A DNA stretch of 64,000 nt, from the NCBI GenBank assembly GCA_030018495.1, contig JASEFS010000006.1:1-64000 (forward strand). Reading direction: 5' to 3'. This DNA comes from Deltaproteobacteria bacterium (GTDB taxonomy: Bacteria; Desulfobacterota; Desulfobaccia; Desulfobaccales; 0-14-0-80-60-11). Below are positions 1 through 64,000 of the stretch, piece after piece (the stretch's first letter is position 1; each line of letters starts with the position of its first letter). A program made the translations under genes and the position numbers. The notes under the pieces were generated by a model. The model made no database searches and had not been told where the DNA came from. It was given only the letters and a program-made list of their open reading frames with translations.

Positions 1-48
1 CTCGAGGGGAGGGCGGGGGGCCTGCGGTCCCCCGGCCCTCCCTTCGAG
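1..48. repeat. G-rich/C-rich palindrome, copy 1
   Basis: A long imperfect inverted repeat opening with CTCGAGGGGAGGGC and closing with GGCCCTCCCTTCGAG around a short centre. The same architecture recurs at about 13056-13101 and 29219-29265, with a half copy at about 52807-52840. The strand-symmetric form would give a very stable hairpin between gene borders. It lies just downstream of the permease gene that ends at 76, so it could act as a transcript end. No encoded protein is apparent. Confidence 0.6.
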
Positions 49-75
49 TTATAACACAAGCATGCGGTGGCAGGC

Positions 76-1227
76 TCACCCCACCTTCCTCAGTGCCTCC
101 GCGATGCTTACCCGCGTGGCCCGCCAGGCCGGGATGACTGCCGCCAGCACTCCTACTATCAGGGCCACGGCCAGCCCCAAGGCCGCGGTCATGTCGCTGA
201 TTTCCAGGCCCGGAAAGTATTGGCTTACGTCGGAGGGGAAGAGCCGGAGCGCCGGCACGCTCAGGGATAATCCCACAAGGCCGCCTGTCAAGGCCAGGAG
301 GAGGGATTCGCCCACTATGACCGCGGCCAGGTGCCGGGGCCGGAAGCCCATGGTCTTGAGCACCGCGTATTCCCCCAGCCGCTCCCGGGCGCTCATGGCC
401 ATGGTGTTGGCCAGGACTATCAGGATCACCCCGATGACCGCCCAGGAAACCACCTGGATGGCCATGAGGATGGCCTTGGTCATCTCCACGAAGCTTAGGT
501 TGAAGGCCTTTTCGGTTTCCGTGAGGGTTTCGGCCAGGCTGTTCTGAAACAGGCTGTCGATGCGCCGGGAAACGGTCGCGGCCAGTTCGGGGCGCTCGAT
601 CTCCACCAGAAACCAGCCCACCTGGTCGGCCCGCTCCGGCGCGGTTTTCTTGAGGTATTCGTTCAGGTAGTCCCAGTGGAAGAAAAACATGGTTTCATCG
701 GTGCTGGGGTCCCGGCCTTGGTACGCGGCCCGCAGGGTAAAGCGATATTGCCCCTGAAAGTAGGTGCCCGTAAGCACGATGACGTCCCCGACCTTCCAGC
801 CGAAGCGTTTGATGAGCTTGCGGCCGGCCAAGGCGCCCTGCCGGTCGCGGCTCAGGGCCACCCGCTGGTCGGGCGGGATGAGCAGTTCCGGGGCCAGGTC
901 CAGGTAGTGGGGCAGGGACGCGGCGAATTGCGGAAAGAAGTTTTTCCTGTCAATATATATGCCTTCAAACCAGTAGGCGTAGCCCACGCGGGTCACGCCC
1001 GGAACCGCCTCGATTTTGGGGAGATAAGACAAGGGCAGGGTGGCGAACAGGGAGACGGCGTTCCGGGTCACCAGACGCACCGGCGAGGCGGCATCAACGC
1101 CGGCGTACCAGGCGGCCACCACGGTGCGCAGAATGCAAAAGGCCAAAACCGCCACCGCCATGCCGAGCACGGTGAGGCTGGAGCGCAAAGGATGTCGGAC
1201 GGCGTTGCGCCAGGTAAGCTTGAACAT
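76..1227 (-). CDS. ABC transporter permease, FtsX/MacB type
   Basis: Predicted inner-membrane permease of a MacB/LolCE-like exporter, 383 residues. It opens with a short cytoplasmic segment (MFKLTWRNAVRHPLRS) and a TM helix at about 15-40. A large extracytoplasmic domain follows, then three TM helices at about 258-285, 305-330 and 345-372, the usual FtsX layout. The cytoplasmic loop SARERLGEYAVLKTMGFRP is the typical coupling region of this family. It is the last gene of a minus-strand operon with an adaptor, an ATPase and a close paralogue just upstream. The heptamer repeat at 1228 abuts the ATG, so no Shine-Dalgarno sequence is visible. Substrate unknown. Confidence 0.9.
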   Translation of the reverse strand: MFKLTWRNAVRHPLRSSLTVLGMAVAVLAFCILRTVVAAWYAGVDAASPVRLVTRNAVSLFATLPLSYLPKIEAVPGVTRVGYAYWFEGIYIDRKNFFPQFAASLPHYLDLAPELLIPPDQRVALSRDRQGALAGRKLIKRFGWKVGDVIVLTGTYFQGQYRFTLRAAYQGRDPSTDETMFFFHWDYLNEYLKKTAPERADQVGWFLVEIERPELAATVSRRIDSLFQNSLAETLTETEKAFNLSFVEMTKAILMAIQVVSWAVIGVILIVLANTMAMSARERLGEYAVLKTMGFRPRHLAAVIVGESLLLALTGGLVGLSLSVPALRLFPSDVSQYFPGLEISDMTAALGLAVALIVGVLAAVIPAWRATRVSIAEALRKVG

Positions 1228-1265
1228 CAGGTGTCAGGTGCCAGGTGCCAGGTATCAGGTGCCAG
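1228..1265. repeat. Tandem heptamer array, CAGGTGY family
   Basis: Five consecutive 7-base units (CAGGTGT, CAGGTGC, CAGGTGC, CAGGTAT, CAGGTGC) begin exactly at the base before the start codon of the minus-strand permease. The array therefore occupies the place of its ribosome-binding site. Related arrays lie at 2555, 20307 and 20482. Confidence 0.85.
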
Positions 1266-1340
1266 TGGTCACCACTTTCCTCCTAAGTGCTTCATTTGCT
1301 AATCAACATAAACCAAGAATAAAAAATAGAGCCGCGCAGT

Positions 1341-1397
1341 CTGCTCACTATTCACTGCTCACCCCTATACTGCTCACTGACCACCGGCCACTGACCA
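1341..1397. repeat. Tandem heptamer array, TGGYCAG family
   Basis: On the plus strand the units read CTGCTCA, CTATTCA, CTGCTCA, an 8-base spacer, CTGCTCA, CTGACCA, CCGGCCA, CTGACCA. They are reverse complements of the TGGTCAG/TGGCCAG units seen at 17337 and 30357. The array sits between the two paralogous permease genes, close to the stop of the upstream one. Confidence 0.8.
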
Positions 1398-1402
1398 CTC
1401 TC

Positions 1403-2554
1403 TTATCCCACCTTCCTCAGGGCTTCGGCAATGCCCACGCGGGATGCCTGCCAAGCCGGGAACAGGGCGGCCAGCACTCCCACCGCCAGAGAAGTGGCCA
1501 TACCCAACGCCAAGGTGAGGTTGGTGAGAGGAAAGACGCGAAAATATTGGCTCAGGGAAGTTTTAAAGAGGTAAACTGCGGGAAACGTCAGCACCAGGCC
1601 GAGGATGCCCCCCATGAGGGCCAGGAGCAGGGATTCGCCCAGGATAACCCCGGCCAGGTGCCGGGGGCGGAAGCCCAAGGTTTTCAGCACCGCATACTCC
1701 CCCAGGCGCTCCCGGGCGCTCATGGCCATGGTGTTGCTGAGAACCATCAGGATGACCCCTATAACCAGCCAGGAAACCACCCGGATGGCCAGGATGATCG
1801 CTTCGGTCATGGAAATCATGCCCAGCACGAAGGCCGCTTCGCTTTCGGTTTTGGTTTCGGCCAGGGAGTTGGCGAACATGGCGTCGATCTGTTCGGAAAC
1901 CGGCCCCACCAGTTCCGGGGAGTCCACCTGGACCATGAACCACCCCACCATATCAGCCATATCCGGCATTCTCTTCTTGATGGTCTCGTTAAGAAAATCA
2001 TAATGAAAATACATCCGGCCTTCGTCCACCGTTGGAGCGTCCCCTCGGTATATGGCGCGCAGCACCAGTTCGTATCGGCCGGGGTAGGCTGTCCCGGTGA
2101 TGGTAATGAGATCGCCCAAACGCCAGCCGTAACGCTCGGCCAATTTTCGGCCCGCAACGCAGCCCCGGCGGTCCTGAAGGAGGGCTGACATTTCATCCGA
2201 CGCTATCACAAACTCCGGGTAGATAGCCAAATAGGTGGGCAGGTGACCGGCAATCTGAGGGAAAAAGTTCTTCTCATCTATGTAGGTGCCTCCCACCCAA
2301 CTGCCGTAAGTCACTCGTTTGATGCCGGGAAGAGCTTGAATCCGGGCGTAATAGGACATGGGCAGGCGGAAAGTCAGGGAAACCGCGTTCCTCACCACCA
2401 AGCGCACGGGCGAAGCCGTGGTCACTCCGGCGTACCAGGCCGCCACCACGGTGCGCAGCAGGCAAAAGGCCAACACCGCCACGGCCATGCCGGAGATGGT
2501 GAGACCGGAGCGCAGGGGGTGCCGGAGGGAGTTGCGCCAGGAGAGTTTAAACAT
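1403..2554 (-). CDS. ABC transporter permease, FtsX/MacB type (paralogue)
   Basis: 383 residues, exactly as long as the downstream permease at 76-1227 and closely similar along the whole length, for example GMAVAVLAFC and RTVVAAWYAGV near the N-terminus and the SARERLGEYAVLKT loop. The topology is the same: one N-terminal TM, a large periplasmic domain, and three C-terminal TM helices. The pair looks like a tandem duplication that would form a heterodimeric permease, as LolC/LolE do. Both copies carry a CAGGTGY heptamer array directly in front of their ATG, so the repeat may have been duplicated with the gene. Transported substrate unknown. Confidence 0.9.
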   Translation of the reverse strand: MFKLSWRNSLRHPLRSGLTISGMAVAVLAFCLLRTVVAAWYAGVTTASPVRLVVRNAVSLTFRLPMSYYARIQALPGIKRVTYGSWVGGTYIDEKNFFPQIAGHLPTYLAIYPEFVIASDEMSALLQDRRGCVAGRKLAERYGWRLGDLITITGTAYPGRYELVLRAIYRGDAPTVDEGRMYFHYDFLNETIKKRMPDMADMVGWFMVQVDSPELVGPVSEQIDAMFANSLAETKTESEAAFVLGMISMTEAIILAIRVVSWLVIGVILMVLSNTMAMSARERLGEYAVLKTLGFRPRHLAGVILGESLLLALMGGILGLVLTFPAVYLFKTSLSQYFRVFPLTNLTLALGMATSLAVGVLAALFPAWQASRVGIAEALRKVG

Positions 2555-2601
2555 CAGGTGTCAGGCGTCAGGTGCCGGGTGTCAGGTGTCGGGCACCGGG
2601 G
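2555..2601. repeat. Tandem heptamer array, CAGGTGY family
   Basis: Six 7-base units (CAGGTGT, CAGGCGT, CAGGTGC, CGGGTGT, CAGGTGT, CGGGCAC) start immediately upstream of the ATG of the minus-strand permease, with no room for a Shine-Dalgarno sequence in between. It is the second of two equivalent arrangements in this operon. Confidence 0.85.
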
Positions 2602-2629
2602 CAGAATAGAAAATTGATCTGGCGCGGCC

Positions 2630-3436
2630 CTATATTTTTTGATCCGAGGCATAGAGGATTTCCACTGCCCGCAGGCCCACCCGGAGAAGCCGTGTAATTG
2701 CTTTACTTTTTTCCCTCCGGGAAGAAAAGGTTTCGCTGCGGGTGACCAGGTTGTCCAACACCACGCAGGCCCCGCCGGCCCTCAGGGGGAGGCTGGAGAT
2801 GCGGGCCAGGGTTAGATAGGCCGACATCTCCATTTCAAAATTGAGGACTCCGGCGGCTCGAAGGCGCTCCACCTTGCCGGGGTCGCGGCAGGTGAAGCCC
2901 GGAGCCGTGCGCCCCTGGCCGGCGTAAAAATCCGAGGTAGTGCACGTGACGCCCAGATGATAAGGCACCCCAAGTTCCTTGGCCGCCTTCTTTAAGGCAT
3001 CCAGTACCGCCGGATGGGCCAGGGCTTGAAAATCCGGCGGGGCATAATAATGCGTGGTGTTCTCGTCCCGCACGGCTTGCTCGGTAATAATCAGGTCTCC
3101 CAAGGCGATGTGCTCCTGAAGCGCGCCGGTGGTGCCCAGGCGGATGAAAGTGGCCGCAGAGACGGCCTGGCTGGCTTCGATGACTGCGATGGCCGTATTG
3201 TCGGGACCGATGCCGGTGGCCAACGCGGTAATCGGGATGCCCCGGTAGCGGCCGGTGATAGTGACGAATTCCCGGTTCCGGCGGCGTATTTCCACCGTCT
3301 CGAAGTGCCGCGCCAGGCGCCGGGCCCGGGCCGGGTCGCCGCAGGTCAGAATGTAGGGGGCGATATCACCCGGACCGCAGTCCAGATGATAAAAGCGGCC
3401 TTGCTCGTTTACAGGCACGGCGGATATCACAGGCAT
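2630..3436 (-). CDS. Nucleoside phosphorylase (uridine phosphorylase-like)
   Basis: 268 residues of the PNP/UDP phosphorylase superfamily, which splits nucleosides with phosphate into base and pentose-1-phosphate. Visible motifs are the N-terminal GDPARARRLARHF, GIGPDNTAIAVIEA, the phosphate/ribose-site RLGTTGALQ, and NFEMEMSAYLTL with the conserved Glu-Met-Glu. The family fit is clear, but base specificity cannot be read from sequence. It lies inside an efflux operon, between the ATPase gene (62 bp upstream) and the permease genes (75 bp downstream), an unusual position for a salvage enzyme. No N-terminal signal, so cytoplasmic. Confidence 0.88.
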   Translation of the reverse strand: MPVISAVPVNEQGRFYHLDCGPGDIAPYILTCGDPARARRLARHFETVEIRRRNREFVTITGRYRGIPITALATGIGPDNTAIAVIEASQAVSAATFIRLGTTGALQEHIALGDLIITEQAVRDENTTHYYAPPDFQALAHPAVLDALKKAAKELGVPYHLGVTCTTSDFYAGQGRTAPGFTCRDPGKVERLRAAGVLNFEMEMSAYLTLARISSLPLRAGGACVVLDNLVTRSETFSSRREKSKAITRLLRVGLRAVEILYASDQKI

Positions 3437-3497
3437 GCCCTGGACTCCTTGTCAATGCCGAACCGACGGTGGAGGCGCTGAGCCCGGCGGCACAGGC

Positions 3498-4271
3498 TCA
3501 GGGGCCGGGCCCCGCCGGGGGCGGGTTCTCCGGGGCGCCCGGCTCCGGCGCCGCCAGATGACAGCTCCTGGCATCGTTGCGTTCATCCCTGATGAGCTGC
3601 CCTTTGATGAGGCGGATGAGCCGGGGAGCCCGCGACGCGGCCTCAGGGTCGTGGGTGACCAGGATGATGGTCTTGCCGAAATCGGTATTCAGGCGGCACA
3701 TGAGGTCCAGAATCTCGTTGGCCGAGTCCCGGTCCAGGTCGCCGGTCGGCTCATCCGCGGAAATCAGCGTGGGATCGGTTACCAGGGCTCGGGCGATGGC
3801 CACCCGCTGCTGCTGACCCCCGGAAAGCTGCCCCGGGTAGTGGGCTTTGCGGTCGCTTAAGCCCACCAGCTCCAGGGCCAGTTCCACATGTTCCCGGCGT
3901 TCACGCCGGCTCAACGGTGTGAGAAGAAGCGGCAGCTCCACATTTTCAAACGCGGTAAGCACCGGAATAAGCTGGTAGAATTGGAAGATAAACCCCACGT
4001 GCCGGGCCCGCCAGGCGGCCAGTTGGGCCTCGCTCAACTGGGTCAAATCGGTGCCGCCTACTGTCAGGCGGCCGGCATTGGGGCGGTCCAGGCCGGCAAT
4101 GAGATTCAACAAAGTGGTCTTGCCCGAGCCCGAGGGCCCCATCAGGGCCAGGAACTCCCCGTCGCCGATTGTCAGGGAGATGTCCTCCAACACCGGCAGG
4201 TCCTGGCCCCCCCGGCGATATGATTTATAAAGGTGTTCAATTACCACCAGGGGCGGTTTTACTTCATTCAT
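3498..4271 (-). CDS. ABC transporter ATP-binding protein, LolD/MacB type
   Basis: 257-residue nucleotide-binding subunit that would power the two FtsX-type permeases of this operon. It has the Walker A motif GPSGSGKTT (about 45-53), the Q-loop [21 protein letters not shown] typical of the LolD/MacB/FtsE subgroup, the signature [15 protein letters not shown], the Walker B/D-loop [11 protein letters not shown], and the switch His in LVTHDPEAA. The C-terminus has a Pro/Gly-rich tail (about 240-257) beyond the normal domain end. It is preceded by the adaptor gene and a short gap holding a hairpin and heptamer repeats. Confidence 0.93.
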
Positions 4272-4301
4272 ATTTATGCCTTAAGTTTTATCCCCGTTAA
4301 T

Positions 4302-4323
4302 GGACAGCCGGGGGCGGCTGTCC
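4302..4323. repeat. Short GC hairpin
   Basis: GGACAGCCG, four G, CGGCTGTCC: a perfect 9-bp inverted repeat between the adaptor and ATPase genes. Similar GC-rich perfect hairpins occur at 6579, 18285, 36747 and 36788. There is no following T-run, so it is a dispersed hairpin rather than a clear terminator. Confidence 0.6.
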
Positions 4324-4363
4324 CTACATTTTTGCGAACATCGTCAGCCTTGATTGTTCTAGT

Positions 4364-4395
4364 GCTTAAAGCTTAAAGCTTATAGCTTATAGCTT
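4364..4395. repeat. Tandem heptamer array, AGCTTAA family
   Basis: Units GCTTAAA, GCTTAAA, GCTTATA, GCTTATA, GCTT directly follow the stop of the adaptor gene (which ends at 4397 on the minus strand). Same family as the arrays at 14135, 14282, 18223 and 18343. Confidence 0.85.
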
Positions 4396-4396
4396 C

Positions 4397-5617
4397 TCAT
4401 CCCTCTTTTAATCTCACCCGGTCGCCGTCTTTCAAGGAAGCCGGGGGGTTGAGCACCACCCGGTCCCCCTCTTTAAGGCCGCCGGTGATTTCCACCAGCT
4501 CCCCCATTTCTTCCCCGACGGCAACCTCCGTCAATCTCACGTGATTTTCCCGGACCAGGAAGGCCATGCGTTTGCCGTTCCTAGTGATGAGTGCGCTCTG
4601 GTTGACTGCCAGCAAGGGTTTTGTTTCGCCCGTTTCCAGAGGTTGGGACAGGAAGGCCACTTTGGCGCTCATTTCCGGCAGGATGCGGTCGTCCAGCTCC
4701 AGAAACTTCACCTTGGTCATGACCGTGGCTTTGGCCCGGTCCGCGGTGGGGACGATCATGTGGACCTCACCCCGGAAGCGCTGGTCAGGAATGGCGTCCA
4801 GCGCGATTTCGCAGGGCTGGCCCCGATGCACCTTGTCCAGGTTGGCCTCCGCCACGTCGGCTTCCACCATGAGGGAAGCGAAATCCGCCATGGTGACCAC
4901 GCTGGCTTTGGCCGTAGCCGCGGCCCCGAAGGGAGCCACCACTTCCCCCACGTCGGCGTTTTTGGTGAGCACCACCCCGTCAAAGGGGCTGCGGATATAG
5001 GAATATTCCAGGGCTGCCTGGGCATTGGCCAAGTTGGCCTGGCTGGCATTTATTTGGGCTCGGGCTGCGGCCACCTGGGCTTGCGCCTTGTGAAAGCGGG
5101 CCTGAGCCGAATCAAAGTCCTGCCGGGCCACCAGGTCCTGTTGCACCAGCGTTTTGTAACGTTCATATTGCAGCCTGGCGTCCACGAGTTCGGCCTGGGC
5201 CGTGTCCAGCGCGGCCTGGGCGTCTTTGACCTGCGCCGCGGCCTGATTCCGCTGGGCCACCAGATCTTCGTTTTCCAGCGCGGCCATTATCTGGCCTTTT
5301 TTGACCCTGCTGCCTTCTTCCACCCCCAGATAGGCCAGGCGGCCGGTGCTCTTGGAAGACACCGCGGCCTGCCGCTGAGGCACCACGTAGCCGCTGGCGT
5401 TCAGGAGCGTGTAGGCCTGGGAAGGGTAGATGCGGGAGACCACCGCCGCGGTCACTTCCTGAGACGGCTTCAAAGGCCCCCATAAATAAAGGACAGCCAA
5501 CAGCAGAATGAGGCCGCCGCCGATGAGCAACAAGAGGCGCCACCTCTTCTTGGCAGGGGAAGGGCCTAACCCTCCTTCGGCGCGCTCGATGCGGAGTCGG
5601 TCCAGGTCTGGAATCAA
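4397..5617 (-). CDS. Periplasmic adaptor (membrane-fusion) subunit, HlyD/MacA family
   Basis: 406-residue membrane-fusion protein that should link the inner-membrane ABC exporter to the cell envelope. An N-terminal TM anchor lies at about 25-47 (LLLLIGGGLILLLAVLYLWG). Next come a barrel-sandwich half (SSKSTGRLAYLGVEEGSRV), a long Ala/Gln-rich alpha-helical hairpin at about 105-200, and the second half-motif YIRSPFDGVVLTKNADVGE. A C-terminal beta-barrel region ends in LKEGDRVVLNPP. It is the first gene of the five-gene operon and carries a possible promoter at 5751-5779. No outer-membrane TolC-type partner is encoded nearby. Confidence 0.9.
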   Translation of the reverse strand: MIPDLDRLRIERAEGGLGPSPAKKRWRLLLLIGGGLILLLAVLYLWGPLKPSQEVTAAVVSRIYPSQAYTLLNASGYVVPQRQAAVSSKSTGRLAYLGVEEGSRVKKGQIMAALENEDLVAQRNQAAAQVKDAQAALDTAQAELVDARLQYERYKTLVQQDLVARQDFDSAQARFHKAQAQVAAARAQINASQANLANAQAALEYSYIRSPFDGVVLTKNADVGEVVAPFGAAATAKASVVTMADFASLMVEADVAEANLDKVHRGQPCEIALDAIPDQRFRGEVHMIVPTADRAKATVMTKVKFLELDDRILPEMSAKVAFLSQPLETGETKPLLAVNQSALITRNGKRMAFLVRENHVRLTEVAVGEEMGELVEITGGLKEGDRVVLNPPASLKDGDRVRLKEG

Positions 5618-5750
5618 GTCAAGTCACCATTTGAGAGGATCAACACAAACCTTCCTGTGACGCCGGGCCCCAAGCCCTCGGCTGGCATGCTCAGATACTT
5701 ACCGGTTTTTGGGCTCTAAAGTTGGCAGGCGGGGGTTTCAGGTTGTCATT

Positions 5751-5779
5751 AAGATACTATAGTTGTTCAGAGACTTCAA
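5751..5779 (-). promoter_or_regulatory. Possible sigma-70-type promoter for the efflux operon
   Basis: On the minus strand TTGAAG is followed after 17 bases by TATCTT, in the 234-bp gap upstream of the adaptor gene. Each hexamer matches the consensus at four of six positions. The rest of this gap (5618-5851) holds no recognisable gene. Confidence 0.3.
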
Positions 5780-5851
5780 ATAGTTAGATAAAATAGGCGG
5801 CCTGTCCGTTAAGATTCCCTGAACCGATTCCCTGGAAAGACCGCCCTTCGG

Positions 5852-6475
5852 CTAGACTTCGTTTACCCCTTGATCGGTGATAGTCAGGAACTTAAAAGGC
5901 GGTCCGATGTACTCATCCTGGGAAGCCAGTTTTTCCATGGAGGTTTTGGCCAAAGCCACGACTTCGGACAAGGGCGCCAAAGCGGCCACCAATTGGTTCA
6001 ATTTGAATTCCAGGCCCATGCGGCGGGGCAGGGTGAAGATGTGAGTGACTTCGTTGGACTCGATTTTCGGTGGCTTGACCCGGTCCCAAATGATGAACAT
6101 CCGGTAGGGACGGTCCGGCGATTTCCGGGAAAATCCGGCCAACAGCAGATACATGTTGATAACCGGGTCCAGGGGCAGCTTTTCGCAGGCCTTGCGGAAA
6201 AATTCATCCACCTTGCCGGTGAAAAAAGGCGGCGCGGCCTCGATCAGGCCGTCGATATCGGTTATGTTCTCTCCCTTGACAAAATCTGCGAAATCTTTGG
6301 CCAGATCCTGGGCTTCCAGGGCCCCGGCTGAGGCGATCACCGCATGGGAGGCCAGAGGAATGAGGCGGTCCACCGAGATGAACTTTTGTTCTCCGGTAGG
6401 TGAGAAAAACTCCGCTCTGCTGTCAGTCCCTATTACGATTCCGCCGGCAGTGGCGCAGGCAATCAATTGTCCCAT
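5852..6475 (-). CDS. Proteasome-fold (Ntn-hydrolase-like) protein lacking the N-terminal Thr
   Basis: 207 residues. The N-terminus GGIVIGTDSRAEF corresponds to the conserved G-V-V-x-A-x-D-x-R strand of proteasome beta/HslV subunits. QKFISVDRLIPL corresponds to the Lys33 region, and ASAGALEAQDLAKDF to the following SG-x-x-x-D helix. Counting back from D18 and R20, the catalytic Thr1 position would be Gly2 here. A strong AGGAGGG ribosome-binding site 8 bases before the ATG makes a longer prepeptide unlikely. So the fold looks proteasomal, but the nucleophile is absent or different (Cys7 and Thr9 are the nearest candidates). No partner gene is adjacent. Function unknown; the family assignment rests on motif spacing only. 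Confidence 0.7.
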   Translation of the reverse strand: MGQLIACATAGGIVIGTDSRAEFFSPTGEQKFISVDRLIPLASHAVIASAGALEAQDLAKDFADFVKGENITDIDGLIEAAPPFFTGKVDEFFRKACEKLPLDPVINMYLLLAGFSRKSPDRPYRMFIIWDRVKPPKIESNEVTHIFTLPRRMGLEFKLNQLVAALAPLSEVVALAKTSMEKLASQDEYIGPPFKFLTITDQGVNEV

Positions 6476-6711
6476 GTGCCCTCCTTTTTGGCCTAATAGC
6501 GCCTATTTTAACTAATGTGTGTAAGCATCCCGAGGGCTGCGGTCAAGGGCGGGGCGGCAAATCAGGGACCTGGGCAGCGCGCCGCCCTTGGCGGCGCCTG
6601 AACCGCCGGGGGCGGCGGTTCTGCCTCGGTCTACTACCCGGAATGAAGAGCCCTCCAGGAAGAGCGGTTTTCCTGGACAAGGCGGGGCTCAATCCAAGAA
6701 ATCAAGGACTC
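6476..6711. other. Gene-free gap with GC hairpins
   Basis: No credible coding region. It contains two perfect inverted repeats: GCGCCGCC/GGCGGCGC (6579-6597, 3-base loop) and AACCGCC/GGCGGTT (6601-6620). The rest is unstructured to the eye. Confidence 0.5.
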
Positions 6712-6975
6712 TTAATGATAAATCCTTCGGCCGGTGGGAGAAAGGCCGGAATTGCCCGAAGTCTCGTTCTGCAGATTGCTTGCCTCGGCAAGATCGGTTT
6801 TGAGCCGGGCCAGGTTGCCGTGCAGCGCCAAAAGTCCCTGGCGGAGCTGTCCCAAGGAATGCTGCAGCAGATTGAGGGCCGCCATCAACGCCTCCTGGCT
6901 TTTGCCTGCAGCCGCGAGCTTCCGGGCCTTGGCGAGTTCGAGTTCCAATTCCTGCCGGGACATGGATTTCTGCAC
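6712..6975 (-). CDS. Hypothetical small helical protein
   Basis: 87 residues if translation starts at the GTG at 6975, which has AGGAGG seven bases upstream. A longer ORF reaches an ATG at 7017 without such a site. The sequence is almost entirely predicted alpha-helix and rich in Leu/Ala/Gln (ELELELAKARKLAAAGKSQEALMAAL, shown in part), with a TPR-like helical pair and a polar C-terminal tail. No catalytic motif, signal peptide or membrane segment. Its neighbours give no clear functional hint. Confidence 0.5.
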   Translation of the reverse strand: MQKSMSRQELELELAKARKLAAAGKSQEALMAALNLLQHSLGQLRQGLLALHGNLARLKTDLAEASNLQNETSGNSGLSPTGRRIYH

Positions 6976-7199
6976 AGCCGGACCTCCTGGATAAAATTGC
7001 CCGGCATTAAAAAGCAAAGGCCGTACCAGAAGGCGGGATTGAAAAGGTTATCCAGGAAATGCCGGCAGTGAAGGAAAGGAAACGAGCTTTGATAGGGATA
7101 ACCGGATGCCGAGGCGTCAAGAAGATTGAACGAAAATGTCCAGCGGGCTGAACCAAAAGCTGCTTCAGAAGGCATTCGTTAAAAAAGGCGACGCCGCAG

Positions 7200-8264
7200 T
7201 TAAAATTCCACCACGGTGTCATCGCCCAGGAGAAGCTGGAGGGAGCGGTGGCGGTTGTGGCGGGCCACCCGGGCGTTTTTGCCGATAAGGCTGTCCTCCA
7301 GGCGGTCCACCTGGAACAAGGTGACATGGGAGAGCAGCACCGAATGCTCCAGCACGGAGGCTTCCACTTGGGAATGGTCCCCGATGCTGGTAAAGGGGCC
7401 GATAAAGCTGTCTTTGATGACGCAGTCGGCCCCGATAGTCACAGGGCCCCGGATGGTGGAGTTGATCACCCGGGTGCGGGGGCCGACGGCCACCCGGCCG
7501 GTTACCTGAGAGCCCGCATCTATCTCCCCTTGAATATCCCGGCGGCTCCATTCGTCCAGCACCTGGGTGTTGGCGGTAAGCAAGTCGTCCTTTTTGCCGG
7601 TGTCCAGCCACCAGCCTTCCAGCCGGCGCCAGTCCACCCGCTTGCCGCTATCCAGGAGCCACTGGATGGCATCGGTAATTTCCAGTTCGCCCCGCCAGGA
7701 GGGCGACAGGTTGTCGATGGCAGGATGAATGGCCGGCGTAAAGAAATACACCCCCACCAGGGCCAGGTTGCTGGGCGGGTCCTGGGGCTTTTCCACCAGC
7801 CTGATCAGACGCCCCTGCTCGTTGAGCTCGGCGATCCCGAACTGGCGGGGATTTTCCACCTCTTTGAGAAGAATCAGGGCATCCAGGTCGTCCTGAGTAA
7901 AGGATTGCAGAAACGCGGAGATATTGCTGCTGATGAGATTGTCGCCCAGATACATGACAAAGGGTGAGTCCTGAAGGAAAGGCCTGGCGGTTTTAACGGC
8001 GTGGGCCAGACCGCCCGGCTCTTTCTGCCAGATATAGGTGATGGCCACCTGCCAGCGGGAGCCGTCCCCCACCGCCTCCTGAACCGATTCCCCGGTTTCG
8101 GGGCTGATAATGATCCCCAAATCCGTCACCCCGGCCCGGGCCAGATTTTCGATCACATAAAACAGGATCGGTTTATTAGCCACCGGCACCAGCTGCTTGG
8201 CGGCCGTATGGGTAAGCGGCCTGAGGCGGGTGCCTTTGCCGCCGCTCAAGATCAAGCCCTTCAT
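7200..8264 (-). CDS. Glucose-1-phosphate thymidylyltransferase, long form
   Basis: Nucleotidyltransferase that activates a sugar-1-phosphate, probably glucose-1-phosphate with dTTP. The start at 8264 gives the canonical MKGLILSGGKGTRLRPLTH and has GGAGAGG just upstream; an in-frame ATG at 8315 would add 17 residues not found in the family. The protein is 354 residues: an N-terminal Rossmann-like transferase domain to about 240 (with YLGDNLI and EKPQDPPSNLALVGVYFF), then a left-handed beta-helix of hexapeptide repeats to the C-terminus (for example VINSTIRGPVTIGADCVI). This matches the long RmlA-like form rather than the short E. coli enzyme. No rmlBCD genes are adjacent, so the sugar pathway is undetermined. 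Confidence 0.88.
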   Translation of the reverse strand: MKGLILSGGKGTRLRPLTHTAAKQLVPVANKPILFYVIENLARAGVTDLGIIISPETGESVQEAVGDGSRWQVAITYIWQKEPGGLAHAVKTARPFLQDSPFVMYLGDNLISSNISAFLQSFTQDDLDALILLKEVENPRQFGIAELNEQGRLIRLVEKPQDPPSNLALVGVYFFTPAIHPAIDNLSPSWRGELEITDAIQWLLDSGKRVDWRRLEGWWLDTGKKDDLLTANTQVLDEWSRRDIQGEIDAGSQVTGRVAVGPRTRVINSTIRGPVTIGADCVIKDSFIGPFTSIGDHSQVEASVLEHSVLLSHVTLFQVDRLEDSLIGKNARVARHNRHRSLQLLLGDDTVVEF

Positions 8265-8466
8265 GCGCCTCTCCGACTTGCCGATTTTTAATATTATCGG
8301 TTTATTTCGGAACAATTCAAAAGATTTTCCATTTATCTTAAATTTTCCAAATAATTCCGCCCTTGGCCCATGACCTTGGCATGGGTAAGTAATTGCAATA
8401 AATAAAAGAATATGTTACCGTCAGCCAAGCTTAGCCTGCCGCCACCGGCGGCTGGGGATAAAAGTT

Positions 8467-8703
8467 ATGGAAGAAAAAGACGCGGCAAAACTGGCGGAAC
8501 GCGTGCGGCCCCTGGTAAATGAAATTCTGGCGGATTTCAATACAAAAGGGGTGACTCCCCAGGAGGCGGGCATGATAATCCTGGCCTTGACGCATCGCCT
8601 CATGTCGGTGCTCTCCGGCAATCCCGATGAACAACGGATCTTCATCCTGCACATGGTTAATTTGGTGAACAACTACCTGGCTGGGAATTTGCAGGAAGAA
8701 TGA
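8467..8703 (+). CDS. Hypothetical small protein
   Basis: 78 residues, acidic and helical, starting MEEKDAAKLAERVRPLVNEI and ending NYLAGNLQEE. A GGGGAT stretch precedes the ATG. No recognised domain, TM segment or signal. It is read divergently from the thymidylyltransferase gene, 74 bp ahead of the CysK-CysRS fusion gene, and may share its transcript. Codon use resembles that of neighbouring genes, which supports a real gene. Confidence 0.55.
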   Translation: MEEKDAAKLAERVRPLVNEILADFNTKGVTPQEAGMIILALTHRLMSVLSGNPDEQRIFILHMVNLVNNYLAGNLQEE

Positions 8704-8777
8704 GCCTGACCGGCGCAAGCCTGCCACATCACCTGGTTTGCCTTTAATCGATTTCTTAAAGAGCGGGAATTGCCTAT

Positions 8778-11084
8778 ATGAAACGGCGTGCTGATACACT
8801 TTTGGAATTGATGGGGGAAACCCCCATTGTGCGCCTGAACCGCTTGAATCCCAACCCCAGGGTGGAGATTTACGTCAAGTTGGAGTACTTCAACCCCGGC
8901 GGCTCGGTTAAGGACCGGCCGGCCCTGGCCATGATCGAGGCGGCGGAGGCCAGCGGCGAATTGACCCCGGACAAGAGCGTCATCGAAGCCACCAGCGGCA
9001 ACACCGGCATCGGCCTGGCCATAGTCTGCGCGGTCAAGGGCTATCGCCTGCTCCTGGCCATGCCGGAGTCCGCGTCCCTGGAACGCAAACGCATTCTCAA
9101 GGCCCTGGGCGCGGAGCTGCTTCTCACCCCGGCGCACCTGGGCACTGACGGGGCCATCGAAGAAGTCTACAAGCTGGCGCGGGAGCACCCGGAAAAATAC
9201 TACCTGGCAGACCAGTTCAACAATCCCGCCAACCCCGCCTCCCATAAGGGGACGGCGCGGGAAATCTGGGAGCAGACCGAAGGGAAGGTCACCCATGTGG
9301 TGGCCACCATAGGAACCACCGGCACCCTCATGGGGCTGTCCCGTTATCTAAAAGAGTTCAGCCCGGATATTCGACTGATAGGAGTGGAGCCCTATCTGGG
9401 CCATGCCATCCAGGGCCTGAAAAACCTGAAGGAATCCTACGTCCCAGGAATTTTTGTCAAAGGCCGGGCCGATGAAATGGTCCATGTCGAGGACGAGGAA
9501 GCCTTCGAAACCGCCCGGCGTCTGGCCCGGGAAGAGGGCCTCTTCCTCGGCATGAGCTCCGGCGCCGCGGTAGCCGCAGCCCAGCGTCTGGCCAGGGAAC
9601 TGGACCAGGGATTGATCGTGGCCATCGCCCCGGATAGCGGCGAGCGCTATCTATCCACGCCTCTGTTTACCGAAAAAGAAGCCCCCACGCTGCAGTTTTA
9701 CAACACCCTTACCCGGGCCAAGGAGCCCTTTGAACCGCGGCGGGAAGGCGAAGCCATGGTATATGTGGACGGGCCGGCTCTCCACACCCACCTCTCCCTG
9801 AACATGGCCCGGCGTTTGGTGACGGCGGATCTGCTGCGGCGCTACCTAAGCTACCGGGCTTTCAAGGTCCGGCAGGTGGTGAGCCTGATTGACTTGGACG
9901 ACCGGGCTATCGCCGGGGCCGCGGCTGCGGGCCAGGACCTGGCGTCCTTCACCGCCCGCTTCCGGGAAGAGTTCCACCGGGACCTGAAAGCCTTGCGCAT
10001 CGCCGAAGGCAGCCTCTATCCGTTGGCTTCCGAGCATGTGGACGACATGGTGAACCTCACCCGGCGCCTGCTGGAGCGGGGCTTCGCTTACGAGAAGCTG
10101 CGTTCGGTGTACTTTGATATCTCCCGTTTCAAGGAATACGGGCGGCTTTCCCGCCTGGATTTGAGCAAGATCAAGGTCGGCAAGACGGTTGACCTGGATG
10201 AGTACGCCAAGGAAAATCCCCGGGACTTCACGCTGCTCAAGCGGGCCAAACTGGCGGAATTGAAGAAAGGCCTCTTTTTTACCACCCCCTGGGGAAAAGT
10301 GCGCCCCAGCTGGCACCTGGAGTGCACCGCCATGGCCCTGAAACACTTAGGGCAGACGGTTGATTTCCACATCGGCGGCATCGAGTCCCTTTTCCCCCAC
10401 GAGGAAAACGAGAACGCCCTGTTTACCGCGGCCACCGGCCGGCCCATGTCCCGGTTCTGGCTGCACAGCGATCTGGTGTTGAAAGACGGCCGCCCCTTGC
10501 GGGAAGAGGGCGGAATCTCGGTGCGGGACCTGCTCAATCAAGGAGTGAAGGGCGAGGATATCCGATACTTTTTAATGGCCACTCACTACCGCAAGCCCCT
10601 GACCTTCTCCAAAGACAGCCTGGCCGCCGGTATTAAGGCCCGGGCCCGGCTGGATCATTTTCTGCAGCGCTTGAGCCTGGTGACCGGGCCGGACAACCGC
10701 CTGGCACAGATGGAGGAGCGTTTATTCCTGTTGAAAAAAGAAGTAATCGCCGCGCTGGACGACGACCTGAGCATCTCCAAGGCGTTCTCTGCGGTGTATG
10801 CCTGCCTGGCTGAGTTGAACCAGGAAATTGACCGGGGGCGGGTGGGGGAGCAGGCCGCCGCGGCGATTCTGAGCCGTTTCGAAGAATTGGACGATATATT
10901 CGGGGTAATGAACCTGCCGCACCCGGCCCAGGACGCCGACATCGAAGCCCGCCTGAAGGAGCGGGAGGCCGCCCGCAAACGACGGGATTGGGCCGCAGCG
11001 GACCGCATCCGGGAGGAACTGGCGGCCCAAGGCGTGGAGATTATCGACACTCCGGCCGGACCCCGCTGGCGCCGGTGCAGCTAA
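8778..11084 (+). CDS. Cysteine synthase fused to a degenerate cysteinyl-tRNA synthetase
   Basis: 768 residues. Residues 1-about 300 are a complete PLP-dependent O-acetylserine sulfhydrylase: GGSVKDR with PLP Lys45, the TSGNTGIG loop, GTTGTLMG, and PDSGERYLS. From about 305 (LQFYNTLTRAKEPFEP) it continues colinearly as cysteinyl-tRNA synthetase. The synthetase signatures are altered. The zinc Cys in MYVCGPT is Asp331 (VYVDGPA), HIGN is replaced by SLNM (340-343), and KMSKS is replaced by RPLRE (572-576). Other zinc ligands survive (WHLEC with Cys516; FPHEENE). The anticodon-side helices and the C-terminal region are present. The first half is probably active; the second half is probably not an aminoacylating enzyme. 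It could bind cysteine or act in cysteine persulfide or regulatory chemistry (speculative). Confidence 0.88.
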   Translation: MKRRADTLLELMGETPIVRLNRLNPNPRVEIYVKLEYFNPGGSVKDRPALAMIEAAEASGELTPDKSVIEATSGNTGIGLAIVCAVKGYRLLLAMPESASLERKRILKALGAELLLTPAHLGTDGAIEEVYKLAREHPEKYYLADQFNNPANPASHKGTAREIWEQTEGKVTHVVATIGTTGTLMGLSRYLKEFSPDIRLIGVEPYLGHAIQGLKNLKESYVPGIFVKGRADEMVHVEDEEAFETARRLAREEGLFLGMSSGAAVAAAQRLARELDQGLIVAIAPDSGERYLSTPLFTEKEAPTLQFYNTLTRAKEPFEPRREGEAMVYVDGPALHTHLSLNMARRLVTADLLRRYLSYRAFKVRQVVSLIDLDDRAIAGAAAAGQDLASFTARFREEFHRDLKALRIAEGSLYPLASEHVDDMVNLTRRLLERGFAYEKLRSVYFDISRFKEYGRLSRLDLSKIKVGKTVDLDEYAKENPRDFTLLKRAKLAELKKGLFFTTPWGKVRPSWHLECTAMALKHLGQTVDFHIGGIESLFPHEENENALFTAATGRPMSRFWLHSDLVLKDGRPLREEGGISVRDLLNQGVKGEDIRYFLMATHYRKPLTFSKDSLAAGIKARARLDHFLQRLSLVTGPDNRLAQMEERLFLLKKEVIAALDDDLSISKAFSAVYACLAELNQEIDRGRVGEQAAAAILSRFEELDDIFGVMNLPHPAQDADIEARLKEREAARKRRDWAAADRIREELAAQGVEIIDTPAGPRWRRCS

Positions 11085-11115
11085 ATTAGCAGACGGCGCA
11101 TAAAGAGAGGAACGT

Positions 11116-11217
11116 ATGCCCCATGATTATTATTGGTGGGGGCCCATGTGGGTCATGCCCATGATTATGCCTTTTATCTTCATTGCGGTTTTGATTGTGT
11201 GCCTCTATTTGAATTGA
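11116..11217 (+). CDS. Small membrane protein, 33 residues
   Basis: Short ORF MPHDYYWWGPMWVMPMIM followed by a hydrophobic segment (PFIFIAVLIVCLYLN). GAGAGG lies five bases before the ATG. The aromatic/Met-rich start followed by a single TM helix resembles small membrane proteins that precede SHOCT-type proteins. The next ORF, 52 bp downstream, also has a TM helix and a SHOCT-like C-terminus, so the pair may work together. Function unknown. Confidence 0.45.
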   Translation: MPHDYYWWGPMWVMPMIMPFIFIAVLIVCLYLN

Positions 11218-11269
11218 GCAATTTTTGGCATAGTTTGTGTAAAGGGAGAAGCTGCCGGCCTATTAAAAA

Positions 11270-11551
11270 GTGATCGAAGCCGAGGGGGGTGCCAAGATCG
11301 ATTTCGAGCATTATTTGGGGGGGATGGTTGATCTGGTTTTCTTACTTGTTCCCATAGCCCTGTTGGGCGGGTTTTCTCTCGTGTATTATTTCATGGCCAA
11401 ACCGAATCATGGGCGGACCTGGAAACTCGGGAATAAAGCAAGAGCAGAAGCCATACTGCAGGAATTTGAACGACAGTACAAGCATGGCAAGATCACCAGG
11501 GCCCAGTTCGAAAATATTCTGATTAAATATTTTCCCAAAGACAGGAACTAA
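11270..11551 (+). CDS. Small membrane protein with SHOCT-like C-terminus
   Basis: 93 residues from the GTG at 11270, or 75 from the ATG at 11324; neither has a convincing ribosome-binding site. One TM helix (VDLVFLLVPIALLGGFSLVY) is followed by a basic linker. The C-terminal helical motif AILQEFERQYKHGKITRAQF resembles the short SHOCT oligomerisation motif (x-rya-x-GeI-x-eEf). It sits between the CysK fusion gene and argH, 15 bp before argH. Function unknown. Confidence 0.5.
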   Translation: MIEAEGGAKIDFEHYLGGMVDLVFLLVPIALLGGFSLVYYFMAKPNHGRTWKLGNKARAEAILQEFERQYKHGKITRAQFENILIKYFPKDRN

Positions 11552-11566
11552 GGATGGGCAGGTTAT

Positions 11567-12946
11567 ATGTCTGACAAGCCCTGGGGCGGGCGCTTCCGGG
11601 AAAAGACCGCCGGTGAAGTGGAGGATTTTACCTGTTCCCTTCATTTTGACCGGCGGCTGTACCGCCAGGATATCGCCGGGTCCATGGCCCATGCCCGGAT
11701 GCTGGCGAAGCAGGGCATCCTGAGCCAATCGGAAGCCGCGGCCATCATCCAGGGGCTGGCGGAAATCCGCCAGGAGATCGAATCCGGCGAGTTCGTCTTC
11801 GACCCGGCCATGGAAGATATCCATATGGCCATCGAGGCCCGGCTCAGCGCCAAAATCGGCGACCTGGGAGGCAAGCTCCACACCGCGCGCAGCCGGAACG
11901 ACCAGGTGGCCCTGGACGTGCGCCTCTACCTGGCCGAAGAGGTGGAGGGGCTGCTGGAGGATTTGATCGAACTGCGCCGGTCCGCCGCCCGGCTGGCCCG
12001 CCGCTACTTCGGCCTCATCATGCCGGGCTACACCCATCTGCAGCGGGCCCAGCCCGTGCTCTTCACCCATCATATGCTGGCGTATGACGAGATGTGGCGC
12101 CGGGACATGAGCCGCCTGCAGGAGTCCTTGCCCCGCATCAAGGTGTCTCCTCTGGGAGCTGCGGCCCTGGCCGGGACCACCTTCCCCATCGATCCTCACG
12201 TCACTGCGGCGGAGCTGGGCTTTGCGGACGTTTTCCGGAACAGCCTGGACGCGGTGAGTGACCGGGACTTCATCCTGGAGTTTCTGGCCCACGCCGCCCT
12301 CATCATGGTGCACCTGAGCCGCCTGGCCGAGGAGCTTATCCTCTGGTCCTCCTCGGAGTTCGGCTTCGTGGAGATTGCTGACGCCTACGCCACCGGCTCC
12401 TCCATTATGCCCCAGAAGAAAAATCCGGATGTGGCCGAACTCATCCGGGGCAAAACCGGGCGGGTGGCGGGGCATCTCATGGGCCTCCTGATGACCTTGA
12501 AGGGTCTTCCCCTGACTTACAACCGGGACTTGCAGGAAGACAAGGAGCCTCTCTTCGATGCGGTAGATACGGTCAGGTCCTCGGTGCAGCTCATGGCGGG
12601 CATGCTGGAGGGGCTCAAGCTCAAGCCGGAGCGCCTGAATGCCGCCCTGCACGGCGGCTATCTTTCCGCCACTGATATGGCGGACTACCTGGTGAATCAG
12701 GGCCTGCCCTTCCGCACGGCCCACGAACAGGTGGGAAGGCTGGTGGGCTATGCCGAATTCCAGGGCAAGGAACTCTGGGAGCTGTCACTGGAGGAGATTC
12801 AGCGGTTCGCTTCTCAGGCGGGGCCTGATATCTTCGACTGGCTGAAAATCGACAACGTGGTGGCCCGGCGCACCTCGCCCGGCGGCACCGCGCCGGCGCG
12901 GGTGGAGGAGGCTTTAAAAAAGGTGGAGAAAGAATTGGGCCTGTGA
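11567..12946 (+). CDS. argH: Argininosuccinate lyase
   Basis: Cleaves argininosuccinate to arginine and fumarate, the last step of arginine synthesis. 459 residues, the normal family length. Conserved segments are WGGRF near the N-terminus, HTARSRNDQVA, MPGYTHLQRAQPV, and the superfamily signature GSSIMPQKKNPD with the catalytic Ser in its loop. The C-terminal FRTAHEQVGRLV is also typical. Cytoplasmic homotetramer in the family. The next gene, a lipoprotein, starts 11 bp downstream, and the lysine genes follow, an order I recall from Geobacter-type genomes. No argG is in the window. Confidence 0.96.
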   Translation: MSDKPWGGRFREKTAGEVEDFTCSLHFDRRLYRQDIAGSMAHARMLAKQGILSQSEAAAIIQGLAEIRQEIESGEFVFDPAMEDIHMAIEARLSAKIGDLGGKLHTARSRNDQVALDVRLYLAEEVEGLLEDLIELRRSAARLARRYFGLIMPGYTHLQRAQPVLFTHHMLAYDEMWRRDMSRLQESLPRIKVSPLGAAALAGTTFPIDPHVTAAELGFADVFRNSLDAVSDRDFILEFLAHAALIMVHLSRLAEELILWSSSEFGFVEIADAYATGSSIMPQKKNPDVAELIRGKTGRVAGHLMGLLMTLKGLPLTYNRDLQEDKEPLFDAVDTVRSSVQLMAGMLEGLKLKPERLNAALHGGYLSATDMADYLVNQGLPFRTAHEQVGRLVGYAEFQGKELWELSLEEIQRFASQAGPDIFDWLKIDNVVARRTSPGGTAPARVEEALKKVEKELGL

Positions 12947-12957
12947 GAGGTAAATTG

Positions 12958-14136
12958 ATGGTTTTAAAAATTTGGGGGAGGGGGCCAGGGATCGCAGACC
13001 CCTGCCCCCTCCCTCAAACCCCCACCCCCAACCCTGTAAAGGGGGTTGGAAGTGGGTGTGGGGGAGGGCGGAGGACCATTGTTCCCCCGGTCCTCCCCCA
13101 CATCGTCTTATTCCTTTCTCTCCTCCTCCTCGCCGCCGCGTGCGGCAAGAAATTGGACCCTTTGCCTCCCGAGGCGGTGTTGCCGGCGTCGGTAAAGGAA
13201 TTCCGGCTTGTCCAGGAAGGGGAGGGTCTGCTGCTTTCGTGGAAGTTCCCCACCGAGAATCAGTTGGGCCAGCCCCTGGCCCAGCTCAGCGGCTTTATCC
13301 TGGAGCGCTGCGAAAGCACGGGTGCCGCGCCGGTCCAGGGCTGTCTGGTGGATTTTGTCCGGATCGCGGATATCGAACTGGATTATCCCAGGGCGGGAGT
13401 GGTCAAGGACGGCGCGGTGTATTATCATGACAGGAACCTGGCCCCCGGGCGGCGCTATTATTACCGGGCGGCCGCCTATGATCCCAGCCGCTACCCCGGC
13501 GAATGGTCCAGGGTCCTGAGCCGTGCCTGGGGAGTGCTCCCCCGGGCCCCGGACAACTTCAAGGCTGAAGCCGGGGACCGGGTGGCGGCCCTGGCCTGGG
13601 ACCCGGTCAGATACCTGAAAGACGGCAGCCCGGTGCGCGACCTGGCCGGCTATAATATTTATCGGCGCAGCGGCGCAGCCGAATTCGGCAAAATCACGCC
13701 CGACCCGGTGGATGGCACGGTCTTTCAGGATGTGGCGGTAAAAAACGACGTGGAATATACTTACACCGTCCGGGCGGTTAGGAAAATCGGGCCGGACTTC
13801 CTGGAGAGCGAAAATTCCGCAACCAGGACGGTGAAGCCCCAGGACCTGACCGCGCCGCCGCCGGTGCTCAACCTGGTGGCCGCGCCCACGACCAAGGGCG
13901 CGGAATTGCGCTGGGAGCCCAACCCGGCCGCGGATTTGGCCGGCTACCGGGTCTACCGTCGCGCCGCGGGCGAGCCGCAGTTCACCCTGCTGACGCCCTC
14001 GTTGGTGACCAGGCCCTACTTTGTGGACGACCGGGTCAGCCGGGAGCAAACCTATTATTACTACGTCACCGCGGTGGACGACTCCGAACGGGCCAATGAA
14101 AGCCTGCCCTCGGAGGAGGCGGCGGTGAGCTTTTAG
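12958..14136 (+). CDS. Lipoprotein with fibronectin type III-like repeats
   Basis: 392 residues from the ATG at 12958. The hydrophobic stretch IVLFLSLLLLAAAC followed by GKKLDPLPP looks like a lipoprotein signal with Cys as the lipidated residue, though the lipobox lacks the usual Leu at -3. The rest contains about three FN3-like modules, each with the pattern LSW/LAWDP/LRWEPN then Y-x-I/V-Y-R-R and a closing tyrosine corner. It is probably an envelope protein. The codons before the signal (about 5-45) come from a G-rich palindromic repeat (12973-13101), so the true start or original signal end may have been disturbed. It is conserved between argH and lysA in related genomes, as I recall; role unknown. 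Confidence 0.75.
   Translation: MVLKIWGRGPGIADPCPLPQTPTPNPVKGVGSGCGGGRRTIVPPVLPHIVLFLSLLLLAAACGKKLDPLPPEAVLPASVKEFRLVQEGEGLLLSWKFPTENQLGQPLAQLSGFILERCESTGAAPVQGCLVDFVRIADIELDYPRAGVVKDGAVYYHDRNLAPGRRYYYRAAAYDPSRYPGEWSRVLSRAWGVLPRAPDNFKAEAGDRVAALAWDPVRYLKDGSPVRDLAGYNIYRRSGAAEFGKITPDPVDGTVFQDVAVKNDVEYTYTVRAVRKIGPDFLESENSATRTVKPQDLTAPPPVLNLVAAPTTKGAELRWEPNPAADLAGYRVYRRAAGEPQFTLLTPSLVTRPYFVDDRVSREQTYYYYVTAVDDSERANESLPSEEAAVSF
12973..13101. repeat. G-rich/C-rich palindrome pair inside a gene start
   Basis: Two adjacent inverted repeats: GGGGAGGGGGCCAGGG pairing with CCCCTGCCCCCTCCC (12973-13014), and TGTGGGGGAGGGCGGAGGAC pairing with GGTCCTCCCCCACA (13056-13101). The connector AACCCTGTAAAGGGGGTT resembles the stretch upstream of the copy at 29219. 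It overlaps the 5' end of the lipoprotein reading frame. Confidence 0.6.
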
Positions 14137-14169
14137 CTGTAAGCTTTAAGCCTTGGGCTGTAAGCTTTT
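14135..14169. repeat. Tandem heptamer array, AGCTTAA family
   Basis: Units AGCTGTA, AGCTTTA, AGCCTTG, GGCTGTA, AGCTTTT start inside the stop codon of the lipoprotein gene. With the array at 14282 it flanks a 110-bp spacer before lysA. Confidence 0.8.
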
Positions 14170-14281
14170 TAAGCGCCATAAATCCACGGCCGTATCTGCG
14201 ACACCATGCAATAGTTTGCTTGTCCCAATAAATATCTCAGAGTTAATCTTGCCATCCAGAGGAAAGAATTATAAAAACCTA

Positions 14282-14342
14282 AGCTTAAAGCTTAAAGCCT
14301 ATAGCTGAAAGTTCAGAGCCTAAAGCCAATCTGAAAGCTGAC
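14282..14342. repeat. Tandem heptamer array, AGCTTAA family
   Basis: Units AGCTTAA, AGCTTAA, AGCCTAT, AGCTGAA, AGTTCAG, AGCCTAA, AGCCAAT and a degenerate end run up to four bases before the lysA start codon. No Shine-Dalgarno sequence is visible for lysA. Confidence 0.85.
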
Positions 14343-14346
14343 AACC

Positions 14347-15606
14347 ATGCACCATTTCCACTACATCAACGGCGAACTTCACTGCGAGCAGGTGCCGGTC
14401 AGGCGCATCGCCGGGGCAGTGGGCACGCCCTTTTACCTGTACAGCCACGCTACCCTGGCCCATCACTTCCGCACCTTTGACGCCGCGTTCGCCGGCTACC
14501 CGCACCTGATCTGCTTCGCGGTCAAGTCCAACTCCAACCTGGCCATCCTGCGGCTGATGATCAGTCTGGGCGCGGGCGTGGACATCGTCAGCGGCGGCGA
14601 GCTGTTCCGCTCCCTCCAAGCCGGGGTGGACCCCATGAAAGTGGTTTACTCGGGGGTTGGGAAAAGCAAAGACGAAATCCGCCGGGCTATAAAAGCCGGC
14701 ATTCTCATGTTCAATATAGAATCCTCCCAGGAGTTGGGGGAAATCTCCCGGCTGGCCGGACGGTTGCGGACCAAGGCGAGGATCGCTCTGCGCATCAACC
14801 CGGACATCGACCCCCAGACCCATCCTTATATCTCAACGGGGCTGAAGAAGAACAAGTTCGGCATCGACATCGAGCAGGCCCTCAAGGATTACCGCCGGGC
14901 CCGGGAACTGCCCCATATTGAAGTGGTGGGCGTGGCCTGCCACATCGGCTCCCAGATCACCGAATTGGGGCCTTTTCTGGAAGCCGTGCAGCGCCTGAAG
15001 GAGCTCATCCGAAAACTGGAACTGGAAGGTATCCGCATCCGATACCTGGATTTGGGCGGCGGCCTGGGCATCACTTATGACCAGGAAACCCCGCCGCACC
15101 CGAGGGATTACGGCGCCGCGCTGGTTAAGGAGCTGCAAGGGCTGGACTGCACCCTGATCCTGGAGCCCGGGCGGGTGCTGGTGGGCAATGCCGGCATCCT
15201 GGTCACGCGGGTGAACTATACCAAGGACACCGAAGCCAAGCACTTTATCATTGTGGATGCGGGCATGAACGACCTGGCCCGCCCCAGCCTCTACGGCTCC
15301 TATCACGCGGTCTGGCCTGTGGTGGAAAAGGACCGGCCCGAAGTGACCGCGTCTTTGGTGGGCCCCATCTGCGAATCCGGCGATTTCCTGGCCAAGGACC
15401 GCCCCATGCCGGCCTTTGCGCCCGGGGAGCTGGTGGCTGTGATGAGCGCCGGGGCCTACGGCTTTTCCATGAGTTCCAATTACAACTCCCGGCCGAGAGT
15501 GCCAGAAATCTTGGTGAAAGATAGGGCATTTTATGTTATCAGAAAGCGGGAGACCTACCGCCAGCTAATTCGGGGTGAAAGCATCCCCGATTTCCTGGAA
15601 AGGTAA
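14347..15606 (+). CDS. lysA: Diaminopimelate decarboxylase
   Basis: Converts meso-diaminopimelate to lysine, the last step of the pathway. 419 residues, normal for the family. The fold-type III PLP barrel is shown by FAVKSNSNLAIL with PLP Lys60, VDIVSGGELFRSLQAG, GVACHIGSQI, the Gly-rich phosphate site LDLGGGLGI, EPGRVLVGNAGI, and the C-terminal VGPICESGDFLAKDR with the active-site Cys. AGAYGFSMSSNYNSR closes the site. It is followed after six bases by dapF, so the two are probably co-translated. The start follows a heptamer repeat rather than a ribosome-binding site. Confidence 0.96.
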   Translation: MHHFHYINGELHCEQVPVRRIAGAVGTPFYLYSHATLAHHFRTFDAAFAGYPHLICFAVKSNSNLAILRLMISLGAGVDIVSGGELFRSLQAGVDPMKVVYSGVGKSKDEIRRAIKAGILMFNIESSQELGEISRLAGRLRTKARIALRINPDIDPQTHPYISTGLKKNKFGIDIEQALKDYRRARELPHIEVVGVACHIGSQITELGPFLEAVQRLKELIRKLELEGIRIRYLDLGGGLGITYDQETPPHPRDYGAALVKELQGLDCTLILEPGRVLVGNAGILVTRVNYTKDTEAKHFIIVDAGMNDLARPSLYGSYHAVWPVVEKDRPEVTASLVGPICESGDFLAKDRPMPAFAPGELVAVMSAGAYGFSMSSNYNSRPRVPEILVKDRAFYVIRKRETYRQLIRGESIPDFLER

Positions 15607-15612
15607 GACGTG

Positions 15613-16446
15613 ATGGCTGACCGGGACCGCATCCCCTTCTTCAAAATGCACGGCGGCGGCAATGATTTTGTGCTCATCGACCACCGGGAGCGGTTCATTC
15701 CGGTTCCGGATCAGCCGCGGCTGGCTCAGCGGCTGTGCGCCTGCAAAACCGGCGTCGGCGCGGACGGCCTCATTCTTATAGAGCATTCTGACAAAGCCGA
15801 CCTGGGTTGGCGCTTTTACAACGCCGACGGCTCGCAGGCGGAAATGTGCGGCAACGGGGCCCGCTGCGCGGCCCGGTTTGCCGTGTTGAACGGCCTGGCC
15901 CAGCCGCGCCTGAGCCTGGAGACCCTGGCAGGCGTCATCCATGCCGAAGTCCAGGACCGGGTGGCCCGAGTGCTCATGACCGGGGTGGGTGAATTCCGCC
16001 TGCACCTGGATATCCCGGTAAAAGACCTGACCCTGCACGGCCATTTCATGAAAGTGGGGGTGCCCCACACCGTGGTGCCGGTGAAAAATCTGGAGGAGGT
16101 GCCGGTTGTCGAATGGGGCCGGGCGGTGCGCTTTCACCCCATGTTCCAGCCGGCCGGGACAAATTGCAATTTCGCCGCGGTCACCGGCCCCCACGCCTTG
16201 GCGCTGAGAACCTATGAGCGCGGGGTGGAGGACGAGACTCTGGCCTGCGGCACCGGCGCGGTGGCTGCGGCCTTGATTTCAGCCCGTCTCGGGAAAGTGA
16301 CCTCGCCGGTTCTGGTTCATACCCGAGGCGGTGAAGTCCTGACGGTTTCTTTTCAGGCACAGGGCGAGGCCATCTCAGAGGTTTTCCTGGAGGGCGAAGC
16401 CCTGGTGGTTTACCAGGGTGAATTATGGATGGAGGAAATCAAGTAA
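15613..16446 (+). CDS. dapF: Diaminopimelate epimerase
   Basis: Interconverts LL- and meso-diaminopimelate with a two-cysteine, cofactor-free mechanism. 277 residues from the ATG at 15613 (a GTG three bases earlier is also possible). Both catalytic cysteines are visible: Cys79 in MCGNGARC and Cys212 in LACGTGAVAAAL. FFKMHGGGNDFVLID near the N-terminus is the family opening. Between lysA and dapA in the lysine operon; consistent with the DapL route, which yields LL-diaminopimelate and so needs this enzyme. Confidence 0.96.
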   Translation: MADRDRIPFFKMHGGGNDFVLIDHRERFIPVPDQPRLAQRLCACKTGVGADGLILIEHSDKADLGWRFYNADGSQAEMCGNGARCAARFAVLNGLAQPRLSLETLAGVIHAEVQDRVARVLMTGVGEFRLHLDIPVKDLTLHGHFMKVGVPHTVVPVKNLEEVPVVEWGRAVRFHPMFQPAGTNCNFAAVTGPHALALRTYERGVEDETLACGTGAVAAALISARLGKVTSPVLVHTRGGEVLTVSFQAQGEAISEVFLEGEALVVYQGELWMEEIK

Positions 16447-16458
16447 GGAGGGAGATTC

Positions 16459-17331
16459 ATGTTGAAAGGAGCGATTACGGCCATTGTCACTCCCTTCAAG
16501 AACGGAGCTCTTGATGAGGACGCCTACCGCCAGCTCATCGAGTTCCAGATTCAGGGAGGCATCCATGGCATCGTGCCGTGCGGCACCACCGGCGAGTCCG
16601 CCACCTTGAGCCACGCCGAGCATAAACGCGTGGTGGAAGCCTGCATCGATCAGGTGAAAAAACGGGTGCCGGTCATCGCCGGCACAGGCTCCAACAATAC
16701 CGCCGAAGCTCTGGAACTGACCAAGCATGCCGAGGCGGCCGGGGCGGATTATGCCCTGATGATCACTCCTTACTACAACAAACCGACCCAGGAAGGGCTG
16801 TATCAACATTATAAAACCATATGCTCGCAGACCAAAATTCCCATTGTGGTCTATAACGTTCCCAGCCGCACCAGCGTCAACCTCCTGCCGGAGACCGTGG
16901 CCCGGCTCATGGACTTTCCCAATATCGTGGGCATCAAGGAGGCCACCGGGGACCTGAAGCAATGCTCCAAGGTGGTGCAACTGTGCGGCGACCGCATCGC
17001 CCTGATCTCCGGCGACGACTTCACCGTGCTGCCCCTTCTGGCCATCGGCGGCCAGGGGGTTATCTCTGTGGTCTCCAACGTCGTTCCGGGCGACATGGCG
17101 GCCATGTGCAACGCCTTCTTCGCCGGCAAGCTGGAGGAAGCCAGAAAGCTGCATTACAAGATGTGGCCCTTGATGGAGGCCATGTTTTATGAAACCAATC
17201 CCGCGCCGGCCAAGACCGCGCTCAAACTGTTGGGCAAAATCACCGGGGAAGTCCGGCAGCCGCTCTGCCCCATGTCAACCGCCAATGAAGACAAACTGCG
17301 CCAGGTTATGGTTAAATATGGGTTGATTTAG
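16459..17331 (+). CDS. dapA: 4-hydroxy-tetrahydrodipicolinate synthase
   Basis: Condenses pyruvate with aspartate semialdehyde at the start of the lysine branch. 290 residues. Motifs are VPCGTTGESATL, PYYNKPTQEGLY, YNVPSRTSVN with the catalytic Tyr region, and GIKEATGDL with the Schiff-base Lys160. A strong AAGGAGGGAG ribosome-binding site precedes the ATG. It follows dapF by 12 bp and precedes dapB, with a heptamer repeat array in between. The family is a cytoplasmic tetramer, often inhibited by lysine. Confidence 0.97.
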   Translation: MLKGAITAIVTPFKNGALDEDAYRQLIEFQIQGGIHGIVPCGTTGESATLSHAEHKRVVEACIDQVKKRVPVIAGTGSNNTAEALELTKHAEAAGADYALMITPYYNKPTQEGLYQHYKTICSQTKIPIVVYNVPSRTSVNLLPETVARLMDFPNIVGIKEATGDLKQCSKVVQLCGDRIALISGDDFTVLPLLAIGGQGVISVVSNVVPGDMAAMCNAFFAGKLEEARKLHYKMWPLMEAMFYETNPAPAKTALKLLGKITGEVRQPLCPMSTANEDKLRQVMVKYGLI

Positions 17332-17336
17332 GGAAG

Positions 17337-17391
17337 TGGTCAGTAGCCAGTGGTCAGTGGTCAGTTGAATTCTGGTTGCTGACAACTGGCT
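17337..17391. repeat. Heptamer array with inverted partner, TGGYCAG family
   Basis: TGGTCAG, TAGCCAG, TGGTCAG, TGGTCAG, then after a 12-base centre the inverted CTGACAACTGGCTAC. The whole can fold into a hairpin between dapA and dapB. dapB keeps a normal ribosome-binding site (GGAGGT) after it. Confidence 0.8.
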
Positions 17392-17413
17392 ACTTTTCTT
17401 TCCGGAGGTTGTC

Positions 17414-18223
17414 ATGATTAAAGCCATCGTATCCGGCGCCGCGGGGCGCATGGGGGGCCGGATTATCCATATGATGGAGGGGGTTTCCGGCATCACCCTG
17501 GCCGGCGCCCTGGAGCAGCCGGACCACCCGGCCGTGGGGAAAGACGTGGGCGAAGTGGTGGGGCTGCCCAAAAAAGAGGTGGCGGTGAGCAGGTCTCTGG
17601 CGGAAGTCCTGCCTCAGGGCGACGTGCTTATCGAGTTCACCCATCCGGAGCCCACCCTGGAGCACTTAAAACTGGTGGCGGAAGCGGGCAAGGCCATGGT
17701 CATCGGCACCACGGGACTAAGCGCCGAGCAGGTGAAAGACCTCAGGTGGCTGGCCGAGCGCTGTCGGGTGGTATTCGCCCCCAACATGAGCGTCGGCGTC
17801 AACCTGATGTTCAAAGTGGTGGAGATGATCGCCGGGGTCCTTACCGAGGGCTATGACGTGGAGATCGTGGAGGCTCACCACCGCCTGAAAAAGGACGCAC
17901 CCAGCGGCACGGCCCTGAAGCTCGCCCAGGTCATCGCCCAGGCCCTGGGGCGGGATTTAAACAAAGTAGGGGTCTATGCCCGCCACGGCATAATCGGGCC
18001 GCGCACCGATCCGGAAATCGGCATCCAGACGGTCAGGGCCGGAGACATCACCGGCGAGCACACCGTCCTGTTCGGCGGCATCGGCGAGCGCCTGGAGGTC
18101 ATCCACCGGGCCCACAACCGGGACAATTTCGCCAAAGGCGCGGTCCGCGCGGCCCTGTGGATTGTGAACCAGGAGCCGGGCCTGTATGATATGCAGGATG
18201 TGCTGGGGCTGAAGGCGCTTTAA
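17414..18223 (+). CDS. dapB: 4-hydroxy-tetrahydrodipicolinate reductase
   Basis: Reduces the DapA product with NAD(P)H to tetrahydrodipicolinate. 269 residues. The N-terminal Rossmann motif is VSGAAGRMGGRI; GTTGLSAEQ and APNMSVGVNLM follow. The family signature EAHHRLKKDAPSGTALKLA carries the catalytic His and Lys. TCCGGAGGTTGTC before the ATG provides a ribosome-binding site. Fourth gene of the lysine set; its product is the direct substrate of DapL encoded at 19145. Confidence 0.97.
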   Translation: MIKAIVSGAAGRMGGRIIHMMEGVSGITLAGALEQPDHPAVGKDVGEVVGLPKKEVAVSRSLAEVLPQGDVLIEFTHPEPTLEHLKLVAEAGKAMVIGTTGLSAEQVKDLRWLAERCRVVFAPNMSVGVNLMFKVVEMIAGVLTEGYDVEIVEAHHRLKKDAPSGTALKLAQVIAQALGRDLNKVGVYARHGIIGPRTDPEIGIQTVRAGDITGEHTVLFGGIGERLEVIHRAHNRDNFAKGAVRAALWIVNQEPGLYDMQDVLGLKAL

Positions 18224-18250
18224 GCTGTAGGCTATAAGCTGTAAGCTGAA
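18223..18250. repeat. Tandem heptamer array, AGCTTAA family
   Basis: Units AGCTGTA, GGCTATA, AGCTGTA, AGCTGAA begin at the last base of the dapB stop codon. Partner array at 18343. Confidence 0.8.
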
Positions 18251-18284
18251 ACAGCGAGCAGTGAGCGGTTGCTTAAGCAGGTAG

Positions 18285-18304
18285 CGCCGCCGCCCCCGGC
18301 GGCG
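18285..18304. repeat. Perfect GC hairpin
   Basis: CGCCGCCG, four C, CGGCGGCG, in the spacer between dapB and the FAH-family gene. A CAC/GTG-containing small palindrome (GTGCGCACTGCGCAC) lies just downstream. No T-run follows. Confidence 0.6.
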
Positions 18305-18342
18305 AATGAGTTAATGTGAAGTGCGCACTGCGCACCATTCCA

Positions 18343-18370
18343 GGCTGAAAGCCGAAAGCTGATAGCTATA
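18343..18370. repeat. Tandem heptamer array, AGCTTAA family
   Basis: Units GGCTGAA, AGCCGAA, AGCTGAT, AGCTATA end one base before the ATG of the FAH-family gene and occupy its ribosome-binding region. Confidence 0.85.
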
Positions 18371-18371
18371 G

Positions 18372-19142
18372 ATGAAAATAGTGAGGTTCACTCTGGCAGG
18401 CCGGAGCGGCTACGGCATCCTCCAAGGCGAGCGCATTCACGCCCTGTGGCACACGCCTTTCGAGGGACTCACGGAAACCTGGGAGACGCTCTCTCTGTCG
18501 GAGGCCGCGCTTCTGGCCCCCTGCGAGCCCACCAAGATCATCGCCCTGGGGCTGAATTACCGGGACCACGCCGCGGAATTCGGGCGCCAGGTGCCGGAGG
18601 AGCCGCTTATTTTTATGAAGCCCTCCACCGCGGTCATCGGGCCGGAGGCCGATATCGTCTATCCTAAGATGTCCCGGCGGGTGGACTATGAGGCGGAGCT
18701 GGCCGTGGTCATCGGCAAAACCGCCCGCAAAGTATCTGAAGAGCAGGCCCTTGATTATGTGCTGGGCTACACCTGCTTCAACGACGTCACCGCTAGGGAC
18801 TTGCAGAAAAAAGACGGGCTCTTCACGCGGGCCAAGGGGTTTGATACCTTCGCCGCCATGGGGCCCTGGATCGAAACCGAGATCGCGGACCCGGACCACC
18901 TGACGGTGGAGGCGTATCTGAACGGCGAGCGCAAGCAGCACTCCAACACCAGCAATATGGTTTTTGGGGTGCGCCGGCTGATAGCCTTTATTTCCCAAAT
19001 CATGACGCTCCTGCCCGGAGACGTCATCGCCACCGGCACGCCCGCCGGCGTCGGTCCCATGCAGCCGGGGGACGTGGTGGAAGTGCGGGTGGAAGGTATC
19101 GGCACTCTCATGAACCGGGTAGTTTCAGAAGAAGGGAACTGA
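18372..19142 (+). CDS. Fumarylacetoacetate hydrolase family protein
   Basis: 256 residues of the FAH superfamily: metal-dependent hydrolases, decarboxylases and isomerases of acylpyruvate-type compounds. Family motifs are [31 protein letters not shown], the metal ligands in [12 protein letters not shown], and [13 protein letters not shown]. The C-terminal [14 protein letters not shown] is also canonical. It lies inside the lysine operon, two bases before the DapL gene. Related enzymes remove pyruvate-like side products, so a housekeeping role for the pathway is possible but unproven. Exact substrate not deducible. Confidence 0.9.
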
Positions 19143-19144
19143 TT

Positions 19145-20308
19145 ATGGGGTTTTTTGAACCTGCGGCGCGACTCAATCTGATACCTCCATACCTGTTCAA
19201 AGAGATTGACTTAAAGAAAGAGTTGATCAGAGCCAAAGGAGTGGACATCATCGACTTGGGGGTCGGTGATCCTGATTTGCCCACGCCCAAGTTCATCGTT
19301 GATACCATGCAAAAGGCGGTGGAAGACCCCAAAACCCACCGCTACCCGCTGTATTCCGGCCTCTCCCGGTTCAGGGAGGCCGTGGCCCGCTGGTACAAGC
19401 GGCGCTTCGACGTGGACCTGGACCCGGAGAGCGAAGTCCTCACCCTCATCGGCTGCAAAGAGGGCATCGCCCATCTGCCCCTGGGGGTCAACAATCCCGA
19501 GGACATCAACCTGGTGACCACCCCGGCCTATCCGGTCTACCGCATGGGCAGCCTCTTTGCCGGAGCCGTCTGCTTCATGATGCCCCTGGTGGCGGAAAAC
19601 GATTTTCTCCCCAATTTAAATGACATTCCGCCCATCGAAGCCCGGGATGCCAAGATGTTTTTTTTCAATTATCCCAACAATCCCACCGGGGCCACGGCGG
19701 ACCTGGACTTTTTTCGCAGGGTGGCGGATTTCTGCCGGGAATACAATATCATTGCGGTGCATGACGCCTGCTATTCGGAAATGGCCTTTGACGGCTACCG
19801 ACCTTCAAGTTTCCTTGAGGTGCCCGGGGCCAAAGAAATCGGCATAGAATTTCATTCCCTGTCCAAGACTTACAGCATGACGGGCTGGCGTCTGGGCATG
19901 GCGGTGGGCAATCGGGAAGTGCTGGCGGCTCTGGGGAAAATCAAGAGCAACATCGATTCCGGGGCGTTTGACGCCATTCAACTGGCGGGGATCGCGGCCT
20001 TGGATTCCGACCAGGCCAGCGTCAGGGAATACTGCGCCATTTACCAGGAGCGCCGGGATACCATTGTCTCGGGGCTGCAAAAATTGGGCTACCAGGTGAC
20101 GCCGCCTAAGGCCACTTTTTACGTGTGGCTGCCGGTGCCCCAGGGATTCACTTCCATGAGCTTTGCGGCGCATGTTTTGGAGCAGGCCGGCATCGTGGTG
20201 GTGCCCGGCTTCGGGTTCGGGGAGCCCGGCGAAGGCTACGTGCGCCTGGCCCTGACCGTGCCCAAGGAGCGCCTGGAGGAAGCCCTGGCAAGGCTGGCCA
20301 AGATATAG
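19145..20308 (+). CDS. dapL: LL-diaminopimelate aminotransferase
   Basis: Converts tetrahydrodipicolinate plus glutamate to LL-diaminopimelate in one step, bypassing the succinylase or acetylase routes. 387 residues, class I fold. Evidence: LGVGDPDLPTP near the N-terminus, HRYPLYSGLSRFREAVA, the cofactor site FFFNYPNNPTGA, HDACYSEMAFDGY, and SLSKTYSMTGWRLG with PLP Lys241. General aspartate-type aminotransferases share these motifs. The call to DapL rests on this exact YPLYSG pattern and on the surrounding dapF/A/B and lysA genes. No dapC, dapD or dapE is seen. It starts two bases after the FAH gene. Confidence 0.92.
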   Translation: MGFFEPAARLNLIPPYLFKEIDLKKELIRAKGVDIIDLGVGDPDLPTPKFIVDTMQKAVEDPKTHRYPLYSGLSRFREAVARWYKRRFDVDLDPESEVLTLIGCKEGIAHLPLGVNNPEDINLVTTPAYPVYRMGSLFAGAVCFMMPLVAENDFLPNLNDIPPIEARDAKMFFFNYPNNPTGATADLDFFRRVADFCREYNIIAVHDACYSEMAFDGYRPSSFLEVPGAKEIGIEFHSLSKTYSMTGWRLGMAVGNREVLAALGKIKSNIDSGAFDAIQLAGIAALDSDQASVREYCAIYQERRDTIVSGLQKLGYQVTPPKATFYVWLPVPQGFTSMSFAAHVLEQAGIVVVPGFGFGEPGEGYVRLALTVPKERLEEALARLAKI

Positions 20309-20357
20309 GTGTCAGGCGTCAGGTGTCAGGAATTAGGGGTCAGGGGCCAGGGGTCAG
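20307..20357. repeat. Tandem heptamer array, CAGGTGY family
   Basis: AGGTGTC, AGGCGTC, AGGTGTC, AGGAATT, AGGGGTC, AGGGGCC, AGGGGTC, starting inside the dapL stop codon. An inverted-orientation partner lies at 20482, so the two could pair across a 125-base loop. Confidence 0.85.
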
Positions 20358-20481
20358 ATTTTAGGGCTATAGACTTCGATTGGGTGATTTCTCGATTTAA
20401 GATTTCAGGCACAGGACAAAATCTCTTTAATTTTTTAAGATGAGACATTGGGATGCGGCTTAAAATCTATAGTGAAAAAAT

Positions 20482-20506
20482 CCTGACACCTGAAACCTGA
20501 CACCTG
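20482..20506. repeat. Inverted heptamer array before folK
   Basis: CCTGACA, CCTGAAA, CCTGACA, CCTG: the reverse complement of the CAGGTGY array at 20307. It ends five bases before the folK start codon and leaves no Shine-Dalgarno sequence. Confidence 0.8.
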
Positions 20507-20511
20507 TTTTT

Positions 20512-21036
20512 ATGTCTTTGGGACCTGCCGAGATTACGGCCGTCAAGCCGGTCATCGCCTATATCGGGTTGGGCGCCAATTTGGGCGAACCCCGGCGGCA
20601 GGTGGAGGAAGCCATCAGGAGGTTGGACGAGGCTGAGGAAGTTGAAGTTCTCAAAGCCTCGAGGCTCTATCTCACCCCGCCCCTGGGGCCGCCGGGCCAG
20701 CCTTGGTATGTCAATGCCGCGGTCAAGGTCAAGACCCGCCTCACACCCGAGGAGCTGCTGCGGGTCCTGATCGGCATCGAAAGAGCCATGGGCCGGGTGC
20801 GGGGGGAGCGCTGGGGGCCGCGCCTCATTGACCTGGACCTGTTGCTGTACAACGGCGAAGTTATAGCAGGCCCCGAGCTTACGGTGCCCCATCCCGAGAT
20901 GCACCGGCGGGCCTTTGTCCTGGCGCCCCTGGCGGAAATCTCCCCGGAGGCCCGGCACCCGGTTCTAAACAAGACTGCGGCCGAATTATGGGCCGAGCTT
21001 GACGCCGCGGAGCGGGAGGCGGTCCGGCCCGTTTAG
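20512..21036 (+). CDS. folK: HPPK: hydroxymethyldihydropterin pyrophosphokinase
   Basis: Transfers pyrophosphate from ATP to 6-hydroxymethyl-7,8-dihydropterin in folate synthesis. 174 residues, with an N-terminal extension of about 13 residues before AYIGLGANLGEPRRQVEEAI. Conserved features include YVNAAVKVKT, ELLRVLIGIERAMGR, and RWGPRLIDLDLLLYNG with the metal Asp pair, then VPHPEMHRRAFVLAPLAEI. It ends the lysine gene block. Whether it is co-transcribed is unclear because a 200-bp repeat-rich gap precedes it. Confidence 0.95.
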   Translation: MSLGPAEITAVKPVIAYIGLGANLGEPRRQVEEAIRRLDEAEEVEVLKASRLYLTPPLGPPGQPWYVNAAVKVKTRLTPEELLRVLIGIERAMGRVRGERWGPRLIDLDLLLYNGEVIAGPELTVPHPEMHRRAFVLAPLAEISPEARHPVLNKTAAELWAELDAAEREAVRPV

Positions 21037-21096
21037 CGGATCTTTGGAATAAGCCCATAAGCCGGAAGCGAAGGCGGAATTATTCCCGTCCGAGCG

Positions 21097-21111
21097 CCCG
21101 GCAAGGCCGGG
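21097..21111 (+). terminator. Possible weak terminator after folK
   Basis: CCCGGC and GCCGGG form a 6-bp stem flanked by partial GAGC/GCTC pairing, followed by TCTTACA rather than a clean T-run. It lies between folK and the YHS gene. Confidence 0.3.
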
Positions 21112-21155
21112 CTCTTACACTCAGCACTGTCCGGCTGTTTAATGCAGGAGAACAC

Positions 21156-21416
21156 GTGATTTGGCGACTTCTCATCGGCATGCTTATCGGCTACCTGGTG
21201 TTCCGCGTTTACCGGAAGATCAAGGAAGCCTTAAGCATTGAACGGCAGGCACCCCCCTCCCCGAAAATTGAAGAGCCCGACACCCTGCTCCAGGACCCGG
21301 TGTGCGGCACCTTTATTCCGCGCAAGGAAGCCCTGAAGTTGGTGAAGGACGGCAAAGAATATTTTTTTTGTTCGGAGGGCTGCCTAAAGCGCTTCCGGCG
21401 TAGTAGCGGCGGCTAA
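21156..21416 (+). CDS. Membrane-anchored YHS-like metal-binding protein
   Basis: 86 residues from a GTG with GCAGGAG seven bases upstream. An N-terminal TM helix (LLIGMLIGYLVFRVY) is followed by a Pro-rich linker. A YHS/TRASH-like module follows: DPVCGTFIPRKEALKLV, then EYFFCSEGCLKRF. Two Cys pairs (Cys51 and the CSEGC cysteines) suggest metal binding, as in YHS modules of copper-handling proteins. Related 'hypothetical' genes often stand alone; no metal transporter is nearby. Function unknown. Confidence 0.75.
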   Translation: MIWRLLIGMLIGYLVFRVYRKIKEALSIERQAPPSPKIEEPDTLLQDPVCGTFIPRKEALKLVKDGKEYFFCSEGCLKRFRRSSGG

Positions 21417-21440
21417 GTTATGATAACATGAGGTTTAATT

Positions 21441-22100
21441 ATGAAATTCTTCATCGACACGGCTAATCTGAACGAGATCAAGGAAGCGGCCAGCCTGGGA
21501 TTGGTGGACGGCGTCACCACCAACCCCAGCCTCTGCGCCAAAGAAGGCGTCAATGATCCGGTGGATTTTCGCGGGCATGTCCTGGAAATCTGCAATATCG
21601 TGCCCGGGCCGGTGAGCGCCGAAGTGATCGCCACCAACTGGGAGGCCATGGTGGCCGAAGCCCGGGAGTTGGCCAGCATCCACGAAAATGTGGCGGTCAA
21701 GATCCCCATGACACCGGACGGCTTGAAGGCCACCCACATCCTGTCCGAAGAAGGCATCCGGGTGAACGTCACCTTGATTTTCCAGCCCATCCAGTCGCTG
21801 CTGGCCGCCAAGGCCGGGGCCGCGTTTGTGAGCCCCTTCATCGGCCGCCTGGACGACATCAACCACCGGGGCATGGACATAGTGGAGCAGACCCTCACCA
21901 TTTTTGAAAACTACGGGTTTGACACCGAAATTATCGTCGCTTCCATCCGGCATCCCCTGCACGTGCTGGAAGCGGCCCTGGCAGGGGCGGACATCGCCAC
22001 CATTCCCTATAAAGTGTTGATGCAGCTCATCAAGCACCCGTTGACGGATACCGGTTTGGCCCAATTCCTGGCGGACTGGCAGAAAAGCCGCAAAGGTTAA
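21441..22100 (+). CDS. Transaldolase / fructose-6-phosphate aldolase family
   Basis: 219-residue short transaldolase (TalC/Fsa type). Evidence: [30 protein letters not shown], the Schiff-base Lys87 in [24 protein letters not shown], and SPFIGRLDD. This subfamily includes true transaldolases of the pentose phosphate pathway and fructose-6-phosphate aldolases. Most bacterial members with GRLDDI are transaldolases, but the choice cannot be settled here. It is followed by pgsA after one base, so the two are probably co-transcribed. Confidence 0.93.
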
Positions 22101-22101
22101 C

Positions 22102-22674
22102 ATGGCCCTGGATCAAAGCATTAGCTCCTATAAAAACTTGCCCAATCTGCTGACCGGCATCCGCATCCTGGCCATTCCGGTGGTGGTGGTGCTGCTGTTT
22201 TTCCCCGGAAAGGCGGCAAGTTTCCTGGGGGCCTTGATCTTTGCCGGGGCCGGCGCCACCGATTTCCTCGACGGCTTCTTCGCCCGCCGGCATAAGCTCA
22301 CCAGCAAGTTCGGCAAATTCATGGACCCCCTGGCTGACAAGCTCCTGGTTACCGCGGCCCTGATTATGCTCATTCCGCTCGGACGGGTGCCCGCGTGGAT
22401 GGCTTTCGTGATCATCGGCCGGGAATTGGCGGTAACCGGACTCAGGGGTTTGGCTGCGGCCGACGGCATTATCCTGGCCCCCGACCGCTGGGGCAAGGCC
22501 AAAACCTTTTTGCAAATGGTGGCCCTCACCTGTTTGATCCTCCATTACCCTTATCAGACGGTGGATTTCCAACGCCTGGGCATCGCCCTTTTGTGGGTGG
22601 CGCTGATCGTCACGGTGGCTTCGGGGGTGGGCTATTTTTTGGCTTTTTTCCAGCAATCCCCGGAAAACCCTTGA
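22102..22674 (+). CDS. pgsA: CDP-diacylglycerol-glycerol-3-phosphate 3-phosphatidyltransferase
   Basis: Makes phosphatidylglycerol phosphate from CDP-diacylglycerol and glycerol-3-phosphate at the inner membrane. 190 residues. The N-terminal NLPNLLTGIRILAIPV is typical. The CDP-alcohol motif reads DFLDGFFARRHKLTSKFGKF followed by MDPLADK, giving DGxxARx8GxxxDxxxD complete. About five hydrophobic helices. A second, different CDP-alcohol phosphotransferase is encoded at 43445, and a PgpA-type phosphatase that would finish phosphatidylglycerol is encoded at 34246. Confidence 0.93.
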   Translation: MALDQSISSYKNLPNLLTGIRILAIPVVVVLLFFPGKAASFLGALIFAGAGATDFLDGFFARRHKLTSKFGKFMDPLADKLLVTAALIMLIPLGRVPAWMAFVIIGRELAVTGLRGLAAADGIILAPDRWGKAKTFLQMVALTCLILHYPYQTVDFQRLGIALLWVALIVTVASGVGYFLAFFQQSPENP

Positions 22675-22745
22675 GCTTTGAAAAGCTGGACCCTTTCACA
22701 TGAGTTAAAGGTCAGGAGTTTTACAGGGGAAAAATCACCGCCGAC

Positions 22746-22774
22746 TTGACATTCTGATGGGATTAAGAGAAATT
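22746..22774 (+). promoter_or_regulatory. Possible rpsT promoter
   Basis: Perfect TTGACA at 22746-22751, followed after about 17 bases by a weak -10 (GAAATT), about 30 bp before the rpsT ribosome-binding site AAAGGAG. Confidence 0.4.
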
Positions 22775-22805
22775 TAACAATTACTTTTTTTTAAAGGAGT
22801 TTATC

Positions 22806-23084
22806 TTGGCCCAGAGACATCGATCCGCCATGAAGCGGGCCCGGCAAAACGAAAAAAGGCGGGTTCTGAATCAAAGCAGAAAGACCCGGGTGAAGCGCTT
22901 GGTGCGGGACGTGCGCCAGGCCGTGGCCGCCAATAATCTGGAAGAGGCGAAGAACGCTCTGGAAAAAGCGGTGCCGGTCATTTCCCGGGTAGCCGGCAAA
23001 GGCACCCTCCATTGGCGCGCCGCGGCCCGGAGAATCTCCCGCCTGACCAAGCAGGTCAATGCCTTAAAAGAGAGTTCTTCCTGA
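22806..23084 (+). CDS. rpsT: 30S ribosomal protein S20
   Basis: 92 residues starting at a TTG with AAAGGAG seven bases upstream. The N-terminal basic region AQRHRSAMKRARQNEKRRVL and the middle AVAANNLEEAKNALEKAVPV are typical of S20. Non-AUG starts are common for rpsT (known from E. coli). It binds 16S rRNA in the small subunit. It is convergent with holA, and this neighbourhood is also seen in related bacteria, as I recall. Confidence 0.95.
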   Translation: MAQRHRSAMKRARQNEKRRVLNQSRKTRVKRLVRDVRQAVAANNLEEAKNALEKAVPVISRVAGKGTLHWRAAARRISRLTKQVNALKESSS

Positions 23085-23131
23085 GGCGCGGCCGCGTTGC
23101 AGCCTGATTGAGCAGGGGCGAAAAAGGAAAA

Positions 23132-23145
23132 GGGGCTTTTACCCC
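23132..23145. terminator. Weak bidirectional terminator between rpsT and holA
   Basis: AAAAGGGG, CTTTTA loop, CCCC followed by GGATTTTATT. Only a 4-bp G:C stem with A/T flanks, placed exactly in the 66-bp gap between two convergent genes. Confidence 0.4.
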
Positions 23146-23150
23146 GGATT

Positions 23151-24188
23151 TTATTCCTCTCTTCGCCCTTGTTTTTTCCCCGCTTTCCTCCCAGACCCCA
23201 TTTGTAAAACAGCCCACTCCAGCCACAGGCGCGGCGTGCCCGTGCTGGTCTTGATGTGCAGATCGGCCTGGTGCAAGAGATGCAGGTGAGATTTTAAGGC
23301 AGGCAGGGAAAACAGCGCGGCCTGTTGGCCCAACTTCCTCACCGTTCCCTGGGGCAGCCTGAGGGTGCTTGCCAGGCTGGCGGGCGAAGCCCCGGGCCCG
23401 GCTTCCTTATAGCGGATGAGGAGGCGCAGTTGACGGGCCAACATGCCGAGCACCTTGGGCGGGGCCTCCCCCAAATCCAAAAGTTGATTCAACATGGACA
23501 GGCGTTTGCCTGCGTCTTTTTGGCCCAGGGCATCCACCAGGGCGAAAATGGTGTGGGTGCGGCTGTGGGTGGCCGATTTCATCACCAAGGTCGGGGTGAT
23601 GGTTTTCTCTTCACCGGCAAAGAGCACCAACTTAACAATTTCCTGGCTCAGGTCCGCGAGATTTTCCCCCACCATCTCCACCAGGCGCTGAGCCGCCGCC
23701 CCGGTCAGGGTCTTCCCCATGGCTTGGGCTTCCCGGGTCGCCCATTGATAGAGTTCTTCCGGCTTTAAGCGCCAAAAGCCCAGGGCTGCGTCTTCTTTTT
23801 GGAGCCGGGACCATACCGGGTGCCGCTGCACGTCCTTGGACTTGAGGCCGGGGGCGATGAGCAACAGCCAGGAGCGAGGCGCGGGGTGGTCCAAGTAAGT
23901 GAGTATGGCTTTGAGGGTTTCATCAGGGTAGGCATTCACCCGGTGCAGGATGAGAAGCTGTCCCGAACCCCATAAGGAGGCGGTGCGAGCCTGGGCCAGG
24001 AAATCCTCCAACCCCGCCTCCTGGGCCGCCTGGTGCACCTTGTGAGGCGCTTCGCCGGTCTGCTCCGCCAGAGCTTCCTCCAGACGCCTGAGAGCCCGCT
24101 CCATGAGGAATTCCTCTTCTCCGAAGAAAAGATAGACCGGGCGCAGGGTGCCCTGCTTCAGGTGGCGTTCCAGAGTGGGATGGGACAT
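23151..24188 (-). CDS. holA: DNA polymerase III subunit delta
   Basis: 345-residue clamp-loader subunit that opens the sliding clamp. The N-terminus LKQGTLRPVYLFFGEEEFLM is the typical HolA opening. LLILHRVNAYP and a degenerate ATPase core follow, then the helical region LADLSQEIVKLVLFAG and the clamp-loader collar (LSMLNQLLDLGEAPPKVLGM). The start is an ATG with a GAAAACN-like heptamer array seven bases upstream and no obvious ribosome-binding site. It follows lptE and leuS on the same strand. Confidence 0.93.
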   Translation of the reverse strand: MSHPTLERHLKQGTLRPVYLFFGEEEFLMERALRRLEEALAEQTGEAPHKVHQAAQEAGLEDFLAQARTASLWGSGQLLILHRVNAYPDETLKAILTYLDHPAPRSWLLLIAPGLKSKDVQRHPVWSRLQKEDAALGFWRLKPEELYQWATREAQAMGKTLTGAAAQRLVEMVGENLADLSQEIVKLVLFAGEEKTITPTLVMKSATHSRTHTIFALVDALGQKDAGKRLSMLNQLLDLGEAPPKVLGMLARQLRLLIRYKEAGPGASPASLASTLRLPQGTVRKLGQQAALFSLPALKSHLHLLHQADLHIKTSTGTPRLWLEWAVLQMGSGRKAGKKQGRREE

Positions 24189-24194
24189 AGAGAC

Positions 24195-24215
24195 GGTTTT
24201 TGGTTTCTGGTTTTA
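24195..24215. repeat. Heptamer array, GAAAACN-like family
   Basis: On the plus strand GGTTTTT, GGTTTCT, GGTTTTA; on the minus strand AAACC-type units that end six bases before the holA ATG. Partial G-rich repeat sequence (CCAGGGGTCATTAACCCCTCCCC) follows at 24222-24247. Confidence 0.65.
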
Positions 24216-24277
24216 GGTGGGCGCCAGGGGTCATTAACCCCTCCCCCTCCCTTCTAGTTAAGCTATTCCATGCTCCT

Positions 24278-24793
24278 TTAAAGCACCAGCAGAATTTTAT
24301 CCAGCACCCGCTGGGACAGGGTCGCGGCCCCGCGCCGGATGCCCATCATGCGGGTGGCCTCGCCCAAGTGGTAATTGTTGCTGACCACGTAATCCTCGGT
24401 AAAGACCTCACGGTCCTTCCAGACAATTTTTCCCGTCTTGCGGTTTTTGAGACTGAACTCAACCCGGATGGTGACCTTCCGCACTACTGAGCGGTCGATA
24501 TCAAAAAAGGCCACCGACGAGTATTCCAGTGAGGCCACTTTGCCGTCCAGCACCAAGTCCGCCTCCTCCGGCCGCGGGGTAACTCTCAGGGCCCCCGACT
24601 CGGAAAAAGTCTTCAAAAAAGCATTGGCAAAAACCGTCTCCAGGCCCACCTCCGTGGACCGGTTGCCGAACGGGGGGATGGCGATGGCGGGGCGCTCGCC
24701 GCTGACGGGCGTTTCAAGCCCCACCGCGCGGTAGCCGCAGCCGGCCAGGGCCGGAAGAATTATACAAATCAGGGCGAATTTCAGAGAGGACAA
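24278..24793 (-). CDS. lptE: LPS-assembly lipoprotein LptE
   Basis: 171 residues. A lipoprotein signal (ICIILPALAGC) places the lipidated Cys at 19. The mature part has AIPPFGNRSTEVGLETVFAN, a pattern of LptE/RlpB proteins. In this family the protein plugs LptD in the outer membrane to deliver LPS. It lies between leuS (13 bp) and holA, the order typical of Gram-negative genomes. LptD is not in the window. Supports a diderm envelope. Confidence 0.9.
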   Translation of the reverse strand: MSSLKFALICIILPALAGCGYRAVGLETPVSGERPAIAIPPFGNRSTEVGLETVFANAFLKTFSESGALRVTPRPEEADLVLDGKVASLEYSSVAFFDIDRSVVRKVTIRVEFSLKNRKTGKIVWKDREVFTEDYVVSNNYHLGEATRMMGIRRGAATLSQRVLDKILLVL

Positions 24794-24806
24794 GGTCAGG
24801 ATTTCT

Positions 24807-27290
24807 CTATACCACGATATTTAGCAATTTCCCGGGCACGTAAATTTTCTTTTTGATTTCCTTATCTCCCACCCAATCCTGAATTTTGGGGCGGTTTAAA
24901 GCCATTGCCTTGATCTGCTCCTCGCCGGCGGAAAGGGGCACCGGCATTTGATCCCTTACCTTGCCGTTCACCTGAATCACCAAGGTAAAAGTGGACTCCG
25001 CCAGGGCCTCGGGCCGGGCCGCGGGCCAGGCTTCCAGATGCAAAGAACGGCCGGCCCCCAGGGCCTGCCACAGCTCTTCGGTGATATGGGGAACCATGGG
25101 ATTCAGCAGCTTGAGCATGGCTTCCACGGCTTCCCGGTAGACCATAAAAGTGAGGTTCTCCCGGGGCAGGGATTCCATGGCCTTATAGAAATGATTGGTG
25201 AGCTCCATCACCGCGGCGATGGCGGTGTTGAAATGGAAGCGCTCTTCTATATCCTCGCTCACCTTCTTGATAGTTTGGTGCACCTTCTGGCGCAGTTCCG
25301 CCAATTCCGGGGACAGGTCCTCGCCGGTCCCCTGATATACTGCCGCGGGTTTGATATCCGGCAGGATATTATGGACCAAAGTCCACACCCGGTGCAGGAA
25401 GCGGTGGGCCCCGGCCACCCCCGCGTCGCTCCACTCCAGGTCTCTTTCCGGCGGCGACGCAAACAGCAGAAACAGGCGGGTGGTGTCCGCGCCGTAGCGG
25501 TTGATCATGTCGTTGGGGTCGACCACGTTGCCTTTGGATTTGGCCATCTTGGCCCCGTCTTTGAGCACCATGCCCTGGGTGAGGAGGCGTTGGAAAGGTT
25601 CGTCCAGCTTCACATAGCCCAGGTCCCGCAAAACTTTGGTGAAAAAGCGGGCGTAAAGCAGGTGCAGGACGGCGTGCTCGATGCCGCCGATGTACTGGTC
25701 CACCGGCGACCAGTAGTTGACCCGGTCCGGGTCCAGGATGCCCATGTCGAAGTCAGGGCAAGCGAAGCGAAGGAAATACCAGGAGGACTCCACGAAGGTG
25801 TCCATGGTGTCCACTTCCCGGGTGCCCGGCCCGCCGCAGGAGGGACAGGGGACCCGGCGAAAGGACTCGAGTTCCGCCAGCGGCGAGGCCCCCACCAGCT
25901 TGATGTCCACCTCCAGGGGCAAAGCCACCGGCAGGTCCTCTTTGGGCACCGGCACCGCGCCGCACCGGTCGCAATACACGATGGGGATGGGCGCGCCCCA
26001 GTAGCGCTGCCGGGAAATCCCCCAGTCCCTCAACCGGTACTGCACGGTTCCCTGACCCAGCCCCTTTTTCTCCAGAAATTCGGTGATGGCCTCCCGGGCC
26101 TCGGGGCTGGCCATGCCGCTGAAATCGCCGGAATTCACCAGCACGCCGTCGTCTTCGTACGCGGCCTCTAAAGTTTCGGCGGCCAGCGGCCGGTCCGGGG
26201 GCTGGATCACCACTTTTATGGGCAGGTCATAGACCTTGGCGAACTCGAAATCCCGCTGGTCGTGGGCCGGCACCGCCATAACCGCGCCGGTGCCGTACTC
26301 CATGAGCACGAAATTGGCCACATATATGGGCATGTCCCAGCCCGTCACCGGGTTTTGGCAATAGCGGCCGGTGAACACGCCCTCTTTGGTGACTTCCTCC
26401 AGCGCCCCCCGGCTCTTGTTCACTGCGCTCCAGTGCTCCACGAAGCGCCGCACCGCGTCTTCCTGGGGGGTGCCTTGAGCCAGCTTGAGGGCGCGGGGAT
26501 GCTCTGGGGCCAGGCTCATGAAGGTGGCTCCCCACAAGGTGTCCTGGCGGGTGGTGAAAACCCGGATGGGCTCGGCCCCGGGCACGGGAAAGTCGATTTC
26601 CGCGCCCCGGGATTTGCCGATCCAGTTGCGCTGCATGGTGAGGACCCGTTCCGGCCAGTGGTTCAGGCGTTCCAGGTCGGCCAGCAGCTCTTCGGCATAG
26701 TCGGTGATCTTGAAAAACCACTGGTCCAGCTCTTTGAGGGTCACTTGGGTGTCGCAGCGCCAGCAGCCGCCGTTCTCCACCTGCTCGTTGGCCAGCACGG
26801 TCCGGCATTGAGGGCACCAGTTCACCGGCGACTTTTTTCGGTAGGCCAAACCGCGCTCAAACATCTGGATGAACACGAGCTGCTCCCACTTGTAGTAGTC
26901 CGGGTCGCAGGTGGCCAGCTCCCGCCGCCAGTCATAGCTGTAGCCCAGGGCCATGAGCTGGCGGCGCATGTAAGCGATATTGTCCCGGGTCCACTTCTCC
27001 GGGTGCAGGCCGTGGGCCATGGCCGCGTTTTCCGCGGGCAGGCCGAACGCGTCCCAGCCCATGGGGTGGAGCACATTGAAGCCCCGCATCCATTTATAGC
27101 GGGCGATGACATCGCCGATGGTATAGTTGCGCACATGCCCCATGTGGATGCGGCCGGAAGGATAAGGGAACATCTCCAAGACGTAGTATTTCGGGCGGGC
27201 GGGGTCTTCCACCGCGTGATAGAGGCGCATATCGATCCAGGCCTTCTGCCATTTGTCCTCCACCCGCCGGGGTTCATAGCGCGGTGCCAT
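24807..27290 (-). CDS. leuS: Leucyl-tRNA synthetase
   Basis: 827 residues, the bacterial length. HIGH-type motif [20 protein letters not shown] near residue 40; zinc-like Cys pairs in [15 protein letters not shown]; the large editing (CP1) domain with [18 protein letters not shown] as [12 protein letters not shown]; and the C-terminal tRNA-binding domain ending [14 protein letters not shown]-like. The start is supported by AGGAG seven bases before the ATG. Long reading frames on the opposite strand here are shadows of this gene. Confidence 0.97.
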
Positions 27291-27647
27291 GCAGGCGCTC
27301 CTGATTGCACGATAATTTGAAAAAGTAAATTTATCACACTATTCCTTTAGATGACAAATATTACCTGGAGCGCGCAAAGTTTAACCCGAAAAGAGGGGCG
27401 GGGGATTGCAGCCCCCCCACCACCCCTTAAGTTTCCCTCCAAACTTCACACACATTTGGGAGCACAGGCATCTTGCCTGTGAATCACAGGCTGGAAGCCT
27501 GTGCTCCCGCTACGGGTTAGGGGTAGGGGCAGGGGGGGGAGGTGGCAGGGGTTCACGGCCCTTAACCCATCTTTTATTAACCTGGGCTGCCTTCGGCAGC
27601 GCAATGATATTGAATTTTGCCGATTTTTTGATAACTTTTCAGGTATC
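27291..27647. other. Repeat-rich intergenic region
   Basis: 357 bp between the divergent leuS and glycosyltransferase genes. It holds a degenerate G-rich palindrome (27395-27420), a 51-bp CACAGGC element (27458-27508) and a run of short GGGGTAGGGGCAGGGG tracts (27519-27560). Low-quality reading frames here reach into the glycosyltransferase frame but cross the repeats and are not believable as protein. Confidence 0.6.
27458..27508 (+). repeat. 51-bp palindromic element, CACAGGC type
   Basis: Outer arms GGGAGCACAGGC and GCCTGTGCTCCC are perfectly complementary (12 bp). An inner hairpin of GCCTGTG/CACAGGC (7 bp) surrounds a 3-base loop. A 51-base copy in the opposite orientation is at 52719-52769 with 42 of 51 positions identical. 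Single-hairpin relatives are at 36630 and 40710. The architecture is REP/BIME-like. Confidence 0.85.
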
Positions 27648-28523
27648 GTGGCTCTCATCAGCGTCATCATCCCCACTTTCAACAGGGCCCACTGGGTCGC
27701 GGAGGCGGTGGCCTCGGTTCTGGCCCAGAGTTTTAAAGATTTTGAAGTCCTGGTGGTGGACGACGGCTCCACCGATGCCACCCTGGAAGCCCTGGCGCCG
27801 TTTTGGGGGAATTGCACAATATTGCGCCTGGCTGAGCGGCGCGGCGTCAGCGCGGCCCGCAATCTTGGCATTGCCGCGGCCCGGGGCGAATGGCTGGCCT
27901 TCCTGGATTCGGACGACCTGTGGCTGCCGGACAAACTGGCCCGGCAGACGGCATACTTGCAGGAAAACCCCGGTCTGCTCATCTGCCAGACCGATGAAAT
28001 TTGGCTGCGCCGCGGCAAAAGGGTAAATCCGCCCCTGACGCACAAGAAGGTGGGAGGCCGCATTTTTGCGCAGTCGCTGGAACGCTGCCTGATAAGCCCT
28101 TCGGCCGTCATGCTCCATCGGCGGTTGCTCGACGAAGTGGGGACCTTCGATGAAGCCCTGCCCGCGGCCGAGGATTACGACTTGTGGCTCCGCATCGCCT
28201 GGCGCTATGAAGTGGGCCTCGTGCCGGAGCCCCTGGTGATCAAGCGGGGCGGCCATCCCGACCAGCTCTCCCGCCGGTGGGGCCTGGACCGCTGGCGCAT
28301 CGAGGCGCTCCTCAAGCTGGTGCAGGAACCGGATTTGCCTGAGGTTTACCGCGAAGCCGCGGCCCGCACCCTGGCCCGGAAAGCCGCCATTTATGCCGAT
28401 GGTTGCCGGAAGCGGGGAAAAGCGGCAGAAGCAAAATTTTATCAAGCCTTGGCCGCCATGCCGAATAGAAAAAAACTGTTACGTCCGGGTTTTTTCCCCA
28501 GACTTCAAAAATTGCGCCTGTAA
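27648..28523 (+). CDS. Family 2 glycosyltransferase
   Basis: 291 residues from the GTG at 27648, which directly yields the GT-A fold opening ALISVIIPTFNRAHWVAEAV. The upstream in-frame extension runs through repeat sequence and is unlikely to be translated. Motifs: LVVDDGSTDATLEAL, GVSAARNLGIAAARGEWLAFLDSDDLW with the metal-binding DSD, and EDYDLWLRI near residue 180. It transfers a sugar from a nucleotide donor, probably to a surface glycan. Acceptor unknown. No cluster of polysaccharide genes is adjacent. Confidence 0.88.
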   Translation: MALISVIIPTFNRAHWVAEAVASVLAQSFKDFEVLVVDDGSTDATLEALAPFWGNCTILRLAERRGVSAARNLGIAAARGEWLAFLDSDDLWLPDKLARQTAYLQENPGLLICQTDEIWLRRGKRVNPPLTHKKVGGRIFAQSLERCLISPSAVMLHRRLLDEVGTFDEALPAAEDYDLWLRIAWRYEVGLVPEPLVIKRGGHPDQLSRRWGLDRWRIEALLKLVQEPDLPEVYREAAARTLARKAAIYADGCRKRGKAAEAKFYQALAAMPNRKKLLRPGFFPRLQKLRL

Positions 28524-28571
28524 GTGCAAGCACCTCGAAACTGTTCCGCGTAAAGGGAGAAGGAGAAAGAT

Positions 28572-29144
28572 ATGGACCTCTACGAAGCCATCATGAACCG
28601 GCGCAGCCACCGTTTTTACAAACCCGAAGTGCCGCCTAAAGAAGTGTTGGAACGGGTCATCAACGCGGCCCTCTGGGCTCCCTCCGGCACCAACGCCCAG
28701 CCTTGGGAAATCACAGTGCTGACCGGCCGCTTCCGGGACGAGTTCGTGGAACGGGCCGCCCACTGCATCGCCCACATGATCCCCCGTCTCAAGGCTGCCA
28801 ACGTCCCGGAAAAAGGCCAGGAACTGGTGATAAAATTTTTCAAGGACTTGGGGGGCGCGCCCGTGGTCATCGCGGTCACCATCTTCAAAACGGCTGATCC
28901 GGGGATGATGGAGGCCAACATTCAGAGCGGTGCGGCCCTGATGCAGAATCTGCTGCTGGCGGCCCACGCCGAGGGGCTGGGCACCTGCTGGATGACCGGA
29001 CCCAATTTCGTGGCCGTGGAATTGTTGGATTATCTGGGCAAACCCGACCGGCACCTTCTGGCCATCACCCCCATCGGCTACTCGGCCAAGGAGCCGCCGG
29101 TGCCGCCGCGCAAAGAGCGGGAGGTGCGTTGGCTGGGGTTTTGA
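28572..29144 (+). CDS. Nitroreductase family protein
   Basis: 190-residue FMN-dependent oxidoreductase of the nitroreductase superfamily. The opening MDLYEAIMNRRSHRFYKPEV carries the conserved RRSxRxY FMN-binding pattern; APSGTNAQPWEI is the second FMN site; and GLGTCWMTG and IGYSAKEPP complete the C-terminal half. Such enzymes reduce nitro, quinone or enone compounds; the natural substrate is unknown. An AAGGGAGAAGGAG tract precedes the ATG. selD follows after a repeat-rich gap. Confidence 0.9.
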   Translation: MDLYEAIMNRRSHRFYKPEVPPKEVLERVINAALWAPSGTNAQPWEITVLTGRFRDEFVERAAHCIAHMIPRLKAANVPEKGQELVIKFFKDLGGAPVVIAVTIFKTADPGMMEANIQSGAALMQNLLLAAHAEGLGTCWMTGPNFVAVELLDYLGKPDRHLLAITPIGYSAKEPPVPPRKEREVRWLGF

Positions 29145-29146
29145 TG

Positions 29147-29167
29147 CAGGGGTCAGGGGTCAGGGAT
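29147..29167. repeat. Tandem heptamers, CAGGGGT type
   Basis: CAGGGGT, CAGGGGT, CAGGGAT: three 7-base units right after the nitroreductase stop, related to the CAGGTGY family. The palindrome ACTCCCAATCCCTT / AGGGGGTTGGGAGGGGAGT (29185-29219) and the G-rich palindrome follow. Confidence 0.7.
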
Positions 29168-29218
29168 GTAGTCCCTTGATTTCACTCCCAATCCCTTAAA
29201 GGGGGTTGGGAGGGGAGT

Positions 29219-29265
29219 TTGAGGGGAGGGCGGGGGAGCCGCTGCTCCCCCGGCCCTCCCCTCAA
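29219..29265. repeat. G-rich/C-rich palindrome, copy
   Basis: TTGAGGGGAGGGCGGGGGAG pairs with CTCCCCCGGCCCTCCCCTCAA around a 6-base centre, giving the most complete copy of the family first seen at 1-48. It is in the selD leader, 23 bp before the start codon. Confidence 0.75.
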
Positions 29266-29288
29266 CTATTACTTAAGAAGACAGAAGA

Positions 29289-30341
29289 ATGAAGAAAAAG
29301 ACACCCATCCCCCTGGTGGAACAGGTCCGGGCCGCAGGCTGAGCTTCCAAGATTCCTCCAGGGGTCCTGGAGGAGGTCTTGAAGAGCCTTGCGTTCAGGT
29401 CGCATCCCGACCTGCTGGTGGGTCTGGAGCAGGCCGACGACGCCGGGGTTTACCGGCTTACGGAGGAGCTCGCCCTCATTCAGACGGTGGATTTCTTCAC
29501 GCCCATCGTCAACGACCCTTATCAGTTCGGCCAGATCGCCGCGGCCAACGCTCTTTCCGACATCTATGCCATGGGCGGGCGGCCCCTCACCGCTATGAAC
29601 ATCGCCTGCTTTCCCCTGAAGACCACTCCCGCGGAGGTGCTCAAGGACATTCTTCAGGGAGGCATGGACAAGGTGCACGAAGCCGGGGCGCTCCTGGTGG
29701 GAGGACACAGCGTCGAGGATGCCGAATTGAAGTACGGCCTCGCGGTCACCGGCATCGTCCACCCGGACAAAATTTGGACCAAGGGCGGGGCGCAGCCGGG
29801 GGACGCGCTCATCCTTACCAAGCCTTTGGGCACCGGCATCATCGCCACCGCGTTGAAGGGCCGCCTGGCCGCGCCGGAGGCCGAGGCCGCCATGATCGCG
29901 GTGATGAGCGCCTTGAACAAGGCCGCGGCCGAGGCCCTGGAGGGCCTGGAGGTCCACGCGGCCACGGACATCACCGGCTTCGGCCTCCTGGGCCACGGCC
30001 TGGAAATGGCTCAGGCCAGCAAGGTCGAATTGACCATCTTTGCCGCCAAGGTCCCGGTTTTGTCCTGGGCCCGGGAATACGCGGAAATGGGCCTGGTGCC
30101 CGCAGGCAGCCACGCCAACCGGATGTTCTGTGAAAAGCATTTGAAGGTTGATGCCGAAGTGGATCAAATTTCCCTGGACCTGTTGGCCGACGCCCAGACC
30201 TCGGGGGGCTTGCTCGTGGCGCTGTCGCCGCTGCACAGGGAGGTGTATTTAAGCCGCCTGCTCCGGAGCGGCGTCACCCAGGCGGCGGCTATCGGGAAGG
30301 TTACCGAAGCCGATGTAGGTCGGATCCGGGTGGTGCCCTGA
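29289..30341 (+). CDS. selD: Selenide, water dikinase, selenocysteine-containing (UGA at 29340)
   Basis: Makes selenophosphate from selenide and ATP, the selenium donor for selenocysteine and selenouridine. Automatic calling starts at 29379. However, upstream and in frame the sequence reads MKKKTPIPLVEQVRAAG, then TGA at 29340-29342, then ASKIPPGVLEEVL. This aligns with E. coli SelD, whose catalytic Cys17 and Lys20 correspond to the UGA (residue 18) and Lys21. A SECIS-like hairpin follows at 29355-29373. The full product is 350 residues. Later motifs: DDAGVYRL, TVDFFTPIVND, IYAMGGRPLTAMNI, GGHSVEDAELKYG, TKPLGTGII, TSGGLLVAL. The ATG has only a weak AAGAAG in front. Confidence 0.9.
29355..29373 (+). 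promoter_or_regulatory. Bacterial SECIS element of selD
   Basis: CCTCCAG, loop GGGTC, CTGGAGG: a perfect 7-bp stem with a GGTC-containing apical loop, starting 13 bases after the UGA codon. It can be extended downward by further A:T and G:T pairs (29351-29378). Loop position and GGUC content match the SelB-recognised hairpin known from E. coli fdhF. It lies inside the coding sequence, as bacterial SECIS elements do. Confidence 0.85.
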
Positions 30342-30356
30342 GGTCTTAATTACAAG

Positions 30357-30384
30357 TGGTCAGTGGCCAGTGGCCAGAGGTCAG
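30357..30384. repeat. Tandem heptamer array, TGGYCAG family
   Basis: TGGTCAG, TGGCCAG, TGGCCAG, AGGTCAG, about 15 bp after the selD stop. Confidence 0.8.
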
Positions 30385-30434
30385 CAGTCAAGCGTAGCCG
30401 ACATCGTTAATATTCACGCTTTTCTGGTGAATTT

Positions 30435-30503
30435 CCTTGCATTTTTCCCTCAAACATGGGGAAAGGGCAAGGTGAGTGGGGCAAAAATACCCTAAAGGTA
30501 TTT
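30435..30503 (+). other. Two consecutive hairpins in the tyrS leader
   Basis: First hairpin: CCTTGC (30435-30440) pairs with GCAAGG (30467-30472), and TTTCCC with GGGAAA inside it. Second: AAATACC pairs with GGTATTT (30485-30503) with a 5-base loop. They lie 70 bp before the tyrS start codon. No T-box sequence motif is present. They could be a terminator, attenuator or RNA stability structure. Confidence 0.5.
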
Positions 30504-30571
30504 GGAGTTAAGGGCGTAAGCTGTTAAAGTTTTTTTTCGAATAGAGTCGTGTACAAGGAGAATGTAACCAC

Positions 30572-31801
30572 GTGAAACCGGTGGACGAACAACTGGCCCT
30601 CATCAAGCAGGGCGCCCAGGAAATCATTCGGGAAGAAGAGCTTAAAGAAAAGCTGGCGAAATCGCTGGCCACAGGCAAGCCCCTCAGGGTGAAGGCCGGC
30701 TTCGACCCCACCGCCCCGGACCTGCACCTGGGGCACACCGTGCTCATTCAGAAGCTCAAGCATTTTCAGGACCTGGGCCACCAGGTGATCTTTCTGATCG
30801 GCGATTTCACCGGTTTGATCGGCGACCCTTCAGGGAAAAGCGAAACCCGGCCGCCCCTCACCGAAGAGGAAGTCAAGGCCAACGCCGAGACATACGAGCG
30901 GCAGATTTTCAAGGTCCTGGACCCCACCAGGACGCTCATCGACTTCAACAGCCGCTGGATGAAGGCCATGCAGGCCCAGGACCTCATCCGCCTGGCGGCC
31001 CGGCATACCGTGGCCAGAATGCTGGAGCGGGACGACTTCCGCAAGCGCTACGAGAGCCAGACCCCCATCGCGATTCATGAATTTCTTTATCCCCTGATTC
31101 AGGCTTATGACTCGGTGGCCTTGCACGCTGATGTGGAACTGGGGGGCACGGACCAGAAGTTCAACCTGCTGGTGGGCCGGGACATCCAGCGGGAGTACGG
31201 CCAGGAGCCCCAGGTGGTCATCACCATGCCGCTGTTGGAAGGCCTGGACGGGGTTCAGAAGATGAGCAAGTCCCTGGGAAATTACGTGGGCATCGACGAG
31301 CCGCCGGGAACCATGTTCGGGAAAATCATGTCCATCCCGGACTCCTTGATGCTGCGCTACTATGAGTTGCTGAGCGATATCAGCCCGGCCGACTTGGCCA
31401 GGCTGGCTAAGGACTTGGAGACAGGCGCCAAGCACCCCAGAGAGGCTAAGGAGGAGCTGGCGGTGGAATTGGTGGCCCGCTACCACGGGCTGGATGCGGC
31501 CAAGCAAGCGGCCCGGGAGTTCGCCCACGTCTTCCGGGAGCACGGCCTGCCGGAGCAGGTAGAAGAGGTCACGCTGGCGTGCCGGGCGGGGGACAGTGGT
31601 TTTCTTCTTCCCAACCTCATGGTTGAGGCCGGCACCGCCCCCACCACCTCCGAGGCCCGCCGCCTCATCAAGCAGGGCGGCGTCAAGCTGGACGGCGAAA
31701 AAGTGACGGATGCCAATCTGGAGATTTCCCCCGGATGCACTTTTTTGCTCCAGGTGGGCAAAAGACGTTTTAAGAAAGTGACCCTCAAAGCCGATGGTTA
31801 A
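30572..31801 (+). CDS. tyrS: Tyrosyl-tRNA synthetase
   Basis: 409 residues. Class I aminoacyl-tRNA synthetase that charges tRNA-Tyr. HIGH-type motif [19 protein letters not shown] (near residue 50), tyrosine-site [14 protein letters not shown], and [13 protein letters not shown]. The C-terminal S4-like RNA-binding domain ([16 protein letters not shown]) is present. It matches the shorter, TyrRS type II subfamily. Start is a GTG with AAGGAG 11 bases upstream; the ATG near 30557 is blocked by an immediate stop. It precedes a Tim44-like protein gene. Confidence 0.95.
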
Positions 31802-31839
31802 GGGAAAGAAACTGCCCACATCAACTTATTGGCGTCAAG

Positions 31840-32793
31840 GTGAAGAAACGCCGGCCCTACCTGGACAAGGTCAAGGCCGTTCTCCTGGCCGGTTCCCTGT
31901 GGCTGGTCATGGTTCCGGCCGCGTCGCCCTGGCATCAGGGGGACACATGTGCGTCCTTTAGTTTTCACAAAATTCTCTTGACTAAACCAGTGCCGGCGGC
32001 TGAGCCGCGGCAGCCCCAAGAAGAAGCTTCGGCAAAAAGCCCACCGCCGACCCCGCCTCAAAACATACCCGGCCAGAACCCCTGGGACAATTTAATCCGC
32101 CTCCTGGCCGGAGGCTTGCTGGCCGGGGTGCTCTGGTCAGTGCTCTTCGGCTATCCTTTTTACACCTATTGGCCGGACCACCCCTGGCCGCTGGGTTTGC
32201 TCGATCTTTCCATTCTGGCGGTTTTTTTCTACCTGGGTTATCTGGCGGTCCTTTCGGCCAGGCGGCGGCGCCGGCAGCCGGCGGAGACGCCCGGCCCGGC
32301 TTTTCTGAAAGGCCGCGATCAGGGTCCGACGACCTTGATGGTGGCTCAGCAGGCGGAAGCCGGGATAGAAGAAATTATTGCTTCTGACCCCGAATTTGAT
32401 CTGGCAGCCTTCGGTGAATATGCCCTGCAAGTGGTGGAGAACCTCCATGCCGCCTGGAACCTGAGGGACCTTGCGTCACTTAACGGGACCGTAGGGGAAG
32501 ACGTTCTGCAATATCTGCGCATGGGCCTGAAGATTCTTGATCTGCGGGGCGAAGTCAGTCGTCTGGAAGACGTCTCCATTGACCGCCTCGCGGTGACAGC
32601 CGCGGGGCGGGAAAATGGCCGGGAGTTTATCACCCTGCGCCTGGAGGGCGTTCTTCTGGATTACATCCTGAAAAGGAAAAGCGGCAAGCTGGTTTCCGGC
32701 AGCCTCACTTATCCCAGCACCTTGCAGGAGACCTGGAGATTTGAGCGCCATGAGGGCCAGCCCTGGAAGCTGGTGGACATCCAGGATCACTGA
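31840..32793 (+). CDS. Tim44-like domain membrane protein
   Basis: 317 residues from a GTG. An N-terminal hydrophobic stretch (VLLAGSLWLVMVPAASPW, about 13-30) may be a signal sequence. A Pro-rich segment follows, then two TM helices at about 85-110 and 122-145. The C-terminal soluble part from about 160 (GIEEIIASDPEFDLAAFGEYA, LRDLASLNGTV, ETWRFERHEGQPWKLVDI) has the layout of the Tim44-like domain. Bacterial proteins of this type are poorly characterised membrane-anchored proteins. Role unknown. Sits 35 bp after tyrS. Confidence 0.7.
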   Translation: MKKRRPYLDKVKAVLLAGSLWLVMVPAASPWHQGDTCASFSFHKILLTKPVPAAEPRQPQEEASAKSPPPTPPQNIPGQNPWDNLIRLLAGGLLAGVLWSVLFGYPFYTYWPDHPWPLGLLDLSILAVFFYLGYLAVLSARRRRRQPAETPGPAFLKGRDQGPTTLMVAQQAEAGIEEIIASDPEFDLAAFGEYALQVVENLHAAWNLRDLASLNGTVGEDVLQYLRMGLKILDLRGEVSRLEDVSIDRLAVTAAGRENGREFITLRLEGVLLDYILKRKSGKLVSGSLTYPSTLQETWRFERHEGQPWKLVDIQDH

Positions 32794-34052
32794 GGTCTTG
32801 GCAGGCGCCTGCCCTTTTTCTTGAAGCGCCGCCGGCGAGGCCGGCGGCGTCTCACCGCGGCGGGGGGCAACTGGACCTCCGCGTCCGAAAAAATCTGCAG
32901 CAGTTCTTCCTCCGGGGCTTCGGTGAGTTGATAAAGGCGATAGGCTTCGGGGAAGGCGCTCAAACGCGTTGTCCGGGCGGGAATGGGGCGTTCCTCCTTA
33001 AGAAACGACGCGATGGTGACGGCCAATGCCAGGGTTTGGGCCACCTCGTCGCCGCGCTGCCGGGGGAATTCTATCGGCCCCAGGGCTTCCCGGCCTTTTT
33101 CCCGGAAAAACTCCCGAACATCTTTTAAGTTTTCGGGCATGACCTCCTTCTCCAGAAAGGGAATGAGGAGAGCCGCCCAAAAAAGCGTTTCCGACACCGG
33201 CCGCTCATGGCGGGTGAGCAGGTCTATCCGGGAGAACAGGTCCAGCAGCCGCTTTTCCCCCTGTTCGCCCAAACGTCCCTGCCAGTGGGGCAGAATGGCA
33301 TAAAACAGGCCGCTCTTAAACATCAACTCAAAAAAGGGCCGGGCCGCGCCGCTTTTGAAATCCCGCAGCAATTCATCCCTGATGCGGGCCGGGGCGCACA
33401 GGCGGATCAGGTGAGGTTTGGCGGTCAATTCCTCCCAGGCCCTGGGCTCGATGGCGAAGCCGGTGCGGGCGGCGTGGCGGAGCACTCGCAGCATGCGCAT
33501 GGGATCACGGACAAAGCGCACCGCCGGGTCGCCGATCACCCGGATGATACCCCGGCGCAGGTCTTCCAATCCTCCGACATAATCGACCAGAGAGAAGTCG
33601 GCGATGTTGTAGAACAGGCCGTTGATGGTCAGATCCCGCCGCTGGGCGTCCTCAGCCGGGGTGCCGAAGGTGTTGTGGCGGGCGTCCACGGGTGTTTCCG
33701 AAGTGTCGTCAAATTCAGACCGGCACCTGAAGGTGGAGACCTCCACAATTTTGCCCCCCCGGAAAAAGACCTGCACCAGCCGGAAGCGGCGGCCGATAAT
33801 GCGGCTGTTGCGGAAAAGCTTGCGTATCTCCCCGGGGCGGGCGTCGGTGGCGATGTCGAAGTCTTTGGGCTGCTTGCCCAAAAGCAGGTCCCGAACGCTC
33901 CCCCCCACCAAGTATGCTTTATACCCGGCATGATGCAGGCGGTAGAGCACCTTGAGGGCTTCCACTGAAACATTTTTCCGTGACAGGGTGTGCTCTGGCC
34001 GGGGCACGATAAGGGGGGGCCGGATTTCGGAATCCGGAGTGTGAGGCTCCAT
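32787..34052 (-). CDS. Poly(A) polymerase / CCA-adding nucleotidyltransferase family
   Basis: 421 residues from the ATG at 34052; upstream in-frame codons give no family similarity. Class II nucleotidyltransferase fold: LVGGSVRDLLLG, KDFDIATDARP with the metal-binding DxD, IGRRFRLVQVFF, EVSTFRC, and RRDLTINGLFY. The PcnB-like features include GRRFRLV and a C-terminal basic tail rich in Arg/Lys (from about 400: RRRRPRRRRFKKKGRRLPRP) that suggests RNA binding. It adds A (or CCA) to RNA 3' ends; specificity not clear. A TATAAT-like -10 lies 7 bases before the ATG, so the mRNA may be leaderless. Divergent from pgpA. Confidence 0.87.
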   Translation of the reverse strand: MEPHTPDSEIRPPLIVPRPEHTLSRKNVSVEALKVLYRLHHAGYKAYLVGGSVRDLLLGKQPKDFDIATDARPGEIRKLFRNSRIIGRRFRLVQVFFRGGKIVEVSTFRCRSEFDDTSETPVDARHNTFGTPAEDAQRRDLTINGLFYNIADFSLVDYVGGLEDLRRGIIRVIGDPAVRFVRDPMRMLRVLRHAARTGFAIEPRAWEELTAKPHLIRLCAPARIRDELLRDFKSGAARPFFELMFKSGLFYAILPHWQGRLGEQGEKRLLDLFSRIDLLTRHERPVSETLFWAALLIPFLEKEVMPENLKDVREFFREKGREALGPIEFPRQRGDEVAQTLALAVTIASFLKEERPIPARTTRLSAFPEAYRLYQLTEAPEEELLQIFSDAEVQLPPAAVRRRRPRRRRFKKKGRRLPRPQ

Positions 34053-34059
34053 GTTCAAA

Positions 34060-34065
34060 ATTATA
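34060..34065 (-). promoter_or_regulatory. -10 element TATAAT for the pcnB-type gene
   Basis: On the minus strand TATAAT is 7 bases upstream of the chosen start codon, so a transcript would start at or within a base or two of the A of the ATG. No -35 is clear. Confidence 0.35.
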
Positions 34066-34245
34066 TGTGAATTTCCGTATTTTTTTAATACCTTTGTTAA
34101 TTTTCCGCGCCATTTTCTTTCCGACCCTCTGCCTGGCTTCGGCGCACATGGCAAAAGCGGGGCTCTGGCCCCATTATTGACAAGCGAATTAAATCCATGT
34201 AATTCTAAGATGTTATTCTGCTTCGAAGAAGCAGCCAAGGGAGGC

Positions 34246-34716
34246 ATGCCGTTGCCGTGGCAGCGTATCACTCTGTTTCTGGCGACTTTCGGCGGCATAG
34301 GTTATCTGCCCGCCATGCCCGGCACCTGGGGCTCGCTGGCCGCGCTGCCCCTGTGGTGGGTGATGCAGCATCTTTTGGGCCCCCGTGGATATGCCCTCGC
34401 CTGGCTGGGTCTTCTGGCTGTCAGCCTCTGGGCCGCCGGCGCGGCTTGGGATACTCTGGGAGAAGTCGACCACCCGGCTATCGTCCTGGACGAAGTCATG
34501 GGGCTGCTCGCGGCCCTGGCCTGGGTGCCCCCGAAATGGCCGTGGGTGATCCTGGGTTTTGCCCTGTTCCGGGTGTTTGATATTGCCAAGCCATACCCGC
34601 TCAAACTTTTGGAACAACTTCCGGGTGGCTTTGGCGTGGTCATGGACGATGTGGCCGCGGGGGCCGCGGCCAGGGTAGTCCTGGCGGTGTTGCTGGCAAT
34701 CAGCGGCGGAGGCTGA
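34246..34716 (+). CDS. pgpA: Phosphatidylglycerophosphatase A
   Basis: 156 residues. Dephosphorylates phosphatidylglycerol phosphate at the inner membrane. Family motifs are LATFGGIGYLPAMPGTWGS, DHPAIVLDEVMGLL, and RVFDIAKPYPLKLLEQLPGGFGV (first 20 residues are the key part), with VMDDVAAG. Start: the ATG at 34246 is only one base from GGGAGG, so the TTG at 34252 with ideal spacing may be the real start. Next in order are cinA, thpR, recA, a conserved linkage. The reading frame can be traced back to 34051, but that part is not conserved. Confidence 0.92.
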   Translation: MPLPWQRITLFLATFGGIGYLPAMPGTWGSLAALPLWWVMQHLLGPRGYALAWLGLLAVSLWAAGAAWDTLGEVDHPAIVLDEVMGLLAALAWVPPKWPWVILGFALFRVFDIAKPYPLKLLEQLPGGFGVVMDDVAAGAAARVVLAVLLAISGGG

Positions 34717-34754
34717 ACGTGACAATGGGGTGAATTGCCAATTTCTCCATCACT

Positions 34755-34783
34755 GAAAACGGAAAACTGAAAACGGAAAACCG
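34755..34783. repeat. Tandem heptamer array, GAAAACN family
   Basis: GAAAACG, GAAAACT, GAAAACG, GAAAACC directly upstream of the cinA start codon (ATG at 34788), occupying the ribosome-binding region. Confidence 0.85.
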
Positions 34784-34787
34784 CTTG

Positions 34788-36041
34788 ATGCGTGGGGAAA
34801 TAATCGCCACAGGCACGGAGCTGGTAACCGGGCGGACCGCGGACCAAAACGCCCGCTATGCCGCCCGACGGCTCCACGAGGTTTCTCTGCCGGTTGCCGC
34901 CATCACCATAGTGGGTGACGACGTCGCGATGCTCCGGGAAGTCCTGGCTCTGGCCTTGACGCGGTCGCGCTTCGTCCTGGTCACCGGGGGGCTGGGGCCG
35001 ACGGAGGACGATATGACGCTGCCGGCTGCCGCGGCGGAATTCCATCTCAAGCTGGTCCAGGATCAAGGCACTTTGCAGAGACTGAAAGAATTTCTAAAAA
35101 AGCGGGGCCGCTCCTGGAACGAGCGCTATGGCCGCCTGGCGTTGATTCCCGAGGGGGCCACCCTGCTGGACCCCGGGCGGGGCGCCTGCGGTTTTTCCCT
35201 GAAACACCAGGACACCTGGTTCTTTTTCCTCCCCGGCGTGCCCCATGAGATGCACAGCCTTTTTGACAATGTCGTCCTGCCGGCCCTTATTGACCTGGCC
35301 GGGGCCGGGGAGATCGTCACCCAGCGCACCCTGCGCTTTTTCGGCATCACCGAGGTGGAGCTGCAAAATGTGGTGTCTGAGCTGGAAGCGGCTCCAGGGG
35401 TCGCGATCGGTTATTATCCCAGCTTTCCGGAGACGCACCTGACCTTGACGGCCCGGGGCGAAGATCAAAAAAAGCTGGACGCGGTCCTGGACCGCCTCAC
35501 CCGCGCTCTGTCGCTGAAGGTGGGGGAGGTGCTGTTAGGGCCGGAAGAAGGAACCCTGGAGGAGCTGGTGGGACTCCGACTTAAGGAAACCGGGTTTCGT
35601 CTGGCGGTGGCTGAATCCTGCACCGGCGGGCTTATCTGCCATCGCGTCACCAATGTGCCGGGAGCCTCCGATTATTTTATGGGCGGCGTGGTGACTTACA
35701 GCAACCAGGCCAAGATTGATCTACTAAAGGTGCCGGAAGGCCTCCTGCACGCAAGGGGTGCAGTCAGCGCCGAGACGGCCCAGGCCATGGCCCTGGGAGT
35801 GCGTGAGGTATTCCGGGCCGACATCGGCCTGTCGGTGACGGGCATCGCCGGCCCCACGGGCGGCACGCCGGAAAAGCCGGTAGGCACCGTCTATATCGGC
35901 TTGGCGACGCCTCAGGGGGTCGAGGCCCGCCATCACCTGTTTCACGGCGGCCGGGAGCAAATCAAGACGCTCACCGCGCAGACCGCGCTCAACTGGCTGC
36001 GCCAGGAATTGCACCATGCTCAGGGCCTTTCTCGCCATTGA
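34788..36041 (+). CDS. cinA: CinA: competence/damage-inducible protein, NMN amidohydrolase family
   Basis: 417 residues, full-length two-domain CinA. The N-terminal molybdopterin-binding-like domain shows EIIATGTELVTGRTADQNA and GGLGPTEDDMT. The C-terminal PncC-like domain from about 260 shows LAVAESCTGGLICHRVTNVPG and VGTVYIGLATP. The family is known for NMN deamidase activity and possibly ADP-ribose pyrophosphatase activity. Its link with recA is widespread. It follows pgpA and overlaps thpR by 26 bases. Heptamer units precede the start in place of a ribosome-binding site. Confidence 0.94.
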   Translation: MRGEIIATGTELVTGRTADQNARYAARRLHEVSLPVAAITIVGDDVAMLREVLALALTRSRFVLVTGGLGPTEDDMTLPAAAAEFHLKLVQDQGTLQRLKEFLKKRGRSWNERYGRLALIPEGATLLDPGRGACGFSLKHQDTWFFFLPGVPHEMHSLFDNVVLPALIDLAGAGEIVTQRTLRFFGITEVELQNVVSELEAAPGVAIGYYPSFPETHLTLTARGEDQKKLDAVLDRLTRALSLKVGEVLLGPEEGTLEELVGLRLKETGFRLAVAESCTGGLICHRVTNVPGASDYFMGGVVTYSNQAKIDLLKVPEGLLHARGAVSAETAQAMALGVREVFRADIGLSVTGIAGPTGGTPEKPVGTVYIGLATPQGVEARHHLFHGGREQIKTLTAQTALNWLRQELHHAQGLSRH

Positions 36042-36579
36042 CCTGCCCTCCGTCCTGCGACCGGTGCTGGCCCGGGTACAGGAGGAGCTGAAAAGAAGCG
36101 GCGCGGACGTCAAATGGGTGCCGGTGGGCAACATTCATATCACCCTGAAATTCTTCGGGCACATCGCCGAAGCCCAGGTGGACCCCATCATAGAGGCCGC
36201 CTCCGGCATCACCCGGGCGCAGGCCCCTTTTAACCTTAAGGTGACCGGGGCCGGGGCCTTCCCCACGGTGACCAACCCCCGGGTGGTGTGGCTGGGAGTG
36301 GGCGGCGACCTGGCCGCTATGGGGGATTTTTACCGGAAACTGGAGGAGGCCTTCGCGGCCCTGGGCTTTCCCCCTGAGGGGCGGCCGTTTACGCCCCACC
36401 TGACCCTGGGGCGGGTCAAGTCCCCCAGAAACCGGGTGGACCTCTCCCGTCGTCTGGCCGCGCTGCCGCCGGTGGAGAGCGAGGCGTTCCAAATAAATGA
36501 AGTAATCCTGTACCGCAGCAACCTCTCCCCCCAGGGCGCGACGTATTCGCCGTTGAAGGTTATTCCTCTGGCAGGTTGA
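36016..36579 (+). CDS. thpR: RNA 2',3'-cyclic phosphodiesterase
   Basis: 187-residue 2H phosphoesterase. The two HxTx motifs are HITLKFFG and HLTLGRV, the catalytic pair of this fold, and LRAFLAIDLP is the typical start. It opens 2',3'-cyclic phosphate ends of RNA in the family. Frame overlaps cinA by 26 bases; no separate ribosome-binding site is needed if translationally coupled. Precedes recA by a 321-bp gap. Confidence 0.92.
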   Translation: MLRAFLAIDLPSVLRPVLARVQEELKRSGADVKWVPVGNIHITLKFFGHIAEAQVDPIIEAASGITRAQAPFNLKVTGAGAFPTVTNPRVVWLGVGGDLAAMGDFYRKLEEAFAALGFPPEGRPFTPHLTLGRVKSPRNRVDLSRRLAALPPVESEAFQINEVILYRSNLSPQGATYSPLKVIPLAG

Positions 36580-36629
36580 AGCCAGAGATGCTTTCGCTGC
36601 CGGTTTGATTTGGGAACGAAGAATATGCG

Positions 36630-36651
36630 GCACAGGCTCTCCAGCCTGTGC
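36630..36651. repeat. CACAGGC hairpin
   Basis: GCACAGGCT, CTCC loop, AGCCTGTGC: perfect 9-bp hairpin, the half-unit of the 51-bp element at 27458. Confidence 0.75.
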
Positions 36652-36746
36652 GATCAATCAACAACTTTCGCAGCAGACAAAATCGGGAGCAGAAAAAGGT
36701 TATAATTACTATTAGCTTGAAACATGAAATTAGGGCAAATATCATA

Positions 36747-36807
36747 GGGGCGGGTCTCCGCCCCCCAAATCGGCGTCGGGCAAAGCAGGCGGCCAGGGAC
36801 GGCCGCC
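36747..36807. repeat. Two GC-rich hairpins
   Basis: GGGGCGG/CCGCCCC with 4-base loop (36747-36764), and GGCGGCC/GGCCGCC with 6-base loop (36788-36807). Same kind as the hairpin at 4302. Confidence 0.6.
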
Positions 36808-36900
36808 CACAATAACATAGTTTAGCGAATAACCTGATGCAGCCATTACCCAAGTGGATACCCTCACGTGGAAATTTAAAGCACTGCAAAGGATGAATAT

Positions 36901-37952
36901 ATGACTTCACACGACAGCACCGAAAAAGCCAAAGCCCTGGCCCAGGCCTTGGGGCAGATTGAGAAGCATTACGGCAAGGGCGCCATCATGCGCCTGGGTG
37001 AGGACGAAAAGCTGGAGGTGCCGGTCATTTCCAGCGGCTCCCTGGGCCTGGACCTGGCCCTGGGGATCGGCGGCATCCCCCGGGGTCGCGTCATCGAAAT
37101 CTTCGGGCCGGAGGCCTCGGGCAAGACCACCCTGGCGCTCCACGCCATCGCCGAAGCCCAGCGCCTGGGGGGCGTGGCCGCGTTCGTGGACGCGGAGCAT
37201 GCCCTGGACGTGCACTATGCCCGCAAGCTGGGGGTCAAGACCGAGGACCTGCTCATCTCCCAGCCCGACTCGGGCGAACAGGCCCTGGAGATCGCCGAAA
37301 TCCTGGTGCGGTCCAACGCCATCGACATGGTGGTGGTGGACTCCGTGGCCGCGCTGGTGCCCCGCTCGGAGATCGAAGGCGACATGGGCGACGCCCAGAT
37401 GGGCTCCCAGGCCCGCCTCATGAGCCAGGCCCTGCGCAAGCTCACCGCGGCCATCAGCAAGTCCATGACCAGCGTGATTTTTATCAACCAGATCCGCATG
37501 AAGATCGGCCAGCTTTTCGGCAACCCCGAAACCACCACCGGCGGCAATGCGCTGAAGTTTTACGCGTCCATGCGCCTGGACATCCGCCGCATCAGCGCCA
37601 TCAAAACCGGCGACGAACTGGTGGGCTACCGCACCCGGGTGAAAGTGGTGAAGAACAAGCTGGCGCCGCCGTTCCGGGAGGCGGAGTTCGACATAGTTTT
37701 CGGCCAGGGCCTGTCCAAGGAGGGGGAAATCCTGGATATGGCCACCGACGCGGGCCTTATCACCAAGAGCGGCGCGTGGTACAGCTACGGCTCCGAACGC
37801 ATGGCCCAGGGACGGGAAAACGCCAAGACCTTCCTCAAAGAGCACCCGGACATCATGGCCGATCTGGAGAAGCAGATCCGGGGCCTGCACGGGCTTATCC
37901 CCACCCCTTCCACGGAAACGGCCCTGGAAGCGGCCCTGGAACAGGAGACGCC

Positions 37953-37956
<4 letters not shown>
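36901..37956 (+). CDS. recA: Recombinase RecA
   Basis: 351 residues. DNA strand exchange protein and SOS coprotease. Walker [10 protein letters not shown] (about 67-75), [10 protein letters not shown], Walker [15 protein letters not shown]1/L2 region [12 protein letters not shown] and [14 protein letters not shown], and the C-terminal DNA-binding part. An LPxR-like and acidic C-terminus is present ([13 protein letters not shown]). The start has AAAGGATGAATAT upstream. Its stop overlaps the alaS start by ATGA, so the two are translationally coupled. Confidence 0.98.
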
Positions 37957-40592
<2,636 letters not shown>

Positions 40593-40660
40593 GAAAACGG
40601 GTTGGGTCCTCAAACAAATCCCCGGGAAGGTGTTTGATGAAGCACATAAGCCACTGAGAT

Positions 40661-40687
40661 TCGCTCCCAAGTGCACCTTGGGAGCGA
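40661..40687. terminator. Strong hairpin between alaS and purC
   Basis: TCGCTCCCAAG, loop TGCAC, CTTGGGAGCGA: perfect 11-bp stem between two convergent genes. Plus-strand downstream sequence is A-rich, not T-rich, so termination would rely on the hairpin or Rho. Confidence 0.5.
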
Positions 40688-40709
40688 GTTTAAAAAAAGA
40701 AAAAAAGAA

Positions 40710-40730
40710 GCACAGGCGGGACGCCTGTGC
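40710..40730. repeat. CACAGGC hairpin
   Basis: GCACAGGCG, GGA, CGCCTGTGC: perfect 9-bp stem, same family as 27458, 36630 and 52719. Confidence 0.75.
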
Positions 40731-40799
40731 CACCGGGCTTAGCGCACATTGAGCTTTTTCGATAAACTTAATCTTCTATTCTAAACTACTCTTAAAGAA

Positions 40800-41699
40800 T
40801 TAATTTCCTTCCAATTCCTCGCCGGTCAGGGCTTTCAAGGCCTCCAGGTACTTCGCCCGGGTGTTGGCGATAACTTCCGGGGGCAGGGGCGGCGGGGGCG
40901 GTTTCTTGTTCCAGCCCAGCGATTCCAGGTAGTCTCTCAAGTATTGCTTGTCATAGCTTTTCTGGGGCCTGCCCGGCTGATAATCGTCCTTGGGCCAGAA
41001 CCGGGAGGAATCCGGGGTGAGCACTTCGTCGATGAGAAGGAGTTCGCCGTCGGCCAGGCCGAATTCGAATTTGGTGTCCGCCAAAATGATGCCCCGTGGT
41101 TCGGCCCACTGACTGGCCCGGCGGTAAAGGGCCAGGCTCAGCTCCCGCACCCGCCGGGCCAGGTCTTCGCCGATAATGGCCGCGGCCTGGTCAAAAGTGA
41201 TGTTTTCATCATGCGTGCCCAGCTCCGCCTTGGTGGAAGGGGTGAAGATGGGCTCGGGCAGGCGGTCCGATTCCACCAAGCCCCGCGGCAGTTCAATGCC
41301 GCAGATGGCGCCGGTTTTTTTATATTCGGCCCAGCCGGACCCTGACAAATAGCCGCGCACAATGCATTCCACGGGCAGCGGCCGGCATTTTTTAACCAGC
41401 ATGGCCCGGCCCTCCAGGGTCAGGCGGTAAGGCCGGCAGGCCCGGGGGAACTCGCCTACATCCAGGGATATGAGGTGGTGCGGCGTGAGGTCCGCCAGAT
41501 GCCCAAACCAAAAGGCCGACAGCCGGGTGAGAATGCGGCCCTTGTCCGGGATGGGGTCGGCCATCACCACGTCAAAGGCCGAAATGCGGTCCGTGGCCAC
41601 CAGCAGCAGGGTATCCCCCAAATCGTAAATATCCCGCACCTTGCCCTGGTGGCGGGGTCCCAAGCCGGTAAAATCAGTAGTAAAAACAACAGGTGTCAT
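40800..41699 (-). CDS. purC: Phosphoribosylaminoimidazole-succinocarboxamide synthase
   Basis: 299 residues. Joins aspartate to CAIR with ATP in purine synthesis. Evidence: [57 protein letters not shown], and [17 protein letters not shown]. The longer, PurC-II-type length (about 300) fits. The ATG overlaps the stop of the upstream pseudokinase-SPOR gene by four bases, which implies translational coupling. No other pur genes nearby. Confidence 0.95.
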
Positions 41700-43264
41700 G
41701 GGCGCCGCCTGAGTGTGGTTGATGGACTGGAAGTGGCGGAGGAGACTTCCACCACTTTGGCGGAAATGCCTTCAAGCTCCTTGATGCGCCGGGCTGCCTC
41801 TTGAGCCGCCTGCTTGCCGGTTAAGGGTCCGACTTGCACCTGAAAGACGGCTTTTCCGCCCGGCGAGGTCCGCACGGCCTTGGCCGGGAGGTTTTGTGCT
41901 TTCAGGCGATTTTGCAAAGCCAGAGCCTGCTTTAATTGGGTGTAGCTGGCCACCGGAATTATATATTGCGCGCCGCTGGCCGGCGGCTTCGAGACCGCCC
42001 TGGGACGGGGTTGAGACGTATGGCTCGGCCGGGGAGCAGCAGGAGCGCCCCGCTCGATGATAACAGGGTTGCTTGGTGTGGAGCCGGCAGTTCGAGGCGG
42101 CCCGACAGTTTCCGGCAGTGTTGATGGACCCGTAGCGACCGGCGGCTGGCTTGAGGAAGCACCGCGCTTGAGAAGCTTGGCTCCTGACCAGAGAACCATA
42201 ATGGTGAGCAGGGCCAGCCCCAGGCCCCAGAAAAAGCGGGGCGGCGCGGCCTTGATTTTGTCCAGGGCTTGAGCCGCTGCGGGTTTCAGCTTTTCCCAGA
42301 GGTGGCGGGACCGAGTCTTGGTCTCTTGCCACAGTTGACGGGATACAATCTTGCTTTTTTCCCAGAGTTTGGCAGCCGCGGTTTTGGCCGCATCCCCCAG
42401 CGATACTCCGGGTTTGGGCTGCCAGAGGAAACTCTTTTCCCTGAACGCGCCCCGCAGCAAGTCCCGGCTTTGCTCCAGCGCGGCCAGAAAGGAGATGATG
42501 TCCGGGTAGCGGTCCCCGGGTTCCACCGCCAAACAACCCAGCAGGAAATTCTGCAACGGCACCGGAACCTCTTCCAGGTCGGCCAGAGGCGTTTCCAGCC
42601 GGTAAGGGAAGGCCTCGTCGAAGGTTAATGGATAGGGCAGGCTGCCCACCGTGAGACGGAAGCCCAGGACCCCTAAAGAAAAGACGTTGGCCCGAGTCGT
42701 CACCCCCTCCCCTCGCACCACTTCCGGAGCATTGTAGGCCCTGAGTTCCAGCAGTCCCACCTGCTCTTCCAGGGATGGAGGGCAGGCAAAATTGGCCAGC
42801 TTGATCCTGTCGCCCTCCATGAGGATGTTGAGGGGATTAAGGGATTGATGCACCACCCCGTGCTCATGGGCAAAAGCCACCGCCCGGCCCACCTCGTCAA
42901 GCAAATGCAGAGCCTGGGGCAGGGTGAAGCGTTCCAGGCGGTTCAGGCGGGCCAGCAGGCTTTCCCCCCCATACGGTTCCTGCACCAGGTAGAAACCCTC
43001 CCGGTTTTCGCTGCCGTGAAAAACCGTCAGGATCAACGGGTGGCGCAGCCTGTAAGCCAGGGCGGCCTCCTTGATCAGAAAGCCCCGGGAAGCCTCAAAA
43101 TCCGGAACCTCGCGGCTGATGAACTTAAGCCCCACTTCGACTTTCAAGAGCCGATCCTGAGCCAGATAAACGCCGCCCCAGGGCTCCTCCCGCAGAAGCC
43201 TCAAAATGACGTATCTCTCCGCGATGACCTGGGCTGATTTGAGGGTAGCGGACGCGCTGTTCAC
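41696..43264 (-). CDS. Pseudokinase with TM segment and SPOR domain
   Basis: 522 residues from the GTG at 43264, which has AGGGG eight bases upstream; the frame can be extended to an ATG at 43303 or 43429 without a ribosome-binding site. Residues about 15-275 resemble a Ser/Thr kinase ([27 protein letters not shown] with the ATP Lys; [14 protein letters not shown]). But the catalytic HRDLKPxN is HQSLNPLN and DFG is NFA, so the Asp residues needed for phosphotransfer are missing. A helical linker follows, then a TM helix near 360-380 ([16 protein letters not shown]), a Pro/Ser-rich region, and a C-terminal SPOR domain. SPOR domains bind denuded septal peptidoglycan in other proteins. Coupled to purC. 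Confidence 0.8.
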
Positions 43265-43444
43265 CGAGTTTTCCCCTGCCTTATTTCCCCTCAACCATAG
43301 CATAAAACCAGGCGCTGAAAAAGAGGTCTTTTGTCCGGCGCAACAGGCGCAACCGGTTAAAGTTAATCGTGACCCATGGATAGAAATGGCATGTTCGAGC
43401 CGTTTTTGGTAAGGTGAAGCAAAATCCAAGTTTGCGTGGTTTTT

Positions 43445-44044
43445 ATGAGTTTGGCCAATCTCATAACCCTTTCCCGACTGCCGTTATTGCTGTTTCTGCT
43501 GATAGGCCTGTTCTATGTCTCAAGCTGGCAATGGCAACTGGTTTTTTTGGCACTGTTGATCATCCTTTTCCTCATGGATTGGTTCGACGGCTACGTGGCC
43601 AGGATGCGCAATGAAGTCACGGAATTGGGGTCCGTATTGGACATAGCCTTGGACCGGGCCGTGGAGAATATCCTCTGGATCGCGTTCATGCACTTGGGCA
43701 TGGTGCCCCTGTGGGTGCCGGTGGTATTTCTGGTGCGCTCTTTTGTGGTGGACGGCGTCCGGGGCGCGGCCCTGACCAGGGGCAAGTCCGGTTTCGGCAT
43801 GATGCACTCCGTGTGGGGCCGCTTTCTGGTGGCTTCCCGGTTCATGCGGGCCCTTTATGGACTGGTGAAATGCACCACCTTCTGCTTTTTGTGGCTCACC
43901 TATGCTCTTTCCCTCAAAAATCCGGCCTTGACTGGGAGCTTGCATTTTATCAATGAGTTTCTTATCTTATTTTCAGTCAGTCTCTGTGTGATTCGGGGAA
44001 TCCCGGTAATCGCCGACGGCCGGCTCTATTTTTCCCGAAAATAA
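43445..44044 (+). CDS. CDP-alcohol phosphatidyltransferase
   Basis: 199-residue integral membrane enzyme with the intact motif DWFDGYVARM then RNEVTELGSVLDIALD, i.e. DGxxARx8GxxxDxxxD, and about six TM helices. Transfers a phospho-group from a CDP-lipid to an alcohol; the alcohol (glycerol-P, inositol-P, serine, choline) is not evident. It is not the main pgsA, which is at 22102. A HAD-IB phosphatase gene follows, 54 bp downstream. The chosen start is the ATG at 43445; a GTG nine bases earlier is an alternative. Confidence 0.85.
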   Translation: MSLANLITLSRLPLLLFLLIGLFYVSSWQWQLVFLALLIILFLMDWFDGYVARMRNEVTELGSVLDIALDRAVENILWIAFMHLGMVPLWVPVVFLVRSFVVDGVRGAALTRGKSGFGMMHSVWGRFLVASRFMRALYGLVKCTTFCFLWLTYALSLKNPALTGSLHFINEFLILFSVSLCVIRGIPVIADGRLYFSRK

Positions 44045-44098
44045 GGCCTGCCGTTATATTGAGCTCCTTATTCAACTGTATCTGGGCGGGAAATAGTT

Positions 44099-44731
44099 AT
44101 GGGTGAGGTGGCGGCAATATTTGATGTGGACAAGACGCTGGTGCAGGGGTCCACCGAGCGCTTGTTTTTTACATATCTGGTGCGCCATCAAAAACTGCGG
44201 ACCACCCAGGCCATGGCTTACCTGGCGCGTCTGGCCTCCCGCCCTGAAGACCGTTTCCGGGATAAATCTTACTTGAAGGGCCTGGGGGTGGAAGAAATTG
44301 AGGCCCTGGCCCGGCGCTGCTATGACGAGATGATCGCGCCGCGCCTCAGCCCGCAAGCCCTGGCCTGCCTTGGAGAGCATAAGGCTCAAGGGCACCGCAT
44401 TGTCTTATTGACCGGCTCGCTGTCTTTTCTTATTGTGCCGCTCAAAGAAATGGTGGAAGCCGATTGGCTGATTGCCACGGAGCCGGCCCATGATGAGCGG
44501 TGTTTCACCGGCGAAATCGCCGGGCTGCACCCCCGAGGTAAAAACAAAGAGCTGCTGCTGCTTGATCTCTCCAAGCGCCATGGCTTTGATCTGTCCCGCT
44601 CTTATGCCTACGCGGACCATTTTGAGGACCGCTCCCTGTTCGGCCGGGTGGGGTACCCGGTGGCGGTCAACCCCTCCTGGCGCCTTAAGCGATTGGCCCG
44701 CAAATACCGCTGGCCGATCCGCTATTTTTAA
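44099..44731 (+). CDS. HAD-superfamily phosphatase, subfamily IB
   Basis: 210 residues. Motif I IFDVDKTLVQGST with the two catalytic Asp, motif II VLLTGSLSFLIVPL, and motif III/IV (HPRGKNKELLLLDL; SYAYADHFEDRSLFGRVG). This is the HAD-IB type that includes phosphoserine phosphatases and lipid phosphatases. Paired with a CDP-alcohol phosphotransferase, it could remove the phosphate of a lipid intermediate (inference). No signal peptide; cytoplasmic or membrane-peripheral. Confidence 0.85.
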   Translation: MGEVAAIFDVDKTLVQGSTERLFFTYLVRHQKLRTTQAMAYLARLASRPEDRFRDKSYLKGLGVEEIEALARRCYDEMIAPRLSPQALACLGEHKAQGHRIVLLTGSLSFLIVPLKEMVEADWLIATEPAHDERCFTGEIAGLHPRGKNKELLLLDLSKRHGFDLSRSYAYADHFEDRSLFGRVGYPVAVNPSWRLKRLARKYRWPIRYF

Positions 44732-44793
44732 AAAATCTCCCCAAAATTTCCCATTCTTATCATTTTCCGCCAAAAATCAGGTAGAATAGAGAC

Positions 44794-45003
44794 ATGGATC
44801 CGGCCCAATTGAAGCAGCTTAAAGAGCGGGTGGAAGCGGAGCTCAGGCAGCGGGAAATGGCCAACCTGGAATTCTGGCTGACCGAGCTGAAAAAAATCGA
44901 CGCCAAACGGCACCGGGACCTGGCCGGATTGCAAAGCGACCTCAGGGGCCTTATCAACCGCATGGATACCCGCCTGAGCCGCCTCAAAGGTGGCCACGAC
45001 TGA
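44794..45003 (+). CDS. Hypothetical small coiled-coil protein
   Basis: 69 residues, charged and helical with heptad-like spacing (QLKQLKERVEAELRQREM, LKKIDAKRHRDLAGL), ending RLKGGHD. No TM or catalytic motif. Weak ribosome-binding site. It lies between the HAD phosphatase and queD. Function unknown. Confidence 0.5.
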   Translation: MDPAQLKQLKERVEAELRQREMANLEFWLTELKKIDAKRHRDLAGLQSDLRGLINRMDTRLSRLKGGHD

Positions 45004-45043
45004 GACCGTTTGTTAGATCTTTTCAACCATAAGGTATGCCCAC

Positions 45044-45415
45044 ATGTATGAACTGAAAATAACCACCCAGTTTGCCGCGGCGCACCGCCTGGACAATTTC
45101 TACGGCAAATGCGAAGCCCTGCACGGCCACAACTGGAAGGTGGAAGTATATCTCCTGGGGGAGCAACTCGATGAAGCCGGCCTGCTCAAGGATTTCGGCG
45201 TGATAAAGGCCCGGACCAACGACATCCTCCAGGAAGTGGACCATAAGTTCCTCAACGAGTTGCCGGCTTTTAAGGACCAGAACCCTTCATCGGAAAACCT
45301 GGCCCGGTATCTTTTCGAGCGCCTGTCCGCCGCTCTCAACGACGGCGGCATCCGGGTGAGCAAAGTAAGCATCTGGGAGTCGGACACTTCCTGCGCTTCG
45401 TATTTTCCCGCCTGA
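45044..45415 (+). CDS. queD: 6-carboxy-tetrahydropterin synthase
   Basis: 123 residues. Converts dihydroneopterin triphosphate to 6-carboxytetrahydropterin in the 7-deazaguanine (queuosine) pathway. FAAAHRLDNF and the zinc/active-site GKCEALHGHNWKVEV with Cys-x-x-x-His-x-His are complete; VDHKFLNEL and SENLARYLFE follow. A QueC-like enzyme of different function is encoded at 50651. queE, queC and queF are not seen in the window. Confidence 0.94.
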   Translation: MYELKITTQFAAAHRLDNFYGKCEALHGHNWKVEVYLLGEQLDEAGLLKDFGVIKARTNDILQEVDHKFLNELPAFKDQNPSSENLARYLFERLSAALNDGGIRVSKVSIWESDTSCASYFPA

Positions 45416-45527
45416 AATATCCAGGCTTACCGCTAACCGCAAGCTTTGGGGATTGGTCTGCTTTGGCGTTATAGTTGAATGGCTGGTCTGCCGCCGGAAG
45501 AGCGGCAAACGCGCCAGTGTTGTTCAG

Positions 45528-47021
45528 CTACCGGGTTCTGTCCGTGTCGCCCCCTTCTCGATCAATCCGGTCGATCTTTTCCTTAACTCGCTGAAACATT
45601 TCTTCCTCTGTAAGAACCAGCAGGATATCGCCGGCTTCCAGTTCCGTCCCGCCGCCGGGCACCAGAAACTCACGTCCCCGGGCAATCAGGGTGATGAGAA
45701 AACCGGGGGGCAGTTTTAATTCCAGGATTCTTTTCCCGGCAGCCCAGGAACCTTCTGGAATGGGCAATTCTTTGAGCTTGGTTTTCAACCCTTCGACAGG
45801 CGTATATTCAATGGGATACAGGGGTCTGGCCGGTTCCGGAACGTCCACTTTCAGCCATTTCGCCGCCAGTGGCACCGAAGTGCCCTGGAAGAGGACCGAG
45901 GTTAACACGACAAAGAAAATGATATTGAAGATTAAATCGGCCTGAGGCAGGTTGGCCAGGAAAGGATAGGTGGCCAGAATAATCGGCACCGCGCCGCGCA
46001 GGCCCACCCAGGAGGTGAAGGTTTTCTCACGCCAACCGATCCGAACCGGCAGCAAACAAACAAAAACGCTTACCGGACGGGCTACGAACATCAGGAAGCC
46101 GGCCAGCAGCAAGCCTATCCCCGCGATAGGCACAAGCCGCGACGGGAACACCAACAGGCCCAAAGTCAGGAACATGGTAATTTGCATGAGCCAGGCTAAA
46201 CCGTCATGGAAATGCAGCAGGCTCCGTTTATGGATGAAATCCCGGTTACCGGCGATGATCCCGGCCAGATAAACAGCCAGGAAACCGTTGCCCCCGGCGA
46301 AGTCTGTGGTGCCATAGGTAAACAGGGCCAGCGCTAAGGTCAGGACCGGGTACAACCCCTCGTATCCCAAATGCAGCCGGTTGACCAAAAAGACGATCAC
46401 CCTGCCCATACCGTAGCCAAATACTGCTCCCAAAGCCATCTGTTGGATAAAGAAAAAAATAAGGGTAAATGGGGAGGTGATTTCCTGGGTGATCAATTGA
46501 ATGGCGCTGATAGTGAGAATCACGGCCATGGGATCATTACTGCCCGACTCCAGTTCCAGCAACCTTTTAAGCTGTCCTTTCAAGCCCAGCCCTTTTGAGC
46601 GCAATATCGAAAAAACTGCGGCCGCATCGGTTGAGGAGACAATTGACCCGAGAAGCAGGCCTTGAAGGAGGGAGAAGCCCAACAAAGCCATGGCAAAGAA
46701 GCTCATAACCAGGGAGGTCAGAATGACGCCCAGCGTTGCAAGAATGGCGCTCTCCATAAGCACCGGCCGGACTCCTTGCCAATCTGTGGAAAGACCGCCA
46801 GAAAACAGGATGAGCGCCAGGGCCAGGATTCCGATAAACTGGGCCTGCATAGGGTTGTCAAAATGGATGCCACCCGGTCCCTCCGAACCCAACACCATAC
46901 CCAGGGCCAGAAACAACAACAAGGCAGGTATCCCGAAACGTTCAGCCACCTTGCTGGCAAAAACGCTGAGCAGCAGCACCAGGGATACGCCGACGAGAAT
47001 GTAATCAGGAATAGGTCCCAT
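45528..47021 (-). CDS. Potassium/proton antiporter, CvrA (NhaP2) type
   Basis: 497 residues. About 12 TM helices of the CPA1 fold, then a cytoplasmic RCK_C/TrkA-C-like domain (GKRILELKLPPGFLITLIARGREFLVP) near 415-485. The conserved segments GLLLGSIVSSTDAAAVFSILRSKG and SGSNDPMAVILTISAIQL contain the transport-site ND pair. Likely exports K+ (or Na+) for H+. Divergent from the neighbouring KefB-like gene with a 192-bp gap that may hold shared promoters, though none was recognised. Part of a potassium cluster at 45.5-50.6 kb. Confidence 0.9.
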   Translation of the reverse strand: MGPIPDYILVGVSLVLLLSVFASKVAERFGIPALLLFLALGMVLGSEGPGGIHFDNPMQAQFIGILALALILFSGGLSTDWQGVRPVLMESAILATLGVILTSLVMSFFAMALLGFSLLQGLLLGSIVSSTDAAAVFSILRSKGLGLKGQLKRLLELESGSNDPMAVILTISAIQLITQEITSPFTLIFFFIQQMALGAVFGYGMGRVIVFLVNRLHLGYEGLYPVLTLALALFTYGTTDFAGGNGFLAVYLAGIIAGNRDFIHKRSLLHFHDGLAWLMQITMFLTLGLLVFPSRLVPIAGIGLLLAGFLMFVARPVSVFVCLLPVRIGWREKTFTSWVGLRGAVPIILATYPFLANLPQADLIFNIIFFVVLTSVLFQGTSVPLAAKWLKVDVPEPARPLYPIEYTPVEGLKTKLKELPIPEGSWAAGKRILELKLPPGFLITLIARGREFLVPGGGTELEAGDILLVLTEEEMFQRVKEKIDRIDREGGDTDRTR

Positions 47022-47213
47022 GCCCCATTACCAAAACTTGCGATCTTTGGTCGAATTCAATCCGGCAGCGGGGCCGGCATTAATTAAAGATAGATCGAAT
47101 TAAGGGGCGGCGCCAGGAAACGTTGTGAAAGAATAATTGCTCCAATCGAGGATTTTGTTTAATGTATTTATTTGTTATTCACCGCTATTAAAGCCGCCTC
47201 ATAGGACAATGCT

Positions 47214-48869
47214 ATGGGCCATTTCCTCGAAGAAATCGGCATCTCCATCATCGCTGCCACCATCCTGGGGCTCCTGACCTATCGCCTCAAGCAGCCCGTT
47301 ATTTTGGGATATTTCCTGGCCGGGGCCATTATCGGTCCGGCGGTGGGTCTCAAGCTGGTCACTGACCCGGAAAACATCCATGTAATTTCCGAAATCGGTT
47401 TAATCCTGCTACTGTTCGTCATCGGCCTGGAAATCAACTTCAAAAAAATCCTGGCCGCGGGCAAACAACTGGTCGTGGCCGGGACTGGCCAGTTTCTTTT
47501 GGGCACTCTCATAGGACTAGGCTTTTTCCTGCTCATCGGCTACGGCCGGACCCTCGACACCCTGTACCTGGCCATTTTCTGCGCTATCAGCAGCACCGCC
47601 ATCGTGGTCAAACTGCTCTATGACAAGTTTGAACTGGACACTCTCCCCGGCCGGATGAGCGTGGGAATTTTGATTTTTCAGGATATCTGGGCCATTCTCA
47701 TTTTGGCTTTTCAGCCCAATTTTCAAAATCCCCAGATAATGCTGCTGGGCTCCGCCCTGTTAAAAATCCTGCTCCTGCTGGGCATAGGCTATATCTTGAG
47801 CAGATATGCCTTAAATTACATCTATACCATGATCGCTAAGACGCCGGAGCTGGTGGTGGCAGTCTCCATCGGCTGGTGCGCCACCATGGTGGCCACTGCG
47901 GACCTTATGGGGCTTTCCAAAGAGATGGGCGGCCTCATCGCAGGAGTGGCGGTCTCCAATTTCCCCTACAGCATTCACGTCACCGCCAAGGTGCTGCCGC
48001 TCCGGGACTTCTTTTTGACCCTGTTTTTCATCTCCCTGGGCATGGCGGTGCCTTTGCCCACCGCCTCAATGATAGCATTGGCTCTGGGCATTGTGGCATT
48101 TGTCATAGCCTCCCGGTTCTTGACCATCTATCCCTTGCTGGCTCTGTCCGGGGGCGGCCGGCGCACCAATTTCATCACCAGCCTCAACCTGTCCCAGATC
48201 AGCGAGTTCTCCCTGGTAATCGGCTCCCTGGGCTTGGCCTACGGCCATATCAGCGAATCGCTCCGGGCCCTGGTAATTTATGCCATGGCCTTTTCCGCCA
48301 TCCTGTCGTCCTATATGATCAAATACAATCATGAAATTTACCTGCTGTTTAACCGTGCGCTGGCCTTCTTCAGCGCTTTTGGGGGAGGGGAGGAACAGGA
48401 AGAAGCCGATGCCGGAGGGGCGCATCCTATCGTATTGTTGGGGTTTCATCGGGGGGCCGCGGCCTTTATTGATTACGTCATGCAGAACAGGCGGGAACTC
48501 TTGCCCAAAATTCTGGTGATCGACTTTAATCCGGAAGTTTTGAAGAGCCTGGCGGCCCAAAGAGTCCATGCCGTATTTGGCGACATCAGCAGTGTGGACA
48601 CCCTGGCCCACACCCACATCGAACAGGCAAAGATCATTATCTCCTCCATTCCCGACATGATGCTCAAGGGCACTAACAATCTATGGCTGGTGGAGACCTG
48701 CCGTCATCTGGCTCCCGAGGCCGCGATCGTGGCCACCGCGGAAACCAAGGAGCAGGCGGAGGATTTACGCAAGGCGGGGGCCCATAAGGTGATCCTCCCA
48801 TATTACCTGTTGGGACAATCCCTGTTGGACTATGTGGAGAAAGAGTTGGAGCTTACTGACCAAAGATAG
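47214..48869 (+). CDS. Monovalent cation:proton antiporter-2, KefB/YbaL type
   Basis: 551 residues. CPA2 antiporter: about 12 TM helices up to about 385 (LKQPVILGYFLAGAIIGP; ISEFSLVIGSLGLAY). A TrkA-N domain follows from about 402 (HPIVLLGFHRGAAAFIDYV) to the end. In KefB-type proteins the RCK domain senses glutathione adducts or NAD(H). The Rossmann glycines are only partly conserved here. Moves K+ out in exchange for H+. AGGACA before the ATG. Confidence 0.88.
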   Translation: MGHFLEEIGISIIAATILGLLTYRLKQPVILGYFLAGAIIGPAVGLKLVTDPENIHVISEIGLILLLFVIGLEINFKKILAAGKQLVVAGTGQFLLGTLIGLGFFLLIGYGRTLDTLYLAIFCAISSTAIVVKLLYDKFELDTLPGRMSVGILIFQDIWAILILAFQPNFQNPQIMLLGSALLKILLLLGIGYILSRYALNYIYTMIAKTPELVVAVSIGWCATMVATADLMGLSKEMGGLIAGVAVSNFPYSIHVTAKVLPLRDFFLTLFFISLGMAVPLPTASMIALALGIVAFVIASRFLTIYPLLALSGGGRRTNFITSLNLSQISEFSLVIGSLGLAYGHISESLRALVIYAMAFSAILSSYMIKYNHEIYLLFNRALAFFSAFGGGEEQEEADAGGAHPIVLLGFHRGAAAFIDYVMQNRRELLPKILVIDFNPEVLKSLAAQRVHAVFGDISSVDTLAHTHIEQAKIIISSIPDMMLKGTNNLWLVETCRHLAPEAAIVATAETKEQAEDLRKAGAHKVILPYYLLGQSLLDYVEKELELTDQR

Positions 48870-48926
48870 GCGTCATTTTTTCAAGGCAGGACCTGAGAGG
48901 CCCTCCCGGCCGCGGAGGTAGATGCC

Positions 48927-50105
48927 GTGAATTTTGAAAGAATCAGGCCTCAGCTGACTTCCTTTTTCCGGACTCTTCGCCGCGAACTGGTGCTTCATCT
49001 CTTTTTCGGAGTGATTGGTCTGCTCTGTTTGGGGACTCTGGGCTTTTTCATAAGCGAAACCCATATCGACCCCTGGGAAACAAGGTTATGGAAGGCCGCC
49101 TGGTGGGCTCTGGTTACCCTGACAACCGTGGGCTACGGCGACGTGGTGCCGGTGACCGGAGCCGGCCGACTCGTAGGGGCAGGTTTAATGTTCGGCGGCC
49201 TCTTGATGCTGTCCCTTCTCACTGCTACAATAGCGTCGGTCTTCGTAGAGCGCAAATTTCGCCGGGAGCGGGGTTTGGAAGCCGTAAAAATGGAGCAGCA
49301 CATTCTCATCCTGGGCTGGAACCACGACGGCGTGGTATTTCTGGACCAATTGATGCGCCGCCTCTCCGGTGGCGTACCGGTAGTGCTGGTCAATCAGCTC
49401 CCGGCTGAGCAGTTGGAAAACTTGCGGGCCAAATACCCGGACCATGAAGTTGCTTATATTTGGGGAGATTTTTCCCGGGAAGACATCCTTTTAAAGGCCA
49501 ATGTGCGCCGGGCCGTGAAGGCCGTTATCCTGGGCGGCCGCCAGGCTGGCGAGACCGCGGCCCAGGTGGATCAGCGCATCCTGCTCACCGCCCTGACCCT
49601 CAAGTCGTTGAACCCGAAGCTCAGGATTCTGGCCGAACTGCATCTGCCGGAAAACCGTCTTTACCTGGAGAGGGCCGGAGTGGAGGAAGTCATGATCCGG
49701 GGTCAATACGACAGCTCTCTGATGGCCGGGGCCATCGCCGCTCCGGGTCTCTTCCGTCTCATGACCAGCCTGCTGACGGTGGAAGGCCCTGACCTGTGGG
49801 CCGTGGAAATCCCTCCCCGGTTTCACGGCCACCAGGTGAAGGAACTGGCCCAATATCTGAAAGAAAAACACCAGGCCCTGCTCATCGGCCTTTACAGTGA
49901 GGGCCGGGCCTTATCACTGGAGGACCTTCTTTCCGAAGAACCCTCGGCCATCGACGACTTCATCCGGCGCAAGTTCGAAGCCACCGGCATGACCCACCTT
50001 TTTGGCCGGGCCAAGGTGGATGTCCAGGTCAACCCTCCCGACGAGCAAATTTTGACGCCCCGCCAGCAGGCGGTGGTGATCGCCTCGGCAAGGCCTTTCC
50101 TTTGA
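48927..50105 (+). CDS. Two-TM potassium channel with TrkA-N domain
   Basis: 392 residues. An N-terminal TM, pore helix with the K+-selectivity filter TTVGYGD, and second TM (near 85-112: LVGAGLMFGGLLMLSLLTAT). A cytoplasmic RCK/TrkA-N domain follows (ILILGWNHDGVVFLDQL, VNQLPAEQLENL, LERAGVEEVMI). It is a bacterial MthK-like channel. The downstream gene (a separate cyclic-nucleotide-binding protein) overlaps its stop codon, so a two-chain regulated channel is likely. Confidence 0.9.
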   Translation: MNFERIRPQLTSFFRTLRRELVLHLFFGVIGLLCLGTLGFFISETHIDPWETRLWKAAWWALVTLTTVGYGDVVPVTGAGRLVGAGLMFGGLLMLSLLTATIASVFVERKFRRERGLEAVKMEQHILILGWNHDGVVFLDQLMRRLSGGVPVVLVNQLPAEQLENLRAKYPDHEVAYIWGDFSREDILLKANVRRAVKAVILGGRQAGETAAQVDQRILLTALTLKSLNPKLRILAELHLPENRLYLERAGVEEVMIRGQYDSSLMAGAIAAPGLFRLMTSLLTVEGPDLWAVEIPPRFHGHQVKELAQYLKEKHQALLIGLYSEGRALSLEDLLSEEPSAIDDFIRRKFEATGMTHLFGRAKVDVQVNPPDEQILTPRQQAVVIASARPFL

Positions 50106-50602
50106 TGATTGATCCAAGCTGCTTTCAGAAAATCTATCTCTTGCAGGATTTGAACGGGGAGGAACTTCAGGAACTGTTGGCCGCGGCCGGCTCCAGGCAG
50201 ATTGCCGCCGGGGAGACCGTCCTTCAGGAGGGGGAGCCAGGAGACAGTCTGTTCATCATGTGCCGGGGGGAAGTGGAAATCACCAAGCGCCTCACTCTGG
50301 TGTTGGATGAGGAGGTCCCCAAAGAGCGGGTGATGATCCGCTTAAAGGCTGAGGACGGCGTCTCCTTCGGGGAGATGGCCCTGCTGGAAAACGATGCCCG
50401 CACAGCCACCGTGACGGCCTTGACCGACTGCCAATTTCTGGAGCTTCGCCGTCAGGACTTCCTAAATTTCATCGACCGGAACCCCAAAACGGGATGCCGC
50501 CTGCTCCTGCGCTTGGCCCAACTTCTGTCCCAGCACCTGCGCAAAACCAACCAGGACGTGGTCAAACTCACCACCGCCCTGGCCATCGCCTTGGGTGGCT
50601 GA
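50105..50602 (+). CDS. Cyclic nucleotide-binding domain protein
   Basis: 165 residues made almost entirely of one cNMP-binding domain: GETVLQEGEPGDSLFIMCRG, then the phosphate-binding cassette FGEMALLENDARTATVTA with intact Glu and Arg. No DNA-binding or TM part follows; a C-terminal helix of about 40 residues (RLAQLLSQHLRKTNQDVV) remains. The ATG overlaps the channel stop. It probably gates the neighbouring channel in response to cAMP or cGMP. Alternatives: a regulator for another partner. Confidence 0.85.
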   Translation: MIDPSCFQKIYLLQDLNGEELQELLAAAGSRQIAAGETVLQEGEPGDSLFIMCRGEVEITKRLTLVLDEEVPKERVMIRLKAEDGVSFGEMALLENDARTATVTALTDCQFLELRRQDFLNFIDRNPKTGCRLLLRLAQLLSQHLRKTNQDVVKLTTALAIALGG

Positions 50603-50650
50603 CGCAGCCTTAATGCCAAAAGCTCTTGTTTAAGCTCCTTCCCTGCCATT

Positions 50651-51967
50651 TTAATTTAGGAAATAGGCCAGCCGTTTTTCCCCCTGCCTGAAAAAATCCG
50701 CGACTTCCTGAAACCCAGCCTCCAGGAGATGTCGGGCCTCTGAGAGAAAATCCGTCGACGCCGCCATCTTCCCTTCCAGCCAGAGCCGGGACTCCACCTC
50801 TTGCGGCGCGGTCTCCCAGGTTTTGAGCGCGATGAGCAAGGCCCTCAGGTCGCTCCCCTTGACCCGGTGGCGCACGATTCCCGGCTCGGACAGCACGTCC
50901 ACCCGGTAAGCGCGGCCGTCATCCCAGCCCAGGCGGTTCAGGGCCGCCCGCCGCATCAAACAGGGGTAGCAGTAGCCACAGGCCCCGGTGCCCCGCCCCT
51001 GCCAGCGCCCCACTTCGGGCCGGGCGCAGGAGATGGTCAAGGGAAAGAGCCGCTCCAGCAGATTGCGGTTGCGGCACTGCGCCAGCATTTCCCCTTTGCT
51101 TAGACCTTGGTAGGGATTGGCTAAAGTGTGGGAGATGCCGGCCTCCTGCCACAGACCGGTGAGTCCCGCCAGAAAATAGGGATGGGTGGTGCGGGTGCTG
51201 TAGGCGCCCAAACGGTTTAAAGTGAGCGGCGGATTCAGGCTGATCCAGCCGTTTTCCGGGACAACGACAGGCGTGTCCGGCCCGAAGGCGGCGGCTGCGG
51301 TCAGCCCCTGGGCCAGATAGAGCAGCGAGCGGCTGCGCAGGGTGAGCTCCCGGACTTCGGGGAATTGCACTCTTATCCCCAGATGATGCAGGCGGTCCGG
51401 GCCGTAATGCTCCCGCAGGGAAAAGGCCAGGCGCTGCTGGACGGAGGCAAGCTGGCCGAAATCATAGTGGCTCACCAAAATGAGGCGCTCCCCGCCTTCC
51501 AGCCTGTCAATGGCCCCTGCCAGCGAATCCAGACCGCCGGAGAAAAGAACCACCGCGTGGGGGAGCCAGTCATGAGGCCAGGGCGCGGCAAACCCCAAAT
51601 CCACAGGCGCCTCTCTGAAATTCAAGCTCCAGTTATCGCCGGTGAGAAAGTTCAGCAGCTGAGCCAAGCGGGCGGGTTGAACAGCCCACGAGGAAGAGGC
51701 CGGCAAAGACAGGGCTATGTCCCTGGTCCAGGCATCGGGCGAGGTGCTGCGGGGCACCAGCTTGTCTGCGGCCCAGACTGCCATGGCGGTCAGGAGAAAT
51801 TCGGCGACGGCCCCGGCTGGCAGGTGTGGCAAGGCGAAGAATTGTTCCAGGTTGTGATGGATGGGATACCCGGAAAGGCCCGGCTCATCAAGGTGGACCA
51901 CCGCGTCCGCGGCCCGGCGCGGCCGGCGCTTCTCTCCCGGAGCTTTCAGGAAAAGGCTGAAGGCCAT
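50651..51967 (-). CDS. QatC-like protein (QueC-family, anti-phage-type)
   Basis: 438 residues. The N-terminal part (about 1-130) has AVAEFLLTAMAVWAADKLVPR, DAWTRDIALSLPA and LLNFLTGDNWSLNFR, the pattern I recall from QatC of the Qat anti-phage system. The C-terminal part is a QueC-type ATP pyrophosphatase: VVLFSGGLDSLAGAID with the PP-loop and a zinc site of CGYCYPC with an upstream Cys. Normal QueC makes preQ0 but lacks the N-terminal extension. Related QueC-like enzymes in defence modules attach a deazaguanine to a protein N-terminus; that is known for type IV CBASS. Its partner gene lies just upstream, touching it. Confidence 0.82.
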   Translation of the reverse strand: MAFSLFLKAPGEKRRPRRAADAVVHLDEPGLSGYPIHHNLEQFFALPHLPAGAVAEFLLTAMAVWAADKLVPRSTSPDAWTRDIALSLPASSSWAVQPARLAQLLNFLTGDNWSLNFREAPVDLGFAAPWPHDWLPHAVVLFSGGLDSLAGAIDRLEGGERLILVSHYDFGQLASVQQRLAFSLREHYGPDRLHHLGIRVQFPEVRELTLRSRSLLYLAQGLTAAAAFGPDTPVVVPENGWISLNPPLTLNRLGAYSTRTTHPYFLAGLTGLWQEAGISHTLANPYQGLSKGEMLAQCRNRNLLERLFPLTISCARPEVGRWQGRGTGACGYCYPCLMRRAALNRLGWDDGRAYRVDVLSEPGIVRHRVKGSDLRALLIALKTWETAPQEVESRLWLEGKMAASTDFLSEARHLLEAGFQEVADFFRQGEKRLAYFLN

Positions 51968-52654
51968 TTATTTCTTGGTTGAATTGTCCATGCTGAACTG
52001 TTCCAGCATTTCTTTTAGCGCCTGCGTGACCCAGAGCCAGCCCTCCAGGCCCTGCCAATCCTCAGGCGGCGGGACCGTGCTCCCCTGAGCCTTTGCCGCG
52101 TTGACGATTTCTTTTTCAATTCCGGCCAGGCCATCTACTAAATGACGCCACCCGGCCGCGGCTCCCTCCAGGGGCTCCCCTAAGTCAAAAACGAGGCGGT
52201 GATAAAGGGCCGCGGCCAGAAATTTTTTCACGGCCCGAGACGGCTCATAACGCTGCTGGATAACCTCGGCAAGCTCTTGTACCAGGGCAGGGCGGAGTGC
52301 GGCTGCTTCCAGCCCGCCGTCTGCTTCCAGCCAGGTTGATGCTATCATGTGGGCGGCGGCCAGGGGAGCTTCAGAACGGGGCCGGCTCAGTTCGGAGGTG
52401 ACCGAAAATTCCGGGGCTTTGGCTTGGCAAAACTGCCCCAGTTTCCGGGCAATCCTGCGGGTCAGGCGGAAGGCCGCCAAGACGCCGCCGCTTTCCTGAT
52501 CCAGACCAGCTGCAAACGCGGCCACATAACGGGCCACCACTTCCCTCGCCTCAATCGAATGGGGATTTTCCGGGGAAAAATACCGCACCGTCGTAACCTT
52601 GGCCTGCCGCCAGAGCCGGGTGGTGGGTGCCCGGCGTGCCGTGGAAGTTCCCAT
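51968..52654 (-). CDS. QatB-like partner protein
   Basis: 228 residues starting MGTSTARRAPTTRLWRQAK. The MGTS opening is the hallmark I recall for QatB-type proteins, followed by helical segments (SPENPHSIEAREVVARYVAAF, AAAHMIASTWLE, RAVKKFLAAALYHRLVFDLG). No enzymatic motif. Its stop is directly next to the QatC-like start, so the genes are co-transcribed. No QatA ATPase or QatD TatD-type nuclease is found on either side. Gly2 is exposed after Met removal and would be a natural site for N-terminal modification (inference). Confidence 0.65.
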   Translation of the reverse strand: MGTSTARRAPTTRLWRQAKVTTVRYFSPENPHSIEAREVVARYVAAFAAGLDQESGGVLAAFRLTRRIARKLGQFCQAKAPEFSVTSELSRPRSEAPLAAAHMIASTWLEADGGLEAAALRPALVQELAEVIQQRYEPSRAVKKFLAAALYHRLVFDLGEPLEGAAAGWRHLVDGLAGIEKEIVNAAKAQGSTVPPPEDWQGLEGWLWVTQALKEMLEQFSMDNSTKK

Positions 52655-52718
52655 AATCGACCTCGTTTCGGGGGAAGGGGGCAGGGGTCAGAAACCCCCA
52701 TCGCCGACCCCTTATAGC

Positions 52719-52769
52719 GGGAGCGCAGGCTTACAGCCCGTGCTTAACCGGCAAGATGCCGTTGTTCCC
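52719..52769 (-). repeat. 51-bp palindromic element, CACAGGC type
   Basis: Same 51-base length and order of segments as the copy at 27458, in opposite orientation, with 42 of 51 positions equal. Arms GGGAGCGCAGGC and GCCGTTGTTCCC are partly decayed. Confidence 0.75.
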
Positions 52770-52806
52770 GAATATGAAGGGGAAGGTCGGGATGGGTCGA
52801 AGAAGA

Positions 52807-52840
52807 TGGGAGCCTGCGTTCCCCGGTCCTCCCCTCGAGT
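52807..52840. repeat. Half copy of the G-rich palindrome
   Basis: CCTGCGTTCCCCGGTCCTCC then CCTCGAG matches the right half of the copy at 1-48 (CCTGCGGTCCCCCGGCCCTC then CCTTCGAG). Confidence 0.6.
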
Positions 52841-52931
52841 CTAACCGCCTAGGTCCAAGGATAAATGACATTCGGTGAATTAGACAAGCCGGGATAGAGA
52901 AAATCTGGGACATAAAGCCAAGCGAGCAGTA

Positions 52932-54257
52932 TTACTCCCCTTGGGCCAGGCGCTTGAGGCGGGTGACGCGCTCCCAGGAGAACTCCGGCCAGCAGGGAAA
53001 AATGGAGGGATTGTGGAATATCGGGTCGGCCTCCAGGTTATAGCGGGACGCGGCAACGGCCGTGGGCCAAAGGGCCGTGCCGGGAATGGGCGAATATTGA
53101 GCCAAAACCGGGGTGGCTCCCAGGGCGTGCACCCGCCGGATGGAGGCCTCCAGGTCGCGGTCGTCCTGCTCCGGCAGGCCTTCCAGCAGATAAACGCCGA
53201 TTTCCCTTTTGGCAAAACCGGCTTCTTTCAGGTGGGCCAGGGCTTCCTCCAGTTCGCCCGCAGCCAGTTTGCGGTCCAGTCGGGCCAAGCCGGTGGAGGT
53301 GGTTTCCACCCCCAAACGCAGGGTGGCAAACCGGGAGCGCTTGAGCCACCTGGCTACCTCGAGGGTAATAAACCGAGCGTGGACAGCGTTGGGCGTGTGG
53401 AAGCGGAAATTGCGGCCCCGGCGCGCCAATTCCTCCAGGATGACCAGGAGATGGCTGTCGGCCTGATAGAGCAGGGCGTCATCATAGAAGGCCACGTCCA
53501 TCAAACCCAGGCTGTCCTGCCAGTGCAGCAGCTCCTCCACCACCGCCTGGGGCCGGCGCGCCGCAAACCGGGGCTGAAGCAGCCGGGAGGCGCAGTAATC
53601 GCACTGAAACGGGCAGCCCCTGGAAGTGAGCAGGGGAATGAAGGGCAGGTGGGGAAGCAGATGCAAAGGCGGCCGGGGGAGAACATCAAAATCGCCGGAC
53701 TCATCATCAGGCTTCACCTTAATGCCGGTGAAATCTGCCAGATAAGACAGACATGCCTTATCGCCATGTCCCTGAATGACGATATCGGCCCCGGCCTGGC
53801 CGCGGGCATGGTCGGGGCAGAGGGTGGCATAGATTCCACCCAGGATCACCGGGGTGCGGGGGAAATATTGGCGCGCGATGGCAATGGCGGCCGCGACCCC
53901 GGGATACCAATAGGTCATGAGGGAGGTCACCAGGATGGCCGCGGGTTCAGGCAGGCGGGCGAGCCGGTTGCGGAACTCGCTTTCGGAAATCCCGTAGCGG
54001 CCGTAACGCCGGGGGAGGCCGTGCAGCGGCGGCGGAGTAGGGAGGATCACCTTGGGAAAGCGCCCGGTCCCGAAAGCGCCTGACCGGACCGCAGGCGCGC
54101 CCAGGCAGTCCAGCAGCGTGATCTCAAAACCGCAAGACTCCAGAAACCCGGCCAGATGGAGCAACCCCAGGGGCCGGGCGAAAAAATCATACGCCGCGAA
54201 ATCGTAAATCCAGGGATTGATCAAGAGGAGAGAGGGATTGGACGGGGATGGCATCAT
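52932..54257 (-). CDS. B12-binding domain radical SAM protein
   Basis: 441 residues. N-terminal B12-binding-like domain (LLHLAGFLESCGFEITLLDC, VILGGIYATLCPDHA). The radical SAM core from about 195 has CPFQCDYCASRL with CxxxCxxC and FYDDALLYQAD. A C-terminal region (LGVETTSTGLARLDRKLAAG, VYLLEGLPEQDDRDLE) follows. Family members catalyse methyl or other radical transfers, for example BchE-type or thioether reactions; the substrate is unknown. It overlaps tilS by four bases at its 5' end. Confidence 0.85.
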   Translation of the reverse strand: MMPSPSNPSLLLINPWIYDFAAYDFFARPLGLLHLAGFLESCGFEITLLDCLGAPAVRSGAFGTGRFPKVILPTPPPLHGLPRRYGRYGISESEFRNRLARLPEPAAILVTSLMTYWYPGVAAAIAIARQYFPRTPVILGGIYATLCPDHARGQAGADIVIQGHGDKACLSYLADFTGIKVKPDDESGDFDVLPRPPLHLLPHLPFIPLLTSRGCPFQCDYCASRLLQPRFAARRPQAVVEELLHWQDSLGLMDVAFYDDALLYQADSHLLVILEELARRGRNFRFHTPNAVHARFITLEVARWLKRSRFATLRLGVETTSTGLARLDRKLAAGELEEALAHLKEAGFAKREIGVYLLEGLPEQDDRDLEASIRRVHALGATPVLAQYSPIPGTALWPTAVAASRYNLEADPIFHNPSIFPCWPEFSWERVTRLKRLAQGE

Positions 54258-55813
54258 GAACGGGAGCTGATCGGCAATCTAACAGTCCCGATATCCGACG
54301 AGTCGTTATCATCAGCCGGAGCTGAGTCGGCCTGAGACAACCAGGCTCTCAGCATCCCCCAAACCCTGACGGTGTATTCGCTGGCAGGGACAATTTGCAG
54401 TAACAGCGCGTTTGCCGTATGTGGGGTGATCTTCACCGGTTCGGCTATGGCCAGGCCGGCCACCAGGATAATGCGGCCGCGGCTCTCCACCAGCGGCAGG
54501 TGGGGGCGGAGCCAGCGGGGGATTTTCCGATCCACCAGGAAATCTTGCAGCTTTCTGGTTCCCGGGCCTCCCTGCGGCCAAAAGCGGTCGCCGGGACGGA
54601 AATGCCTGACCGTTAGAGGGAAATTCACCGGCGCGGCGTCAAGGAATACTTCCCCAAACGCAGCCGCCTGAACAGGGTCATCGGGAAGTGTGACGGGACT
54701 GAGCGTTATCCGCCAACCGTCGGGCGTCTCCCAGGTTCCCGGCACGCTGACAAGAGTGGCGGTTTTGCCGGGGGGCGGCAGCCGCCGCCACAGGTGCAAT
54801 TCCTGACCGGCCCGGGCCGCCTGGCATTCCTTAAACTTAATCTGGCCGCCGCTTTTGGCGGCTCGGGCCAGGGCCAGAAGATTATCCACCCGGGCCGAAG
54901 TAATTTCCCCGCCCCCGGCAAAATTTTCCAGAGCATGCCTCAGAACCCGCTTTTGCAGGCCGAGGGGCAGGTCAAGAAGTTCAGCGACGCGGATTGAGGA
55001 GAAATCCGGGGTCAGCCTGCGGCCCACCTGTTCCCAGGCGGCAAGGGTTTGCGAAGCCAGCAGGCGTTCATCCTCATCCAGCAGGGACATGAGGCGCCAC
55101 ACCGCGACCTTGATCCGGGGGTTATAGCTGCGTGCCAGCTCCGGCAACAACTCCAGGCGCACCCGGTTGCGCAGATAGCGGCGGCTGAGGTTGCTGGCAT
55201 CCTCCCGGTAAGAAAGCCCCTCCTGGCGGAGCCAGGCCAGAATCACCTCCTTGCCCGCGGCCAGCAGAGGCCTCACGATGCCGGCGGGAGTTGCGAACTC
55301 CATGCCCTTTAATCCCTGAATACCGGCCCCCCTGAGGAGACGCAGGAAGAACTGCTCCACCTGGTCATCGGCGGTGTGGCCCAGAGCCAGCTTATTATAG
55401 CCCTCCAGTCGGCAGGTCTCCTTGAGAAACGCCAATCTCAAGTCCCTGGCCGCCATTTGCAGGGAAACTTTTTTCCGGCGGGCTGCCTGCCGGACGTCTC
55501 CCGCGCCGAGGTGGAAGGGCAGCCCAAGTTCCTGGGCGGCGCGGCCCACAAAAGCGGCATCCTCATCCGAATCCCGGCCCCGGAGCAGGTGGTTGAAGTG
55601 GGCCACGCCCACCGTAAAGCCCATCTCCCTGCCCAGACGGGTGAGCAGATGCAGCAAAGCCATGGAGTCCGGGCCCCCGGAAACAGCCGCGAGCACCCTA
55701 TCACCGGAAGCGAAGAACTCTTCCCGGCGGGTCAAAATGCCGACCCATCGGGGCAAATCGGGCGCGGCGTCAATGTCAAACAGGGGCAAACTCAAGGTTC
55801 TGTAACGGCGCAC
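54254..55813 (-). CDS. tilS: tRNA(Ile)-lysidine synthase
   Basis: 519 residues. Modifies C34 of tRNA-Ile2 with lysine. N-type PP-loop AAVSGGPDSMALL near residue 44, then GVAHFNHLLRGRDSDEDA, LALGHTADDQVEQFFLRLLRG, and NRVRLELLPEL. The C-terminal TilS substrate-binding domains end in ...PLVESRGRIILV. The frame starts 22 bases inside the response-regulator gene; a TTG six codons later would reduce the overlap. An essential gene in most bacteria. Confidence 0.93.
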   Translation of the reverse strand: MRRYRTLSLPLFDIDAAPDLPRWVGILTRREEFFASGDRVLAAVSGGPDSMALLHLLTRLGREMGFTVGVAHFNHLLRGRDSDEDAAFVGRAAQELGLPFHLGAGDVRQAARRKKVSLQMAARDLRLAFLKETCRLEGYNKLALGHTADDQVEQFFLRLLRGAGIQGLKGMEFATPAGIVRPLLAAGKEVILAWLRQEGLSYREDASNLSRRYLRNRVRLELLPELARSYNPRIKVAVWRLMSLLDEDERLLASQTLAAWEQVGRRLTPDFSSIRVAELLDLPLGLQKRVLRHALENFAGGGEITSARVDNLLALARAAKSGGQIKFKECQAARAGQELHLWRRLPPPGKTATLVSVPGTWETPDGWRITLSPVTLPDDPVQAAAFGEVFLDAAPVNFPLTVRHFRPGDRFWPQGGPGTRKLQDFLVDRKIPRWLRPHLPLVESRGRIILVAGLAIAEPVKITPHTANALLLQIVPASEYTVRVWGMLRAWLSQADSAPADDNDSSDIGTVRLPISSRS

Positions 55814-56154
55814 AGTTGGTTGACAGCATCAAGGAAAGTGTCCTTGGAAAACGGCTTGGCCAAAACCCGGTCTATAACCCCTGAGGCAGCCAATCCGCCA
55901 AGACTGTGGAGATCCGAGGAGATCAGCAGGATGCGGCAATCGGGCAGGAGCTCTTTCAGACTTTGCGCCACTTGCAGGCCGTTTTGAAAGGGCAGATGAT
56001 AATCCACCACCGCAACCTGGAAAGACTGCGCGGCACAAATGGCGTCCAGATGGGCATCATCCTGCCACACCGCGACTGCATGCCCGGCTCGTATCAGAAT
56101 GTCAGCCAGAGCATCCCTGGTGCCCACGTCATCGTCAATTATCAAAACGTTCAT
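55792..56154 (-). CDS. Response regulator, receiver domain only
   Basis: 120 residues, single CheY-like domain. Acidic pocket IIDDD near the N-terminus, phosphorylated Asp51 in VAVVDYHLP, Ser/Thr in LISSD, and Lys98 in LAKPFS. No DNA-binding output. Six bases downstream of the histidine kinase stop, so it is probably its cognate regulator that acts through another protein. Confidence 0.88.
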   Translation of the reverse strand: MNVLIIDDDVGTRDALADILIRAGHAVAVWQDDAHLDAICAAQSFQVAVVDYHLPFQNGLQVAQSLKELLPDCRILLISSDLHSLGGLAASGVIDRVLAKPFSKDTFLDAVNQLCAVTEP

Positions 56155-56160
56155 GAGCGA

Positions 56161-57951
56161 TCAACCGTCCTGGATTGCGCCTTCGCCCTCCCTTTTGGCA
56201 GCCGGCAGGGCGATGTGGAAGGCGCTGCCTTGCCCGGGCTGACTCTCTACCCAGATGCGGCCGTGATTCGCCTCTATTAAGGTTTTGCAGATATATAAGC
56301 CCAACCCCGAACTGCTGCTCTTCTGGCGGTTTTGCTGATATTTTTCAAAGAGATGGGCCTGCTCTTCGGGGTTGATGCCTTGGCCGGTGTCCGCCACAAT
56401 AATCTCCACCTCTGGATTCGGCCCGTTATGAACTTGACCCGATAGGCTGATTTTTCCCCCGGGCGGAGTCGCAGCCAGGGCATTGACCAACAGATTTGCC
56501 AGCACCCGCTCCAAAGAAGGTTCATCCACTATGAGCGGCGGCAGTTCCGGCGCCAGGCTGGTATTAAGCGCCACCCCCTGATGCTGAGCCAAAGGAGAAA
56601 AATGGTTGAGGACCCGCTTAACCACATAGCCCGGCGGCACCACTTCAGGCCGCAGGGCCAGCTGACCAGATTCGTAGTGGCTTAGGTACAGCACATTGTG
56701 AAGATGCACCAGCAGGCCTTCACTGCGCTGGATGATGCCTTGCAACTTGTGGTGCAGGCCGGGCGGCAACTCTTCATTTTCCAGGGCCTCGATGGTCAGC
56801 CGCAGGCCGGTGAGGGGCGCCTTGATGTCATGGATGATCATGGAGAGAAAGTCGGCATTGGCCGCGATGCGGTCCCGCTCTGCCTCCAAGAGGCCGGTTT
56901 TTTCCCGCAAAGCCCTGGTCATGGTATTGAAAGAGCAGGCCAGCTCGCCCAGTTCGTCGCCGCTGGTCACCGGGATGTCTTCGGTCAACTCTTCCCGGGC
57001 GGCGCGGCGGGTGCCCTCGGCCAGAAAGGCGATCTGCCGCCGCATGCCCAAAGAAAGCCACATGCTCAGCAGGGAGCCTATCAGGGCGCTGGCGCCGCCG
57101 ACTCCGAAAATAACCATTTTCAAAGTGCGCAAAGTAGGAACAACTTCGGCCCGGTTAACCCCCACCACGATTAAATTTTCGGAGGGTTTGCCTTCCCCCT
57201 CCAAAGGAAGCAGGGTTACCGTGTAGGTATGCTTATCAAGTTCCAAGGTTTGCGGCTTTTTTACCTTTTCAAAAGCCTGAGCCGCTTTATCTTTGAATTC
57301 GCCGAAGGAGGCCAGGGCTTCTTCCGGAAGTTCTTTGAAAGAATTCACCACCAGGCGATTGGCAAAAAAGATGGCCACTTCGGCGCCGGAAAGCGACAGG
57401 GACTCCACAAAGCTCCGGTCTACCAACATACCCGTGAGGACGACGCCGACTACCTGCCCATTGAAAATAATGGGAGCCGAGGCGCTCAAGGAAATGCTGT
57501 CCTGCCACTGGGTCATGCGGCTGGCTTCTTTGCCCTGCAAGCCCGCCCGAATCAGGGGGTTCCCGGAAATATTCACGCCGATGGCCCCTGGATCATGGGC
57601 CCTGACCTGAATCACGCCCTGGCGGTCGGTGATGGTCAGAATATGGAGCCCGGTGGCCTTCATCATGGGAGCCGCTTGGCGCTTCAGAGTATCGATGTCC
57701 CCGGCGGCCAGAAACTCGGCATAAATCGGGTTATCGGCCAGGAGCTTGGCGGCCTGGGCGACGCGCTGGATTTTGCCCTGATATTCCGCCAGGACCAGCC
57801 GCGCCACCAGATCCACCCGCTGTTGGTGCCATGAAAGTATTTGCTTGGTGGCCAGGTACTGGATGACCACCAGCAGGCCCACGACCGCCACCACCAGGGA
57901 AAACAGGTTGACTCCCAAAAGGCGGAAACCGACTTTGCTTTTTATAAACAT
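56161..57951 (-). CDS. Membrane sensor histidine kinase
   Basis: 596 residues. N-terminal TM (about 10-32) and a periplasmic Cache-like sensor (about 40-275; NPLIRAGLQGKEASRMTQWQ). The second TM is at about 280-305, then HAMP-like (EGTRRAAREELTEDIPVTSG), HisKA with phospho-His374 in SMIIHDIKAPLTGL, and a HATPase_c domain with IVADTGQGINPEEQ and SGLGLYICKTLIEANHGRIW. Signal unknown. A -10-like TATAAT lies upstream (57973). Confidence 0.9.
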   Translation of the reverse strand: MFIKSKVGFRLLGVNLFSLVVAVVGLLVVIQYLATKQILSWHQQRVDLVARLVLAEYQGKIQRVAQAAKLLADNPIYAEFLAAGDIDTLKRQAAPMMKATGLHILTITDRQGVIQVRAHDPGAIGVNISGNPLIRAGLQGKEASRMTQWQDSISLSASAPIIFNGQVVGVVLTGMLVDRSFVESLSLSGAEVAIFFANRLVVNSFKELPEEALASFGEFKDKAAQAFEKVKKPQTLELDKHTYTVTLLPLEGEGKPSENLIVVGVNRAEVVPTLRTLKMVIFGVGGASALIGSLLSMWLSLGMRRQIAFLAEGTRRAAREELTEDIPVTSGDELGELACSFNTMTRALREKTGLLEAERDRIAANADFLSMIIHDIKAPLTGLRLTIEALENEELPPGLHHKLQGIIQRSEGLLVHLHNVLYLSHYESGQLALRPEVVPPGYVVKRVLNHFSPLAQHQGVALNTSLAPELPPLIVDEPSLERVLANLLVNALAATPPGGKISLSGQVHNGPNPEVEIIVADTGQGINPEEQAHLFEKYQQNRQKSSSSGLGLYICKTLIEANHGRIWVESQPGQGSAFHIALPAAKREGEGAIQDG

Positions 57952-57972
57952 GGCAAGGACTCAGCTCGCCTG

Positions 57973-57978
57973 ATTATA
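57973..57978 (-). promoter_or_regulatory. -10 element TATAAT for the histidine kinase operon
   Basis: On the minus strand TATAAT lies about 22 bases before the ATG of the kinase gene, with TTACCT 17 bases further upstream as a weak -35. Confidence 0.4.
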
Positions 57979-58027
57979 TAATTTTTTTGTTGGACAGGTA
58001 AGCTTGCAGGCCCACATCTGGAAAACC

Positions 58028-58044
58028 GCCGCCCGAATGGCGGC
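58028..58044. terminator. Possible terminator
   Basis: GCCGCC, loop CGAAT, GGCGGC, with TTTT on the minus-strand side and TTTTTT 7 bases away on the plus side. It lies downstream of the site-2 protease gene (minus strand), before the kinase promoter. Confidence 0.4.
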
Positions 58045-58152
58045 CATGAGCTTTTTTAAGAAAGAATCCTTGTAATAGATATTAAATATCGCATACGAGG
58101 TATTCTTTATCCCAAAAGTACCAAAACAAATGAAGAGAGAAACTGTTTTAAT

Positions 58153-58782
58153 TCAACCGAATAAGAGAAGTTGGGCTATCTGCCGGTAGATAGGCATAAG
58201 TATCGCGCCCATGATGCCGGTGTAGAACAGCACCAGGATGAGGATAAAACCCACCGGCTCCAGATGCCGATAAAGCCGCAGCAGGTCCCGGGGCAGAACC
58301 GCCGCCAAAACATGGGAACCGTCCAGGGGAGGGATAGGGATAAGGTTGAACAAAGCCAGGAAGATGTTGATGCTCACTCCGTAATAAGCCAGTTTCATGA
58401 GCCCGATATTGCCCAGGTCCAGGCGCAACAGCAAAGCGAACAATACGGCCAGCGCCAGGTTGCTCAGGGGACCGCAGGCGCTCACGGTAATCTCGCCCCA
58501 GGTGTAGTTGCGGAAATTCAGCGGATTGACCGGCACCGGCCGGGCCCAGCCGAAGAGAAGCCGGGAACCGCTGAGCACCAGCAGGGCGGGCAGGAGCAAG
58601 GTGCCGATGGGGTCGATGTGGGGAACAGGGTTGAGGGTGATGCGGCCGGAAAGCTTGGCCGTGGGGTCGCCGTTCAGCAAAGCCACGTAGCCGTGAGCCA
58701 CCTCATGAATGATGACGGAGAAAAAGAGCACCACCACCATGAGGGCGATTTCCAGGAGGTAAGGAAGATTAACCCCGGGCAC
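58153..58782 (-). CDS. Site-2 protease family membrane metalloprotease
   Basis: 209 residues from a GTG that overlaps the stop of the preceding gene. Family M50: zinc HEVAH in FSVIIHEVAHGYVALLNGDP, and the second metal motif NLIPIPPLDGSHVLAAVLP with the Asp ligand, in about six TM helices. Cleaves within membranes in related proteins; target not known. It is probably translated with the phosphohexomutase gene. Confidence 0.9.
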   Translation of the reverse strand: MPGVNLPYLLEIALMVVVLFFSVIIHEVAHGYVALLNGDPTAKLSGRITLNPVPHIDPIGTLLLPALLVLSGSRLLFGWARPVPVNPLNFRNYTWGEITVSACGPLSNLALAVLFALLLRLDLGNIGLMKLAYYGVSINIFLALFNLIPIPPLDGSHVLAAVLPRDLLRLYRHLEPVGFILILVLFYTGIMGAILMPIYRQIAQLLLFG

Positions 58783-60201
58783 TTAGAGTTCCTTAACCAT
58801 GGACTCGCCCGCCTGCTGCAAGCGCTCAAGGCCCTCTTTGGTGGGAGCTTCCAGGTAAAAGCGCACCACCGGCTCGGTGCCGGAGGGCCGCAGGCACACC
58901 CAACTGTCGTTTTCCAGGAGATACTTGTGTCCGTCCAGGGTTTCGTGACCGATGACGGCCAGGCCAGCAAAGCTTTGGGGAGGGTTTGCCAGCTTTTCAA
59001 GCAGGCGCTCTTTGGCTTGTGGCGTCAGACGCAGGTTCACCCGCTTTGTATAAAGGGGTCCCACCTTGGCAAACAAGTCCTCCAGGAGCTGGGGAATGTC
59101 CTTTTTACGGCGTGCCACCATTTCAGCCACCATAAGGCCGGCCAGGATGCCGTCTTTTTCGGGCAGGTGGTTCTTCATGGAAAATCCTTCGCTCTCCTCA
59201 CCCACCATAACAGCCTGACCGCTGGTGATGTACTCTCCCAAGAACTTGAAGCCCACCTTGGTCACGAAAACCGGACGGCCATGGTACTTGGCCACCCGGT
59301 CAATGAGGTGGGTGGTGGCCACGGAGCGGGCCACGCCGCCTTCCCAGCCCCGGGTTTCGATGATGTAATCCAGGAGCAGCGCCAGGACCGAGTTGGCCTC
59401 CTGATACACCCCCCGGGAGTCCATAACGCCGAAGCGGTCGGCGTCGGCGTCCACCGCCAGCCCCAGGTGTGCCCGACCCCACTTGATGCGCTCCGACATA
59501 TCGTGCAGGAATTCCTCAGAGGGCTCGGGCCGGTGGCCGCCGAAATATGGGTCGCGGTAGCCGTGCAGGGCATCCACCATGACTCCGGCGTCCCGCAAAA
59601 ATGTATCCAGATATTCGCGGCCTGTGCCATAGAGAAGGTCCACCACTACCCGCAACCCGAATTTTCCCAGGACCTCGGTATCCACCAGGGTTTTTAAATG
59701 GGCAAAATAGTCGGCCTGAGGGTCGAAGTCTTTGACCAGCCCCTGTTGACGGGCCGCCTCCAGAGGCATGGTTTTGACCTCCTGGGGCGGCAGGCCGCGG
59801 ATGAGAGACTCGATGGCGTTGGTCACCGGTGTGGGCGCCGGCCCGCCGTTAGCCGGTGAAAATTTGATGCCGTTATATTCCGGCGGATTGTGACTGGCGG
59901 TGATGTTGATGCCCCCCGCATGCTGGCCCGCCACAATGGCGAAGCCCACCACCGGGGTGGGGATGTCCCGGGTGGAGAACTTACAGGGGATGCCGTTGCC
60001 GGCCATTACTTCCGCGGCGGTGGCGGCAAAGACCTCGGAAAAAAAGCGGGTGTCGTAGCCGATGACCACGCCCTTGGACGCGATGCCTTCCTTCTTGAGG
60101 TATTCTGCAATACCCTGGCAAACCAGGCGGGCGTTGGGGAAGGTGAAATCCTCCGCCAAAATGCCCCGCCACCCAGAAGTGCCGAACTTGATGTCAGTCA
60201 T
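58783..60201 (-). CDS. Phosphoglucomutase / phosphomannomutase family
   Basis: 472 residues from the ATG at 60201 (MTDIKFGTSGWRGILAEDF), with GGGGAT upstream; an ATG at 60261 would add 20 residues outside the family. Serine-phosphate loop ITASHNPPEYNG, metal site AVDADADRFGVMD, sugar loop EESEGFSMKNH, and phosphate site RPSGTEPVVRFY. Interconverts hexose-1- and -6-phosphate. The specific sugar is not clear. Members of this type often serve surface polysaccharide or glycogen metabolism. Confidence 0.92.
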   Translation of the reverse strand: MTDIKFGTSGWRGILAEDFTFPNARLVCQGIAEYLKKEGIASKGVVIGYDTRFFSEVFAATAAEVMAGNGIPCKFSTRDIPTPVVGFAIVAGQHAGGINITASHNPPEYNGIKFSPANGGPAPTPVTNAIESLIRGLPPQEVKTMPLEAARQQGLVKDFDPQADYFAHLKTLVDTEVLGKFGLRVVVDLLYGTGREYLDTFLRDAGVMVDALHGYRDPYFGGHRPEPSEEFLHDMSERIKWGRAHLGLAVDADADRFGVMDSRGVYQEANSVLALLLDYIIETRGWEGGVARSVATTHLIDRVAKYHGRPVFVTKVGFKFLGEYITSGQAVMVGEESEGFSMKNHLPEKDGILAGLMVAEMVARRKKDIPQLLEDLFAKVGPLYTKRVNLRLTPQAKERLLEKLANPPQSFAGLAVIGHETLDGHKYLLENDSWVCLRPSGTEPVVRFYLEAPTKEGLERLQQAGESMVKEL

Positions 60202-60260
60202 GAAAATCCCCTTGCTGGCAAAAAGTGGGACCGGCAACCGCAGCCATTCCCCCAAAAACA

Positions 60261-60332
60261 TTTTCGGTTTTCAATTTTCGTCTCGGGTTATGAAAATTTA
60301 CACCGAAAACCGAAAACTGAAAACCGAAAACG
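60261..60332. repeat. Heptamer array with inverted partner, GAAAACN family
   Basis: TTTTCGG, TTTTCAA, TTTTCGT (60261-60281), then after a 23-base spacer GAAAACC, GAAAACT, GAAAACC, GAAAACG (60305-60332). The two halves are inverted, so the region can fold into a hairpin between ahcY and the phosphohexomutase gene. Confidence 0.8.
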
Positions 60333-60390
60333 GTAAAAAAACGCTTGGGGAACCAATCAGAGCTCTAAGGCCTTCCGCCTGTGATCTCCA

Positions 60391-61647
<1,257 letters not shown>

Positions 61648-61652
61648 TCATC

Positions 61653-62852
61653 TCACCGTGCTTGCAGTTCGCGTATTTTGGCTTCGGTAAGGCCCGCTTT
61701 TTCCCGCAGTACCTCAACTTTGTTCAGGTATTCCCAGGTGAAATCCGGGTCGGTGCGGCCGAAGTGGCCGTAGGCCGCGGTCTTTTTAAAGATGGGGCGC
61801 TGCATGTCCAGGTACTGGATCATGGCCGCGGGCTTGAAGCTGAAAGTATCCTTGATAATATCCAGGATCTTTTCATCGGGAATGATGTTGGTGCCGTAAG
61901 TGTATACCATGATGGACAGGGGATCGGGCAGACCGATGGAGTAGGCCACCTGGACCTCGCAGCGCCGGGCCAGCCCCGCGGCGACGACATTTTTGGCCAC
62001 ATGGCGCAGCATATACGACGTGGTGCGGTCCACCTTGGTGGGGTCTTTGCCCGAAAACGCGCCGCCGCCGTGGTAGCCGCGGCCCCCGTAGGTGTCCACG
62101 ATGATTTTCCGGCCCGTCATGCCGCAGTCGGCCAGCGGCCCGCCCACCACAAAGCGGCCGGTGGTGTTCACCAGATAGCGGGGGTTATCCCGGCGGAGAT
62201 GTTCCGGTATGGTCTTCTTGATCACTTCCTCAATGATGGCTTCTTTAAGGTCTTCATACTTTACTTCCGGGTTGTGCTGAGCCGCAATGACCACCGTGTG
62301 CACCGCTACGGGCGTGCCGTTTTCATAGCGCACCGTGACCTGGGTCTTGCCATCCGGACGCAGAAAGGGCAGAGTGCCGTCCTTGCGCACTTTGGCCAGA
62401 CGCTCGGCCAAGCGGTGGGCATACCAGATGGGCATGGGCATGTAGTTTTCCGTGGAATCGGAGGCATAGCCGAACATGAGCCCCTGGTCGCCGGCCCCCT
62501 GCTCAGGGGTAAGACCCCGGCCCTCCACGCCCTGGGCGATATCCGGGGACTGCCGGTCAATGGAGGTGAGTACCGCACAGGTCTCCCAGTCAAAACCCAC
62601 GGAAGAGTCGTTGTAGCCGATCTCCTTGATGGTTTCCCGGACGATGGCCGGCATCTCCACCACCGCAGACGTGGTGATTTCGCCGGCGATGAGCGCCAAA
62701 CCGGTGGTTACCAGGGTTTCGCAGGCGACTCGGGAGAATTTGTCCTGCGCAATGATGGCATCTAAAATGGCATCGGAAATCTGGTCCGCAACCTTGTCGG
62801 GATGGCCTTCGGTTACGGATTCCGAAGTGAAGAGAAAATCTGTCTTGGACAT
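61653..62852 (-). CDS. metK: S-adenosylmethionine synthetase
   Basis: 399 residues. Makes SAM from methionine and [43 protein letters not shown], the glycine-rich [16 protein letters not shown], and [16 protein letters not shown] are all canonical. Homotetramer in the family. Translated with ahcY. The 205-bp leader (62853-63057) holds a possible terminator-like structure and no SAM riboswitch consensus I could recognise. Confidence 0.97.
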
Positions 62853-62950
62853 GCTTTTAAGGTCCTCTTTGATGTGAATAGGCTGTCAGGAGAGCCGTGG
62901 TTAAACTATAAACTTATCGTAAATTCGTGGAAAAAAGACAAGGTTTTTTC

Positions 62951-63020
62951 AAAAAAAGTTTAGCTTTTTTAAAGAGGGGTAACCGCCGGGGGCCAAAAGG
63001 CGGAACTTCACCCTGCCCTT
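62951..63020 (-). other. Structured leader between panD and metK
   Basis: On the minus strand GGGT, CCGCC, loop, GGCGG, ACCC form a nested stem (62976-63014). It is followed by AAAAAAG, CTAAA, CTTTTTT (62951-62970), an A/T stem-loop. The first part resembles the opening of an FMN riboswitch but the rest is missing. It may be the panD terminator. Confidence 0.35.
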
Positions 63021-63057
63021 TAGAATCGCGGAAGAAGCCGAATAGGCGGTGGAGTTT

Positions 63058-63432
63058 TCAGGAGGCTTTTTTAACCGCCAGGAGCTCCTTGGGCCGGTTG
63101 CGTTCGTCCACCAGGACGATTTTCGGAGCGTGCTGGCTGATCTCTTCAGCCGTATATTTGGCAAAGGTGGTGACGATGATCAGGTCGCCGGGGTGCCCCT
63201 TGCGGGCCGCGGCCCCGTTCAGGCACATGACGCCGCTGCCTGCTTCACCTTCGATGGCGTAGGTCTCAAAGCGTTCGCCGTTGTTGATGTTATAAACGTG
63301 CACCATTTCGTAGGGCAGGATGTCGGCCAGGCGCAGCAGGTTGGCGTCGATGGTCAGCGAGCCTTCATAGGTCAGGTTGGCTTCCGTGACGGTGGCCCGA
63401 TGGATTTTGGATTTCAGCATCATACGCAGCAT
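63058..63432 (-). CDS. panD: Aspartate 1-decarboxylase
   Basis: 124 residues. Makes beta-alanine for pantothenate. Pyruvoyl enzyme that self-cleaves at Gly-Ser; [14 protein letters not shown] contains the site. [20 protein letters not shown] is the family opening; [15 protein letters not shown] and the C-terminal Lys-rich end fit too. Overlaps the end of panC by 13 bases. Confidence 0.96.
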
Positions 63433-64000
63433 GGTTTGGACTCCACAAGCAAGGCGTTGTCAATGAGGCGGGTGTTGCCCACCCAGACGGCCAGAGCCAG
63501 GCGGGCTTCGCCCCGGACGGCCGGCACCTCCGCCAGCGTCTCCGGGTCCACCAAGGCCAGGTAGTCAATACGAGTGTGGGGGGTTTGAGAAATCACCTGT
63601 TGCACGACTGCTAAAATTTCCTCCCGGCTGCTTTTGCGGGCGGACACCAGCCGCCGGGCGGCCGTCAGGGCGCGTTGCAGGCACAGGGCGGCTCGGCGCT
63701 CCTCCGGGCTCAAATAGGTGTTGCGGCTGCTCATGGCCAAGCCGTCCTCCTCCCGCACGATGGGCCGGCCCACCACCTTGACGGGCAGATTGAGGTCCGC
63801 GGCCATGCGCCTGATCACCACCAGCTGCTGGTAGTCTTTTTCCCCGAAAATGGCGGTGTGGGGCATGACGATGTTGAACAGCTTGCACACCACGGTGGCC
63901 ACGCCCCGGAAATGGCCGGGCCGGGAGACGCCGCACAGCCCTTTGGCCGCGTCTCCCACCTCCACGTACGTCTGATAATCCGGCGGGTACATCTGTTCCG
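63420..64000 (-). CDS. panC: Pantothenate synthetase, 5' part missing (window edge)
   Basis: The visible 193 or so C-terminal residues join pantoate and beta-alanine. In frame to the window edge it reads [20 protein letters not shown], the usual mid-protein segment. Then [59 protein letters not shown], and DPETLAEV. The first third, with the HIGH-like motif, lies beyond 64000. Ends in panD start, an operon for pantothenate. Confidence 0.95.

What the first reader, a model, noticed from the sequence alone, without database searches (positions are those of the whole stretch)
50651..52654. Two-gene QatB/QatC-like module without QatA and QatD
Seen: a 438-residue QueC-type PP-loop enzyme (SGGLDS, CGYCYPC) with a long N-terminal region, preceded without a gap by a 228-residue protein that starts MGTS. 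Known: QatC and QatB occur in the four-gene Qat anti-phage system with an ATPase and a TatD nuclease, and QueC-like Cap9 of type IV CBASS attaches a deazaguanine to a protein N-terminus. Inferred: this pair may be a minimal nucleobase-to-protein conjugation unit, with Gly2 of the MGTS protein as acceptor. The neighbours on both sides are ordinary genes, so the two genes seem to stand alone. queD, an early step of the same base pathway, is 5 kb away.
Basis: partly seen in the sequence, partly recalled or inferred. Interest (0 to 1): 0.88.

Follow-up and report, generated by a model that had tools for sequence, protein, structure and literature searches.

The report
Order-wide QatB–QatC pair, no QatA/QatD
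Two genes that elsewhere form the core of a four-gene anti-phage system stand here without the other two and have been inherited for a very long time as an ordinary chromosomal pair throughout one order of bacteria, which makes it a natural minimal version of a system whose protein-tagging chemistry is still unknown.

Summary
50651-51967(-) encodes a true QatC (NCBIfam QatC 344.7 bits, cut-off 280). 51968-52654(-) encodes a divergent QatB: no family library hits it alone, but its family profile hits solved QatB chains (1.9e-12, 1.6e-8), and its predicted fold matches QatB best. All QatC residues shown elsewhere to be essential (SGGxDS, the two threonines) and the four zinc cysteines are invariant in 22 order members. 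The QatB N-terminus MGTS..R..P....WR.AK is the most conserved part of that protein.

The stronger finding is evolutionary. qatC is present in 23 of 29 genomes of the order (Desulfobaccales), usually next to qatB and mostly at the same chromosomal site. It forms one clade (100/100) under purifying selection. No genome in the order has a QatA or QatD over cut-off. Outside the order, 5 of 377 phylum genomes have QatC, four of them with complete qatABCD. Published work shows QatBC alone protects E. coli from lambda (PMC13279940). So this is a natural, vertically inherited two-gene QatBC, most likely modifying Gly2 of QatB with ATP. The added group, and whether the role is still defence, are open. 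The nearby queD and radical SAM genes are not evidence of linkage.

The parts
51968..52654 (-). qatB-like gene, 228 aa; N-terminus MGTSTARRAPTTRLWRQAK, predicted all-helical body (11 helices)
   Evidence: Order-wide alignment A1: MGTS, R7, P10, W15, R16, A18, K19 invariant in 17 sequences. Profile hits solved QatB 9vll_A 1.9e-12 and 9zee_A 1.6e-8. 12 of 17 members hit PADLOC QatB. AF2 model pLDDT 86, best PDB fold matches are QatB chains 9y02_A/9y01_A.
52643..52654 (-). codons for MGTS, proposed acceptor N-terminus (Gly2 after Met removal)
   Evidence: Invariant in all 17 QatB sequences of alignment A1; G2 essential in P. aeruginosa QatB (PMC13279940).
50651..51967 (-). qatC gene, 438 aa, QueC-like ATP-pyrophosphatase with QatC N- and C-terminal extensions
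   Evidence: PADLOC QatC 7.5e-105; NCBIfam NF041925 344.7 bits, cut-off 280; PDB QatC 9zee_B 4.8e-68. S143, D147, S148, H167, R213, T258, T260, C314, C330, C333, C336 (equivalents of S156, D160, S161, H180, R233, T278, T280, C334, C354, C357, C360) invariant in 22 order members.

Best explanation
The pair is a natural two-gene QatBC, acquired once by the ancestor of the order Desulfobaccales without (or soon losing) qatA and qatD, and kept since as a chromosomal gene pair. Proposed mechanism: QatC binds QatB through its extensions and an inserted loop. The flexible QatB tail is fed, after removal of Met1, into the QatC active site. QatC uses ATP to activate a carboxylate and joins it to the amine of Gly2. 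The modified QatB (or the QatBC complex) then acts, most likely still in phage defence and without the ATPase or nuclease. Shown here: homology, catalytic-residue conservation, tail conservation, co-retention, vertical inheritance, absence of A and D. Shown by others for P. aeruginosa/E. coli QatBC: complex, need for catalytic residues and Gly2, and that BC alone defends against lambda (PMC13279940). Inferred: that this ortholog does the same, what is attached, and the defence role.
For: QatC above the curated cut-off. QatB homology by profile and fold. ATP-site, Thr/Thr and zinc residues plus QatB-contact loop residues R272/L273 invariant in 22 order members. The QatB tail is its most conserved part: 10 of 20 invariant columns fall in the first 20 alignment columns; mean majority fraction 0.74 against 0.44. 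qatC in 23 of 29 order genomes, 20 of 22 relatives at least 90% complete. One clade, 100/100. Same locus in both families. QatA 0 of 29 and QatD 0 of 29 over cut-off. In G006, G002 and G009 the two genes are unlinked yet both kept, which speaks for a joint function. dN/dS 0.18-0.37.
Against: QatB is too divergent for any library to hit the window protein alone. The basic patch of QatC (R407/R410/R414) that contacts QatB in P. aeruginosa is not conserved here, although that C-terminal alignment is uncertain and the canonical G077 QatC lacks it too. One genome (G013) has qatC but no qatB found, and G018's qatB has lost the MGT codons in the assembly. No chemistry or phage data exist for this order. 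Near-universal vertical inheritance is unusual for a defence gene.
Confidence: 0.66

Rival explanations
1. Domesticated pair with a non-defence, housekeeping role: QatC modifies the QatB N-terminus, but the modified protein serves a cellular function of the order (stress, DNA or membrane physiology).
For: Near-universal in the order, syntenic, vertically inherited. qatC evolves like neighbouring tilS (dN/dS 0.32 vs 0.32 in G004/G011). GC content of the pair matches its surroundings. No mobile genes in the immediate flanks. Kept even when the two genes are unlinked.
Against: QatC keeps the residues needed for defence in the studied systems. The QatB body diverges fast (23-45% identity), compatible with an arms race. 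No order-specific functional partner was found; the adjacent radical SAM gene is phylum-wide and separates from the pair.
Confidence: 0.28
2. Remnant of qatABCD that is decaying: A and D lost, B and C non-functional leftovers.
For: Adjacent qatA/qatD are the rule outside the order. G013 lacks a detectable qatB and G018's qatB start is damaged.
Against: Purifying selection in all close pairs, catalytic residues invariant in 22 members across two families, MGTS invariant in 17.
Confidence: 0.03
3. QatC here is a biosynthetic enzyme of the queuosine pathway (a second QueC), and queD proximity is functional.
For: PF06508 hit; queD 5 kb away.
Against: TIGR00364 only 15 bits; Tyr/Asp of canonical QueC replaced by Thr/Thr; a canonical 237-aa QueC is encoded on another contig; no queD near the pair in the sister family; E. 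coli QatC fails to complement a queC deletion (PMC13329287).
Confidence: 0.02

Closest known systems
qatABCD anti-phage system, QatB-QatC core (P. aeruginosa/E. coli; PDB 9y01, 9y02, 9zee, 9vlk/9vll)
   Same: QatC sequence and catalytic residues, QatB fold and MGTS start, gene order B then C with no gap; a laboratory-truncated BC pair is sufficient against phage lambda (PMC13279940).
   Different: No qatA or qatD over cut-off anywhere in the order; chromosomal, vertically inherited and near-universal instead of patchy and plasmid/island-borne; QatB has a short tail with its own motif ..AR[RK].P....WR.AK and a divergent body.
Short-tailed QatB of full qatABCD operons on plasmids (e.g. Planococcus L123, Aliarcobacter L122)
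   Same: MGTS followed within about 15 residues by Pro and Trp.
   Different: These are in complete qatABCD operons and their QatC is distant in the tree.
Cap9 - CD-NTase (type IV CBASS)
   Same: QueC-like enzyme with a partner whose N-terminal Gly (MGGS) is the acceptor.
   Different: Cap9 is a short QueC with Tyr/Asp; the partner is an unrelated CD-NTase; no CD-NTase lies near the pair here.
[quoted passage not shown]
   Same: SGGxDS ATP site and Cys-rich zinc site.
   Different: Substrate motifs absent, extra N- and C-terminal regions; a true QueC is elsewhere in the genome.

Membership tests
QatC (NCBIfam NF041925 / PADLOC PDLC02214) | Score over the curated cut-off | tested here: met
   344.7 bits against cut-off 280; PADLOC 7.5e-105.
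QatC (NCBIfam NF041925 / PADLOC PDLC02214) | SGGxDS, Thr/Thr in place of QueC Tyr/Asp, four zinc cysteines | tested here: met
   All present and invariant in 22 order members.
QatC (NCBIfam NF041925 / PADLOC PDLC02214) | Basic patch R407/R410/R414 that contacts QatB | tested here: inconclusive
   Aligned residues are T/T/E, but canonical G077 QatC lacks them too, so the alignment there is uncertain.
QatB | Sequence similarity to the QatB family | tested here: met
   Window protein alone: no hit. Family profile: 9vll_A 1.9e-12, 9zee_A 1.6e-8; 12 of 17 members hit PADLOC QatB.
QatB | All-helical QatB fold | tested here: met
   Best two PDB matches are QatB, probability 1.00, TM about 0.42-0.55, E 5.6e-3; a modest score, but far ahead of the rest.
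QatB | N-terminal MGTS with downstream Pro and Trp in the tail | tested here: met
   MGTS, P10, W15 invariant.
qatABCD system | QatA (KAP ATPase) encoded with B and C | tested here: not met
   Own genome 0; order 0 of 29 over cut-off; none adjacent.
qatABCD system | QatD (TatD nuclease) encoded with B and C | tested here: not met
   Order 0 of 29 over cut-off; hits of 55-108 bits elsewhere look like ordinary TatD; none adjacent.
qatABCD system | Protects against phage | not testable with these tools
   Needs plaque assays.
Canonical QueC | TIGR00364 over cut-off | tested here: not met
   15.4 bits against 150.3.
Cap9 / type IV CBASS | CD-NTase partner next to the QueC-like gene | tested here: not met
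   Partner is QatB; neighbours are ordinary genes.
Protein deazaguanylation (NDG) | 7-deazaguanine on Gly2 of the partner | not testable with these tools
   Needs intact mass; unresolved even for the studied QatC (PMC13279940).

The most novel reading that the evidence does not exclude
An anti-phage protein-tagging core has been domesticated as a core gene pair of a whole bacterial order: QatC constitutively or conditionally conjugates a small molecule to Gly2 of QatB for a cellular, non-defence purpose, the first such use of QatBC.
Probability: 0.27. Interest if true: 0.86.

Novelty: new variant of a known kind. Interest (0 to 1): 0.66.

Why it matters
QatBC was shown in 2026 to be the minimal defensive unit of qatABCD, but only by cutting genes out in the laboratory, and its reaction could not be reconstituted. 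Here evolution has kept exactly that unit, alone, across two families and eleven genera. This offers many natural orthologs that work (by inference) without QatA/QatD for finding the attached group, points to which QatB residues matter (the first 20), and poses a clear question: why would a defence module become a near-universal core pair of one order?

Tried and rejected
1) Trio with the B12-binding radical SAM gene (52932-54257): it lies next to qatB in both families, but its orthologs occur in 46 of 69 genomes searched, many of them outside the order and without QatBC, and it is unlinked in G005, G006 and G002; rejected as specific partner. 2) queD proximity: conserved block in one family only; rejected as evidence. 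3) Recent horizontal island: GC even, synteny and tree argue against. 4) QatA/QatD elsewhere in the genome: none over cut-off. 5) A standalone qatBC on a Paracoccus plasmid (L128) turned out to have an unannotated qatD ORF at 5648-6355 and an IS in place of qatA, so it is not a second example. 6) Loss in G015: that genome shows no qatB, qatC, rSAM or QatD-like hit; G014, G017, G019 and G020 are only 69-84% complete; these look like assembly gaps, not proven losses. 9) Promoter and terminator scans gave nothing above chance.

Full report
Observation. On the minus strand, 51968-52654 encodes 228 aa starting MGTSTARRAPTTRLWRQAK, and its stop codon abuts the ATG of 50651-51967, which encodes 438 aa. 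The genome is a 3.46 Mb, 63-contig assembly. Its nearest named relatives are Desulfobaccales / Desulfobacca metagenome genomes, so I call the order Desulfobaccales. That name rests on those record titles, not on a label of the window.

Identity of the larger protein. It is QatC: PADLOC QatC 7.5e-105, NCBIfam QatC 344.7 bits over a cut-off of 280, and solved QatC 9zee_B at 4.8e-68. Canonical QueC models score 15 bits. A separate canonical QueC of 237 aa lies on another contig. Mapping through the 9zee_B alignment, whose residue numbers agree with those given in PMC13279940, the residues shown there to be required or ligand-binding (S156, D160, S161, H180, R233, T278, T280, C334, C354, C357, C360), and the QatB-contact residues R272 and L273, are present here and invariant in 22 order members. 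The basic patch R407/R410/R414 is not conserved, but the canonical G077 protein lacks it as well, so the alignment there may be off.

Identity of the smaller protein. Alone it hits no family library and no solved chain. A profile of 17 order members (alignment A1) hits solved QatB chains 9vll_A (1.9e-12) and 9zee_A (1.6e-8). Twelve of the 17 hit PADLOC QatB on their own, best 2.4e-14. An AlphaFold2 model from A1 (pLDDT 86) finds QatB of the solved QatB-QatC complex as its two best PDB matches, probability 1.00, with every other listed match at 0.13 or less; the Foldseek E-values are modest (5.6e-3). It is a divergent QatB. Its N-terminus is the most constrained part: MGTS, R7, P10, W15, R16, A18 and K19 are invariant, and 10 of the 20 invariant columns fall in the first 20.

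Distribution. In 29 genomes of the order (two families, eleven genera), qatC is found in 23, including 20 of 22 relatives at least 90% complete. One of the two exceptions, G027, has rSAM-qatB at the very end of a contig; the other, G015, shows no hit for qatB, the flanking rSAM or QatD/TatD either, so its locus may simply be missing from the assembly. In 19 genomes including this one the two genes are neighbours (one, G001, across a contig break). In G002, G006 and G009 they are unlinked but both are kept; G013 has qatC and no qatB that I could find; in G018 the MGT codons are missing in the assembly. The order's sequences form one clade with 100/100 support, with the window's family as a clade inside it. 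The locus is syntenic: rSAM - qatB - qatC next to the cNMP-binding and K+ channel genes, with tilS, response regulator, histidine kinase, M50 protease and phosphomannomutase-like genes beyond in one family. dN/dS in close pairs is 0.18-0.37, against 0.32 for tilS, 0.13-0.19 for rSAM and 0.13 for the histidine kinase nearby. Base composition is even across the region.

Absence of A and D. No QatA (NF041923) or QatD (NF041926) over cut-off occurs in any of the 29 genomes, and none is adjacent to the pair. This contrasts with QatC elsewhere. In the rest of a 395-genome sample of the phylum only 5 of 377 genomes pass the QatC cut-off; four have adjacent A, B, C and D, and the fifth (G044) has C and D. 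Of 17 plasmid loci examined, all have D; 15 have an annotated A (by name or as a P-loop/KAP NTPase), one an IS-disrupted A, and one an IS where A would be. A recent survey reports qatA beside about 34% of its QatC cluster (PMC13329287), so other A-less QatC genes exist; part of that remainder may be the long-type proteins noted below (my inference).

Mechanism. PMC13279940 shows for P. aeruginosa that QatB and QatC form a 1:1 complex, that the pair without A and D protects E. coli from lambda, that G2D of QatB and SGGxDS or Thr/Thr mutants of QatC abolish protection, and that AlphaFold3 places the QatB N-terminus in the QatC active site. It also states that the reaction was not reconstituted and that Thr/Thr in place of Tyr/Asp may mean a substrate other than CDG. 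With the same residues invariant here, the most likely working is ATP-dependent modification of Gly2 of QatB by QatC.

Role. A defence role is the default (0.66 together with the mechanism), because the residues needed for defence are kept and the QatB body diverges fast. But near-universal vertical inheritance is unusual for defence genes (established knowledge of their patchy distribution), so a domesticated, non-defence use is a serious rival (0.28). The data here cannot separate the two.

The two-gene unit, the family names and the likely acceptor are right. queD proximity does not count: it is part of a conserved block in one family and absent near the pair in the other. The radical SAM neighbour is phylum-wide and not specific.

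Side finding. A scan of viral contigs with the QatC alignment mostly returned a different class: QatC-related proteins of about 600-740 aa with an extra C-terminal region and no QatA, QatB or QatD by my profiles. In most loci where the upstream region is held, they are directly preceded by a roughly 260-280 aa protein beginning MGHxxLGxLP. Three of the long proteins tested hit PADLOC QatC over their N-terminal part only. Two partners tested hit no PADLOC or NCBIfam model and nothing significant in Pfam, and one has no plasmid match. This looks like a second, unnamed QueC-like enzyme plus Gly2-partner pair and deserves its own study.

Noticed in passing
L044:8168-11033 (G042), L181:3066-5713, and most of L175-L249 (IMG/VR contigs): Two-gene unit: a 260-280 aa protein starting MGHxxLGxLP directly upstream of a 600-740 aa QueC/QatC-like protein with an extra C-terminal region (weak HTH hits in one). 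The partner has no significant family hit; no QatA/B/D nearby. It may be another enzyme plus N-terminal-Gly-partner conjugation pair.
   Followed up: partly
window 52932-54257: B12-binding radical SAM protein, conserved across the phylum (46 of 69 genomes) and only distantly like named families (best 62.8 bits against a cut-off of 360); function unknown.
   Followed up: partly
window 48927-50602: K+ channel-like protein followed directly by a cyclic-nucleotide-binding-domain protein; the two-gene pair is conserved beside qatC in genomes of both families.
   Followed up: no
L242 (IMG/VR): Viral contig with QatC plus QatD and an upstream protein starting MGTSKRKLSSDIKK but no QatA hit: another partial Qat arrangement.
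   Followed up: no
L055:7372-7500 (G018): qatB frame keeps SARRAPTTWLWRRAK but the MGT codons in front are replaced by unrelated sequence; start-site damage or an assembly fault.
   Followed up: partly
G009: C194 and C7/C212: This assembly carries two order-type qatC and two qatB genes; the C194 pair matches that of G003 (same scores and identities) and may be contamination (6% estimated).
   Followed up: partly
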